Source of the DNA: Clavaria fumosa
Lineage: Eukaryota; Basidiomycota; Agaricomycetes; Agaricales; Clavariaceae
Direction of reading: 5' to 3'
Assembly: GCA_951802425.1 (NCBI GenBank)
Contig: OX637801.1
Span: forward strand, 1,364,001-1,428,000
DNA: 64,000 nucleotides
Numbering within the stretch: position 1 is the first letter of the stretch; every line of letters begins with the position of its first letter. Of this stretch, positions 1 through 64,000 are shown piece after piece. The notes under the pieces were generated by a model, which worked only from the letters and a program-made list of their open reading frames with translations, was not told where the DNA came from and made no database searches. The position numbers and the translations under genes are program-made.

Positions 1-751
1 TCATACCGCGTCTGAATGGTGCGTAGCGCAAAAAAGAGTTATACTCAGGTCCACAGGCGGCGTATCGAGATGTGAGATACCTTGTAAGAACGCGGCTGAG
101 ACACATCAACCAGGTCATAGTTGCGATAGTATTTCAGATGGTGTGGCGTTGGCGGCGCGGGTGCGGGTGCGGGTGCAACCTGCAACGACGGGTGAGAAAA
201 GGGCCGATAATGCACATGTAAGGACGCGTCAAACTCACGACTGGAGCGCTTGGGGGGGAAGATGGTTGCTCATCGGCGTCCTCGACGCGTCGAGCGCCTC
301 GTGTCATCATGAAGGAATCTAGGCTGACGCCACCGCGGGTGGTGAACGCGGGGGAATTGGGCAAGGTGACACTTTGCTCCCTTTGAGAGCCTTTTCGCTT
401 TTTTTTCTCCAGCCTGGACTGTCTGCTCTTCCGTTCTAAGACGGCCTCCATGCTCTTGGAGTCGAGCGTGGTAATACTGGCATGTGGAATGCTGAAATCC
501 TTTGGTTCGTCCTTGATGGGCGTGGAGGGCTCTGCGCTAGGGTGAGACGCGTGTGGAGCTGAACCGGAATTATCGGGTGGGGTATGTAAATTCTCCTCTG
601 CGTTTTGCGCGAAGACGTTCAGAGAATTAGCGTCCTGCGCGGTCAAGAACTGACGCATCTGGTTGCTGTGTTTGATGAGGTCCTCGCGCGTCAGGCCTAT
701 ACTGTGGAGGACCTGGGAGATGGGTGAACGCGAGAGCTGTGGTCCTGCCAT
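1..751 (-). CDS. Hypothetical protein, 5' part; gene continues off the left edge
   Basis: The reading frame begins at an ATG at 751 and runs to about 239, where a GTGAGT donor is seen on the minus strand. The first exon encodes about 171 residues. An acidic, Ser/Pro-rich stretch follows an N-terminal segment that looks helical (ISQVLHSIGLTREDLIKH), and a basic lysine/arginine block (RLEKKKRKGSQ) lies near residue 115. A longer frame reaches an upstream ATG at 859, but the sequence between looks non-coding, so 751 is preferred. One or two small exons probably lie between 1 and about 97. I do not recognise the family; the basic block could be a nuclear localisation signal, which is inference. 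Confidence 0.5.
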
Positions 752-1202
752 TGAGGACACAACTAGGGGGTATAACGGCCAACGACGACGTCGTTGATGC
801 ACGACGCCGAATGAACGCACGGGCCTCTTCTCAACCCGCGGTGTAGTGTTGTGACGCATTCAGACATCAGCAATGTTACGTAAGTCAAATTATGTAAGTT
901 ATTTGCATCTACTTGGCTCAGTGTTGCCACACGGCTCGGCTCCGTTTTCCGATCCGAAAACTTTGAGCGCCTGCCTTGGCTGCAAACAGGCCCATGGCCA
1001 TGCCAAATGCTCCTCCTGTATTACCATTAAGGTCTATGAGCCAGTGTGGTGCAGGTACTGGTTTAGCTGCTGGTTGTCCAATGGCTTGCAGCTTAGCCAC
1101 TCGAAAGCGGCTGATTAGCTAAGCCGTGGCAACACTAATTTGGCTCATCTTTTTTTATTATTGAGTCAACGAACGCAACGCAGCTGTGGAAACGAGCAAA
1201 TT
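752..1202. promoter_or_regulatory. Divergent intergenic region between the hypothetical gene and MZT1
   Basis: This 451-bp stretch separates two head-to-head start codons (751 minus, 1203 plus) and must hold both promoters. No clear TATA box is seen. A 60-codon minus-strand frame at 918-1100 and an 81-codon plus-strand frame at 873-1118 overlap each other here. Neither matches a family I recognise. Confidence 0.4.
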
Positions 1203-1552
1203 ATGGCACCGCGAGAAGCGGATCGCCTGACCGCAGCAGAGGAAACTTTGGACAGTGAGCGCATGTTGGTTGACGACGATGACGGTTCATCGCAGAGCTG
1301 ACAGTCGCTCTCGCTCTAGTTCTGTATGCAATAGCTCAACTGCTGAACACGCAGCTCGACAAGGAGACTCTGGCGACATGTGTGGGCCTGATCGAAAGCG
1401 GAGTCAACCCTGAAGCCCTTGCGGTGCGTTGTCTTCAGTTGTGGTCGTCGTCCGTGCATGTGTCGACCGTATCCCCATAGGCTGTCATACAAGAACTTCG
1501 ACGCGAGAACGCAGCACACCAAACTCATATTACGACGGCCAACACACGTTGA
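1203..1552 (+). CDS. MZT1: Mitotic-spindle organizing protein 1 (MOZART1 / GCP3-binding)
   Basis: Three exons (1203-1254, 1320-1423, 1481-1552) joined at GT-AG sites give a 75-codon open frame ending in TGA. The product has the family signature: a helix [18 protein letters not shown], then [15 protein letters not shown], then a helix [15 protein letters not shown]1 proteins are 70-90 residues and bind the N-terminus of gamma-tubulin complex proteins such as GCP3, recruiting gamma-tubulin complexes to spindle pole bodies. Length, helix order and the GVNPEAL motif all fit. The gene is easily missed because each exon is short and a longer antisense frame (1316-1777) covers it. It lies just upstream of and co-directional with the ZDS-type gene. 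Confidence 0.9.
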
Positions 1553-2133
1553 AAACAGGCAACATTGAATACACGTTAGCACTAGCGAGTCATCCGCAGG
1601 TCTATCAGCTGTGCCATCCGACCAGAGGATGTGAAGATGCAGCGACAAGGCGCCTATCACTATCACCGGATTAGCAATGTCCGTTTTGATCTGCGCCGTC
1701 AGCGCAGTGCTAAAGGACGTACCTCCATTTGTAACGAAATTCCTGTATATTCTTCCCTTGAGAGCGTACGGAGGCAAAGGCTCGTTGTTGCCATTGCTGT
1801 TAGATTACTTTGAGTGTGGCTGCGGCTCGCTGAACAGCCCGAAACCGGCAGAGGGCCGTGCCTCTCTCATCCGTACCCACCCAACAACAACACATCAAGG
1901 AAGACGAGCACTGCAACAGCCAGGTCAAGTCCCACGTCGTTTTCCCTTCCTCGCCCTCTAAAAAAACCCACCTTGCTGCGCACCTTCTTCTTCGACGCTA
2001 TTCCCAAACACCTCAAGCGCGGTCAGTTTACCCTAATTTATCGGTTGCAAAACACCCACATCGCCTCCTTGGCGCGCTCACCCTAACCTTTCCTATGCTC
2101 ACACGTCCTCTGCAGCAAACTGCCCCATCGTCT
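1553..2133 (+). other. Intergenic: MZT1 3' end and ZDS-type gene 5' region
   Basis: There is no convincing separate gene here. Short overlapping plus-strand frames (1631-1813, 1677-1961, 1814-2086) do not resemble known proteins. Pyrimidine-rich tracts at about 1858-1990 are typical of fungal promoters. The downstream coding frame stays open back to 1858, so a longer N-terminus cannot be excluded. Confidence 0.4.
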
Positions 2134-4293
2134 ATGCAGCCTTCAAAGTATGATATCGAGAGGGAGGTGGAAGCGTTGCGGGACCTCAAAAGGCGGTCTT
2201 CGCAGAATGGTGGCCCTGGGGCCTTGTTGTTGGATCCCGATCTCCCAAACGCTTCCTCGCCTTCTTCACCCGCACCCCAGTACTGGAACTCAGCCCAGAC
2301 GACCGCCTCTCATATCGTAGATAATGGTTTTAATGGTGACGACGACCCATCCAGCGACCAAATGCCCAACAACCCCGCAGACGACCCACTCAATCTTTTC
2401 TGGGTACCTGCTAATCTCCATCCAGAGATCGCTCCTGCAGAGTTCAAAGCATTCCTCAAAGAACATGCCCGTGCTCTGCCAACTGACGGGTCGTCCACCC
2501 TTGAGCGCTCAATCTCGGGTTCTTCGGGCTCGTCGCTTGGACGCAAGAGATCCATGCTCAGCAGACAATACAAACCTTCTGAAAACGATAACGCGGAGGA
2601 CGAGAGGGTCGTGCCCCTCCGCAGGAGTAGCATTTACTCGAATCCCGCCCCGCAGCTCACAATTGATGACTTGCAAAAGCTGGAGCTGTTAGCAACGTCC
2701 GATGATCACGATGATCCAGCCGACTTGAGGCGCATTCTTAGGAGGAGCCTCAGTCTGAACATACTGCCTGCAGGTGTGTTTTTATCGATCTTGTCAGTGT
2801 ACTGGATGTCTCAATTTCGACCGCTGCTGTGTGCGACCGCAGATGTCGATCGCATGGATGGGATAGCCGAAGTGGGAGACGAAGCTGACTCTCCTATCAT
2901 CGTGCCCCCCCCAAATCAGATCCTGCGACGTGCTGCACGCACTAAAATCCGCAAACCGGGCTTGCCAGGTGATGGCGGCGGCCACAGGTTTGGTGCTTCT
3001 ACTAGGCGAGGACGGTCGGCCGCGGCTTCGGGTGCACCCTCGAAAAAGCGTCTGTCTGATGCATCGTCATCCAACGAGCATGGAGAGGACACCGACCCCG
3101 TGCAACGCCGCCCCTTTTCTATTGAACTCCCCAGGCCCGAATCTTACAGCGATGAGTCGGCCATCTATGATGCATACGCAAGGGAAGACGGCGATGAGGA
3201 TGAAGAGGAGACGCCCACTCAGCTCACGCCTTCCTCAGCGACGTCCCATTCTTCCGTGACAACACCAAGTTCGACAACCACGGCAACGACCATTTCTCCG
3301 GCGACCACGCCCACTTCGGCTGCCTCGCTTTCGCCATCGACAACGTCCCATTCAATCGATGGATTCACGACCGACAAGCCCAGTGGGCCCCTCTCAACCG
3401 AGTCATCTCCGCCGCTCCAGCTCCCGCCGTCCTCGCAATTGGAGTCTCCACCCATCCACCAGCCGCAGCCGCAACATCTCGCCGTGCCTCCGGGCGTCAC
3501 TAGGCGCACACCTTCCCCAGAGAATCCCGTGGTCCCGCCTCCGCTGGATTCCAGCACCGCGCCATTCCATCCTCGCCCAGCGCTCCGCCAATCCGTCTCC
3601 GTGCCGCAAGTCTCGCCTCCCCAGCAGCGCAAGGAGAAAGGCCTGTTCGGCAAATGGGGCGGCAGCAGCAAGAGCGGGAAGAAACTTAGCAAGGAGAAGG
3701 AGAAAGACAAGGAAAGGGAGATCCGCGACCGGGCGGACACAGGTTTCTTATTCTCGCTCTTCAAGAGGAAGCAGGACGACCACCCGCACGGCCTGGGCGG
3801 TACGGGGGCGGGGCGCGAGGTGGCGAACGCGCTTCTGGGCGGCGCCAAGTCCAAGTCGCCCCTGTCCCCTCCGTCTCCGGTTGGCCCTGGGATGTATGCT
3901 AGGTATCCCATACACGTGGAGCGGGCGATATACCGGCTCAGCCACATCAAACTTGCGAACCCGCGCCGGCCACTCTACGAGCAGGTGCTGATCAGCAATC
4001 TCATGTTCTGGTATTTGGGCGTCATCAACAAGACGCAAAACTCCCCTGCGTCACCGCAGACTGCAACGGCACAGGCTGCGGGTGGGCAGGCCGCCACGCC
4101 GTCACCGGCTGCAGAGAAAGATGACGATGAGAAGGAGAAAGAAAAGGAAAAGGAAAAGGAAGAAAAAGAGAGGGAGAGGAAAGAGAAAGAGGAGAAAGAA
4201 AAGGAGCAGCGAGAAAAGGAGCAGCAACGTCCCGCGGTAGAACAGCCACCGCAACCGCAACAGCTACAGCTACAGCAGCAGCAGCAACAACAA

Positions 4294-4327
<34 letters not shown>

Positions 4328-5400
4328 CGCCACGGAGGGGGTCACTCACAAAGCCTTCCATGCAAGGGACGCCTCCACGTAGAGCGGCGGAGATACCTGT
4401 GAGGGCACCGCAATATGACCTGCAGCACAGGGTGATAGAGCAAGAGTACGCTGGTTACGCACCACCACCTCCGCTCTCATCACCGCAGATTATGGTGCGA
4501 TCTGCCCCGCCGCCAGATCCTAGGATTTCGCCGCCCAGACCCCCTGAATATGCGGGTCAAGTCAAGGCTAATTTCCCCCCTCCACCACCACCGAACGTCC
4601 CGATTTACTTTCCGAATCAATTCCCGAATAATCATCACCACCCCAATCACCACCCCAATCACCACCCCAATCACCACCCTAATCATCTCCCCAATCACCC
4701 TCCTAATCACCTCCCGAATCAGTACCACCGCGCGCCGCCCGTCGCCATGAACGGTCCCGTTCCTGTCGGATACCCTGAGCAGCTACCGCTGCAACATCGC
4801 GACTCGCTGCCGCCGGGCGCCATGCCGCCCATGACCATGGACGGGACACCCCGCCATATTCTCCCTGGGGAGGCGTGGATCCCGCCGCCGCCGCTACCTC
4901 CGCCAGCATCATCGGCGCCAGGGACGACGACGAAAGTCGCTGGGTACACGGGATCTCGCCGCTCGCGGTCTCCGCCCCCGCCGCACCGCCAGGGGGGAGG
5001 GCACGATAAGGCGCGGATGCCAGGGCGGTCGCAGTCGGCGGCGGCGAGTGTGCCTCTGCCTCCCGCGAACGGCCCCGAGATGGGCAATGGGCGGATACGC
5101 AAGGGGGTGAGCGCATACGTCTCCATGCCGTCGGGGAATGGGAGGCCGAGGTCGAGGGAGGGAGAGGAGGACGTGCCGCTCGCGTTGTGGCAGCAGCAGC
5201 AGCAGCTACAACAACAGCAGCAGCTACAACAACAGCAGCAGCTACAGCAGCAGCAGCAGCTACAACATCAGCAGCAGCTACAGCAGCTACAGCTACAGCA
5301 GCAACAGCAGCTACAGCTACAACAGCAACAGCAGCTACAGCTACAGCAACAACATCAACAGCAGCTACAGCTACAGCAACAACAGCAGCGAAGACGCTGA
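2134..5400 (+). CDS. ZDS1/ZDS2-type protein (Zds C-terminal domain)
   Basis: Zds proteins bind the PP2A-Cdc55 phosphatase and control its location and activity in the cell cycle and polarity. The start at 2134 is chosen because MQPSKYDIEREVEALRDL resembles the basidiomycete N-terminus; an ATG at 2095 is an alternative. A block near LFWVPANLHPEIAP and a motif around PPPNQILRRAARTKIRKPG precede the diagnostic Zds C domain at about 3899-4026 (YPIHVERAIYRLSHIKLANP and RPLYEQVLISNLMFWYLGV). A 69-nt intron with GT-AG ends (2774-2842) is a multiple of three and so is invisible as a frame break. The domain is followed by a Lys/Glu-rich segment (about 4118-4230), polyQ tracts (about 4255-4326 and 5189-5393) and HPNH repeats (about 4630-4720). 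In yeast the Zds domain is near the C-terminus; here about 455 low-complexity residues follow it. Confidence 0.85.
4255..4326 (+). repeat. CAG/CAA polyglutamine microsatellite in the ZDS-type gene
   Basis: A mixed CAG/CAA tract encodes an uninterrupted run of roughly 19 glutamines after a Lys/Glu-rich stretch. The mixed codons suggest the protein-level run is maintained rather than pure slippage. Length polymorphism between strains is likely. Confidence 0.8.
5189..5393 (+). repeat. Glutamine-leucine repeat tract (CAGCAGCAGCTA-like) at the C-terminus of the ZDS-type protein
   Basis: About 200 bp of CAG/CAA triplets punctuated by CTA encode Q-rich blocks with regularly spaced leucines (QQQQQL units). 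The stop codon follows almost at once, so the protein ends in this low-complexity tail. Several spurious open frames in the other five frames come from this tract. Confidence 0.8.
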
Positions 5401-6251
5401 GAAGAGGACCCTTGCTTCGTTTTCCCATTGTACAGCACATTCTAGGAACGATCCTTCTCATTCTTTTCCTTCGGTTCTTTCTATATCCCGCCTTTCTTTT
5501 TTGTTTCTGGGAGTGAGCGTGGTCTGCTTTCCCTCCAATCTTGCCTCTTACCATCTACATAGAGGACCACATTATTGCTGCATGCCTGATCCTTTTCTTC
5601 TTTGCCTTTCTAATTCGACATGCTCCACATCACGCCTCCAAACAAATATGCACTCATGATCACATATTCCCTTGGCTTGTCTTTGGAAATTGAAGGGACT
5701 TTCTGTGCCAATTTATCGACGTCTTGGGAGCCACTTAACCGTTGCGACTTTCCCTTTCGCCAGATTGGTGGCGTCTCTCCCCCCCTGGAAACGAGCGGAA
5801 CCGCATTGTGACAAACGGAAGACGTCGTCCAGCAGGGTTGCGGCAGGACGAGCGCCATGGCTTCTGGTCCTAACGTTCCGCAAGGACGTTATTTCATCCA
5901 CCGTCGGGGATTTTGTGATGTTAAGGAACCATATAGGTTATTGTACGATCCTACAGTAGGTACTGTACAGTACTTTGTTCGGTTGCTGGATTCCAGCGCT
6001 GCAATGCGGCATGCATGACCCTGATACGGACTAAGGCACGCACGGGTATTACGGCAATCATCCAAACCGTGCCAGGCACGAGAGACAAGAAAGTACATGC
6101 CAGATGTCATCTCAACAAGACTTGTACGGAAGGCGTAGCTGGGCAAATAAAGAGGACATCAAGTTGTGCGACATCATGAGCGCTATGGTGGAAGAAGACT
6201 TGAAGATGTACAACGGTAGGATGTAAGTAAACAGACGTCTTGCAACAAGTC
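5401..6251. other. Convergent intergenic region
   Basis: This region lies between the ends of the convergent ZDS-type gene and the 6252-7076 gene. It contains pyrimidine-rich 3'-UTR-like sequence and a few short overlapping frames, none with a recognisable domain. No RNA gene is apparent. Confidence 0.4.
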
Positions 6252-7076
6252 TCAGAACAGCTCAGAGGCCGAAAGCGATGGTTTATCCCCACTAGGGAAA
6301 CCCGATACCAACGGCACCTTCATTTTCGTCCTCTTCTTCCATGAATGCCATTGGTAATAGAACGCAGCCATTCCCCCAGCACCTGCCACCATGCCAAGGG
6401 AGAGTGCAGTTGCTGCGGTTGCTGCTGCTGCTGCATAGGGAGCTGCAACAGTGGTTACAGTGGGAGCGGCACCCAGCCATCCCATAATACCGGTGGCAGG
6501 AATGACAGTCGTAACCGTCGCCCCGGCGGCAGTCTCTGCGGCAGCCGCCGCGGGCCATAACAGAGTAGGCGTCCAGAGTCGAGTCATACCCACGTATAAG
6601 TTGGGCTGGTTCCATACGAAGGTTTCGTCCATGAAAAGGACGTCATCAATAATCCTCCGATAGAGGGCATTCCCTTTGAAAGACTTCTGCCCGTCCCCAT
6701 TGGCTAGCGCATGCAGAAGCATCAGGAAATATGCGACGAAATGCTGGCAATTGTTAAAAGTCGGAGAGTATTGTCCACCACGCATAGGATGGTGTCTGAG
6801 CACACGATCGAAGTCGCCCTCGTTGCCGCGGTACTTGGCGACTTGGTACTTCTTGAGCAAGGGTTCCTCGTCATAGAGATACCGTTCGATATATTTGGTT
6901 GCGATCAGTATCTTTTTCTGATCAGGTGTCGTGGCCTCGATGAGACGAAGGGTTGTGCCAGTAGCGACAACGAGCTTCCAGTGCTTGGTTGGCGCTTTAC
7001 TGTCGTCGCAATACACTCCTGCACTCCTAATGCTGCCGAGGGCACTCGTGAAGGCGATTGAGATGTGAAATAACAT
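6252..7076 (-). CDS. Putative papain-fold (NlpC/LRAT-like) protein with C-terminal membrane segment
   Basis: A 274-residue open frame. A HWKLVVATG segment at about residues 32-40 and YSPTFNNCQHFVAYFLMLL at about 103-121 resemble the paired His and NC(E/Q)HF motifs of LRAT/NlpC-P60 cysteine-hydrolase folds; the family assignment is inference. The first 18-20 residues are hydrophobic and could be a signal peptide. Alanine-rich hydrophobic segments at about residues 175-250 suggest one or two membrane spans, followed by a basic tail. The neighbouring 8307-9050 frame also has Ala/Gly-rich membrane spans. A short intron near the 5' end cannot be excluded. Confidence 0.45.
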   Translation of the reverse strand: MLFHISIAFTSALGSIRSAGVYCDDSKAPTKHWKLVVATGTTLRLIEATTPDQKKILIATKYIERYLYDEEPLLKKYQVAKYRGNEGDFDRVLRHHPMRGGQYSPTFNNCQHFVAYFLMLLHALANGDGQKSFKGNALYRRIIDDVLFMDETFVWNQPNLYVGMTRLWTPTLLWPAAAAAETAAGATVTTVIPATGIMGWLGAAPTVTTVAAPYAAAAATAATALSLGMVAGAGGMAAFYYQWHSWKKRTKMKVPLVSGFPSGDKPSLSASELF

Positions 7077-7283
7077 TGACGATCTGCCAATGAGCGAAGG
7101 TGAGTGAGCATCAGTAGAGCAAGCATTGATATGGACCCACGCTACTGGCGGGCTTTTTGACGGATTGGATTAGAGGGCTTCTTCAGCGGGCACACGATGG
7201 GTAGATGACAAGATGTCCGAGGGAGGTCGCTGTTTAGTCGACGATACGCTATCGATGCTATCGACTAAATCCTGCGATTTACT

Positions 7284-7336
7284 GGTGGTGGTAGCGGTAG
7301 TAGTAGTACTAGTAGTAGTAGCAGTTGTTGTTGTTC
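7284..7336 (+). repeat. GTA/GTT trinucleotide microsatellite
   Basis: A run of imperfect GTA, GTG and GTT triplets. It produces a spurious valine-rich frame (7213-7431 plus) and a threonine-rich frame on the other strand. It lies upstream of the 7.5-9 kb gene region. Confidence 0.7.
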
Positions 7337-7556
7337 CTAAAATGCTGCTCCGAAGGATCATGCATCATGTTTGCGACATGTCCATCATGCATCATGATCA
7401 GCGTGCCTGTAATGCAGACTTCCGCTTCTAGTGTGGTTAGGGGCGCCCGCACAGCCCGTACGCCGAACGCCGAACGCGGACATACTAACGGTGGCCAATG
7501 GTCGCTGGTCGTGCCGTCAGCTCCATCCTCAAATGCGATAAAGAATTTGTTTCAGC

Positions 7557-8280
7557 ATGCTAACGAGCGTTCTGTCAACGCAATACTCGCTGGATACTCC
7601 TTGGCTCGGCCAGATACTAGATAGGCCATATATCGAAAAGGCGCTTAATTTCGGATTTTCCCAGTACAAGGCACAGCATTGTGATTGGGAAGGGCGCTTC
7701 CATGTTCAGAAGTTTACTCTCGTCTCACCACCACTTCCTCACGAAAGATGGTAAGCGCTCCGGTAAGCATTTGTGGCCTTTCCCCATGCCTCCGACCAAG
7801 CTGGTATTTCCTGTAGCCTCCAACTTTTGATGCGACAGAGCAAGAGGTAGATTATGTCACGGAACAGATAGAGGATCGCGCTGGCCCAAGGACTCTAGCC
7901 CTCATGCTTTGTGTGACTGACGATGAAGTCCAACGCCAGGTTCGAGAGTATGCTAGGAACTCTCCCGCCAGTGGTATGTACAAAATCACCGAACGCAGGA
8001 GCTCTCAACAATTCCTTGCTAGCTTCGATAATCGTTGTCGAGTCCAACAGGGCCAGGTACCAGACCCGTATTGACGCCCTGAGCACCTCCGGCGCCAGGC
8101 GCCTTATCATTATATTTTCGACCAACTTCAACGCCAAGCTTTCCTTCCCATCCGAATTCACCTCTTGCGAAATCGTATGTTGCAATGGCTCCCGCGCTCA
8201 TTTCAGCGAGGACAGCACCTACTGCGGAATTCGTCTGGGACTATGGAGCACCCGACATGCATACTCAACGTACAGCCTCC
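7557..8280 (+). pseudogene. Possible upstream exons of a decayed or mis-resolved hypothetical gene
   Basis: Two stretches look coding: 7557-7749 (for example FGFSQYKAQHCDWEGRFHV) and about 7817-8071 (for example TLALMLCVTDDEVQRQVREY). A plausible GTAAGC donor follows the first and a TAG acceptor precedes the second, but the phases do not agree. The second ends at TGA in a region where the frame otherwise continues open. It may be a pseudogene, or the true splice sites may differ. No family recognised. Confidence 0.3.
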
Positions 8281-8306
8281 TAGCACATCCATTCGTCTAC
8301 TACGAG

Positions 8307-9050
8307 ATGGTGGAACCCGATGTGCCGGAAACTCCCCCGCCATACCAGTTTGACAGTACTGGTGGGACATCCGAAGCACAGCGTGCTGCGCGGGCCATCA
8401 CATCCAAGATGAAAGGACGTGCCAATGTGCCTGACACTAATTTCCTCGTCTGGCTTGCGGGTGGTGCTGGCCTCGCAACCACAGGAATGGCTCTCCTTAT
8501 CATGGGGGTCAAAATCAGCGTAAAAGGGGTCTACCTCCAATGCCAGACGGCAGCATTCAGTGTCACAGCCATGCCTTTTAGCGTATCAGCTTCTGCATCG
8601 GCTGCCGCGGGTGTTGGTGCCTCCTTAGGTGCCGGAATAGCTGTGGCAGCAGCCATTTACTTCATTCCCTGGAAGAAGCTGGCAACGCTGATGGAAAGGG
8701 CTTGGGATCACTTTGTTAAGCTGATAGGATATTTGTGGAAGTTCCTTGGAGATGAGATGGAACTGTTATCAAGGCTAATTCAGACCATTGTGGTTGTGCT
8801 GCGCAGCGGTATCTCTCGTGTTGTGGATGAAGTCGCTCGTTGCATTGAAGAGTTTATCTTCTTTGTGAGCAAGAAGTATGTCCATCAAGCACATTTAATT
8901 GTGTCATTGACTAAACCTTCGGGTCCTAGCTTTCCGTCACTTGTTGTTGTGGAAAGGATGCTCTTAAGCTCCTCCACGGCATTGGGTAACAGCTCTATGT
9001 CAACTAATTCCCTCAGTGGCCCACTCGCACTTGCATCTCTGTTGCTGTAA
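8307..9050 (+). CDS. Hypothetical membrane protein
   Basis: From the ATG at 8307 the frame opens with VPETPPPYQ, a proline-rich N-terminus, followed by two likely membrane spans: FLVWLAGGAGLATTGMALLI (about residues 49-68) and a Ser/Ala/Gly-rich hydrophobic segment ending AAIYFIPW (about 95-120). An amphipathic helical part follows (KKLATLMERAWDHFVKLIGY). The frame extends upstream to 7923 but that part looks non-coding. The last 50-60 codons may be intronic or 3' UTR. Function unknown. Confidence 0.4.
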   Translation: MVEPDVPETPPPYQFDSTGGTSEAQRAARAITSKMKGRANVPDTNFLVWLAGGAGLATTGMALLIMGVKISVKGVYLQCQTAAFSVTAMPFSVSASASAAAGVGASLGAGIAVAAAIYFIPWKKLATLMERAWDHFVKLIGYLWKFLGDEMELLSRLIQTIVVVLRSGISRVVDEVARCIEEFIFFVSKKYVHQAHLIVSLTKPSGPSFPSLVVVERMLLSSSTALGNSSMSTNSLSGPLALASLLL

Positions 9051-9272
9051 CCTGGGGAGTCAGTGCCGTATATACCAGTTTGTAAATGCTGATGTGACAC
9101 ACCTTGTAATATATGTCCCACCTTCTGCCTCTCACTGCCCACTCCTCATATCATCACAAACGCCAAAACTTCCCTCAGGGAAAGGCCACCACGACCCCAA
9201 CCCACCATTTCAGCCGATTGCAAGCTAAACACAGCATGAGCATCGCAAGAAACTATTCACCATTCCCCCATC

Positions 9273-10992
9273 TTACCTCCCCCCATCACTTGTCATGCTG
9301 CCAACTCCGCCACCATCCCCCGTTGCAGCCACAGCCACGGCCAAACCAAGGCCCTCCCACACACCCCTTGGCTCCTCCCCCCGCACGGCCCCGGCGCGTG
9401 CGAGCATAAATGCATACCGCTCGAGTGCGGCGAGGACGTGGTTCGCAAGGATGTATAGTGTCGTGAGGAGCATCATGAGCATAGCCATTGCAGAGTTGGA
9501 GTGGGAATTGGTTAGATGGCGGTCGTTGTCGATGGGGTGGTGGTGTGGGATGGGTGGTGCGTGGAGGTGTGGTGGGAGATTGTGTGTGCGTAGACGTTGG
9601 GCGAGAGATAGGGATTTGGGTAAGGATGGTGGGTGTGGGTGGAGGTATGGATGTGGCGCGAACACCTCTAAAAACTCATCCTCCTCGCACACCCACATCC
9701 TACCCTTAGTCAACAGCGCATGGGCGGGAGACGGAGCGAGGAAGACGTGGGTATAAAACGCAGGCGTCGTCCCATACACAACGCATTGCCCACCCCCATC
9801 CCCGTTCCCATCCTGATTTGTGCTGCACGGACGGAATTCGGTTGGCGAGGCGTGTGAGTCGAGCGGGATGAGGACGATGGGCTTGTCGAGCTCAGTTGCT
9901 CGTCGGGTGAGGAAAGCATGTACGCGTGCGCGGGCGTAGGATTCAAGTATTGTTGGGGAAGGAATCTCACACCGCCCGGCTTGCCGCCGCCACTCTTACT
10001 CTTACCCTCATCACCGGGAGCGACAATATCGACGGCACTCAGCGGGCCCAGGGGCTCGGGGCGCGCGTACACGTCCAGGCATTTTCGATAATGCAGCACC
10101 CACGCATGATACGCAATGCGTGGGAAAGTAAGGAGGAGGACGAACGGGCGAGACGTGAGTGCGCGGAGGAGGGATGAGGTCGTTAGTACAGTTGAGTGGG
10201 CCGGGGCTGATAGTTTTAGAGGCCCGAGTTTGGGTTTTCCAGGCGCGACGTCGGGTAGGGATGTCTGGGTGTATAGACGCACTCGTACTCTTGGTTTAGG
10301 AGCGTCGTACGTCGTGCCCTTGTGTGTGGATGGATGTGGATTTGGAGCGTGTGTGGGGCGGGTGACCGAGACGGTGTAGAACCCCGAGCGGTCGTTGAAG
10401 GGTGATACGTGGAACGAGCGCGGGAAGGTCCATTGGTGGTCGTACCCCGGTACTGGGACGCTATCTTCCGTTGAACCGAGTGCGAGGGGGTGGATGTGCG
10501 ATTCGCCGAAGGTGTTGTGGATCTGCGTTCATGTTGGTGAGAATGAACGAGGGAGAGGATGGGTGGGTGATTACTTCGAGCACGACCATCCATAGCCCCC
10601 CCGACTTGTCGTAGCAAAAATACACGGAGAGCGGGTTTATGCCTTCCCAACCTAGATACCGCGGCATCGTCATGACCCACGCATCATGTACCGCCTCCCT
10701 ACCCCACCCCTCTCCCTCCAAAACCCTATTCAGCTTGCCCTTGATGCTTTCCCCGTTCGGCATGAGGTACGGCTCGGGTCTTAGCCCAGTGAGCCCGCGA
10801 CGGCCATAGGAAAACAGGAAGCCGCGAAGGAGGTCGAGGGAGTTTGATTCGAGGGCGTTGAGTGGGAGAGTGTGGGGTATGTGAATGCGTGTTTTGACGA
10901 GGCTGGATGTGGGCGACGCGGTTGTGGAGGATATAGGCTTGAGATGGTTGCATTAACTCGAAAGCGTTGGCATTCGGACGATCACTTCGCAA
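9273..10992 (-). CDS. DUF1365 family protein
   Basis: The central exon (about 10763 to 10575) encodes LGWEGINPLSVYFCYD followed by LWMVVLE. After a 52-nt intron (10523-10574, GTAATC...CAG) the next exon continues with IHNTFGESHIH and, further on, RPFVLLLTFPRIAYHAW. These are hallmarks of DUF1365, an uncharacterised family found in bacteria and fungi, often near cyclopropane-fatty-acid synthases. The C-terminal part (about 9273-9900) includes a membrane-like segment (AMLMMLLTTLYILANHVL). Near the N-terminus, family-like pieces occur in three frames (AYILHNRVAH, KHAFTYPTLS, LPLNALESNSLDLLRG) within about 150 bp, and another frame change is needed near 9960. Either small introns or frameshifts are present, so the gene could be damaged. 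Confidence 0.6.
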
Positions 10993-11076
10993 CTTCGGTC
11001 ATCCTTTCTTCTTCTTTACAGAGTATTTGGACCACATCAGGAAACCGGGGTTGATGCTACAGTAGACTGTGGCAGT

Positions 11077-11165
11077 GCTTTGTAGATCTACATAACACAT
11101 AGACTACTTCCTGGTCTATGTAGAACTACATAGATATGGGCCTTTCTATGTATTTCTACATAAAT
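11077..11165. repeat. Cluster of CTATGTAG / CTACATAG words upstream of the first IFI6-like gene
   Basis: Within about 90 bp the words TCTACATA, ATAGACTA, CTATGTAG, CTACATAG, CTATGTAT and CTACATAA alternate in inverted orientation, including the near-palindrome CTATGTAGAACTACATAG. They could form hairpins or be binding sites. They lie directly upstream of the start codon at 11183 and are not seen upstream of the second copy. Confidence 0.5.
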
Positions 11166-11182
11166 GTTGATTACTCAAAGAG

Positions 11183-11639
11183 ATGACACTTGTCACAAGA
11201 ATTGTCATCAGATTTGTGTGTGTGGCAGGGGTTTCTCTCTTTCTCCCTGTTGCCCTTGTCAGAGGTCTGGGCATGGGCTTGATTGGGTTTTCTGCTGCGG
11301 GTCCTGTTGCAGGTGAGCATTGTTTCCTCTTGTTATTGATCTGGATGCTGATCTATAGTTGATATAGGTTCTATCACTGCATGGATTCAGTCTGTTTTCT
11401 ATGGCGGTGCCGTGTCAAGTGGTTCTGTTTTCGCATTTGCTCAATCTTTAGCAATGGGAGTTGCGGCATTGACTGCGGTAGAAGCTGGTGCTGGAGTTGC
11501 TGCTGCTGGAAGTGCAGCTGTTGCCGGAAGTGCAGCTGTTGCAAGGGTAACGAGTGTGGTCCCATGGCCAGCTGATTTTATGGTGTCCGACCAACTCCTC
11601 CGGAGAATTCTGTTGGCCAACGGACCCTCGCACCCATAA
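11183..11639 (+). CDS. Interferon-induced 6-16/27-like (IFI6/IFI27 family) small membrane protein, copy 1
   Basis: Exons 11183-11312 and 11368-11639 give 133 residues. The join creates GFSAAGPVAG then SITAWIQSVFYGG, then GSVFAFAQSLAMGVAAL, matching the Ifi-6-16 domain pattern of GF..AG..AGS.A...QS...G....GS.FA..QS.... Animal members are hydrophobic mitochondrial or ER membrane proteins that modulate apoptosis; fungal members are mostly uncharacterised. The N-terminus (about residues 5-28) is a hydrophobic anchor or signal. After the domain come two GSAAVA hexapeptide repeats and a divergent tail. It is 63% or more alike, by eye, to copy 2 including intron position and 3' UTR, so the two arose by tandem duplication. 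Confidence 0.75.
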
Positions 11640-11908
11640 CTCTCAATTCTCTTTCTCGAGATGGAGGTATGCTCCCTCATTATACTCATCACGCCACTCC
11701 TAACTAATAACCTGTCCCTCCTGTCTTTACAGTTTCTTACTGTTAGATCAGACACCGTGCAAAAAATTCGTTGATAGTAATTCTTGACCTATCTCCGTGC
11801 TGTCTCTTGACCATTTCCACTTTGAATGGATTTCTTGTACTGCCCGTCGGCTATTTCCGGAATAAGCTTTGATGGTGAATTAAATTTTTGAATGATAAAT
11901 GTACGTTG

Positions 11909-11930
11909 TGATTCGGGAACAGGAATCACA
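11909..11930. repeat. Short perfect inverted repeat (GTGATTC / GAATCAC)
   Basis: A 7-bp arm on each side of an 8-nt spacer, about 100 bp upstream of the second IFI6-like start codon. It could be a binding site for a dimeric regulator. No equivalent is seen upstream of copy 1. Confidence 0.4.
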
Positions 11931-12030
11931 TCGTGGGCCGTGAGGCGCGTGAGGCCCGGATAGCGCACGCGTTACCACCACAGTCATCCACACCACACTA
12001 CTTTGATTCCTTGAACCTTCGCTCAAAGAA

Positions 12031-12522
12031 ATGACGCTTCCCAGAAATATTGCCATCGGATCTGCGTGTGTAGCAGGGGTTTCTCTCCTTTTCCCTCATG
12101 CTCTCGTCGGAGGTCTGGGCTTGACTGGGCTTTCTACTGGCGGTCCTGTCGCAGGTGAGCATTGTTTCCTCTTGTTATCGATCTGAATGCTGATTCATAT
12201 GGTTGATACAATGGCAGGTTCTATCGCTGCAGGGATTCAGTCTTATTACTATGGCGGTACCGTGCCAAGCGGTTCTGCTTTCGCAATTGCTCAATCTGTA
12301 GCAATGGGAGGCGCAGCATTGACCGCGGTGAAAGCTGGTGCCGCAGTTGCTGCTGCTGGGAGTGCAGCTGTTGTTGGAAGTGCTGCTGTTGCCAGAAGCG
12401 CAGTTGTTGCTGGAAGTGCTGTTGTTGTTGGAAGTGCAGCTGTTGCCAGAAGTGCAGTTGTTGCCGGAAGTGCAGCTGTTGTAAAGGTATCCAACCAACT
12501 CCTCCAGATAATTCAAGCTTGA
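12031..12522 (+). CDS. Interferon-induced 6-16/27-like (IFI6/IFI27 family) small membrane protein, copy 2
   Basis: Exons 12031-12154 and 12218-12522 give 142 residues with the same intron position and phase as copy 1. The hydrophobic N-terminus is followed by GPVAG/SIAAGIQSYYYGG and GSAFAIAQSVAMGGAALTAV, the Ifi-6-16 core. The C-terminal part is an 18-nt minisatellite encoding about seven hexapeptides (GSAAVV, GSAAVA, RSAVVA, GSAVVV and variants), against two in copy 1. Downstream sequence (12520-12640) is nearly the same as that after copy 1 (11780-11900). Localisation to an internal membrane is inferred from the family. Confidence 0.75.
12356..12486 (+). repeat. 18-nt coding minisatellite (GSAAVV-type hexapeptide)
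   Basis: Units of six codons with variants of GGAAGTGCAGCTGTTGTT recur about seven times in frame. Copy 1 has only about two units. Expansion or contraction by replication slippage would change protein length without breaking the frame. Confidence 0.7.
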
Positions 12523-12820
12523 CCTATCTCCGTGCTGTGGCTCTATGTTCTCCTTGACCATTTCCACTTTGAATGTACCGCCGACTGTCGGCTATTTCCG
12601 GATTAAGCTTTGAGGGTGAATTAAATTTTTTGATTCCGTTTTAGTGCTGAACTTTAATTCGCCGAAAAAGCTCTTCAAATAAGACAATGGTGAGGACCCT
12701 TCCCCCTCGAGGCCAACATTGCCGTGCACGCGCCAAACACGAGCCTATCTATCTGGTTGTCGTCGTTCCTCTCCTCGCACTTGAACAAAGGGCCAGAAAA
12801 AAGCCAGAAATAACTTGACC

Positions 12821-13791
12821 ATGCCCTCGATGCTGCCACAGACATTCAGTGACGACGAAGAGTCCGACTACGACCTCATCTCTAACCCAGATGACGAGTC
12901 TCGAGACCAGTCGTTTAGCGTGGGTGATCTGAGCAACAGCGCCAGCTATGGTCACGTCCCGGTGTGTCGCATCGTCGAGCCTCCGCCATCTCAAGCCGCG
13001 AAGGAACACTTTGATACGGTCGGGCTGAGTAAGACGGACATCCAGACGTTCGTGGCGAAGACACTCGGATTCAGCGCGTCATCTCGTGGAGAGTACGTTT
13101 CGAAATTGCTCCCACATATATATCAAGAAGGAAGGACAGTGCGAGTGTACGCCGACGGGCTGTTCGATGGGTGGAGTGCGGGGTAAGCTTTATATATGAA
13201 TGGCCATATACGTACGACGTGTATTGATGCCGCATCCGCAGCCATGCTCTCCAACTTCGCCAAGCAAAACTCTCTTTTCCTTCCGTGTACCTGATAGTCG
13301 GGGTCTTTTCCGATGCCACGTGCTACGAGAATGCGTCGCCCGCTCGCATCCCACACGTCGAGCGGTGCGAGGTCGTGCGGCACTGTCGATGGGTGGACGA
13401 GGTCGTGTCCGACCCGCCATGGGCCGTCACTGAGGCGTTCGTCGGAAAACGCAAAATAGACTTCGTCGCTGTTCAGGTCGGCGCGTCTGTAGACCCAGCC
13501 TTCCATAAGGAGAGGGTTCGGGCATATGATGCATTGAAAGAACACGGTGAGATCCTTTATGCGGCTGACCGAACTGTCCGTTCACTATAAGGGGTTGCGT
13601 CAACGGCCCCTTTTTCTGCCGCAGGCAAGGTTATCCCCACTCGCAAAACCTTTGGATTGGCCACACCATTGATAAGATCATCGGCTGTATTTCCCGTGCC
13701 AGTCGGAACTGAAGATGGGCCCGTCCTCTTCGGCGTAGACATTCCCGATGCTCTCGAGGGGTATTCCGATACTCATTACATTGTCGGATAA
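12821..13791 (+). CDS. Choline-phosphate cytidylyltransferase-like protein, probably catalytically altered
   Basis: Exons 12821-13182, 13242-13546 and 13625-13791 give 277 residues. The second exon aligns with the nucleotidyltransferase core of CCT (Pct1-type): VRVYADGLFD, then AGHALQLRQAKLSFPSVYLI, VGVFSD, CRWVDEVVSDPPW and KRKIDFVA. Active CCT transfers CMP to phosphocholine in the Kennedy pathway. Here the HxGH signature reads SAGH, so the first histidine is lost. The RTEGISTSDII motif appears as RKTFGLATPLIRSS, so the arginine and a T-x-G-like core are altered. The protein ends soon after, without the long amphipathic membrane-binding helix. I infer a CCT paralogue turned pseudoenzyme or neofunctionalised. 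All splice sites are canonical and the frame is open. Confidence 0.75.
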
Positions 13792-14246
13792 AATTTAGGA
13801 GTGTCTTTTGGTTTACCCGCGAGGGTTCTGCGCGAGCGTCGCGATCAAAATTGGGGGTTTATTTATTTATCCGTTGATTTGTCAGCGGCTCAGTCAGCAA
13901 ACCTACTCGATAGCCACGAATTTCTCACTCAATTTTGCACAAAATATTCTAATATTTGAGATTCAAAGTCCTTACGCAACAAAGACTACTGCTGTAAAAA
14001 ATCAAAGGATTCCGCCTTGTGGTTAGTGAAGAGATTCAAAAGGACCCTGCTGACTAATCCAGCTGGAAGAAACGTGGCGCCGGTGGCTGTACAATGAATC
14101 ATTGTCCGTGAATGTCGCTGCGTTGCTGGCCCCTTTGTGGGGAAAGCCCCTGTCGTAGCTTTCAATGTGGAGCCAAGAAACTATAAAAGGGCCCCCCCTC
14201 GACCTCCTTTGTTCCTCACCCCCTCCTCCACCCACTCAATCCATAC
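13792..14246. promoter_or_regulatory. Intergenic region with TATA box of the F-box-like gene
   Basis: No gene is seen in this 455-bp stretch. CTATAAAAGG at 14181-14190 is a strong TATA box 57 bp before the start codon of the next gene, with pyrimidine-rich sequence between. Confidence 0.5.
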
Positions 14247-15071
14247 ATGATCTCAAACAAAGCTCCATCCTCATTCCCATTCGAAATCCTTCTAAAGATT
14301 ATCTGCGAGCTATGGTCCAGCCAACTCACCGTCGAAGAGCGTATCGCTTTCATGATAGCAAGTGTCTGCGTCTCTACGACCTGGAAGGACGCCTTCCTCC
14401 TAATCTCTGCGCGGGACGTGCACGTCCCGTGCCCATCCTACGTCTACCCGCTCATGCGCATCCTCAGCGGCGTCAGCGCATTCTACGGCCAGAACGACAA
14501 ACACCTCCCGAACACGCTCTGCCGCTCGCTCACTATCCACGTACGCGGACCGTTCCCGGCGGGGCAGGTCATGCCCTTGACCGCGGAAGAGACCCAAACC
14601 CTCCAAGAGATTGCCTCGACCTCTACCAGCCTGCTCTACACACTCCATAGCACGTCCTTCCTCCCGCACCTGCGACACGTCGTCCTCGAGCTCGTCGATA
14701 TCCCCTTCGACGACATCGTCGAGCAACGCCGGCTCCTGTGCTTCCCAGAGCAGGTTCGCCGGCTCGACATCGAGTATGCGTTCGTGGACGCCCACGGAAA
14801 CATCCGGAACAAGAACATCCCCGTTACAGCCGCCACCCGCGATGGCGCCACCACCTCCTCTATACCACCGTACCAGCCATGCGCAGAGGACGAACGCCTT
14901 TGGGATCTGCTGACCCTCCGCGAGCTCCACATTCTCGGCGCAGATGGGACCTTTGTTGCCGACATTGCCTCGACCTGCCACACGCTTGAAAAGCTGGTGA
15001 CTGACGCACCGTGCCTCGATGCACTCGCGCCCATAATCCAGCTTCCATCCTGGGTTGAGCAAGAATCTTAG
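14247..15071 (+). CDS. F-box-like domain protein
   Basis: An intronless 274-residue frame. The N-terminus (FPFEILLKIICELWSS, then a helix, VSTTWKDAFLLI) has the F-box pattern of leucine/proline helix 1 and a W in helix 3. F-box proteins recruit substrates to SCF ubiquitin ligases through Skp1. The rest contains leucine-rich segments (LRHVVLELVDIPFDD, LLTLRELHILGADGTF) resembling the irregular LRR-like tails of expanded Agaricomycete F-box families. A TATA box lies just upstream. The 3' neighbour is convergent. Confidence 0.65.
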   Translation: MISNKAPSSFPFEILLKIICELWSSQLTVEERIAFMIASVCVSTTWKDAFLLISARDVHVPCPSYVYPLMRILSGVSAFYGQNDKHLPNTLCRSLTIHVRGPFPAGQVMPLTAEETQTLQEIASTSTSLLYTLHSTSFLPHLRHVVLELVDIPFDDIVEQRRLLCFPEQVRRLDIEYAFVDAHGNIRNKNIPVTAATRDGATTSSIPPYQPCAEDERLWDLLTLRELHILGADGTFVADIASTCHTLEKLVTDAPCLDALAPIIQLPSWVEQES

Positions 15072-15140
15072 TGTCTCTCCAGTATTCAAAGATATATAAC
15101 CAGAAAATATATAACCAGAATAATGATTTGTTTCTCTTGG

Positions 15141-17214
15141 TTATTGCGGAACGAGTAATGACAAACGGTTCTTGCCGTGTACACCCATATGTCTATTCAA
15201 TTGATCTGTCCTCGCGAACTGCTTCCCGCATCCTTCGTGGGGGCAGATATGTGGCCGCACACCAGTATGAGTCCGCAACTAGGTCAGTATTAAATCAGTC
15301 ATCCAAGCAAAAGAAAAATAACAACCGAGGCTCGCACATGTTTAGCCAAATTCGACGACTCCGCAAAGGCCCTGCGTGAAATAGAGAGAATCGTAGTATT
15401 GGTGAGATCATCCCCAGTCGAATACGCCCCTGCTACTGCCCGAGGGTCTTACCTATCACAATAAGTACATTTGAACGGCTTCACACCGTTATGTGTGCGT
15501 TTATGGATAGTTAGCGCGCCTGCGATGGCAAAGGCCTTGCCGCAGTTCGGGTAATCGCATATGTATGGCTCTACAAATAGATGGTTCAGGTCAGCGATCG
15601 TACGAGGTAACAGAAGACTCCTCACTTTCTCGCGTATGTCGACGCATGTGCTGTTGCAGGGTTGCAGCCTCGCTGAAGAACTCGGCGCAGACCTTACATT
15701 GGAATGGACGATGCCCTGTATGGCTCTGCGATGGCCAACCAAAGCCGGGTCAACCACGGAAACCCAAAGGACAGCACAGGGAAAGGGGCATGACGAACTT
15801 GCATGTGCCGGCAGATCTTCTGCTTACTGATAAACCCGCGCTCGCCGTTCCGCGGGCAGCCGGCCCAGAAGCACTCGTATCGGGGCTTCCCGCCACCCAC
15901 ATGCTCCTCCGTGATGTGCGTCGTGAGTGCGTCGGACGACGCGAACACCGCGCGGCACGACTCCCAGCGGCACAGATGGGCTCGCCCTCCGCCCTCCGAA
16001 TCCTGCATGGGTGTCGCCATCGTCACCGCCGTAGCCGTCGGTGGAGAGACACGGGACGCGCCATCAGCGGTCTCTGGGACCGTATGTGGGCTGCAGGAGG
16101 GCATGAGAGTTGTGTCCTTCTCGGCCACGCTGCTGTCACCAATAGCACTATTTCCACCGCTTTCCTGCTCCTCTCTCTCGGAGTGGGGTGCGGACACACA
16201 TAGCCCCAGATGGTCGTGAAACAAATGATTCGTGAGCGCTCCCAGAACATGGTGAGACTGGTTCCCCGACGAAGGACCCGGGAGTGTGTTGGGCTGTGTG
16301 CAGTCCCGCCACAAGCACGAGACGGCATCGGCTTGAGTCGCTGCGGGTGCTTGGAGATGCGTGAGGTTCACGTGTGCAACCAGATCCGGAAGCGAGCGAA
16401 ACTGCGCCTGGCAATTTCCCCAGAGGCATGTCACAAACGGAGACAGAGAGTCGACGGCGATGGATTGCGACTGAGCGTCATAGACTGGCCTTGGGTATTG
16501 CGCGACATGCATGCCGACGTCGTTGTCCATTGTGGGAATTTGTGCGTGTTGGAAATCAGAACCAGAGGGTGTGACGACCTCGTTGTGTGTGGTTATAGAG
16601 TATTGGGATGAAATGTCTGGTTCTGACCGAAGATCACCGTACATCGAACTCCGCGGTTCATCGGGGATGGTGTAGGTGATCTCCCCGCAGGCGCAAAGGA
16701 AAGCCTCGAGATAAGCTTCCTCCCATGACTGCGATGAGATATAGTTTTTCGAATCCTGAGGTTCCTGATGGTGGAACTGGGTACAACAGTCGAGCTACGG
16801 ACAAATTATTAATTTCCGGTCGGCGGTTTAAACAGGCGGAACAAAATTTAGACGTACAAAATCTTCCAAGCCACAATCGACGCAATCGTTCGGGACTTCG
16901 CAGCCATCATCTGCGCAGATTTGTACTGCGGGTTCGCTGGGACATCCCGGAGCGGTGTCTGTACAAGAAACGACGACGCATTGATTGGTGCATTGAGGCG
17001 TTATTTGGCTTTCGCTGCAGCCGAGATCGCTGCACTCGTCAGCACACCCAGAACACGGCTCAACGGAAAGCGTCCGCTGCTTAAAGTGAGGCGGAGGTGA
17101 AGACAGCGGTGTGGCAAGCAGTGGTGGAGACGATGTCTGACTGGAGATCGCCGGCGACGCCACGGGTCGGCCAGGGGAATGAAGCCGAGGCCAAGGCTCA
17201 AAGGCGGCAGTCAT
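15141..17214 (-). CDS. C2H2 zinc-finger transcription factor
   Basis: Six exons (17214-16858, 16728-15799, 15725-15626, 15570-15453, 15371-15338, 15278-15141) join in phase to 558 residues. Exon 1 holds a cysteine-rich region (CSGCADECSDLGC, CTNQCVVVSC, CADDGCEVPNDCVDCG). The second exon has atypical fingers (CLWGNC...H...H; CLWRDC; CRWESCRAVF...HITEEH). Regular C2H2 fingers follow: FQCKVCAEFF...H..H, YICDYPNCGKAF...H..TH, FKCTYCDRAF...H..TH and HICPHEGCGKQF...H..H. TGEKP-like linkers (THNGVKPF, THTGVRPH) support DNA binding by the C-terminal array. Every exon boundary is GT-AG and preserves finger spacing. Targets are unknown. Confidence 0.85.
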
Positions 17215-17943
17215 GGTTGGTGTCGTCCGCGGCGGTGGAAGGTAGGTGGTGAGCAGCTCGACGTCGACGATGGCGACGACGAGAACGCCACCAACGCGAT
17301 TTACATCGACGATGACTGGGCGGGTCCTCAATGGTTTATGTCATCAGTGCCCGTTTCGGTATTTGAAATAGTTCAATCTCAGATAAATCTCCGCGAATAT
17401 CGGCGGCAGTGCGGTGTTCCACATTAGTCCAAAGGTGATTATTATTGCCTCGACACTCCACTCTCTCAACACAATATTCAATGCTTACGGTAACATCCCG
17501 CGAAAAGGCAAAAAATACAAACCATCCCAGGACAGACTTAGGCCACTGGCTAGCAACTTTGCAACGCTTGATCGGGTGGCAACATGTCGATATTGATTGG
17601 AAAGAGAAAAACGTAGTCTCTCACAAGGAAGATGGGGAGGAAAAAGGAGGGACGTGTTTGAGCTCAGTTATGTCCTAAAATGACTGGAATGCCTTTCTTT
17701 ATCTGAAGGCAAAAACCCAAGAACAATCTCAAAGCTGAATCTTATGGATGCGGACTGGTGCCCTTGTTGTCGAACGACGGGAAGAAAGGATAGTGGACAT
17801 GAGCATTTCTAGCTTCAGACTCTTGTTACAGTAATAGATATCATCAGTGAACAGTTCAGCGTTCAACCTTACATGTATATTAGTACAATCCAATTGGCCC
17901 ATCGTATTCAAATGTCGTATTGAAGAAACGAAGTTAGTCATCA
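17215..17943. other. Intergenic region upstream of the zinc-finger gene
   Basis: It contains the promoter of the minus-strand zinc-finger gene and the 3' flank of the secreted-protein pseudogene. The short frames present (17179-17427, 17414-17596, 17445-17678 plus; 17729-17962 minus) have no recognisable features. Confidence 0.35.
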
Positions 17944-18428
17944 TCAAGTGGCTAGGACCCAAGAGATATGGAGTAATTCAAGAGATGAGAAAGGTTCACT
18001 CACTGCAAATGCACTAGTCACAGCAACGGTAACAACATATCTTCCAGGTTCCCCGAAATCTCCTTGAGTCAGAGGTTTGTTTGGTGTATACTGCCCAGCT
18101 ACCGGTAACCAGAGACGAACCTGGATAATTGAGCACAAAGCAGTTAAACCACATACAGTAATATCATGCCCTGTATCCACAAGATTGAAACCTGCAATGT
18201 AGTGGCCGATTGTGGATACGGTGTTGGTCTGGGTCGCACTTTTCAGACCCACAACGAGCGAAAGTTCGACAAATGATTACACAAAAATGTTTCCACTCCC
18301 GCTTCTGCGAGTGACAAAGGTCAGCGGAAAGACGGAATGCGAGATGGGGGCGAAATCCGTTGGCGAAGGATAGAGGCGAAGCAGAGCGTCGCATGGGCGA
18401 GAAGAATAAGGGCCGACGTGAAGCGCAT
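17944..18428 (-). pseudogene. Secreted small-protein paralogue with frameshift
   Basis: The ATG at 18428 starts a signal peptide (MRFTSALILLAHATLCFA) closely matching the intact neighbour at 19337. The downstream homologous sequence (YPSPTDFAPISHSVFPLTFV) is in a different frame, so the product would stop early. The core then resumes as LSLVVGLKSATQTNTVSTIG and DTGHDIT, with a C-terminal part GEPGRYVVTVAVTSAFAV. A one-base indel near 18370 and loss of a clear first intron make this a likely pseudogene; an unusual intron is the alternative. Confidence 0.55.
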
Positions 18429-18850
18429 GATGGCGGAACGAGAGAAAAGTGGGATGCGAATGACCAAAAGACCCATCCATTTTATAGGCCATTAGATGCG
18501 ACGACTCCCTTCTGCACACGGATTTTGCCATGTTCCGTTGATTGAATATGAAGTTAGCCCGGAGTCTGGAAGGCGGTGTAATACGATGTCCGAGTCGGTG
18601 CTCATCAAAAAGTTTGCTGTGGATTCGCAAAGAAGTCAAAGCAAGCGATCCCATAAAATGGCTTCTGTATTCACATTTGATGAAAGCTAAGCATAGTATG
18701 GTCTAGAGCTGCGACTAAGAGGTAGGAGCATTTATGGCGTATCGACAAGCCGAATCGTCATTCTTCACAGATGCACTATAAATGATGTATTGAAGTAGAG
18801 AAGGCGGACGTTCCAACGCGCCTATGAAATCATGAGTACACGCCGAGCCG

Positions 18851-19337
18851 TTAGAGATCAGAAAGGCGTACACCAACAGCGTTTGTCACGGCAGCAGTAA
18901 TGGCATAGCGCCCAGAGCCAGCAAATCTCTCTGAAGGCAGAGGTATGTTTAGCACGAAGTGCCCGGTTCCCTGTGACCAATAGACAAAATTGAAAGAACG
19001 GAGGGGGGAGATATGAGTTGCCTACAGTGGATCCGTGGCCCATGTTCTCAAGATCAAAGTTCTGTACGAAATCGCCGAGTGCAGTTGGTATAATGGAGTC
19101 CTCCAAGCTCAGACCCACAACAACCGAAAAGTCTTCACTGGAAGGCACAATCAAATGTCATGAATACAGGGAAGAGACACCAGCTTACTTGGTAATCGGC
19201 CCGTTCTCGGTCAAAAACTTCAACGGGTAAACGGGGTTCGAAGCGGGGGCGTAATTCGTTGGGCCAGTTATTTGGTAGATGTGGGCGAGGCAGAGGGTCA
19301 CATAGGTAAGGAGGTTTACAGCCGGCGCGAAGCGCAT
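18851..19337 (-). CDS. Small secreted protein of unknown family
   Basis: Exons 19337-19189, 19137-19026 and 18970-18851 join in phase to 126 residues. The N-terminus (MRFAPAVNLLTYVTLCLA) is a typical signal peptide. The mature part has alternating hydrophobic strands (FSVVVGLSLEDSI, ENMGHGSTV, GHFVLNIPLPSERF, GSGRYAITAAVTNAVGVRL) suggesting a compact beta fold, and no cysteines beyond the signal. It has a damaged paralogue next door, so the family has duplicated locally. A role at the cell surface or outside is inferred only from the signal peptide. Confidence 0.6.
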
Positions 19338-19506
19338 GATGGGGACAAGGAGACTGAGCAACTGAAGAGAGTACGAGCGACGCAGAGATCCATTTGAATC
19401 CAATTTTTAAAGACCTTCGGCGTCCGATCCACAATAGTTTGAGTCTCGTCGTTAGAAGCGACTTGGTGTGATTCCTCGGGCAAGCGTGCCATCTCATAAT
19501 AGTCGT

Positions 19507-19701
19507 AGGTACGGTTTTGACGCATAGAATCGATTGGCAATGACACCATTCATTGAACTACTGCACAGACTGGAATCATGGACGTTGACATCTGTGGTCC
19601 TTCCATTCCCACTATTTTCGGCATCGCCTCCGAGCAAGTGCACTCTTCCTCGTCCGAGTGATCGTGAAGTACTTCAACGAGAGCGGCGTAGACGGTGTTG
19701 T
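19507..19701 (+). pseudogene. Truncated segmental copy of NBP35 exon 3 with its upstream intron
   Basis: From 19507 the sequence matches 21391 onward almost base for base, including the whole 60-nt intron before NBP35 exon 3, then about 85 bp of the exon ([20 protein letters not shown]). About 180-190 bp is then missing, and homology resumes in the part encoding [11 protein letters not shown]. Retention of the intron shows a DNA-level duplication rather than a retrocopy. It cannot encode a functional protein. Confidence 0.8.
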
Positions 19702-19803
19702 ACGAGCGACTCAGCTGCATCTGAGGCAACCTACACCATTATCCACCTGTTTGAATCTACGTTAGTTTCAGTCCAACGCGGGAAATCACGTATGAGGTGC
19801 TTA

Positions 19804-20553
19804 CTAGTCTAAGTCTACAAAACTCTTGAATGCTTCGTAACAAGCGAGAATAGTTGCTCTATTATCTAGCGGTTTCATGCCCTCACTCAGACGGCGAGCA
19901 GGGCGAGCCACTGCAGGGAGATGGGCATGCACCACAGTGGGCACAGCAGGATAGACGCCAAGGGCAACACTCTGGGCGAGTTGGGTGGTGACGGGAATCT
20001 TGTAGAAAATCGGCGAGGTCCCTTTCAAGGTTATTCCTGGCATCACCTTGTGAGCGATAGGATCTTGACCGAGAATACGCATCCGTCTGTAGTTGTTTGT
20101 CTGAAAGGCGGCAATCGCCTCCACTATCAGCTGCGGCTCCGGATCCTTTGGCTCCTTGTGTCGTTTGTCCTCCTGAACGAGGAGCAGAATATCATCTGAA
20201 TCCACGATACAAACGTCGGTTTTCGCGTGACATTCCTGTCCACAAATGGCAAGCGGAATGTCTGCGCGTGTGCGCGCCATCCTAGTTCGCGGCGCATAGC
20301 CTAACAACGTCAGCAAATAGACGGCGAAATCATCCACTGCGGATTCTTCTGCAGGGACAAGATCCATTGCCAAATCCATGTAGCGTAGGAGTTTGTAGTT
20401 TGCGTCGTATACCATATCATCGGCGGCAACATAGTTCAGGAGTTCATAAGCGACAGCTGGTCGTGGTAGAGGGTTGACGCCAAAAAAAGATGGCTGCGTC
20501 CTGCAACTCGACGACGATGTTGTACGCATGTAGTTCGACTTGGCTCCAGTCAT
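19804..20553 (-). CDS. Basidiomycete protein with PD-(D/E)XK-like D..QEDK motif
   Basis: A single-exon frame of 249 residues. The core reads AKTDVCIVDSDDILLLVQEDKRH followed by DPEPQLIVEAIAAFQTNN. The pattern of an acidic residue on a strand, then a hydrophobic strand ending in E-D-K, then a Q-containing helix resembles the PD-(D/E)XK nuclease core. I recognise this as a family expanded in Agaricomycete genomes but have no tested function to cite. No signal peptide or membrane span is seen. Nuclease activity is inference. Confidence 0.55.
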   Translation of the reverse strand: MTGAKSNYMRTTSSSSCRTQPSFFGVNPLPRPAVAYELLNYVAADDMVYDANYKLLRYMDLAMDLVPAEESAVDDFAVYLLTLLGYAPRTRMARTRADIPLAICGQECHAKTDVCIVDSDDILLLVQEDKRHKEPKDPEPQLIVEAIAAFQTNNYRRMRILGQDPIAHKVMPGITLKGTSPIFYKIPVTTQLAQSVALGVYPAVPTVVHAHLPAVARPARRLSEGMKPLDNRATILACYEAFKSFVDLD

Positions 20554-21041
20554 TTCCTGATTTTGCTGTACGCAAGAGATTGGCCATCGTTACCTTGCTC
20601 TAGCAAGGTCTCCAACGCTCATATAGTCCCAATCAGTCATCAGTGATAATTTGTGGTATGAAATTAACTAGTTTGAGGGAGAGAAAGAATGGAAAACTGA
20701 ATGGAAATAGTTCACAGACGGAAGGTAGCAACGGACTTGAGATCGCGTCGGGCGAGGGGGGAAACGCTTGAGTTTGTGGGGTGGGCATTGTGAAAACACT
20801 CGAGTCCGAGAAACTTGTGATTGGTATATTTGAAAGAGACCGTAAACGCAGACACAACGACAGGACCAAAAGAAGGAGCCTCAATAAGGAGCTGAGCAAG
20901 GTGTGTGGAGGCGCTGCTGTCAGCGATGACTGCTTGTGCGTAGTATCTGCATGCTGTTATTAGGTAAGCAACCATGACAATGTCGTGGATGGTTTGGTAG
21001 ACGGCAACCTGTGACATAACGTGACTCGACTCTCCTTGACC
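20554..21041. promoter_or_regulatory. Divergent intergenic region between the D..QEDK gene and NBP35
   Basis: 488 bp separate the two start codons. A minus-strand frame (20712-21101) overlaps the first NBP35 exon and has no recognisable motifs. No TATA box is obvious. Confidence 0.35.
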
Positions 21042-22177
21042 ATGGTCGTCGCACAGGATAGCGTAGACCCGCTCTCTGTTCCATCGAATGCGCCTGAGCA
21101 TTGCCCGGTGAGCACGTCATTACACAGGACATTAACTCAAACTTACGAGTGAGTCTTTGAGGGAACCAAATCAGAGTCAGCAGGGAAAGCCGATGCGTGC
21201 AATGGTTGCGCTAATCAAGAAATCTGTGCTTCGGGCCAGACCAAAGGACCTGATCCTGCCTTGCCGTTCATCGCGGCAAGGATGAAGGATGTCAGACATA
21301 AGATACTTGTTTTGTCAGGTAAAGGAGGGGTTGGCAAGTCGACGTTCACCGCTCAGCTTGGCTGGGCGTTTGCCGCTGACGAACAGCTTCAGGTACGGTT
21401 TTGACGCCTAGAATCGATTGGCAATGGCACCCTTCATTGAACTACTGCACAGACTGGAATCATGGACGTTGACATCTGTGGTCCTTCCATCCCCACTATT
21501 TTCGGCATCGCCTCCGAGCAAGTGCACTCCTCCTCGTCCGGGTGGTCGCCAGTCTACGTGCAGGACAACCTCGGGGTCATGTCCGTCGGATTCATGCTCC
21601 CCTCATCAAAAGACGCCGTTATGTGGCGCGGACCCAAAAAGAACGGGCTGATCTCGCAGTTCCTCAAGGACGTCGACTGGGGCGCGCTCGACTACCTCGT
21701 CGTCGACACGCCACCTGGCACGTCCGACGAGCACCTCAGCGTCGTGCAGTATCTTAACGAGAGCGGCATAGACGGTGCTGTCCTTATCACAACCCCGCAA
21801 GAAATCTCCCTGCAGGACGTGCGCCGCGAGATCGACTTCTGTCGGAAGGTCGGCGTGCGCGTTTTGGGCCTCGTGGAGAACATGAGCGGGTTCGTGTGTC
21901 CGAGCTGCAAGTCTGAGTCACAAATATTCAAGCCGACGACGGGCGGGGCGAAAAAACTGGCGGAAGAGACGGGCGTGGAGCTGTTGGGTCAGATACCACT
22001 GGACCCAAGAATTGGCAAAAGTGCAGATTATGGGGTCAGCTTCTTGGACGAATACCCCGATAGTCCAGCCAGTGTTGCTTATCTCCAAATTATTGAGAGT
22101 GAGTGCTCCACCTTGATGTACTTCATCAGAACTAATTCATGCCGCTCGCAGGACTGAGAGACATCTTAGGGGATTAG
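21042..22177 (+). CDS. NBP35: Cytosolic Fe-S cluster assembly factor NBP35
   Basis: Exons 21042-21107, 21162-21392, 21453-22098 and 22152-22177 give 322 residues, the usual length. NBP35 is a P-loop NTPase scaffold of the CIA pathway that works with CFD1 to assemble 4Fe-4S clusters for cytosolic and nuclear proteins. The N-terminal cluster site is present (HCPG, then [10 protein letters not shown]). The deviant Walker A is GKGGVGKST, the switch region DVDICGPS, and the Walker B-like segment [15 protein letters not shown]. The C-terminal CPSC pair that binds the bridging cluster is at about residues 232-235. The start at 21042 gives [20 protein letters not shown], a normal N-terminus. Confidence 0.92.
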
Positions 22178-22344
22178 TATTGTGATATTCGCTCGAGCTT
22201 ATTTGTATCGTTAACCTCCCATTACACGATCTGTATCTGCATGCATCCACCATTATATTTCTATTCGAAAGCATTCATTTCTCAGTCCGTAATACACCGC
22301 GCAAGAAATTTCGTGAAAGATAAAGCTAACGCGTACAATCATTA

Positions 22345-24860
<2,516 letters not shown>

Positions 24861-25049
24861 CATCCGCAACGATTCTTCGGAGAACGCGTTCGACGGGCGA
24901 CGCACTCTCGATCTTCCACGCTCGACGTTCCATGATCCCGGCGATACGGCGGGACTTGGGGATTTTGCTTCGTTTGACAGTTTCCGTCGTCGTCGGGACC
25001 GCCGTGGAGAGCGCTGACCGGCCGCCTCTCTTTCCCCCATCTGCATGAT

Positions 25050-25422
25050 GTGGGCGGTGAAGAAGCAAGGTGCTATTCAGAGCGCCGATTTTGCACCGCT
25101 GTTGAACGCGGCGGTATGTAGCAGCGAGTGGCCGTCGAGGCTGACTGCTGTACAGAATGCTGGTCGACAGATTTCGCGTGACTTCAACGTGGGTTCAGCG
25201 CGCCCAAGTCCAAATCGGTTTTCAATTGAAGGCTCTATCGATCACTGGCAGACCAACCCCCGAAACCCACAGATTTTGACCCCTCTTCCGAATCCCCTAC
25301 ACTACAATACATAACTTATCTGCCCATGTTATCAGGGCGGTAAGGCAGTCCGTGATAGCAAGCGCAAGATGCAGATAAGCAAAATAGTCGTACAAAACTT
25401 CCCATGGATAGTGTGATAAACT
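25050..25422. promoter_or_regulatory. Intergenic region upstream of the MAPK gene
   Basis: About 370 bp between the MAPK 5' end and the symplekin stop codon. It should contain the MAPK promoter and symplekin 3' UTR. No gene features are seen. Confidence 0.35.
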
Positions 25423-28400
25423 CTATGCAGCCGGTATCTCCATCGCGGTTTCTGGAGGTGCAAGGGGAGGAGCAGCAGCAGCAGCGGCTTCGTCTTCCCC
25501 AAATATATCCAGAAATCCCGCGACCCTGGCCTTATTGCCGGCCTTCTTCGTTACGTAGTCCCGCAGTCCCGACTTCAGGCTGGGCTGCTTGTCCACGAGC
25601 TCGCGCAGTTGGTCTTTGGGCAGCTGTAACAGTGCGCCGAAGCTGGCCGGCGCGATGACCTTGGCGCATCGAATGAACCCCTCCCATAGTGGCGGATTGG
25701 TCCAGATCTTTTTCGTGATCAAGCGAGAAAGTAAAGTTGTCGACACGAAGCCAACGAGTGACTTGTAGGTTGTCACCGCTTGTATAACCTAAGAAGGGAA
25801 ACACACAATTGAGAAATGGCAACCAATACGTGGAAAAACAGCCTACAGTCCGTAAGAATAAAACAGGTAAGACAGGTTCGTCAACTATTTGTTGCATGAC
25901 CACGGCCAGGATTTCAGATCGGAAAACGTCAGTCATGGAGAAACAAATGCCAATGGCTGAAATTACATGTCAGATGGAATGAAAGCCAATTCATTTCAAG
26001 TAAAAAAACGAACCTTCCATGGCGCTCTTCAGACCAATCTCCTTTTCAGACTCGTGCAAGAGCACCATGAGCTCCGCCGGCGTCAACAATTCGCTCTGCC
26101 TCACCCTCGGTAAATTCGAAGTGACGCTGCCGAAAGTCTGCGGTGGGGTGGTCACGATCGAGCCGAACACTGAGCGAACAAGATTCTTCGGTTCCGGCTG
26201 TCCATTTAGAATGGATACTATCCGCGGCAGATGACGCATGATGTCCGGCTGTAGAACAGAAAATCAATTAGTGGCTAGTGGCTCGTATAGTCGCCCTCGA
26301 ACGTACCTTGTCCATTTCGGCGATGATAGGAATCAGAAATCGAGCATCCAGTTCACGCTCGTTGATCATCGCTTTCACTAGCGCGACTAGCTGGCTGCTT
26401 GGACGTCCATTCTCGGTAAATATGGTAAGGACGCGTAGGGCTAGCGACTCTGCTCCAGGGGGACAATGACGCATGAGAGTCAGCAGTCCACCGTGACTCG
26501 AGCCGAGTGACTTGATGAGCGCAGTAATGAGCTGTTGGATTGCTTCCTGAATACTGACATCCATTTGCCCATACGCAACAAATATCCTGGTAGTACGGCA
26601 AGATATTGTCAGTAAAATTTTCGATGAACGAAATCCAGGGACCACTGACTCATCCAGGAACTCCGGTAGCTTCACAGATAGTGCGAAGAACAGCTCCACA
26701 TGCTGCCGCACAACAGACTTCTGCGCGGGCAGCTCGATACTCTCGGGGAGGTACGGAGTCTGTATGAGGTCTTCCGGCGGAAGCTGCCCATCCTCCATAT
26801 TTTCATCAGCGTCACCGTTCATTTGCGCGTCGGATGGTTTCTCCTCCCGAGGTACAGAGGGCGACTGCAGTCGCCGCAGTATTTGCAGGGCAAAGTCGTG
26901 CACTATGCCGTCCATAGGATGGACGTCTGGCACCCAGCGTTTCACAGTGAGAATCGCGGCCTTGCGCGTGACTTCCTCTGCGCAGGAGTCTCAGACACGG
27001 CTTTTTTCCTTTGCAAGAATGCGCACGTACCAGGATGAGTCGTCAGGTCAAGGAGAACGTTCAGCGCATCTGTACGCAATGACGGTCTCTGCACCACAAA
27101 TTCCCGCAGGACCGTAAAGCCCACTTGCATTCTGACAAATGATGTTAATAGAGGTGGGGTGCTGACTCCATGATTAAGGCCTCACCGATCACGATCGATA
27201 CACAGGTCGCGCAACAAAAACAAGACGTCTGGTGGGACAAACGGAAGGTCGAGCAGGAAACGCGAAAGAGTCCGATCCTTCCCGTCAAAGAGTGTTTGGT
27301 ATGTCGCGACCAGCTGATTTAACCATGGCTCGTAATTTGGTCGCTGTAGGGGTGGTTGTTGGTGAGACGCGTTTCTCGAAAGCAGGTTCATACATCTGCG
27401 TACCCAATTATGATCCCGTTCTAGTCGTATCCTGTCATTGTAATATTCCTCGTTCATCCATGCAGTTGCTAAGCGTACTCTGGGTCGATTCAAAGTTGAG
27501 CAGCAGTTGCATTCGCCCGCTGCGCACGGACGCACCTGTTCGGAAAGTCGGCCATGACGTAATTACACAGACTCTGCCGCAGCGCATCCTGGCGAAGATA
27601 CAGATTCACTTGCGAGTCTTGCTCTTCACCCCCCGGCCTCGCCGCATCGTCGTCGACTCCACTGTCCGGGTCGGCCACGCGCGTCACCATCCTGACGACC
27701 AACAACATCCACATCTCCGCAGACGGGCTTCGGCCTGGAGGTTCCGCCGACTTCGACCCGCCAACTTTCGGTTCCTCCGCTCCGTTCCATGTCCGAGCTA
27801 CGGCGTTTTGCACCAGCAGCTCCCGGTCCGCCTCACCCGGCTCCCGCGGTGGTGGCAATTTGAAGTCAATCAGCTTAAGAGAAGTATCGTTTTGGTCAAG
27901 TCCATTGGCAGACACATCTCCCATAGGTTCGTCGCCAGATAGCTAATGATAGGTCAGCGAAGACGGTTCTGTGCCGGAGCGACGAGAAGAAGTACCTCGA
28001 GATTAAGACGGTCAGGTTCGTACTCCATCTCGTCGTCATCTATGTCCATCTGCAAGGGATTCACAGGCCCTTCCGCGCTACCAGGAGGCGGCGTTGACTC
28101 GGCCTTCATGCTGGGATCCGCAGATGCCTCTGGTGAGGTTGAGGTCGACGGCTGCGGCAGGCCACGAGTCTGCCGATACGCCTCGACGAGGGCGATCAAC
28201 TCGGCCTCTGTGAACGCCTGCAAGTTCTCCACGATGATCTCCGTGACGAGGGCAGCAGGCAGGGAGGTGAAGTCGAACCCGGCGAGCAGCGTCGCCGCCG
28301 AGGGGCCGGCTGCGCCGTTCCGCTCCAGCTTTGGCCGTTTCTGGTCCGGCCCGTCCTCGGTGAGCTGTGGGCGCTTCCGACCGTCTGCTGCAGTGAGCAG

Positions 28401-29816
28401 CCGGTGGCTCCTTTCATCTGCGGCGGCCCGAGCAGCCCTGTTCATCCGGAGCTGTTGCTGCATGAAGAATTCGGCGATTTGCGGAGCAAATTGGTGGCCT
28501 GCAGGTATCACGCTGCAAAGTAGACATGCTCAGACCGAGGGGGGCTCGAAGGAAAAAAAAAAATGTTTTGGTAGCTACGAGACGAACTTTTGGATGTGTG
28601 TGAGCAGTATTCGGATACTTTTCTCCACACTTTTGATGTTGGATGGAGGCAGGCCTGCGAGCGAGGCAGGTGTCCAAGTGGTTAGGGTAGAGACGATGAG
28701 GTGCACGAAGTTCGGACGGAGTTTGGCGAGCGTGGCCCAGCTGTTGAGGATGGCTGATATGATATCGGTGTTTCTGCAGCATGAGGTAGGCGGGTCAATG
28801 CGGGGCGCGCAGGGGCGAGTTCGAGGACAACCCACCGGCTGGTGAACAGCATCGTCACAACGCTTTCCAACAGCCTGCTCCCTTCGGAGTCCAGCGTGGT
28901 CACAGAGATGAACGGGTGGTCGGTCGGACAGGACGACAGGTTGGGGTCATTTTTGTTTTGCAACTGCCAAAAAAAAAGGAAAATTTCACGCGTATGGACG
29001 TACATGTAAGTGGCGAGCGAATAACAAAGCTGAGTGGGGGGAGGAGAGACTACTACCCTAGGATCAGACACGCCACGCGTCTGCACGAGGATGACCCGCT
29101 GCATGAACTTGACGGCAGACAGCTTGACGCCGAGGGAGGACCCGTTCGACCAGATGAGTTCGAGGATGCGTGTCTTGCACTGCGTCAGGGTGTCCCACTG
29201 GGCAGAGGCGTTCCTGTTCGCACATCTACAACGCCAGTCCGCGTGAGCCACGCGGGGGAAAAGAGGGCGCCCCCGAGCCCCAGAAGCGCGCCACTCACAG
29301 CAGCCGGAACACGAGTGGATACACCGTCGTGAAGCACTGCACAACCACCTTGACCGTCGCGGGGTTCGGGTCACCAAGCACGGCCGCAAGCGAGTCCAGC
29401 GACTGGAACGCAACTGTCCAGCCCAACAAAAAAAAAAACCGCCGCGTAGTCAGCACCGACCCAACATCAACGTCAACGCCTACACGACACAAACACAACA
29501 CACAACCCAAAAAAAAGAAGAAAAAAAGAAAAAAAAAGACCACTGACGTACGTTGCGCGCGGACCTCGAGCGTGAGCGTCGAGCGACAAAGGGCAAAATG
29601 CAGCAAGTCAAGGAACCACCGCTTCAGCAGCGAGTCGCCCGCAGCGGCGCCGACCAGCCGGCCAAACAGCGTCGTGCACAGTATCGGGATCGGCGCCGGC
29701 TGCGCCTCGAGCGTCTCGCGCAGCGCCGCCAGCAGGCCCGCCTGCTCCTCGGAGTTCGGCGCGGCTGCGATGGCCGCGCTCAGCGCCTGCAAGGGATCCA
29801 CCGGGTTCGCTGCCAT
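25423..29816 (-). CDS. Symplekin / PTA1-type mRNA 3'-end processing scaffold
   Basis: Fourteen exons (29816-29552, 29413-29299, 29213-29057, 28963-28836, 28773-28588, 28512-27996, 27942-27536, 27479-27186, 27131-27031, 26977-26650, 26586-26307, 26248-26014, 25956-25847, 25788-25423) join with GT-AG sites and consistent phases to 1162 residues, typical for symplekin. The N-terminal HEAT-like region matches the Symplekin/Pta1 N domain (ASAQWDTLTQCKTRILELIW, SGNLGVKLSAVKF-like, NTDIISAILNSWATLAKLRP, SVEKSIRILLTHIQ). The C-terminal domain (TTYKSLVGFVSTTLLSRLI, WEGFIRCAKVIAPASF, LLQLPKDQLRELV) matches Symplekin C. The protein scaffolds the cleavage and polyadenylation factor. It shares a 325-bp divergent promoter with VMA10. 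Confidence 0.9.
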
Positions 29817-30141
29817 CTTGGTCTTGTGGCCGTGTGTGTGTGTGTGGGGTTGGCGTAGTGGTGGTCGTCGCTTAGGTTCTCGTGCAACGAAACAAAAAAC
29901 AGACAGAGAAAAAAAGCGGGTTCAAGGTCCGTGTTATGCCGCCAAAAACAGGGGGGAGGGGGAGGTGTCGTCCGCGGTTGCAAGCGATGGGGTAGCAGGC
30001 GCACTGCGTCCTTCGGGAAGCGTGCGAACATTGACCGCGGAGCGGAGCTGCAAAAATTTCGTTCGGCGACCCACCCGCGTCGCTTCGCCCTTGCCTTCCT
30101 TCATACGCGCGCGTGAGCAAGAGTGAGCAAAGAACGACCAA
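29817..30141. promoter_or_regulatory. Divergent promoter between symplekin and VMA10
   Basis: Only 325 bp separate the two start codons. A short GT run (29831-29848) and purine-rich stretches are present; no clear TATA box. The compact head-to-head arrangement suggests a shared nucleosome-depleted promoter. Confidence 0.45.
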
Positions 30142-30689
30142 ATGGTAACACCGTTGCACCAGCGTGCGCGCCCCCGCAGTGCTCACTCTCCCCCTTCCAG
30201 GCGGCCCAACACTCCCCCGGGATAAGCACCCTCCTCGAAGCAGAAAAAGACGGTGCCCGCATCGTGCAGCAAGCCCGCCAATGTATGTGCGCTGACCCCG
30301 CCCCACCCCACATAGCATAATCCCGCTTACCTCCCCCACCTAACCGGGGGGCGTCCAGACCGCACCAAGAGGCTGCAAGACGCCCGCCAAGAGGCGCAAA
30401 AAGAGATCCAAGAGTACCAGACAAAGAAGGAGGCCGAGCTGCACGCGTTCGAGGCATCGGTGCGCCATCGTAAAACAAAGAAGGGAAACAAAGCACTAAC
30501 TATCGCCCGCAGCGCGCCGGCTCGACATTCACAGCCCAGAACGAGGTCGACCAACAGACCGAACGCCTAATCAACGCCATCGAGACCGCCTACGCCGCGC
30601 ACAAGGACGCCGTCATCAAGAAGCTCCTCGCGCGCGTCATGCTCGTCGACCCAGAGCTCCACCGCAACTTCAAGCCGCTCAAGCCATGA
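30142..30689 (+). CDS. VMA10: V-type ATPase subunit G
   Basis: Exons 30142-30144 (ATG only), 30201-30282, 30359-30459 and 30513-30689 give 120 residues. The product begins MAAQHSPGISTLLEAEKDGA, has the helical Ala/Glu/Lys-rich core (RTKRLQDARQEAQKEIQEY) and ends AVIKKLLARVMLVDPELHRN, all typical of Vma10. Subunit G forms the peripheral stalk with subunit E in the V1 sector and so couples ATP hydrolysis to proton pumping into vacuoles. The first intron directly follows the start codon, so the first exon contributes only methionine. This pattern recurs in RPS15 in this window. Confidence 0.92.
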
Positions 30690-30978
30690 CATTCACAAGT
30701 TATTATTAATAATGAAAAAAGCGACGTTGTTGTTCTCTTTTTGCTTTTTGTATTGTAGCGATTAATTATGGGGTGGGATGGTATTATACGTGGCTTGTAT
30801 GGTAGGTATACGGTGAACAAGTGACCGGGTGCGATGTCCCTTTCCGCGATGATGAGCGGGGCAAGTATTAGCAATTACCGTAAGAAAAGGAAGGAAAAGG
30901 GAGCGAGACAGTCCAAAAGAAACAAGAAAGAAAGAAAAGAAGAGAGAGCAAAAAAAAGAAAAACAACTCAATATGAAC

Positions 30979-33900
30979 TCATCTGCTCTCATTCGCAAGC
31001 CACGGCAGCCCAACAGGCATCCCCGACGCCGAACTCCTCGGCCCAGCACTTCCAGCAGCACTCCCACCAGCACCACCACCATCAGAAAACAGCACCGGCG
31101 GCGAAATCGACAACGACGACGACGGTCCAGCAAGCGGCGGCAACGGCAACGACAACGGCAGCGCCAACGACATCGGCAACAGCGGCTGCTGAGCCCCCAC
31201 CCCCGCCCCCACACCCACACCCACACCTGCACCCGTCGCAGCCACCACAGGCACAGGCACGGGCGGCGGCGACGGCGTCCCCCCCATCTTCACCGACGGC
31301 GGCGGCGAGCTCCACGAGTCCAACAACCCACTCGCCTTCAACGACGGCAACGACCGCGAGCGTTCCCCCACTCCAAGCGGCGGCCCGTCCCGCTGCGACT
31401 GCGACTGCGACTGCGACTGCGACTGAGACTGATGCGGCTGTAGCTGCCGCGGCTGCAGCGCCTGCATCGCCGCCTGCGGAGGCGACGACGACGCCGCGCG
31501 CCGCCCGCCCAGCAGCAGCTCGTCCAGCGTCCGCCCCAGCGACGGGAAGCACCCCGTCTGAGTCTGAGTCTGGGTCTGCGCCTGGGTCTGCATCTGCACC
31601 TGCATTTGCGTCGGCGTTGGCGTAGGCGTAGGCGTCGACGCCGGTGTCGACGCCAACGTCACAGCCGTAGCCGCCCCAGCCGAGGACGAGCACGATGATG
31701 ACGACGTTGACGACGAGGAGGAGGAGGAGGAAGACGCCGCAGAGACAGAAGAAGACGCGGGGTTCGTCGGCGGCGCGGTTTGGGACCGCTGCGTCTGCGC
31801 TTGCGTGGGCGGAGGTGGCGGTGCAGCACGCGTCCGAGGAGCATCACTCGACGACGACGACACGACGAGGTCCTGCACACGCACGCCCCACACCTCCTCA
31901 AACTCCGCGGACCACTCGCGCACCTGCGCGTCATCCCCATCGCAGTACTTGACAAGGGCCTGCACCAAAAAGAAGGAAAAAGAAAAAGTCAGCAAGGCAA
32001 CAGAAACGTCAAAAAACAAAACATCAAGACCCACCCAAAGCGCAGCGCCGACTACCCAAACACAAACAGAAAGACACTCGTCAGCCAAAACGAAACAACA
32101 GCAATAACAACACAAACAACGCACGAATAACGTCATTCCGCGCACGGGGTCCGACCCCGCTCAGGAGCCTCTCCAAGCGCGTCACGGCCCACCGCACCCC
32201 CTCCACCACCGACGACGACGACGGCGGGCGTCTCTGGTGTCCCCACAAGCGGGCCTAATCCACAACCTCAGCAACCAACAACAAAGAAAAAAAAAAAAAA
32301 AAAAACTCACACTATGCAGCGCAAGCACACAGCACGCATGCACAGCATGCATCCCAAAGAAGCACCACGCCCCCCCGCCCCCGCCCGTCCCGAGCACGCA
32401 CCGCTGCGCCTGCACGTTCTCCTCAGAGTACCGCAGGTGCCCCGGTAGCGACGCCGCCCACGTCTGCAATAAACAAAACAAAAAAGTCTGAGTGAGGAAA
32501 AAAATTGCGGGACAGGATGGGAACAACGTACGTCGAGCGCCTGCTCGCACTCCGCCACCAGCGCGCCGCCCGCCGCGCCCAGCCCATTCTCGGGGCCTAC
32601 AGATGCACAAACGCAAGTCAGAAAACATAATATGATAATAATAATAATAATAATAAACACCGCACCATTCCGCACGACGGCATGCACCACCCCGTCCACC
32701 CGCGCACGCACCGCCACCACACGCACCAAATGCCCAAGCTCCGACGCGTAGCGCGCGTCCGGGGGCGGCGGCGGCGTGCTCAAGAACTCTACGTCCGCGC
32801 ACAAAAAACAAAAAAAAACAAAACAAAAGTCAGAAGGGCAGCCACAGGCCACCAAAGGGCACCACCACTCACCGGGAACCGCAGCGTGCGCCGCCATCGC
32901 CATCGCCATCTCGAAGCTCGTCTCGTCCACCGGGAGCCTCAAGCGCGCCACCACCTCCTCCCCCAGGACCACCCCCCCAGGCACAGGCGCATCCACATCC
33001 GCGCCGCCCCCCAACCCCGACCCAGACCCAGGACGGACCACCCCCCCACGCACGACCCAACACACCCAAAACACGCGCCGCGCACACTCCCGCTCCCCCC
33101 ACGCCAGCAGCGCGTCGTCCTCCTCCTCGTCCTCCTCTCCCGGCGCAAGCACGCCCAGCTCGTCCACGAGCATCCGCAGCGCCAGCTCTGCGTCCGCAAC
33201 CAGCATGTCAGCAACTCAGCGAGAAAGAAGAGGACGCGCAGGCTACTCACCCAGGTACCGCGAACACCCAGTGCCCAACCCCGATCCAGACGGCGAAACA
33301 ACAGGCGGGGCCGACGGCGACGACGACGGTGGCGGCGGCGGAGGCGGCGGGGCACTCCCCCCTTCCCCCTCACAAACCTCCATCCCCTCCTCCCGCTCCT
33401 CCCCAGGCACAGCCACCTTCCCGCCCATCAGCTCCCAAAGCCCCAGCAGACACAGCGCCTGCGCCGCCGCAAGCCCCGTAACGCCCAACGCCCGTCGCCC
33501 GCGTCTCCGCCGCCGCCGCAGCGGCGACGCAGAGCCACCACCACCGACGCCGGCCTCCTCGTCGACGTCCATGTCGACGTCCCCGTTCCCGTCCCCATCC
33601 CCGTTGGCCTCATCCCTGTCCCCGTCCTCGCCGTCCCCGCCAGGATCAGGGAACAGCCCCTCCACCGCCGCACGCGCAAAAGGCCGCCCCGCCATCGCAT
33701 GCCTCCGCCACCAATGTCCCTCCCCCTCCCCCTCCTCTCCCTTCCCCCTCTGGTCCTCCTGATGCTGATGCTGCTGCTGCTGCATCATCCGCACGCAGCG
33801 CGCCGACCACCCCGCCGCAACCGCACACACCGCCTGCACCAAAAACGCGGGGAGGTCCCCGCGCGCGAGCCCCGCCCAGAAGGCGGGCGCGTGCAGCACG

Positions 33901-35663
33901 AGCCGGTGTGGGTGGCAGTGCGCGAAGAACACTGCGGTTCGCGTCGCACGGGAGTGAGTGTGAGTGTGAGTAACATGGGCTGATGGAGGGAGGGAGAGAG
34001 GGACTTACGATGCACGAGCTCGCGCGTGAGCGCCGGGTCCGCGAACCCGTAGCGCGGGAAGGCGCCGTTCGTGGGGGTGGTGCTGCTGCCACTACCGCTG
34101 CCCCCCGTCGTTGCCGTCGTCGTCGTCAGACCCGCCACATCATGCGTCGGCGTAGATGCTAGTGAGACGCCCCGCCGGTAGTGCTGGTGTGGGTATGGAT
34201 ACGGGTATTGCTGGTGCTGGTGCTGGGTATGTTGATCGTGCGGAGTATGCGGGGGGTGCTGCGAGTGTGGCGAGTGCGACTGCGAGTGCAAGTGCGGGAG
34301 CAAGTGCTGAAGCTGCTGCTGCTGCTGCTGCTGATGCAGAGGGAGAGGGGGATGCAGCACCTTCTGCCGTTTCCGCGCCCCCCCACTCAGCGGACGCTCC
34401 CGCTCCCGCGGCTGCTGCTGCATCTGCTGCATCTGCAAAGGATGCTGATGCTGCTGCTGATGACGAGGGTTGTGGTGGTGGTGGTGGTGTTGGCGCTGGC
34501 GCTGCACGGACCGGCCCCGTCCGCGCTCCTCCTCGCACTCGCCGCCATCGCGCCGCGCGTCCGACGCGTCCGACGCCCACACGGGCGCAGATGCGGACAC
34601 GGACAGGGCGGGGGGCGCCCCCGCCCCCGCGCCGACGCCGACGCCGAACACATGCGTCGGGGAGAACACGGACGGTCCCTGCTGCTGCTGGACGTGTGTA
34701 TGCTGGAAATGAGGGTGGTGCTGTTGGTGGTGCTGGTGCTGTTGGGGTTGCTGTAGGGTGTGCTGCTGGATGAGCGTGTGCGCCCTCGGCCTCTGCTGCT
34801 GCTGCTGCGAATGGCGCGGGGACAGACGCATGCGCGCCGAGGACGCAGAGGACGTCGACGCCGCGGGCGAGGGCGGCGGGGGCGCCGCGAGGGACGGGTG
34901 CGTCGGCGTCGGCGGGTGCGGCGTTAGTGAGGCGGAGGAGGAGGAGGCGGACGACGACGACGACGACGACGACGGCGCTGCTGCTGCTGCCGCGGGCGGG
35001 GGACCACCGGAGGGCGACCTGTCCGGCTGGTGTGTGTGTGCATGCAGGTACTGCTGGTGTTGCTGCTGCTGGTGCTGTTGTGGGTGGGGCGGGAGCGGCG
35101 GCGGCGGCTTTGAGGGATGTGGCGCGGGGACGCGCCGCCCTGAGGCGTCGGTGTAGGTACAGTCCTTGCATGCGTAGAAGCTGTGGGAGTGGGGGGTAGA
35201 AACGGGTCTCTCTGTCAGCATGTGTGTGTTCTCCTCTTGGCGGGCGGGGGGTGACGCACCAGTTGCTACAAGGCGCTACGCGGGGATGTTAGCGATCCAG
35301 TTCGGACGAAAAAAAAAAACGGCGACGCACCCGTTCCATCGCATCTCCGTTTGCTCTTGTGGCACGCATCGCACGCCTGGCAAAGACGAGGGTGGGGGGT
35401 GGGAGGAGGAGAGGGAAGGGCACCGCCGTGAGCACGACGAGAAAAAACGGAGGGAGAAGAGGACCGACCTTGGCGAGACGTTTGCGCTTTGGGTTCTTGA
35501 CGAACCCTTGGGAGGAGTGCCCCGCGACATCGAGTGGGTTCACCGCCGTCGTCGTCATTGTGGTGGCAGTAGTTGCAGTAGTTGTTGTTGTTGTAGTTGC
35601 CGACATTGGGGATAGAGTATGAGTGAGGATAGAAGGAGGAGACCTTTGAGACGACGACGACAT
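30979..35663 (-). CDS. Fungal Zn2Cys6 transcription factor with fungal_trans domain
   Basis: Starts at 35663 (or a second ATG at 35609) and ends near 30979, with about eight or more exons. After a Thr-rich N-terminus and a basic KNPKRKRLAK block, small exons encode ACDACHKSKRRCDG, APCSN and CFYACKDCTYTDASGR. These give C-X2-C-X6-C-X5-C-X2-C-X6-C, a complete binuclear cluster. A long Gln/His/Ser-rich exon follows. The middle-homology region includes FFAHCHPHRLVLHAPAFW, FLVQAVCAVAAGWSA, AAAQALCLLGLWELM, DAELALRMLVDELG and RECARRVFWVCWVV. The C-terminus is Ser/Pro/Gln-rich (putative activation domain). Low complexity produces long overlapping frames on both strands. Exon ends inside the MHR region were not all fixed. 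The target pathway cannot be told. Confidence 0.8.
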
Positions 35664-38600
35664 TCAGTTGGCCATGTATTATATGATAGAGTTATATGAA
35701 GAAAAAGGAGAGAGGAAATTGAAAGAGTGTTGATATGAGATTCCCCCCTTTTTTATATTAAGGAGATGAGGAGGAGGAGGAGGAGTAATGAGTCGTAGTG
35801 GTAGTGGTGTTAGCAGAGTAGTAGCAGATGTAGAGTCGATGTTGAGTTTAGCAAATCCGATCATATCAAAATATATATTAGATAATATTATATATTACTC
35901 TCTCTCTGCACAGTCAATACCAGTGTACGGAGGCAATGTTCACTGTATCTCTATCTCTCTCTCTTTGTGTGTCCCTGACCGACCAGTCCATTAACACCGT
36001 ACAGCTTATTCCTTTGCACTCCTCCTGTTATCCTATCCCATCTCATTAATTAGAAAAATAAAACCCCTCCTCCGTTCACCGCCGGAGTAGCAGAAAAAGG
36101 TAAAAAACAACCAACACAACCAACACACCACTTCCCGGTCATCTCACTACGTTACTCGGCTAACCATATCTCGACATGTCCACATTCATTCTAACGGTTA
36201 ATACGGTTAAATATAAATTAACACTTTACGGAAAACGGCTACCGCGGTTCGGGTGACGAGTATGCGGTAAAAAAAAAAGTGTGATCTCTCTTTCACTCCA
36301 TCTCTTCACCTTCACCACCCCCATCTGTCGATAGCACGTGGGTATCTATCACACACACACATTTACACTGCTCCAATGATCAGCGATGCTCTTAGCAACA
36401 ACTCAACCCTAACTCTCTTTTTTTTTAGAAAAAGAAAAAAAAAATACTACACCACCCCCCTTCATGATCCGGTCACAGCTCAGCCAGAGCCAATGTCAGT
36501 GAGGGTACCTAACACACAAACACGGACCGTAACACGATCGCCAAAACCCCGACGGCGACGGGGGGGAGCGGTGAGCGGGCAACAAAGTCATACATACTTC
36601 CCCCCCCTCTATTTCCAATACGAATCCCCCCCTTGCGTACGGCGTGTGGCGCTGGCGTGAAGGAAGGAACGAAAGAAAGAGAAGACCGTTGACGTCTTCT
36701 TCCCCCCCTTGGCCCGTCCTTCTCGCTTGCGCACCCCGGGCCGTCCGTCCCGCCCCTCGGAGAATGGAAGGGGCACTGCTGGAGCTGGACTGGCTGTAAA
36801 ATAGAAAGTGCAAAGAGAAGGGGTAGGGTACTGTTGTACGCAATGACGTAGCAATCTGCACTGGCTCTTCCCAACACCGCCCTCGCGTAACACCTTGGAT
36901 CCTTCCACCGTACCGTAAAGTACAGTCCAGTCCAGTCAGAGCGTATTAGTTCCGCCAGGTTGGCCAAGCACAAAAAGTACAACAACCAACACAGCCCCCA
37001 TGAGCCATTACGCGACTCCGACTCCCGACTCCCGACTCCCGACCAGTGCCACTGTGCCAGCAGCCAGTGCCGGCTCAACCAGTGCCTCGCTCAACTCCCA
37101 CTCCACCAAGCGAGATAAAAAAGGATGCAATTATTATTTGAAAAAAATTAAGGAGGGACAGACACCCCCCACCGCACCGCCCAATCCGCCGAACCTGACA
37201 CTGACACTGACACTGGCTGTTTATCCTAGTGGGCGCCAACCTAAGCGCTCACTAATGAACACGATGCGTCCTCCCCGTGCGCCATTTGTGCGTGGGCGTG
37301 GGACTTAGCGAGAGGCGCCCAACGGCGCTGCTGCACTGGTGCACTGGTGCGTAACCTGAGGGGACACCTCGCTTCTCTCGAGCACCAGTCACGAGCGCAA
37401 TCACACACCCGCTCCAACGCTAACGATTGTACCGTACGTACGAACTCTCGCGTAGGGACAACGGCAGATCACGTCATCATGCATCATCCATCCATCGTAG
37501 ACAAACAGACACGACATCACAGCGCTCCGGGTATACATCTCAAGCCGGTGTCCGAGCCGGCGGGAACTGAACTGAAAAAAAAAAAAAGAGAGAAAAAGAT
37601 CGAGGAGAGATAACCAAGGAACAACGGGACAGATTGGCACGAACAACAAAGAGAGACAGAGATCGATCAAATTCAAAAGACGACGTGTTCGTCGCCGCCG
37701 TGCCCGTCATCGTCGCTAAAAGATCCCATACAAGGGAATCACGCAAAACGCCAAAAAATAAAAAAGCAGATGGCGGAGACGTGACGCGTGACGCGTGCCC
37801 CCCTTGCCCGACGGCGTTTCGCAAGCACATTAGACACCAGAGCGTGTGCAGCAGCGGGGCCTCCTAGAGTCCCACGCACGGGCGGCGTCCGCGTCCCCGG
37901 ACACGTCACCCGGCGGGGCGGCGGCGCAGAGGGTCCCACGACGAGCGCCCGGTAGTCGCCCATCCGCCATGCCAATCCATTCCGGGGGGAGGGAAGCCCA
38001 CGATAATCACAGAGCTGAAGCACGCCCAAACGACACAACAGACTCCCCGGAACCCGCGTCGCTGCTGCCAAAATCGCGTCGCTGCTGTCAACATCGCGTC
38101 GCTAGAAACAGACAGGCAGACAGCCAGGGCAGCCAGGGCATAGACAGAGACAGGACAACCCCCCTCGGGCGTCCGGGTACGTCTCTCGCCCGAGCCGGCG
38201 GGACACCGAGGAAAAAAACGCCAGCACAGATCAGGGGCGGCAGAGAGACGCCAAGGGACGGCAAGCAGGGGAGAGATTGATGGCGAGGGCGTAAGAGATC
38301 ACGCTGTCAAGATGCCGTCGTCCGTCGTCCAGGGGCGCGTCGTCGGCTCGTGCTCGTGCTTGTCTGTTGTGCTGGCCGCCCGGGTGTCGGATTATGCGGA
38401 CGTGCACCACCCCCTCCTTCTGCGTGCGTACATGTCTTGTACCACCATCGGGTTCAGAGCCACGGGGTCCGTGTAATTACTATCCTTGCGTGCACTGTGC
38501 TGTAAGTGTAACGGTACGAGCAAGCAGCAGGACGCCAGACGCCGCGTCGGGCCCCTGCCACGCAGAGACAGAGGCACGGGCCCAGGCACAAGTCACCTGT

Positions 38601-39885
38601 GCCTGGGTGGAAAAAACGTTCGAATTTTGAAACAGGGACAGCGGAACGTGAGCGGATCAATCAAATCCTCCCTCCTCCTCCTCCTTTTTTTCTTCCTTTT
38701 TACTTCCGCATTACCGCCAACTTGGCAGTGACGATCGAGCGCCGTCGGGTCGCCACATGGCCATGGCACAACATGCGCCACACCACGCGACACCACGCGA
38801 CGCCACACGCCACACGCCCGATCGACCGCGCAGCCGCAAAGAGAGACAGACGCCCCATCCAGGGACGCGGGCCCACGCATCAGGAACACACAACAACTCA
38901 ACACTTCACTTCACCAATCACATCGCCGGCTCCCCAAGAAGACGGAGCCGTGAGCCCGTCAGTCTAGTGTCGGACGGGAAGGTGGTGGTGGTAAGTAGCT
39001 AAATGAAAAGAAGGGACAATTGCAGCCCAGGGGTGCGGGCGAGGGTGGCGTGTGTGCCTGGGGTAGGGCAGGATAGCGCGCGGACGCGCGTTTTGGCTTT
39101 CCTCTGCCCAAGAAGCTGGAGCCGTTAGACGAGGGTGGTGGTAGTGTAAATGAATAGAAGGACAATAGGCGCCCACAAGGGGTGCGGGCGGGATAGCGTG
39201 CCTGGAAGGGCAGGATAGTGCGGACGCGTGTGGCTTTTCCGCTGCGGGCCCGGGCCCGGGGGAGCCAGGGACGTCGTCAAACATAAACATACCACACAAC
39301 GAAGCCTGTCGCTGCGCGCCTCACATCCACACATGTTATTTAATAAGCTACGCTACGCTGTTACCTCAATGGGAACCAAGAGAGAGAGAGAGAGAGAGAC
39401 GGAAGGGGGGACGGGAGCGGCATCACAGTACTGTACTCTGGTCGCGCGACCCGAGTGTGTATCCTAGGGCGCCACGCCGCCCAAGAGTGGCGGGCAGCGG
39501 CGGCGGCAGCAAGGTCTCGAGCCGGGAGCGACAGGCGCGCCTTTCGACACCCCCACATACTTGTGTAGTTGGGCCGAGTTGGGTTTCAACGGCGTGTGGC
39601 CACGGGTCGGGCGTTCGTGTTATCGTAGGCCAGCTAGTCGGGTTCCACGCTGCCACCGCCATCAGGGTGTGCATGAGGGTTCTGCCTGCAAAAGAGGCGA
39701 CAGCAAGGGCTGACCTTGCACGTGACTGCAAGGGCGCACCTGACCGATCATTATCGCTCTTCGATAAGCATCTGTTGCTCAACGAGTGCTACTCTCCGTG
39801 CGCCTTTATCAACCACACCTCCATTGCAGTGTCGCGGACTCACAGCTACCATCAGCTAGTGCTACCTCTCCCTACTAGTGTCATC
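35664..39885. other. Long intergenic region (about 4.2 kb)
   Basis: It lies upstream of both the minus-strand Zn2Cys6 factor and the plus-strand NLR gene. It is full of simple sequence: CT and CA runs, poly-C and poly-A blocks, GACTCCC repeats (about 37015-37043), a CGCGTCGCTGCTG-type repeat (about 38055-38104) and an imperfect tandem duplication (38932-39241). Open frames such as 36509-37078 (minus) and 37846-38280 (plus) have biased composition and no recognisable domain. A long regulatory region or 5' leader, or an unrecognised non-coding RNA, is possible. Confidence 0.4.
38932..39241. repeat. Imperfect tandem duplication of about 130-175 bp
   Basis: The unit starts with CCCAAGAAG..GGAGCCGT, continues with a GGTGGTGGT tract, AATGAA-AGAAGGGACAAT, GGGGTGCGGGCG, a GGGCAGGATAG motif and CGCGTTTTGGCTTTCC-like sequence. 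It occurs at 38932-39108 and again at 39109-39241 with indels and substitutions. It is not in a gene; a promoter duplication for the NLR gene or decayed repeat is possible. Confidence 0.6.
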
Positions 39886-42800
39886 ATGCGCAAAGCTCTC
39901 GACACCACCATGGTGAAGCTCAAGTCATCATCGAGACCGCGGTCCGACGCCTTCATCGTTCTACAAAATGCTCTCATAGGTCTCAAGGATTTGGCGGGCA
40001 TGATGGGGGTGCCAGGCTTGCAGGAAGGTATCGGGGTATTTGTGATACTCTTCAATGCTATTCAGGTGTGTGAATCGTCCCATTTGCCCGTATCACATCT
40101 GTTACTAATCTCCCTGGGCAGAAAACCTCACAGAACAACAGTGACTTGGTCTCACTGGCCTTGCGTGTCCGAACCTTGTACGAAATGCTGCAAAGGGCAT
40201 CCAGTGGGGGCACCCTGTCTCCAGAAATGACTAACTCCGTCAACCACTTATCTGTGTGAGATATGATTCCCTGGCCATAGTCCTTTGTTGATCTCGGATT
40301 GCAGAACATGGAAGTCTATCGGCGAGGGAGCTCGGCATATGCTTACTCGGAACCGGTTTAGGCGTGTCCTCGCCCGTGACCGCGATGCTCTTGACATTGC
40401 AAGTCTCATCTCTGCCATCAATGACTCAATACAAGCTTTCCTGGTAAGAATGAGCCATGCATTTAGACCCCGTCATTGAACCATCTTGCAGGTTCAAAGT
40501 GCAATTACCTTCGAGGCCAGGAGCATTACCATTCAATCCGATATCAATGTTTGTTTTCTTTTGTCAGCATCCGTCATCATGTCTCACATAAATCATGCAT
40601 CAGGAAATAAAGATGAAACTCGACTTCAATGGTAATGGTTCTGTCTACATGTAGTATTATGCTGATACTAGGTCCATTGTGCAGCTGGTCTGACTGTGCC
40701 TTGGGCAATCACTGCCCAATTCAACTCCAATAATATACTAGTCCCATGTCTTGATGGGACTCGTAAAGAGGTTCTTGATGAACTGTACCAGTGGATTGGT
40801 CATGGTGTTAAAAACGCGTCCCAAGAGCATGCACCTACAGCTCCTGACACTTCCTGTGTCATAGGAAGCGAGCGTATATTTTGGATCAATGGTGTGGCGG
40901 GAAGTGGGAAGACCACCATTGCTGTCTCAGGTGCAAAATATTGTGAGGAGAAAGGGATCTTAGCTGCGAGCTTCTTCTGCTCCAGGGATAATGCCGATTG
41001 CAGCAACCTCGGGTTGATATTCACTACCGTTGCCCATCAATTGGGACAGTTTTGTCCTGGGTTCAAAGCTTGCCTGTCGGAAGTCATTGGGTCCAATCCC
41101 GGAGTTGTCTATTCCAATGTCTCCAATCAGTTGGAAAAGATGATTGTCAGGCCATTGCTTGCTATCAGGGATAAATTCCCTCCAAGCGTGGTTGTGATTG
41201 ATGCTCTGGATGAATGCAAAGATGACAATTCCACATCCACAATTCTAGCATCTTTATCTCACCACATTGACAAGTTGTTCCCATTGCAATTTCTGATCAC
41301 AAGTAGACCAATTCTCCCAATTACTGGAGCATTTCAAGAACCACAGCTCAGAAATGCAACCAGACCATTGATTCTTCAAGAAATCAGCTTGGGTACTGTT
41401 GAAAAAGATATCCAGCACTATCTGAAATGGCACCTTGATGCTATTGGGCACAAATATCACTTTCCTTCATCCTGGCCCTCTCCTAAAGATGTTGAGGCCT
41501 TGACCCATATGTCCTCAGGGCTCTTCATTTTTGCTGCCACTGCAGCAAGGTTCATTGCAGTTGCTGATCCCATGGGGCAACTGAAGATACTTTTAAACAC
41601 AAAGACTGTTGCTGGCTCCTCTCCTATCCAGCATCTTGATCAGTTATACTCTCAAGTGCTCAACACTGCATTCCCAAATATAAGTCCTGGGCTTGCAGTC
41701 AAATTGCGCTTGATTCTTGGTGCTGTGGCACTCCTTCAGGATCCTCTCCCAGCAGATCAATTGGAAGATCTGCTTGACTATGACACCAATGTCAATGGCT
41801 ATCTTCAGCATCTGCAGGCAATAGTCACTGTTCCAAAAGATGGTGCTGGAGTCATTCGATTGATCCACCCATCATTCTTTGACTTCATAGTGGATCCCAC
41901 CAGATGTCATGAGGAACAATTTAGAGTGAATCCTCAAGAACAGCACACTATCCTGGCTGAAAAATGCCTGACAATGATGAAAAGGCTAAAAAAAGATATT
42001 TGCTGCATAAGGGACCCCACCAAATTCAATCATGAAGTGTCAGGTCTCCCAGAGATGATATCAGAACACATCTCAGGTAGTCTGCAGTATGCCTGTAGAC
42101 ACTGGGGATTTCATCTTTGTAGTGGGGTGCTTTCAAGCAATGTCTTGCAGCTTCTGGCAGGCTTTTGCTCAAATCATTTGGTCCATTGGATTGAAGCCTG
42201 CAGCCTACTTGGTTATTTGAAAGATGCACTGCAAATGTTGGCTTCAGTGCATGCTTGTCTTGCAGTAAGTGCATGTTCTTGTGAAATGACATTGCAAAAC
42301 TTACATGTAATCTTTTGTAGATGAACAATCACAAGGACACAACTGTCTCATCAATATTATCTGATGGTGCTAGAATGATTCAAGAGTTCTTTCCAGCAAT
42401 TAGTGTGTCTGCATTGCATGTGTATTTTACAGCATTGCCTTTCACACCAGTTGGCACTGAACTGTACAAAGCCTATCATGATCAGATAGAGGGAGCAGTG
42501 GTAGTGCAAGGAGCATTGCCAGCACAGTGGAGTGCATGTGTGCAGGTCCTGGAGGGACATCACAAATCTGTCACATCAGTCTCATTCTCTCCAGATGGCA
42601 CAAGGATTGTCTCAGGATCAGAAGATAGTACAGTGAGAGTGTGGGATGCAGTCACTGGTGCTCATCTGCAAACACTTGAGGGTCATGCTGATGAGATCAG
42701 ATCAGTGTTATTTTCTCCTGATGGCACAAAAATAATATCAGGGTCCAATGACAATACAGTGAGAACATGGGATGTTGTCACCAGTGCTCATCTTCAAAGC

Positions 42801-44435
42801 CTTGAGGGCCATTCCAATACAGTCACATCACTGTCATGCTCTCTAAAAGAAAAAAATAGGATAATATCAGGGTCTTTTGATGGGACAGTAAGGGTGTGGG
42901 ACCCAGACACCAGTGATCATCTGAAAACATTTGAGAACCATTCCAGTTTGATTACATCAGTGTCATTATCTTCAGATGACAAATGGATTGCATCAGGATC
43001 CTCTGACAACACAGTCAGAGTATGGGATGCAATGACTGGTGTTCACCTACACACACTTGAGGGCCATGATGATTGGATCAGATCAATTGCATTCTCTCCA
43101 GATAATACAATGGTAGTCTCAGGGTCTGATGATAGGGATGTGATATTATGGGATGTAAAGACTGGAAATAATCTGCATACACTCACAGGCCATTCTGGTG
43201 GGATCACATCAGTGTCATTTTCTCCAGATGGCACAAGGATAGTCTCAGCAGCAGATGATAAGACAGTGAGAGTGTGGAATGCCAACACTGGTGACCACCT
43301 GTACACACTTGGGGGACATTCTGATGGGATTACATCAGTGTCATTCTCTCCTGATGGCACGAGGGTAGTATCAGGGTCTGAGGATAGAACAGTGAGAGTT
43401 TGGGATTCAGTGGGTGCACAGGATGGTGTGAATGGTATTCACCTTCCAACACTTCAGAGCCATTTTGATGTAATCACATCTGTGTCATTCTCTCCAAATG
43501 GCACAAAGATAGCCTCAGGGTCTAATGACAATACCATAAGAGTGTGGGATGCAGTGACTGGTACTCATATACAAACACTAGAGGGCCATTCTGGTCAGAT
43601 CAAATCAGTGTTGTTCTCTCCAGATGGAGCAAAGCTGGTCTCTGGGTCTTTTGATAGGACAGTGAGAATATGGGATGCTATCACTGGTGCTCATCTGCAA
43701 ACACTTGGGGGTCATTTTAGGACAATCAGATCTATATCATTCTCTCCAGATGGCAAAATGTTGGTCTCAGGGTCTGATGACAAGGAGATGAGAGTATGGG
43801 ATGCAGACACTGGTGCTCATCTGCATACACTTGAGGGCCATTCTGATGGGATCACATCAGTGTCATTTTCCCCAGATAGCACAACAATAGTCTCAGGTTC
43901 CTATGACAGGATTGTGAGAGTGTGGAATGCAATACCTGGTTCTTGTATGCATACATTTGAGGGTCATTCTGGTCCAATTCAATCAGTTTCATTCTCACCA
44001 GATGGCACAATGATAGTTTCAGGGTCTCATGACACAACAGTGAGAGTGTGGAATGCAGTCACTGGTGCTCATCTGCACACACTTGAGGGCCATGATGATT
44101 GGATCAGATCAGTTACATTCTCTCCAGATGGCACAATGGTAGTCTCAGGGTCTTATGACAGAAAAGTCAATGTGTGGGATGCAACCACTGGTTTGCTTCA
44201 TGCCAGTCACAGTGATTCAAACAAGGGGAGGTCATGGCCATATCTCATGGAAAATGGTTGGCTTTCCACTGCTTTCACAGCACATAGGCTTTGTTGGGTT
44301 CCTGTGGCTTATCGCAAATTGCAATTACCCATCACTGATCAAGTGCCTGTGGTAATGCCTCAACACCACATTGTTATCCTAAATTTTGCTGCCCTAAATT
44401 CCTATCTCACACAGGTTGATTCACCTCCACTTTGA
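39886..44435 (+). CDS. NACHT-WD40 STAND (NLR-like) protein
   Basis: Seven exons (39886-40065, 40122-40255, 40305-40443, 40492-40548, 40604-40631, 40685-42264, 42321-44435) join in phase to 1410 residues. Residues 1-180 are helical (VLQNALIGLKDLAGMMGVPG, LALRVRTLYEMLQRA, DIASLISAINDSIQAFL) and resemble the HeLo/MLKL-like four-helix region of basidiomycete STAND proteins (inference). The NACHT part has Walker A GVAGSGKTT (249-257) and Walker B VVVIDALDEC (348-357). From residue 783 there are 13 WD40 repeats of about 42 residues, very similar to each other (consensus SVSFSPDGT..VSGS.D.TVR). Such proteins act in non-self recognition and regulated cell death in fungi. Base composition is more AT-rich than the neighbours. 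A retrotransposon sits 210 bp downstream. Confidence 0.88.
42544..44200 (+). repeat. Thirteen tandem WD40-coding units of about 126 bp
   Basis: Each unit encodes LEGH-x-x-x-I-SVSFSPDGT..VSGS.D.TVRVWDA.TG.HL-T. Nucleotide similarity between units is high, suggesting recent amplification or gene conversion. The seventh unit carries a six-residue insertion (around GAQDGVNGI). Unit 3 lacks the usual FSPDG motif. Confidence 0.85.
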
Positions 44436-44645
44436 TCTATCAGTGCTAGTTGGTACATATGCATCTGTTACCCATTATCAAACAGTTGTGTTGACTATGC
44501 AGATAGATTTATTATTTGTATATTGTTTGTACAATTGCAATGCCTATTGTTGCTGATTTGTGATCCAGTGCAAAGTCAAATGTACACATTAATATCAATT
44601 GGAAATGGCTGAGTTGCTAAGAGGACATCCACATTTTCTTTGCAC

Positions 44646-44989
44646 TGTTAGAGTTCTTCCGCTTCACCCCCCTTTCATGCTTCACCCCCCCCTTTTTCCA
44701 CCCATCACAACATGTGGACACCTCCCCTTCTCACGTATCACATGCATCATGCCGCGCCCCGTCTATGTTATCACGCATGAGTCATACCTGGCCTCACCTC
44801 TCGCGCACGGACTACATGCCCCTCCCACGTTGCTCTATGACTCATTCCCTTGTAGTATATAAGTAGTCGTACTCACCTGTAACAACTCCTTAGGTTGTTA
44901 CCTTCTATCACTTTGTCCCTTTGCTCCCATTCGGCTGATTCCGCTTGAGTCCCTCGAATACCCGGGAGTCAACCCGACGCTAGTTGACA
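44646..44989 (+). repeat. 5' LTR of element A
   Basis: 344 bp, TGTTAG...TTGACA. It has a TATA box (TATATAAG, 44856-44863) and a hairpin GTAACAAC/GTTGTTAC (44879-44886 and 44894-44901). An extra 20-bp copy of the GCTTCACCCCCC unit near its start makes it longer than the 3' LTR. Confidence 0.92.
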
Positions 44990-45000
44990 AGTAACAACCT
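44892..45000 (+). promoter_or_regulatory. Predicted self-priming pair and transcription start of element A
   Basis: The first bases after the 5' LTR (GTAACAACCT, 44991-45000) are the exact reverse complement of AGGTTGTTAC at 44892-44901 in the LTR. That LTR site begins about 36 bp downstream of the TATA box, where transcription should start. So the 5' end of the RNA could fold back onto the primer-binding site, as in Tf1. This is inferred from sequence only. Confidence 0.65.
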
Positions 45001-45594
45001 CTCCCCCGCCTACCTCCTCACGGACCTAGGCACCCACCCTCGCCCGAGTCGAAGCAAGACTCATGTATCTCGAGAAGAAAACTGGCGCGTTTTTGGACAT
45101 CATACGAACGATTGATTAGGAGGAGGGCCCTCCTTGGACTGGACACCGATACAGACTTTGAACAACTGACACCGCCGAACACACCACAATCCAGGACCTA
45201 CGAAGGATTCTTATACTCAAGACTATCCGAGGCTGCGCAGTTGGCGCCGAGATACCACTTTGCTACCAGAAGACTTTGCTTACCGAGAGATCCAAGCACG
45301 AACAACCCACTGTCAATCGCACACCTGCCAGAGTGGCGAACCTTCCAAAACCAGTTATTAGCTGCACTGACTGAAGCCGCTGCAGAAGAAGCGTACCTGC
45401 AAGAAACCCAGGAGTTCCTAGCCGAAGAAGAAGACCTCCTCGAGGAAGAAAGCGATTATCAAAGCGCTCTCGAAGAACTCGAAGAACCTACACACTTGTC
45501 TGCAACAACGCAGACCGACGAAGCACCCCCTACATACCGATCCACCGAAGCGCAGACCGACCTTACGTTCGGTTCACTGCAAGACCGTCTATGA
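44995..45594 (+). CDS. Leader ORF of element A, no ATG
   Basis: The frame is open from 44995 to 45594, and a translation from a TTG at 45112 gives 160 residues with an acidic, Glu/Leu-rich C-terminal half (EEAYLQETQEFLAEEEDLLE). There is no in-frame ATG in the whole stretch. It may need a near-cognate start or may have lost its ATG. An ATG at 45063 in another frame gives only 18 codons. Function unknown; a related pre-gag ORF in other copies would support it. Confidence 0.4.
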   Translation, partial: QPLPRLPPHGPRHPPSPESKQDSCISRRKLARFWTSYERLIRRRALLGLDTDTDFEQLTPPNTPQSRTYEGFLYSRLSEAAQLAPRYHFATRRLCLPRDPSTNNPLSIAHLPEWRTFQNQLLAALTEAAAEEAYLQETQEFLAEEEDLLEEESDYQSALEELEEPTHLSATTQTDEAPPTYRSTEAQTDLTFGSLQDRL

Positions 45595-45649
45595 ATAGAT
45601 ATTTTCCAAGACCCCCCGCGCATTTACCTCAAAGAACTAGATTGAGAGC

Positions 45650-46939
45650 ATGGCTGACGTAGCCCCCGACGCCGAACCCGCACCAGCAGCGCCCCTTGCA
45701 CCTGCTACGTTTTCACTGAAGATCGTTCCGTATGCTGGAGAAAGGCATGAGTTCCAGACGTTCTTGAGGAGCTTGCGCCTAGAGTTCCGACTAAACGAGG
45801 CGAAATACCCTACCGACTTCCATAAGGTGGTATTTTGCTTGAGCCACATGACGGAGAAATACGCGGCAGAGTGGGCAAACCAAGCCACGAACGTCTTACT
45901 AGAACCAGGAGGCGAAAACGTAATCTGGGCCACATTCGAAGCACGCATGAGGGAGACTTTTGCTCCCATCGAAGACCAGGCGTTAGCCGTTCAGGAACTG
46001 AACAACTTCAAGCAAGTAGGCATGGACGCCGCGCAGTTCTTCCAGAGGCTCGAAACCTTGATGAGCCGAGCCGGGTACGAGGAAGATACCCACTGGAACA
46101 TGATCCACGCTCTGCTAATGAGAGCACTACACCCGAAACTCATGGAGAAAATTCTCGCGTGTGCGGACCAGCCCGCCGACTACCAAGCCTTTCGCGTATT
46201 AGCTATACGCCTCGACAGACAACATCAACTGCATACGGCAGTACAAAGAGAGATGCGGGCACAAGCAACGCCACGCCCCGTCTGGAACCAGCCCGCACAG
46301 CGCCAACCCCCGCAGAACCGCTACTGGCGCTCACCCCAGTGGCAACCACAGGCAGTATGGGGAGGACAGAACCAGGGGAATGCACCACCCGCGCAGCCAC
46401 AGCAGGCACAATGGCAACCGCGCCCCCAACAGCAACAACAACAACAACAGCAGGCGCCGCCCCCCGGACAATGGAACAGACAAGCCCCGCCGGGTACCAG
46501 GCAAGGTACCCCTATGGACACGAGCCGAGGGACTGGCCCCCGCCACCCGCTCGTTTGTTACAATTGTGGACAAGTCGGGCACCCTGCACGGTTGTGCCCA
46601 GAGCCACCCCAACGTTGCGCCATGCCCAGACAGCAAGCGAGACTCGGCAGTGCATTTGAAATGCAGTCACCCCCTGGGTACTATACACTGCCCCCGCTGT
46701 CTCCATACCCAGTGCCCGCCTATCCACAATCGCACCCGGCCTCCCTCACATCGTTTAACCCTTCTTATGCCGCCTCTATTGCTACCCAAAATGACTTTGA
46801 AGAAATGGAGAATACCATCGCGCAGTTGCGGGACCAACTGCACATCCAACAGAGGCCCAGGGCACTGACACCTGGACCAGAGACAACTGTAGCAACGTCG
46901 AATGCCGGAGAAGAGGATTTTCAGCAGGGATCCGCCTGA
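45650..46939 (+). CDS. Gag of element A (retrotransposon gag plus CCHC zinc knuckle)
   Basis: A 429-residue intact frame. The capsid-like region (residues 20-190) includes FHKVVFCLSHMTEKYAAEWA and AAQFFQRLETLMSRAGY. A Gln/Pro-rich linker precedes the knuckle CYNCGQVGHPARLC (about residue 302), a C-X2-C-X4-H-X4-C motif. The pol frame is open through the 3' part of gag in the -1 register, so a frameshift is expected, but no canonical slippery heptamer was found near the gag stop. Confidence 0.9.
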   Translation: MADVAPDAEPAPAAPLAPATFSLKIVPYAGERHEFQTFLRSLRLEFRLNEAKYPTDFHKVVFCLSHMTEKYAAEWANQATNVLLEPGGENVIWATFEARMRETFAPIEDQALAVQELNNFKQVGMDAAQFFQRLETLMSRAGYEEDTHWNMIHALLMRALHPKLMEKILACADQPADYQAFRVLAIRLDRQHQLHTAVQREMRAQATPRPVWNQPAQRQPPQNRYWRSPQWQPQAVWGGQNQGNAPPAQPQQAQWQPRPQQQQQQQQQAPPPGQWNRQAPPGTRQGTPMDTSRGTGPRHPLVCYNCGQVGHPARLCPEPPQRCAMPRQQARLGSAFEMQSPPGYYTLPPLSPYPVPAYPQSHPASLTSFNPSYAASIATQNDFEEMENTIAQLRDQLHIQQRPRALTPGPETTVATSNAGEEDFQQGSA

Positions 46940-49728
46940 GTGCTAAGGCAGGATCCTTATATATTGTACCCGCCCGCCGCCATGTAAAACGAGCCATGAA
47001 TGACATCCCACTATTTCCATTGTCGAAAGAGGCTGAGAGGGCTAAGCACACCCTCAAAGACCTCACCTCTAAGAAACTCCCAGGATATAATGATGATGTG
47101 GATTGGGACACCGACCCCAAGATCACATATGGGAGAGGAGGAGAATGGCAATTGGACATGCCAGGATTCGTGACCACCTTGGACACCAGAGAGACCTATG
47201 ACATCAAACTGCTAATCGACTCTGGCTGTACAATGTCTGTCATGGACCTGGAATGGGCCACCGCTAGGAAAATGAATCTTGCAAAACTCGAGACTCCTAT
47301 AATATTCAAAAATATCGATGGGACCACAAATGTATCAGGGGCCTTTAAACACTCGGTGGCCCTACGACTCAATATTGGAGGCCACGTCGAGATCAAGCAG
47401 TTCCTACTAGGGTGAGTCACCGGTCATCCAGCGATTCTAGGACATGATTGGCTCCAGTACCACAACCCCAGTATCCGATGGTTCGAGAAATACATCCGCT
47501 TCGACAAGTGCAAGAAGAAAGACTGTCACATTGTGGATTACGGCCATGGCTTTCGAAGCCTACACGACACGGCAACCACGCCTGACTGGAAGGCCTTATA
47601 CCCTCAGGTGTTTGCTGGAAAGACTGGCCAGAGACTACCCAAATCTCTACCGGGAATCGACTATGAAATCAAATTCAAAAATGACCCCGGTTTCCTACGC
47701 TCGAAAGTCTACCCACTCACCAATAGGGAAGACGAGGCTTTGAAAGCTTGGCTCAAAGAAAATTTGGAAAACGGCCGACTAGTCTGGGGAGAGTCGGACT
47801 ATGTTAGTCCGATTTTCTTCAAAGACGAAGGGGACAAACTACGACCCATTATCGATTATAAGCGCTTGAATTCGTTTTGCGTCAAGGATATATACCCGCT
47901 ACCTAGGATCGACGAGACAGTGGCAAGCCTAAAGAAAGCTAAGGTGTTCTCAAGCACGGACGTGGAATGGGGCTATTGGAACGTCGCAATGGCCGAGTGG
48001 GCACAACACCTCGCCGTGATAATCACTAAATATGGCACGGTATGGCCCACCGTCATGCAGTTTGGACTAATGAATGCCCCTTCGGTCTTCCAAAGAAGAA
48101 TGAACTACATCTTTCGTACGCTGATAGCCACTGGGAAGGTGTTTGTGTACATCGACGACATCCTTGTGGCAACAGAAATGGTCGACGAACATCGACGCCT
48201 ACTACACGAGGTATTCAGGATATTGCAGGAAAACGACCTCTGCATTCGCGAATCGAAGTGCAAAATAGAACAGTCAGAAGTAACGTTCCTGGGACTGCTA
48301 ATCTCAGAAGGGAACATCCGGCACTCGCCCAAAAAATGTAGGGGGATAGCTGACTGGCCTGTGCCGAAGAACAAACACGCTCTTCAAAAGGGTATCGGTC
48401 TACTAAACTACTTCCGAAGGTTCATACAGGGATTCGCTACCATCGCCAAACCGCTATACGAACTACTAAGCGACAACGCACCGTATATCTGGATGGACCG
48501 ACAAGAACGAGCCTGGAGATGCCTAATCGATGTACTGCAGAGCGATGTAGTGCTGGCAATCCCACAAGACGTAGGCAAGTGGAAAATGGAAGTAGACGCA
48601 AGTAATTACGCCACCGGAGGAGTACTGTCACAGCAGCAACCCGACGGCGTCTGGTGACCAGTAGATTTCATTTCGAAAACCTTCTCCCCGGCGGAGATGA
48701 ATTATGCGACATACGACAAAGAGTTTTTAGTGATCATCAGGGGGCTAGAGGAGTGGCGCCACTACTTGCTGGGAGCCAAGGATCCTTTTGAAATCCACAC
48801 CGACCATGCAAACCTTCAGTATTTTCAAAAAAGCCAAAAACTCAACCCTAGACAAACGCGATGGCAGTCAAAGCTACAGTGCTTCAATTTTGAAGTGAAA
48901 TACAAACCGGGAAAAACAAACATGAAAGCGGACGCTCTCTCCCGACGACCGGACCACTGGGAGGGAACAGACAAGTACGAAAAACCCTTAGTACAGGTTT
49001 TCCCGGCCCAGCGCCTTGCTACACTCTTAATCCCTGAGCCGACAATTGATCAATTGCTCCTGGAGGCACACACAAACACTATGCCGCCTAAAGCGATACC
49101 CTACGAAAAAGGAGTAGATGGACTTTTCAGACACGAAGGAAAAGTCTGGGTACCCCAAGACCTAGTACACAAGGTGCTAATGGAGCTACATGACTCCCCA
49201 CTCGGAGGGCACCCTGGACCCGAGAAGACATTGGAAAGTGTCACCCGACAGTTCACGTGGCCAGGGGTCAAGGAAGACGTAACGGAGTATGTGGCCGGCT
49301 GCGAAAAATGCCAAAGGACGAAGCCTGACCGCACGAAGCGACGCGCGCCCCTGCACCCTCATGCAATACCACCTTGCCCATGGCACACCATCACTTGGGA
49401 CTTAATCGGACCGCTGTCAAAATCTGCCATGCACAATGCCATTCTCGTAATATGTGACAAGCTTACGAAAATGACCCTACTGGAAGCCACGGATACGAAG
49501 CTCACGGCACTAGGAGCAGCAAAAATCCTATGAGACCGTGTACTTCGTAGCCATGGAGTGCCTTGCAAGGTGATAAGTGACCGAGGATCCCAGTTCGTCT
49601 CGAACTTCATGGGGGAGTTCTACAAAATTATTGGGATAAAAGGGAACCCAAGTACCGCCTACCACCTGCAAACTGATGGGCAAACAGAAAGGATGAACCA
49701 GGAGATAGAAATATACCTACGCTCATAC

Positions 49729-50456
49729 TGTTACGTCTATGTCGCGGAGGTCGGGCGGAGTAAAGTCCGGGTGGGAATGACAAAGTCCGGGCAGGAGTAA
49801 CGAAGTCCGGGCGCGGTGGGGCGATCCGGAGTTTGGACGGAGTTGGACTTTGGGTTCGGACGAGACTTGGCGAACGTATTGAAACGACGCCCTCTGCGGA
49901 TCAGTGTCTCGGATTTCGGGAAGTCGAAGGAGACGGGTTTCGGGCTTTAGCGGAGTAGAATGCGAGTGGGCGAGGTTGATTATCAGACTGGCTAGACAAG
50001 GCCGTAATCTACGAGTACTTATACTAAAGTCCGGGGCGATGCTAGCGACGGAGATAACTCCGGTACGACTACGGAATCTGTTCGTAGCTACGGAGAAATG
50101 TCCGGGAGTCAGGAGAAGATCTTTACAACGGGACTACGGGACGGAGACGGAATCTGATCGAGACAAACGTTAAACTACTAACTATGATTGTATAGATGTT
50201 TCCGGGAGTCCATCAATTGTCTGGGCGACGGGTCCGGGGCAGGACCAGTTCCTGGTTGCTCGAGGCAACAGCAACTAGTGCGGACATCAGTTGGTGGCCC
50301 TTCAGGCACACTTCCTGATCCTGCGCTACGTCGCGCAAGTAAAGTCCGGCGCTCTGGACATAGGTCCGAGAGCCCGGAGTTGAGAACAGAGGTCCGGAGA
50401 CCGCCGGAGAAGGTCGGAGAAGGCCGGAGAATAGTCCGGTTGGCACGGGCGTGACA
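49729..50456 (-). repeat. 3' LTR of element B (left copy)
   Basis: 728 bp. It differs from the other copy by T instead of C at two CpG sites: near 49770 (GGGTGGG against GGGCGGG) and near 50221 (GTCTGGG against GTCCGGG). Near the left end AAGTCCGGGC-like words repeat three times about 20 bp apart. Confidence 0.93.
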
Positions 50457-50666
50457 GTATCTCCCTCTTAGGGCCGAGCCCTCGAGGCCCTGGATCCGTT
50501 ATCACCCCTGGACCGGATTGGGGCAATCGGATCAAGGCGATCGCGATCCGAGGACGGAAATGGGATCGGAGATTTCGTCGGAGTTCGAATTCCGTGGCCG
50601 GGTATATAATCCGGGGCAACAGTCCACCACCGGTCCCCCCTCCTTAGACCTGAACCACCACCAGGC

Positions 50667-51836
50667 ATGACTGACGAAGAAGACAACGGATACGAAGTAC
50701 AACTCCGGAAACTCCAGGCGGAGATGGAGGCGCTGAAGGCGGGGAAGGCGCGGAAGGAGAAGGAGGCGGCGGAGCGGAGGAGACAAGAGGAGGAGGCGGA
50801 GATGAGACGGAGAGAAGAGGAGGCGGAGCGGAAACGGAAGGAGGAGGAGGCGGAGACGAGGAGGAAGGAGGAAGAGGCGGGGAAAAGAGCGAAGGAGCGG
50901 AGGAAGGAGTTGGAGGCGGCGCGGGCCACGACGAAGATGGTGGCGAGCGTGGAGGAGTCGGTGCAGCTCCAGGAGGCGGCGGAGAAGGCGGTGCGGGAGC
51001 AAAAGGAGGAGGAAGCGCGGAGAAAGCGCGCGGCGGAGATCGCGGAGGCCCAGGGGACCTCTGCCGGAGTAACGTGTGAGCGTTGCTCCCTGAAAAAATT
51101 GGTAAGTCCTTGTTTCCTTGCCGGAGATCGTGCCAAACTCCGGTCCAGGAATGCAAATGGACGGGGCCGTCGAGGACCCGGAGTTGCGACGAGTGCCGGG
51201 AGAAGCGGGTCGGGTGCGTGTGGCCGGGGAAGGCCAAGGGCAAGGGCAAGGGAAAGGACAAGGGAAAGCGGGTCGCGCGTCGGGGGACGAAGTCCGACGC
51301 AATGGTGGAGTCGGATATGGAGCGGAGGTCGGAGACGGAGGCGGAGGGCGAGCCGGAGGTTGAAGCGAGGCCGGCGAAGAAGCTCCGGGCCGAAGATTAC
51401 GAGCCGGAGCTGGATCTCCAGTCCGCGAACTGGTTCCTCCGGGCCAGCGCGGAGAAGAACAACGAGATCCGGATGCACCGGAACTCGATGGTGAAGGGGC
51501 TGGAGAAGATGACGAGGAGGCTGGAGGCGGCGATCGGGCAGGTGAGTCTTTTCCGGGGCTTCCGTGGAGTTCGGAACTGAACTCCGGCAGCTCGTCCCGG
51601 ATTTCGTCGAGCACCTCAACATGAACAAGATGATCGCGGAGAGGGATCAACTTGCGCAGGATAACCGGATCCTGCAGAGGGTGCTGGAGCGACGGGATCC
51701 GGAGTTGGCCCGGGCGGTGGAGCAGGAGAGTGCGCGCTCCCGTCGATCTTCGTTGGTGGGAGTGCAGCCGGAGACCGGAGATGCGGAGATGGAGGCGGAG
51801 GATGCGGAGGGGGAACCGGACTTAGGTCCGGTGTAA
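50667..51836 (+). CDS. Antisense spliced gene in element B: coiled-coil protein with Zn2Cys6 cluster
   Basis: Exons 50667-51101, 51149-51541 and 51591-51836 join in phase at GT-AG sites (introns 47 and 49 nt) to 357 residues. Residues 1-130 are Glu/Lys/Arg-rich heptads (LQAEMEALKAGKARKEKE), a likely coiled coil. The first splice joins CERCSLKKL to ECKWTGPSRTRSCDECREK and RVGC, giving C-X2-C-X6-C-X10-C-X2-C-X6-C, the exact fungal binuclear zinc-cluster pattern. A second helical region follows (ASAEKNNEIRMHRNSMVKGL, MNKMIAERDQLAQDNRILQ). The gene converges with pol (stop codons 82 bp apart) and starts next to the 3' LTR. It may be a captured host gene or an element-encoded regulator. Confidence 0.7.
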
Positions 51837-51918
51837 ATTATCATATATATATATTTTTTTTGTTTGCGAATCGGAATTCCGTTGATCGGACTTCGTGTGA
51901 ATTAAGTCCGAGCGGAGG

Positions 51919-54900
51919 CTAAACTCCGAGTGGTCCGGGTCTGTCAGGGTAAGCAGAGTGGAAGTCCGCGACGAGGTCCGGTGCGTGGTCAAGCTCCGTG
52001 GCGAGCAGCCAGGAGGTCTCTTCGTCGGTTCCCTCATAACCCGTCCACCGGACCAAGTAGAGTAGCTTACAATTCTTCCTCCGGTTGTCGTACTTAGAAT
52101 CCAAAATCTCCGTGATCTCGAATTCCAGTTCTCCGTCGACAACTACAGGTTCCGGAGGGGGCTGGATCCGGTTCGGAATGGTGTTCGGTGTCGCCAATTC
52201 CAGCATTGAAACGTGGAATACCGGATGTACGGAGCGGAGGGTTTCCGGGAGTCGGAGCGTGAAGGAGCTTCGTCCGGCTTGAGCGATGATCTCGTAAGGT
52301 CCGAGCATTTTCTCGCTGAGCTTTTTGGACGGTCGGGTGGTGCGGAAGAATTCCGCCTTGACGAAAACCTTGTTTCCGACGCGGAAATCCGGGGCCGGAA
52401 GACGATGCTGGTCAGCGGACTTTTGGTACCATTGCTGCGCGGCAAGGATTTGTCGCCGGAGTTCCTGGTGGAGAGTTTCCAGGTCAGCGACATATGTCCG
52501 GGCACGGGAGGAGGTCATGTCCTGATCGACGCGGACGGAGATGCTAGGGTGGTAACCCTTGTTAGCAAAGAACGGTGAAATTCCGGTCGTCTCGCTCGGA
52601 GCGTTGTTGTAAGCGAACTCCGCGAGCGGGAGGAGTTCAGACCAGTTGTCTTGCTGATAATTACAGTAAGACCGGAGATACTGCTCCAGGGTCTGATTCA
52701 ACCGTTCGGTTTGACCGTCTGCCTCCGGATGATGTCCGGACGTGAAATGGAGAGTCATGTCGAGCGCTTTCCCAAGGGAGCGGAAAAAGTGAGAAACGAA
52801 TTCCGGTCCGCGATCGGAGGTTACGTGCGAGGGAACTCCGTGCTTGGAGAAGACATGCTGGACGAAAAGTCCGGCAAGGTCCGTCGATGTAACCGTGTCG
52901 TAGGTCGGAGTAAATATTCCTTGCTTGGAAAAGCGGTCAACGACGACAAGGATGGAATTAAATCCGTCGGATTGCGGGAGGTGTTCAATGAAGTCCATGG
53001 AGATTGAATTCCATGGTAATTCCGGGACCGGGAGTTGGTGGAGGAGACCGTAAGGTCGGTGCCTTCGGGGCTTCGATCTGCCGCAGTTAGTACAGGAGTT
53101 GCAATACTCCGAGACAAAACTGCGAAGTCCGGGCCACGTATACTCCCTTCGGATCAAATCCAGGGTTTTGTTTTGTCCGAAATGTCCGGAGATCGGGTGG
53201 TCGTGCCTGTACAGCAGGACACGGAGTCGGAGGTCGTTGGAGTCTGGAACATATATCCGGTCGTCCAGTCGCAGGAAGCCGGACGCATCTACAGTCCACC
53301 GGGGATTATCTCCGGTGCCTGAGAGAACTTTGTCCAGGCGTGTGCTTGCGACCGGATCATCGCGGAGCGAGTTCCGGATGTCCGTTCGGAGTTTTTCCTC
53401 GTCCATGACAAGGACGGATCGGAGTGCGAGTCCTTCGAGGGAGGTTGCTCGGAGGGAGGTGGCCAGCTGTTCGGAGGTGAAAATCGGTCGGAGGTTTTGC
53501 GGATTTACACTGGCGTAGCCACTATCTCCCTCTTTGGGGTAAACGTCCCATCGTCGGGTAAGAGTGTCGGGTTTTGTTCCAAGTTTTCCGGGGCGAAATC
53601 GGATAACCATATTGAAACCGGAGAGGAATTCCGACCACCGGGCCTGTCTCCGAGACAAAGTCCGGGTAGTTCCGAAGTATTCCAGGTTCTTGTGGTCCGT
53701 AATAACGTGGACCGGAATAGCGGAACCTTCGAGGTAGTGACGCCACTCACCGAATGCCTCGAATATGGCCAGGAGTTCCTTGTCGTGGGTGTCGTAGTTC
53801 AACTCCGCGTCATGGAGTGTCCGGGAGTGAAAAGCGACCGGATGAATTTCTCCGGGTGGCGATTCCACGGAGAGTATGGCGGCGACCGCGTAGTCCGAAG
53901 CGTCTGTTTCCACAATTATTGGGACGTCGGGGACAAAGTTCGCCAGTATCGGGGCCGAGGTAAAAGCCGTCTTGAGGGTTTCGAAGGCTTCCCGGCAGTC
54001 GGGGTTGAAGTTCCAGATGGAGGACTTCCGTGTGAGTCGGGTTAAAGGGACGACGATGTCGGAGTACCGGAAGACAAATCTCCGGTAGGAGTTGGCGAAT
54101 CCGAGGAAGGACTGGACGTCCTTCACTTTCCAGGGCTCCGGCCATTCCGTAATGGCTTTCACCTTCGCCGGGTCCATCGCGAGTCCTTCCGGAGAAAGCA
54201 GGAAACCTAGGTACTCAACTCTTTCAGTATGGAAAAAGCATTTCCCTGCGTGAGCGAAAAGTCCGTTAGCGCGTAAGCGCCGGAATACTTCTCGGACATG
54301 CTCTACGTGCGTTTCCAGGTTGTCGGAGTATACCAGGATGTCGTCCAGATAGACGATCATGAATTTGTCCAGGAGGTCGGAAAACACATCATTTACGAAG
54401 TGTTGGAATGCCGCAGGGGCGTTAGTAAGTCCGAAGGGCATAACGCACCATTCGAACGAACCGTACCGGGTCCGGAAGGCGGTTTTCCATTCATCGCCTT
54501 CCGCGATCCGGACCAGATGGTAGGCGTGCCGGAGATCGATTTTGGTGTAAACCTTAGCACTTCCGGCTACGTCCAGCAGATCACGGGTCAGAGGGATCGG
54601 ATATCGGTCTTTCCGGGTGATCCGGTTAAGGGCTCGGAAGTCCACGCATAGCCGGAGACTTCCATCCTTTTTCCGGACGAATAACACAGGAGCTCCATGG
54701 GAAGAGCTAGTCGGGCGGATGAATCCGATGCGGAGATGTTCATCGAGGAAATCCCGCAGTGTACGGAGCTCCGTCTGGGAGAGGGAATATATCGGCCCAT
54801 GGGGCGGAGTTTTGCCTTCTTCCAGATTAATCCGGAGGTCGTACTGTCGATGCGGAGCCAGAGTGTCCGCTTTCGTCTTGCTGAACACATCAGCGAAGTC

Positions 54901-55619
54901 GTGGTATTCCTCCGGGACGGAGGACAGGTCCACCGGTTCGGTCGCGACGGAGCGGACGGATGTTTCGTCACCAAAGTGGTGCAGCATGAAAGTCCGAGAT
55001 CCCTTTGATTCGGAGATCTTGGTAAATTCCATCGCGTTGACAAAACGAATCTCCGCGTGCCGTGGTGGTGATTTCGGAGGAGGAGTGAGGACCGTAGTTC
55101 CCACTTTCGGAGTCGGGGTTCGGGGGTCGGAGGTCGGATTTGATGTTCGGGAATACTCCGGTGTCCGGAATTCGATACTGCCTCTTACCCAGTCAACCAA
55201 CGGGTTGTAGCGGGTGAGCCAGTTATATCCGAGGACAGCGGAGCAGGCGGGATCCATTCGGGCTACCAGGAATTCTAACTTGAAAAGTTCTCCAGTAGGG
55301 AATTGGACGGAGAGGGTGAGTTTGGAGTCGACGACGTCCGTGGAGGAGCCATCGAAGAGTCGGAGTGACATGGGAGAAATCGGAGTTGTCCGGAGTTTGT
55401 TTTCCTTAACGAAGTCGGGACTTATGAAACAGTGCGATGACCCGGAATCAACCAGGGTCCGGAAATACGGGGAACGATCTATATTCGGAGCAGACAAAGT
55501 TATATACAGGGAGTCGGAGGAAGGGGAAACGGCAGATGCGCCGAGGCGGAACTCGTAACGTGCACTGGCTGGGGCGGCGCGGTCCTCCGGTAGTGCGGAC
55601 TTCGAAGGGCCGCTCAGGA
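51919..55619 (-). CDS. Pol polyprotein of element B (PR-RT-RNase H-integrase-chromodomain)
   Basis: About 1230 residues in one uninterrupted frame in the -1 register relative to gag. There is no ATG near its start; it is open from the slip site. The protease has TLVDSGSSHCF. RT has LCVDFRALN, MPFGLTNAPAAFQ and MIVYLDDILVYS. RNase H has VETDASDYAVAAIL. The integrase has the H-H-C-C finger (HPISGHFG...CNSCTNCGRSK), DFIEHLP, TSDRGPEFVSHFF and DGQTERLNQTLEQYLRSY with the DDE residues. The chromodomain follows (FEITEILDSKYDNRRKNCK, LLYLVRWTGYE, TSWL). The element could be autonomous. Confidence 0.93.
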
Positions 55620-56768
55620 GTTTTTTGCCCGAGCAGCCGCAGCCTTAACCTCCGGAACTGTGTCGGAGGTCGTGACGGTTCGGGCCTTCTTGCCCTGCGT
55701 GTTCCGGGACTTCGGGCAGTCCTTCGCAACATGTCCGGTACCTCCGCAAACAAGGCAGAGGTTGTTGTCGAAGCGGCGTTTCCGTTCCTCCGGAGTTAGC
55801 TTCCCGTCTTTGCCGATCTTGTTGTCCTTCGGGGGATCGGTCTTTCGTGCGGATCCAGAGGCGTTCGAAGTTCCTCCGGAATTGTTGGCGGGTTTGTTTC
55901 CTCCGGACGATTGTCCGGAGTTGTTTCCTTGGCGGGGCTTGCTGTCGGATTTCGTGGGCGCGTCGCGGGAACATTCTCCTTGACGCTCCCAGTATCGCGC
56001 GTCGATGTCCTGGCAGAGTTTGCGCAGGACAGGGAGGGAAGTCGGTTTCCCGACTCGGGAGATCTCGTCCTTGAGGCGGTTCGGGAGTCCGCGGTAATAG
56101 TTGTGCCGGAGCGCGGCTTCGTCCCACCGGAGCCGCGCGGCAATCCGGTTAAACTCGACGTTGTACGTCGTGATCCGTTGGGAGTCTTTCATGTGGAGGC
56201 GGTCGAGTTCGGCCTCCGCATCTCCGACGGGATCGTGCGGTCCGAAGTTATCCCGGAGTTCCTGGACGAATAAGTTCCAGTCGGAAATCCAGTCGGCGTC
56301 CGGGGCTTCGCCTAGGAGAGCGGGTTCGAACCACTCGAGAGCAGTTCCCTGCAGGAAGGAGATTGCAAAGTTTATCTTCACCGAGTCCTCGCTGAAAGTC
56401 CTCGGTCGGTCTCGGAAATTTAATTCGCATTGAACCAAGAAGCTGCGGAGCTTCTTGGCGTTGGAGCCGTTGAATGGCTCCGGTTCCTTGACGCGGGAAG
56501 ACGATGCGCCTCGTTCCTTGGTGGACGCGGCCAAGGCGCGAATCGCGTTCGCGAGGTTCGGGGCTTCGGTGTCGGGGTCGGATAAGGGGGAGTCGGGTTG
56601 TTCAGCCGGAGGAGAACGGGATCGGGTTTTACGTGGAGCGGGTTGGGCTGGTTCGTCCCCCTCGCCAGGAGGGGTCGGGTTAATTAGTTCTCCAACGTCG
56701 GACCCACCAGGGGTCGTCGGTCTGGCACTTGGGCGCAAGCGGCCACTGCGTCGGGGAGGTTCGGACAT
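55614..56768 (-). CDS. Gag of element B
   Basis: 384 residues. The N-terminus is Pro/Arg-rich. The capsid-like region includes KINFAISFLQGTALEWFEPA, WNLFVQELRDNFGPHDP and NRIAARLRWDEAALRHNYYR. The zinc knuckle CLVCGGTGHVAKDC is at about residue 343 (C-X2-C-X4-H-X4-C). The last codons before the TGA contain the heptamer A-AAA-AAC, so part of the product should continue into pol. Confidence 0.92.
   Translation of the reverse strand: MSEPPRRSGRLRPSARPTTPGGSDVGELINPTPPGEGDEPAQPAPRKTRSRSPPAEQPDSPLSDPDTEAPNLANAIRALAASTKERGASSSRVKEPEPFNGSNAKKLRSFLVQCELNFRDRPRTFSEDSVKINFAISFLQGTALEWFEPALLGEAPDADWISDWNLFVQELRDNFGPHDPVGDAEAELDRLHMKDSQRITTYNVEFNRIAARLRWDEAALRHNYYRGLPNRLKDEISRVGKPTSLPVLRKLCQDIDARYWERQGECSRDAPTKSDSKPRQGNNSGQSSGGNKPANNSGGTSNASGSARKTDPPKDNKIGKDGKLTPEERKRRFDNNLCLVCGGTGHVAKDCPKSRNTQGKKARTVTTSDTVPEVKAAAARAKNS
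55620..55626 (-). promoter_or_regulatory. -1 ribosomal frameshift heptamer A AAA AAC at the gag/pol junction of element B
   Basis: Read in the gag frame the codons are GCA AAA AAC TCC TGA, so the heptamer fits the X XXY YYZ rule exactly and lies one codon before the gag stop. After a -1 slip the frame continues without a stop into the protease. Retroviruses use the same heptamer. A downstream stem or pseudoknot was not tested. Confidence 0.75.
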
Positions 56769-56785
56769 TGTGAGCGCAGAGTGGT

Positions 56786-57061
56786 CAGTCTGATAATACT
56801 GTTACGTCTATGTCGCGGAGGTCGGGCGGAGTAAAGTCCGGGCGGGAATGACAAAGTCCGGGCAGGAGTAACGAAGTCCGGGCGCGGTGGGGCGATCCGG
56901 AGTTTGGACGGAGTTGGACTTTGGGTTCGGACGAGACTTGGCGAACGTATTGAAACGACGCCCTCTGCGGATCAGTGTCTCGGATTTCGGGAAGTCGAAG
57001 GAGACGGGTTTCGGGCTTTAGCGGAGTAGAATGCGAGTGGGCGAGGTTGATTATCAGACTG
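56786..57061 (-). promoter_or_regulatory. Predicted self-priming pair and transcription start of element B
   Basis: The sense strand immediately after the 5' LTR contains ATTATCAGACTG (56797-56786), the exact reverse complement of CAGTCTGATAAT inside the LTR (57061-57050). The LTR site begins 33 bp downstream of a TATA box. A 12-nt match in this position fits the Tf1/sushi self-priming mechanism, in which the 5' end of the RNA pairs with the PBS instead of a tRNA. Inferred from sequence. Confidence 0.7.
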
Positions 57062-57527
57062 GCTAGACAAGGCCGTAATCTACGAGTACTTATACTAAAG
57101 TCCGGGGCGATGCTAGCGACGGAGATAACTCCGGTACGACTACGGAATCTGTTCGTAGCTACGGAGAAATGTCCGGGAGTCAGGAGAAGATCTTTACAAC
57201 GGGACTACGGGACGGAGACGGAATCTGATCGAGACAAACGTTAAACTACTAACTATGATTGTATAGATGTTTCCGGGAGTCCATCAATTGTCCGGGCGAC
57301 GGGTCCGGGGCAGGACCAGTTCCTGGTTGCTCGAGGCAACAGCAACTAGTGCGGACATCAGTTGGTGGCCCTTCAGGCACACTTCCTGATCCTGCGCTAC
57401 GTCGCGCAAGTAAAGTCCGGCGCTCTGGACATAGGTCCGAGAGCCCGGAGTTGAGAACAGAGGTCCGGAGACCGCCGGAGAAGGTCGGAGAAGGCCGGAG
57501 AATAGTCCGGTTGGCACGGGCGTGACA
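56800..57527 (-). repeat. 5' LTR of element B (right copy)
   Basis: 728 bp. Read on the minus strand it has a TATA box (TATAAGTA, about 57088-57095) and then, 33 bp on, CAGTCTGATAAT (about 57050-57061), the predicted transcript start. The gag start codon is 31 bp past its inner end. Confidence 0.93.
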
Positions 57528-58378
57528 CATACGTCGATTTCATGCAAGACGATTGGTCGGATTGGTTGCCCACTGCGGAGTTCGCTCTGAATAACCGACA
57601 ACACTCTGCCACCAAGTACAGCCCCTTCTTCCTAAATTATGGCTTTCACCCTCGTATGGGCGATATTAGCCTGCCTGACGTGCCACACACCCCAGAGGCC
57701 TCTGACTTCGCCGCAAAATTGCAGAAAGCCAGGGAGAATGCCAAGAAGGCCATGGAGAAAGCCGCACAATATATGAAAACCGCCTACGATAAACATAAAA
57801 ATAAAAAAACACTGGACTACAAGAAAGGGAGCCTGGTCTGGCTAGATGCCACTAACCTGAACACGGAACGACCGTCGGAAAAGCTCACAGACAGAAGGGT
57901 TGGCCCTTTCGTGGTTGTGGAGAAAGTGGGACCAGCCGCCTACCGACTCAACCTGCCAGCGACTTGGAAAATCCACCTGGTATTTAACGAAGTACTGCTT
58001 ACGCCGTATAAGGAAGGAAAATTCCCTAACCAAACTCCGGACGAACGCCCACCTCCCGAGTTGATCGATGACCACTTACAATATGATGTAGAAGAAGTAC
58101 TGAAGAGCCGGAAACACAGGCGCAAACTGCAATACTTGGTGAAATGGGCCGGCTACCCCCATGAGGACAACACGTGGGAACCGAAAGCGAACCTGAAGAA
58201 AGCGGCCGAGGCAATCGCGGACTTCCACCGAAAACACCCTGAGGCAGCCTGTTCTCTCACAGTATCTTTTGCCTGAGTAACTCACACGTTCAGGGTCAAG
58301 CACTTAAAAAGAAAACCACAAGCGACTCCACCCACCGAACACCTTCCTCCTCTCCCCTTACAACCTACACCCACTGCC

Positions 58379-59131
58379 ATGCCGCCCGACCGCACTCCTC
58401 AAATCCCACGCTGCGGAACTTACGCTCGCCGTGCTGCGGGATGGCCAAACCACCTACCGCGCCCACCCCCCGCTGAGACCACCCGCCAACGACCCGCGCT
58501 GGACCTGCGACCTGGACCGGACCCGCGGGGTACGCCGCCGGCACTCCAACACCCCCCCTCATCCCCTGGAACAACTGCCCGCATGCGCCATATCTTAGAC
58601 GCGGTGCGGATCCCCCATGCACGCCGAGTATTGGGATTAGACCCCCCACCACTGATGACGGACGACCCCCCTTCGCGGATACCACAATTTCGACGAAACC
58701 GAGAGCTCCTGGAGCCGGAGGACGACGTCTGGCTCCGCAGGATGGCCGAGCGGCTCAGCGTAAGCTTTAGCCGTGCGATGTGGACCAAACTGCGAGGACT
58801 GCAGTTTGAGCAGCAGCGACGCATCCTCCGTGCCTCCCCCGTCCTCGTCGAATTATGGGTGAATTCTCGGAGCTCGAGGCTGTGATTCGAGGTCCCGTTA
58901 CCACCGGAGCCTATCTTACAAGAAGAATGGGCCGTACACCAAAGTCGCACAGGCCCCCCCTGGGTCATACCCGTTTCCACCGACGTCATGACCCCGTGGA
59001 TTGTCCCTGCCAACGCCTACGAACACCCTCTCGTGCCCGACACACGCGACACGAGTATCGACCCCCCCACCGAACTCGAACCGCCAACGGAACCACAACC
59101 ACGCAAACGACAGGAGAGTCCGGAGGCCTAG
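58379..59131 (+). pseudogene. ORF3 of element A (unknown, Pro/Arg-rich), broken by one TGA
   Basis: A frame downstream of the chromodomain starts at ATG 58379 and runs to a TGA at 58883. The same frame then continues open and protein-like (VPLPPEPILQEEWAVHQSRT and a Pro/Thr/Glu-rich end) to TAG at 59129. The codon could have been CGA, as with the pol stops. A helical segment (LLEPEDDVWLRRMAERLSVS, MWTKLRGLQFEQQRRILRA) suggests a folded part. No signal or membrane span, so not envelope-like. Function unknown. Confidence 0.5.
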
Positions 59132-59154
59132 CGGGCCCGTCGAGATGACGGACC

Positions 59155-59169
59155 ACTGAGGGGGGATAA
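59155..59169 (+). promoter_or_regulatory. Polypurine tract of element A
   Basis: CTGAGGGGGGATAA lies directly before the 3' LTR, the position and composition expected for the plus-strand DNA primer. Confidence 0.7.
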
Positions 59170-59493
59170 TGTTAGAGTTCTTCCGCTTCACCCCCCTTTT
59201 TCCACCCATCACAACATGTGGACACCTCCCCTTCTCACGTATCACATGCATCATGCCGCGCTCCGTCTATGTTATCATGCATGAGTCATACCTGGCCTCA
59301 CCTCTCGCGCACGGACTACATGCCCCTCCCACGTTGCTCTATGACTCATTCCCTTGTAGTATATAAGTAGTCGTACTCACCTGTAACAACTCCTTAGGTT
59401 GTTACCTTCTATCACTTTGTCCCTTTGCTCCCATTCGGCTGATTCCGCTTGAGTCCCTCAAATACCCGGGAGTCAACCCGACGCTAGTTGACA
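59170..59493 (+). repeat. 3' LTR of element A
   Basis: 324 bp. It matches the 5' LTR except for three substitutions (near 59262, 59278 and 59460) and lack of the 20-bp duplication. The TATA box and hairpin are preserved. Confidence 0.92.
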
Positions 59494-59498
59494 TGCAC

Positions 59499-60166
59499 TG
59501 ACTTCTATGTGTATGTATTCCACCACAAATCACACTTGCACTGCTGTAGCAGCTATGGCAAGCTATGCTCTAGCTATAAATTTCCTTCATTCTACAAACA
59601 CAAAAGTAAGTTTGCTGATGTGTGTGCTCTTCCCTAATCATCTGTTAGTACATTATATCAACCAAATAGCTTACATGGTGGGGGCACATGCCATCCATGG
59701 TACTATAGTATAGCACAATAAAGAGGCTGGTAAGAAAGTTGGGCTCATTCCAAGCCATCCGATGTCATATGTTAATCATAAAGGATCATTTCATACTTGT
59801 TGCATTTAGCTGCAGTCTCCAACAGCCATGAGGAAACGAAAAGGGGGGAGAAAAGGGAGATGAGATGAGATACAGCGGACCTGGCGCAGTTAATACGTAT
59901 ACATTGCCCTGATGAAAAGTTTCCGAATGGGAAAAAAAAAAGGGTGTATGAGGGCGGGCTGTGTAGCTGGCACGCAAGTCATCATGTTTGTATTTTTCGA
60001 CTGGCACTCGGCGGAGGGACAACGAGGGGAGGACGAGTACACGTAAAACGAGCAACAACGCAGTGGCGGACATCCACGTGTATGTATGTACAGCACGCGC
60101 GGGCGAGTCGGGAGGATGTGTGATGTGCACTGTGACATGGGGAACACCCAAGAGCAAAGCACAGAA
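59499..60166. other. AT-rich intergenic sequence after element A
   Basis: The first 280 bp are as AT-rich as the NLR gene and its flank before the element, so the element probably inserted in an AT-rich intergenic segment. A 68-codon frame (59507-59713) is not convincing. The rest is 3' UTR-like sequence for RPP2. Confidence 0.4.
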
Positions 60167-60724
60167 TCAGTCGAACAGGCCCAAACCCATGTCTTCGTCC
60201 GACTCCTGTTCAAAGAAAATAAGTAGGCGACAACAAGACAAGGAAGAGGGCGGAAAGACGGACGGGTTCCTCTTCCTCCTTCTTCTCTTCCTTCTCCTCG
60301 GCGGCGGCGGTGGCAGCGGCTGCACCGCCCGCAGCGGGTGCGGCGGAGACGGCGCCTCCCGAAGGGACCTGTGTGGGTAGGTAAGTTAAGGGGTCAAAAA
60401 ATGGGTGAGGGAGAAGTACGAACGGAGGAGAGCTTGGCAGAGCCTTCGGCAATGAGCTAGGTGGGCGAAGGGCGGGTCGTTAGATGGTCGTTTGAGGAAG
60501 ACAAATAAATGAAAACCGCGAATCTCCACACAAGAGTGTAAAAGATAAGAAAAGAGAGGACGCACGGCGTTGATGTCTTTGCCTTTGAGCTCGGCGATGA
60601 GCTTCGCGAGACGCTGTTCATCTGCGTCGATGCCGACCGCGGCGAGGACGCGCTTCACGTCCGCGGCGGAGGGCGACGCGTTACCCCCGGTTTGGAGGAG
60701 GAGGTATGCAGCAAGGTAGCGCAT
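60167..60724 (-). CDS. RPP2: 60S acidic ribosomal protein P2
   Basis: Exons 60724-60566, 60368-60264 and 60205-60167 give 100 residues. It begins [20 protein letters not shown], has [20 protein letters not shown] and [13 protein letters not shown], an Ala-rich hinge, a Lys/Glu-rich stretch and ends [12 protein letters not shown], the conserved P-protein tail that binds elongation factors. P1/P2 heterodimers form the ribosomal stalk. The second intron begins at a GTCCGT donor that could be placed slightly differently, changing only the acidic run. Confidence 0.92.
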
Positions 60725-61082
60725 CTGAGTGTGTCTTCAGAGGAAAGGAATGGTGGATGTGAGCGTTGCGACGTACGGTTTTTATTGGATCTCCTTGTCT
60801 CGGTTGTGCTTGTGTGGTGAATGTGATAGCCACAAATCACTGATGCAGGAGCGTGTGTTAAGACGAGGTTGGGTGATTGACTACGTACGTACGTTTAATC
60901 CTCGACGGGAAGACCTGTGGATTCTATCGAGAGAGAGACCAGTTGTTGACAGTGTACTTACAAGACGGGATTACAGTTCCCGATTGAGGATGTCCTGTAC
61001 AGTTCTACTCCAGCCACATGCCCCATTTCGGACTCCGCCTGCTCGAAGACGCTTCCAACACCTAGCAAGCCGGCCAACAACG
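60725..61082. promoter_or_regulatory. Divergent promoter shared by RPP2 and RPS15
   Basis: 358 bp separate the two start codons of ribosomal protein genes from both subunits. A shared promoter would co-regulate them. A tandem ACGTACGTACGTTTA stretch near 60883-60897 and TC-rich tracts are visible. No binding site is assigned. Confidence 0.5.
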
Positions 61083-61898
61083 ATGGTATGTTGCTCGCCA
61101 AATGATGTTGTTGTAGCTAATTCGCCGTTGACGCAGGACGCAACCGCCGCCGCTGACGCGCAGCATGCCGCTGAGATGAAGAAGAAGAGGACGTTTCGCA
61201 CGTTCTCATACCGCGGTGTCGGGCTTGACAAGTTGTTGGATCTGAGTAACGAGGAGGTGCGTCTTCTCTCTGGTTGCTGGAGATACCGCTCAACTGATTG
61301 TATTTACTACCAGTTCGTCGAAGTATGTCTCGTTAGCAACAGTCAAACGGTGTCTAATTGCAATACGCTACAGTTAGTGCACGCCCGCGCCCGCCGCCGG
61401 TTCCAGCGTGGGCTGAAGCGCCGGCCCATGGGGTTGATTAAAAAGTTGCGCAAGGCGAAAAAGGATGCGCCGCCGAATGAGAAACCCGCGGTGGTAAAGA
61501 CGCATCTTCGGGACATGATTGTTGTGCCAGAGATGATAGGGAGTGTGATCGGCATCTATAATGGCAAGGCGTTCAACACTGTGGAAATCAAGCCGGAGAT
61601 GACGGGACATTATCTCGGCGAGTTTGCGATTTCGTACCAGCCTGTGAAACATGGTCGACCGGGTGTACGTGTTCCTTTCATCGTTTTCTTTGTTCCTTCA
61701 TTGATGTTTTTCCCTGTCACTTTTTGCGTAGATTGGTGCCACACACTGTGAGTTGCCACTTTGTTTTCCTGTGCGACGAAATTAAATCATTGATGTTTGT
61801 ATTATATTCCAGCTTCTCGCTTGTGCGTATCGGCTATGCTTTTTTATATTGTGATCCCAACTGAATCAACTGTTCACTATAGCATTCCCCTCAAGTAG
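61083..61898 (+). CDS. RPS15: 40S ribosomal protein S15 (uS19)
   Basis: Seven coding exons (61083-61085, 61137-61256, 61314-61322, 61374-61664, 61732-61747, 61813-61822, 61883-61898) give 154 residues. The product has [96 protein letters not shown] and the tail GRPGIGATHSSRFIPLK. All are S15 hallmarks. Microexons of 9 nt (Phe-Val-Glu) and 10 nt are needed to restore the family sequence. S15 lies in the head of the small subunit. The first exon holds only the ATG. Confidence 0.93.
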
Positions 61899-62104
61899 TA
61901 GTCGATGTGACTGTGATTTCTATATTAAGTCAATTGTGACATGAACCACCCCATTACGTAATTAAATCCCCGTCTTCTGAGTCTCAACTTGGCAGTCGTC
62001 GTCGACGCACTACTACTTCTGCCATACCTTCTCCTCCTCGTTCCAAACCCTCGTCCTCGTCGTTCGCAACGACGACCAACCCATAAAAAAGACTCTCATT
62101 CACA
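61899..62104. promoter_or_regulatory. Intergenic region between RPS15 and the LIM-RhoGAP gene
   Basis: 206 bp. A CT-rich stretch (62010-62060) precedes the start codon of the next gene, as in many fungal promoters. ATAAAAAAG at 62084-62092 could be a weak TATA element but is only 13 bp before the ATG. Confidence 0.4.
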
Positions 62105-64000
62105 ATGTCCACCACAGGTCATTCCTCCCCTCCCGACCAGCAAGGCCACGCTTCCGCCTTAGACCCGCCCTCCAAACCAGACTCACCTTTTCTCCCGCCA
62201 GACCACTTCCACAATCCCAACCCTCCCTCCTCGGAGCCCACCTCCGCACCCCCATCCGGCCGCCAGCGCCGCATTCCAGATCGCATTACCGCCCCCCCCG
62301 CTAGAGCTGCTACCACTGGCTCCGCGCCAGACGCTGACCCGGCTTCCGCAAATCTTCCTATCTCGTACGCCCACAGCGACGACCTCTCCCACCAGCCGCG
62401 CAACCCCCTCTCGCGTGACACAAGTCTCTCCGGATCTGCTCCGGACTCCGACCTCGCGTCCTCTGCCCCCTCCACTCGATATACCACCCCATCCAGTGCA
62501 GATCAGCACAGCCATCAGCGTCCGTCGGCCGCCCCCGTTGCTGCTTCTGCGCCCACTGGGTCCGCCATTAGCCTTTCGCACCTCAATTCTGAGCACCGCG
62601 AGCGCCGCAAGAGTACGGGCTCCACATCGTCTGGGGGTTCATCCGAGCCCGACCTCGTCCGCAAGGACTCCTCGCCTTCGAATGGATCCACCGTTACTTC
62701 TAGTGCAGGCTCAGCAGGGTAAGCGGCGTCACACCTCCCTCCGTGCCCTAGTCTGCTCCTAATGCTGACTATCCCGTTTTGACTCCCACCATCATTGATT
62801 TTGCCAGACCATGCTCGTCGTGTGCCAAGCCCTTGCAAGGCGCTTTTGTACGTGCTTTGGGTACCGTGTTCCACATAAACTGCTTTAGCTGCATGGTACG
62901 AGTGTCTTTGATCGTACAGTTTCTTTGTGCTTATCCCAAGAATGACTAGGATTGCGGTGATCTCGTCGCGTCTAAGTTCTTCCCTGTCGAAGGTCCCAGC
63001 GGCAAACAACATCCTCTCTGCGAGAAGGATTATTTTCGTCGTTTGAATCTGATCTGTACAAAGTGCGACACAGCGCTAAGAGGCAGCTATATCACGGCAT
63101 GCAGTGTGTATCTCATCTCATTTCAAATAGAACATCTGCTCATCCTCGCACTACGAACAGACAAAAAATATCATGTGGAGCATTTCACGTGCTCTATCTG
63201 TCCCACCCTGTTCGGTCCGCAAGATTCGTACTACGAGCACGATGGCGACGTGTACTGCCACTTCCACTATTCGACGCGCTTCGCGACCAAGTGCGTTGGC
63301 TGTAACAGTGCGATCATTAAGCAGTTCGTCGAGATCAACCGGAATATGCGCGATGAGTGCTGGCATCCGGAATGTTATATGATTAACAAGGTGCGTGATT
63401 TCCCGGTCCGTCGGAGAAAGATTGATCTCAAGTATATGACAGTTCTGGAACGTCAAAGTGGTAACTAAGCGGCCGACGAGCAACTCGGAGACTGAAGGGA
63501 GCGGCTCGGTAATCGCTTACCTGGATGAGCAGAACGAGTCGGCGGTGACTCTTAAGGAGAAGCAGAGCCGCATGGAGCAGCTTGTATTCCGCATCTGGAC
63601 GTAAGTGCCGTTGCATCATGATATACGTCAGAAGTTCTAACATAATCATATAAATACAAGGGTCCTGTCGGCATTTGAGGAATCCAGCGCATCATGCATC
63701 TCAGACATGTTACGGCTGGTCAGCAGCGGGCAGTATCTGGATGCGATCCGGATGGCGGAGAAGTTCAACCTACACGTCGAAGTACTATTCGCGACCATTG
63801 ACGATCTCGAATATCAATTCGTGCGAGATGGTCTCAAAGGTACACTCTCCTATCTTTGTCTCAAAGACTCTCCCGCTGAAACCCCAGCTTCCCAGGGCTC
63901 TCCCACGTGCGCGAAGCACGCATGCTCTGCCGCAAGACCGTTGATCTCTTCACCCTCCTCTCACGGACACAGGAAACGGGTGCGCGGCGCATGACCATGA
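62105..64000 (+). CDS. LIM-domain Rho-GTPase-activating protein (RGA-type), 5' part
   Basis: Exon 1 (62105-62718) encodes a long Ser/Pro-rich N-terminus. After introns the frame enters LIM domains: PCSSCAKPLQGAFVRALGTV...FHINCFSCMDCGDLVASKFF, then LICTKCDTALRGSYITACNK...HVEHFTCSICPTLF...GDVYCHFHYS, then KCVGCNSAIIKQFVEI...DECWHPECYM. A helical region follows (RMEQLVFRIW, FEESSASCISDMLRLVSSGQ, MAEKFNLHVEVLFATIDDLE, EARMLCRKTVDLFTLLSRTQ). This order matches fungal Rga1/Rga2-type LIM-RhoGAPs that down-regulate Cdc42/Rho in polarity control. The GAP domain itself would lie beyond the window, so catalytic function is inferred. Every exon join is GT-AG. Confidence 0.8.

Follow-up and report, generated by a model that had tools for sequence, protein, structure and literature searches.

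A spliced antisense gene for a probable zinc-cluster-type protein in a Ty3/gypsy retrotransposon of Clavaria fumosa, and a TCCGG word that it may read

The stretch of Clavaria fumosa DNA analysed here (the window; 64,000 nucleotides of contig OX637801.1) contains a 7.8-kb chromodomain Ty3/gypsy retrotransposon, element B, on the minus strand at 49729-57527. B has the gag, the PR-RT-RH-INT order, the chromodomain, the LTRs and the TSD of a chromovirus, and it is inserted in the integrase of a second gypsy element (A, plus strand, 44660-59500), whose pol resumes beyond B. The interval that separates the pol stop from the 3' LTR of B holds, on the strand opposite to gag-pol, a three-exon gene (50667-51836, plus strand) for a predicted protein of 357 aa. 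Its place and orientation are those of the aORF-3R class, defined as an ORF between pol and the 3' LTR in the orientation opposite to gag-pol. Element A gave no match to this gene in a protein search of the own genome. The features of B are listed below, with their occurrence in other B copies and in a distant relative, family C, where these were compared.

49724..49728, no strand: left copy of the TSD, CATAC
49729..50456, minus strand: 3' LTR of B, 728 nt, TG..CA
50457..50470, minus strand: putative PPT, purine-rich in the element sense, adjoining the 3' LTR; a similar tract in family C
50603..50609, plus strand: TATATAA box, outside the LTR; in 22/24 B copies and 8/8 C copies
50640..50669, plus strand: 5' leader continuing into the ATG; near-identical in B and C
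50667..51101, plus strand: exon 1, a highly charged stretch, then the first two cysteines
51102..51148, plus strand: intron 1, GTAAGT..CAG, 47 nt, after the 2nd cysteine and before the 3rd; at this same place in family C
51149..51541, plus strand: exon 2, the remaining cysteine cluster, a Lys-rich stretch and a linker
51542..51590, plus strand: intron 2, GTGAGT..CAG, 49 nt; missing from family C
51591..51836, plus strand: exon 3, a C-terminal heptad-like stretch, an acidic tail and the stop codon
51919..55497, minus strand: pol with protease, RT, RNase H, integrase and chromodomain; open
55614..56768, minus strand: gag with a CCHC knuckle; open
56786..56797, minus strand: 12-nt word adjoining the 5' LTR and complementary to LTR RNA of B itself; putative site of self-priming
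56800..57527, minus strand: 5' LTR of B, with 2 differences from the 3' LTR over 728 aligned bases
57528..57532, no strand: right copy of the TSD, CATAC

Next to the putative PPT lies a short and imperfect hairpin, at 50472-50489 of the window in B (GGCCGAGCCCTCGAGGCC) and at L041:41-58 in C (GGTCGAACCCTTGAGACC), for which only 4 pairs are predicted. Two changes between the B and C hairpins look compensatory, and in some B copies one side only is altered. In family C, the counterpart of the 12-nt word of B is 11 nt long (L046, about 535-545) and differs from it in its letters; Tf1-like self-priming has apparently been kept in B and C via a compensating change.

The first-pass annotation of this DNA, made from the letters alone, had proposed three exons with canonical introns, a product of 357 residues and a cysteine cluster that appears after splicing. 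All of this was reproduced, and the splice sites are kept in every B copy compared. The motif CX2CX6CX10CX2CX6C arises solely with the donor at 51102 and the acceptor at 51148. In the window alone, however, 54 GT-AG combinations leave the spliced frame open, 9 of them with the motif present. An open spliced frame is thus weak evidence by itself, and a comparison of copies was needed. The same annotation had labelled the protein a coiled coil. This does not hold for residues about 29-75, which are 75-82% charged and almost free of large hydrophobic residues, so that this stretch does not qualify as a classical heptad coiled coil; a spacing like that of heptads, as judged from the sequence, is seen at residues 1-28 and about 239-300.

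A DNA search of the own genome returned at least 43 matches, including 29 nearly full-length ones at 84-100%. We compared 24 B copies, namely the window copy, L017-L036, L010, L013 and L014. The antisense gene is present in all 24, although the copies were located through this very gene. The expectation that the frame and splice sites would recur in other copies was borne out for the start and the splice sites throughout and for the open frame in about half. The ATG is present in 24/24 copies (one codon later in some), and the GT and AG of both introns are intact in 24/24, with intron 1 measuring 47 nt in all and intron 2 measuring 49 nt in 23 copies and 48 nt in one. That both introns are kept in every copy is as expected if introns antisense to the genomic RNA outlast retrotransposition, as had been suggested. 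The spliced frame is fully open in 13/24 copies and broken in 11/24; the length of exon 1 is divisible by three in 19/24. Breakage is also common in the gag and pol of B copies.

Five of the copies (L019-L022 and L025) have a common target site and flanking repeat and were scored as one insertion. L033 and L036 were also scored as one, on the basis of a common target word and a place near contig ends. Among the resulting 19 independent insertions, 10 have an open antisense frame. The insertion that recurs with its flank on five contigs, never more than about 240 kb from a contig end, is a subtelomeric segmental duplication. The six-Cys complement is whole in 18/24 copies (17/19 insertions), and the first cysteine is lost in two insertions, L017 and the L021 group. 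L021 has a gag-pol without stops and an LTR identity of 99%, yet its first cysteine is missing. The whole cluster is therefore not strictly required in cis, which argues that supply in trans suffices or that the cluster is sometimes dispensable.

Selection was assessed as omega, corrected for mutation class, in pairs drawn across two B subgroups of 10 and 9 insertions, the pairs not being mutually independent. The first-pass reading implied that dN/dS should depart from neutrality, and it did: omega was 0.45 for the antisense gene as a whole (codon bootstrap 0.36-0.57) and 0.21 for the cluster codons 131-175. The alternative frames +1, +2, -0 and -2 gave about 1.5, and frame -1 gave 0.53, a value that is not independent because this frame mirrors the coding frame. 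As yardsticks in the same copies, omega was 0.25 for pol (8 x 6, two fragmentary copies excluded; 0.34 when the two pol fragments were included) and 0.31 for gag (7 x 6). Columns with two alleles, each in at least 3 copies, fell 37/43/83 on the three codon positions. An MK-like contrast was not significant for the antisense gene (fixed 4 N:7 S, polymorphic 227:199, p=0.36); it was significant for pol (p=3e-5) and borderline for gag (p=0.05). The substitution pattern among the copies showed that the antisense gene of B is under purifying selection, strongest at the cluster.

The protein search of the own genome returned 25 more distant places, of which 8 were read (L037-L044, not strictly the strongest) and 17 left unread. 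These 8 make up family C and are about 77-97% alike in DNA among themselves. In the one C element read with both ends, the LTRs are about 1.28 kb long and 95% alike, and they have the ends TGTTACG...CGTGACA in common with B. A pol remnant lies antisense to the C gene in 5/8 loci (E<=1e-4); none was detected at this threshold in L037 and L044, and in L043 the strand that bears the gene also bears the gag of another element. Intron 1 sits at the position it has in B, with lengths of 42/58/72/73 nt, and intron 2 is missing. Exon 1 has six lengths (411-462), a multiple of three in 8/8 copies. The C gene is open throughout in three copies (L037, L038 and L041; 384-410 aa) and has one stop in L042, and the frame is lost in or after the cluster in L039, L040, L043 and L044. 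Omega for the C gene was 0.64 (0.51-0.77), calculated from 7 copies over the first 310 codons with L039 left out.

B and C have the pattern C..C..K.L.C..TGP.R..SCDEC.EK...C.WPG in common, with a protein core that is 32% identical. Their pols match at about 25-31% over longer stretches, the C pol being decayed; since the gene is common to two families whose pols are this distant, it has been retained for long. Seven pol stop codons are common to the four C copies tested (L038, L040, L041 and L042), and 5 of these 7 are TAA or TAG, not TGA as would come from CpG decay of CGA. The left flank of L041 was not found, among the matches listed, at the LTR starts of the L040 and L042 elements, so that L040, L041 and L042 are separate insertions. 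The common stops thus indicate that C spread without a working pol, and the antisense frame was kept nonetheless.

The Zn2Cys6 class (PF00172) has the consensus spacing CX2CX6CX5-12CX2CX6-8C, and CGG words are preferred by this class. The spacing was found in 18/24 B copies and 7/8 C copies. Against a Pfam cut-off of 21 bits, two B cores scored 14.2 and 13.3 bits and three C cores 22.9, 21.4 and 16.9 bits, two of the latter lying above the cut-off. At full length, one C protein scored 16.6 bits and another had no match listed, and full-length B had no PF00172 match at E<=1. None of the 5 cores tried matched any Pfam family better than PF00172. By these profile scores the membership of the cluster in the Pfam family is borderline. 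In all three C cores, the second CX2CX6C aligns to the first half of PF00172, and the half-clusters may be in swapped order in C; as the two B cores are in ordinary order, this is only a lead. Gal4-type fungal PF00172 regulators have a basic stretch and a helix-like part after the cluster. The B/C protein resembles them in these features and in its cysteine spacing, and differs in the long charged stretch in front and in a Pfam score near or below the cut-off.

Database searches returned no relative of the protein, either for residues 134-290 (E<=0.001, 203 candidates) or for a four-sequence alignment (E<=0.01, 7999 candidates scored); as only candidates with exact words in common were scored, this is weak evidence for an absence of relatives. 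The same database does contain fungal proteins: it gave relatives of pol at about 67-74%, and the best 120 matches listed included records from Leucocoprinus, Trametes, Agaricus and Pleurotus. Solved structures gave 3 matches, all at chance level, and a search of the host genome for PF00172 genes gave 16 matches.

The richness of the element and its LTRs in CCGG/TCCGGA words, also noted at first pass, was evident in the counts. CCGGA is the top enriched B pentamer among those seen at least 20 times (14-fold over window positions 1-44600), and the density of TCCGG/CCGGA per kb in B is 23 in the LTR, 20 in the antisense gene, 19 in pol and 16 in gag. In C it is 21 in the LTR, 10 in the gene and 16 in the dead pol; the background is 1.3 per kb in window positions 1-44600, and the element around B, A, has 1.0-4.1. 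The 3' LTR of B contains the word 17 times (12 + 5 by direction), and it contains AAGTCCGG 5 times, in one direction. In pol, CCGGA uses all three codon phases (16/26/25) and its count of 67 compares with 34.9 (SD 5.0) in 200 synonymous shuffles. The word count exceeded all 200 shuffles for B pol and for the B antisense gene, whereas in gag (z 3.0) and in the C gene (z 2.2) some shuffles reached it; in five control frames it fell inside the shuffle range (z -1.2 to 0.3).

Over the loci read, 600-base windows had a median of 16.7 words per kb at >95% B/C homology and of 0 at <5%. Windows of <5% homology reach 27 per kb in a third TCCGG-rich repeat (L021:8067-9701 and L023:8500-9701; 92 genome matches, without B/C homology), and two other window places have 10-12 per kb. 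In up to 1.65 kb read, no antisense zinc-cluster gene was seen in the third repeat. Two copies of it lie on contig C7 in opposite orientation, about 7 kb apart.

In the LTR pairs of 13 insertions, 237/248 differences are transitions, and by site they fall on 197/1695 CpG, 29/884 CpA and 8/2735 CpC + CpT. This CpG-biased decay is a mark of CpG methylation. The CpGs of the motif show no protection (39/405 decayed vs 158/1290 other CpGs, p=0.16), and since they decay as the others do, lower mutability is not what maintains the word.

Antisense ORFs between pol and the 3' LTR are known from maize Grande (gene23), rice RIRE2, Silene Retand (TRP28), PvRetro13 and fungal Boty (PMC7264820, PMC11963269), and the function of such antisense accessory ORFs of retrotransposons is described as undetermined (PMC7264820). 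The known ORFs are like that of B in place, orientation and retention in many copies, a nuclear or DNA-binding role has been suggested, and maize Grande also has its own upstream promoter; the ORFs encode TRP28, SMC or no known domain (PMC7264820, PMC11963269). The words 'zinc' and 'antisense' are absent from the main text of a survey of fungal and plant chromodomain elements (PMC2864245), and among the papers listed by our literature searches on fungal LTR elements we found no zinc-cluster or antisense accessory gene beyond Boty. Unlike the known ORFs, that of B has a Zn2Cys6-type cluster across a conserved intron, lies in a fungal chromovirus and has been retained by the pol-dead family C. 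HBZ of HTLV-1 is a nuclear protein of bZIP type, made from a spliced antisense transcript with an antisense promoter in the 3' LTR. It is named in PMC11963269. The gene of B is likewise antisense, with a predicted spliced transcript and a probably nuclear product, but is of zinc-cluster type and has its TATA box outside the LTR; homology is not claimed. VANDAL elements are DNA transposons. For the VANC proteins of the Arabidopsis VANDAL elements, binding and methylation loss have been demonstrated (PMC5735166, PMC10398659). VANC resembles the B protein as an element-encoded factor whose own element is dense in a short word and has host methylation as its adversary (in B, as the LTR decay suggests), and differs in that its word lies mainly in non-coding DNA and that it is a different protein. 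VANC may be the closest working analogy to the B protein.

Taken together, these sequence comparisons show that B and C carry a real antisense gene under purifying selection, and they make it somewhat probable that its product is a DNA-binding protein, one that would bind TCCGG/CCGGA and act on the element's own chromatin. The antisense transcript would start at a TATA promoter of its own, located in the stretch that joins the 3' LTR to the gene, and would then be spliced. The product, probably nuclear, would combine the charged stretch, the Zn2Cys6-type cluster, the Lys-rich stretch and a C-terminal dimerisation-like helix, and with its predicted zinc and DNA binding would most likely bind the CGG-containing TCCGG/CCGGA that fills the element. 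Bound protein would switch the LTR on or keep it free of host CpG methylation, and copies bearing the word, including those of the pol-dead family C, would stay transcribable. Only tentatively do we extend this to sequence-specific anti-silencing or self-activation in an LTR retrotransposon, in which an antisense-encoded zinc-cluster protein reads TCCGG, the element, its coding parts too, has been reshaped at the DNA level into a platform of the word, and the pol-dead family C has spread keeping both. Here an antisense accessory ORF can be assigned to a recognisable DNA-binding class, the element that carries it is rich in a candidate target word, selection is focused on the binding domain, and the pol-dead family C is a natural experiment; the role of antisense accessory genes thereby becomes directly testable.

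Alternatively, a real accessory DNA-binding protein could serve another step, such as nuclear entry, integration-site choice or packaging; the richness in TCCGG would then reflect some unrelated pressure on the composition of several repeats. The word is indeed also dense in the third repeat, where no such gene was seen, and the charged stretch and basic runs would suit a scaffold or nuclear protein, nuclear localisation being reported for maize Grande GENE23 (PMC7264820). We nevertheless consider this rather unlikely, as a CGG word suits the Zn2Cys6 class and is enriched beyond codon usage in the pol and the antisense gene of B. The antisense RNA could itself be the selected product, pairing with the 3' genomic RNA and tuning retrotransposition or feeding RNA silencing; the transcript would match the genomic RNA as its complement over the full length, and roles of antisense RNA have been discussed for other elements (PMC7264820). 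This is improbable, because an RNA need not keep an omega that is low and lowest in the cysteine cluster, a C exon 1 in threes while intron length varies freely, conserved splice sites or a protein core recognisable between B and C. Equally hard to sustain is a passenger, a host zinc-cluster gene that was captured once and now hitchhikes, owing its conservation to descent from a recent active lineage: the introns and the own promoter resemble a host gene and host PF00172 genes exist, but omega is well below 1, the gene was retained for long in two families with distant pols, and the pol-dead family C kept it. Capture of a host gene, which the first-pass annotation had also considered, found no support, as every place read from the protein search of the own genome, including 8 of the 25 distant ones, was of type B or C and none was a host copy. 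A chance open frame is ruled out by the splice-site conservation among B copies, the family C gene with its exon 1 in threes and the low omega.

Elsewhere in the window, at 42321-44435, lies a WD40-repeat ORF of 704 aa. It contains zero CGG or CCG triplets vs about 15 in synonymous shuffles, and its repeats are mostly 126 nt apart and 62-74% alike.
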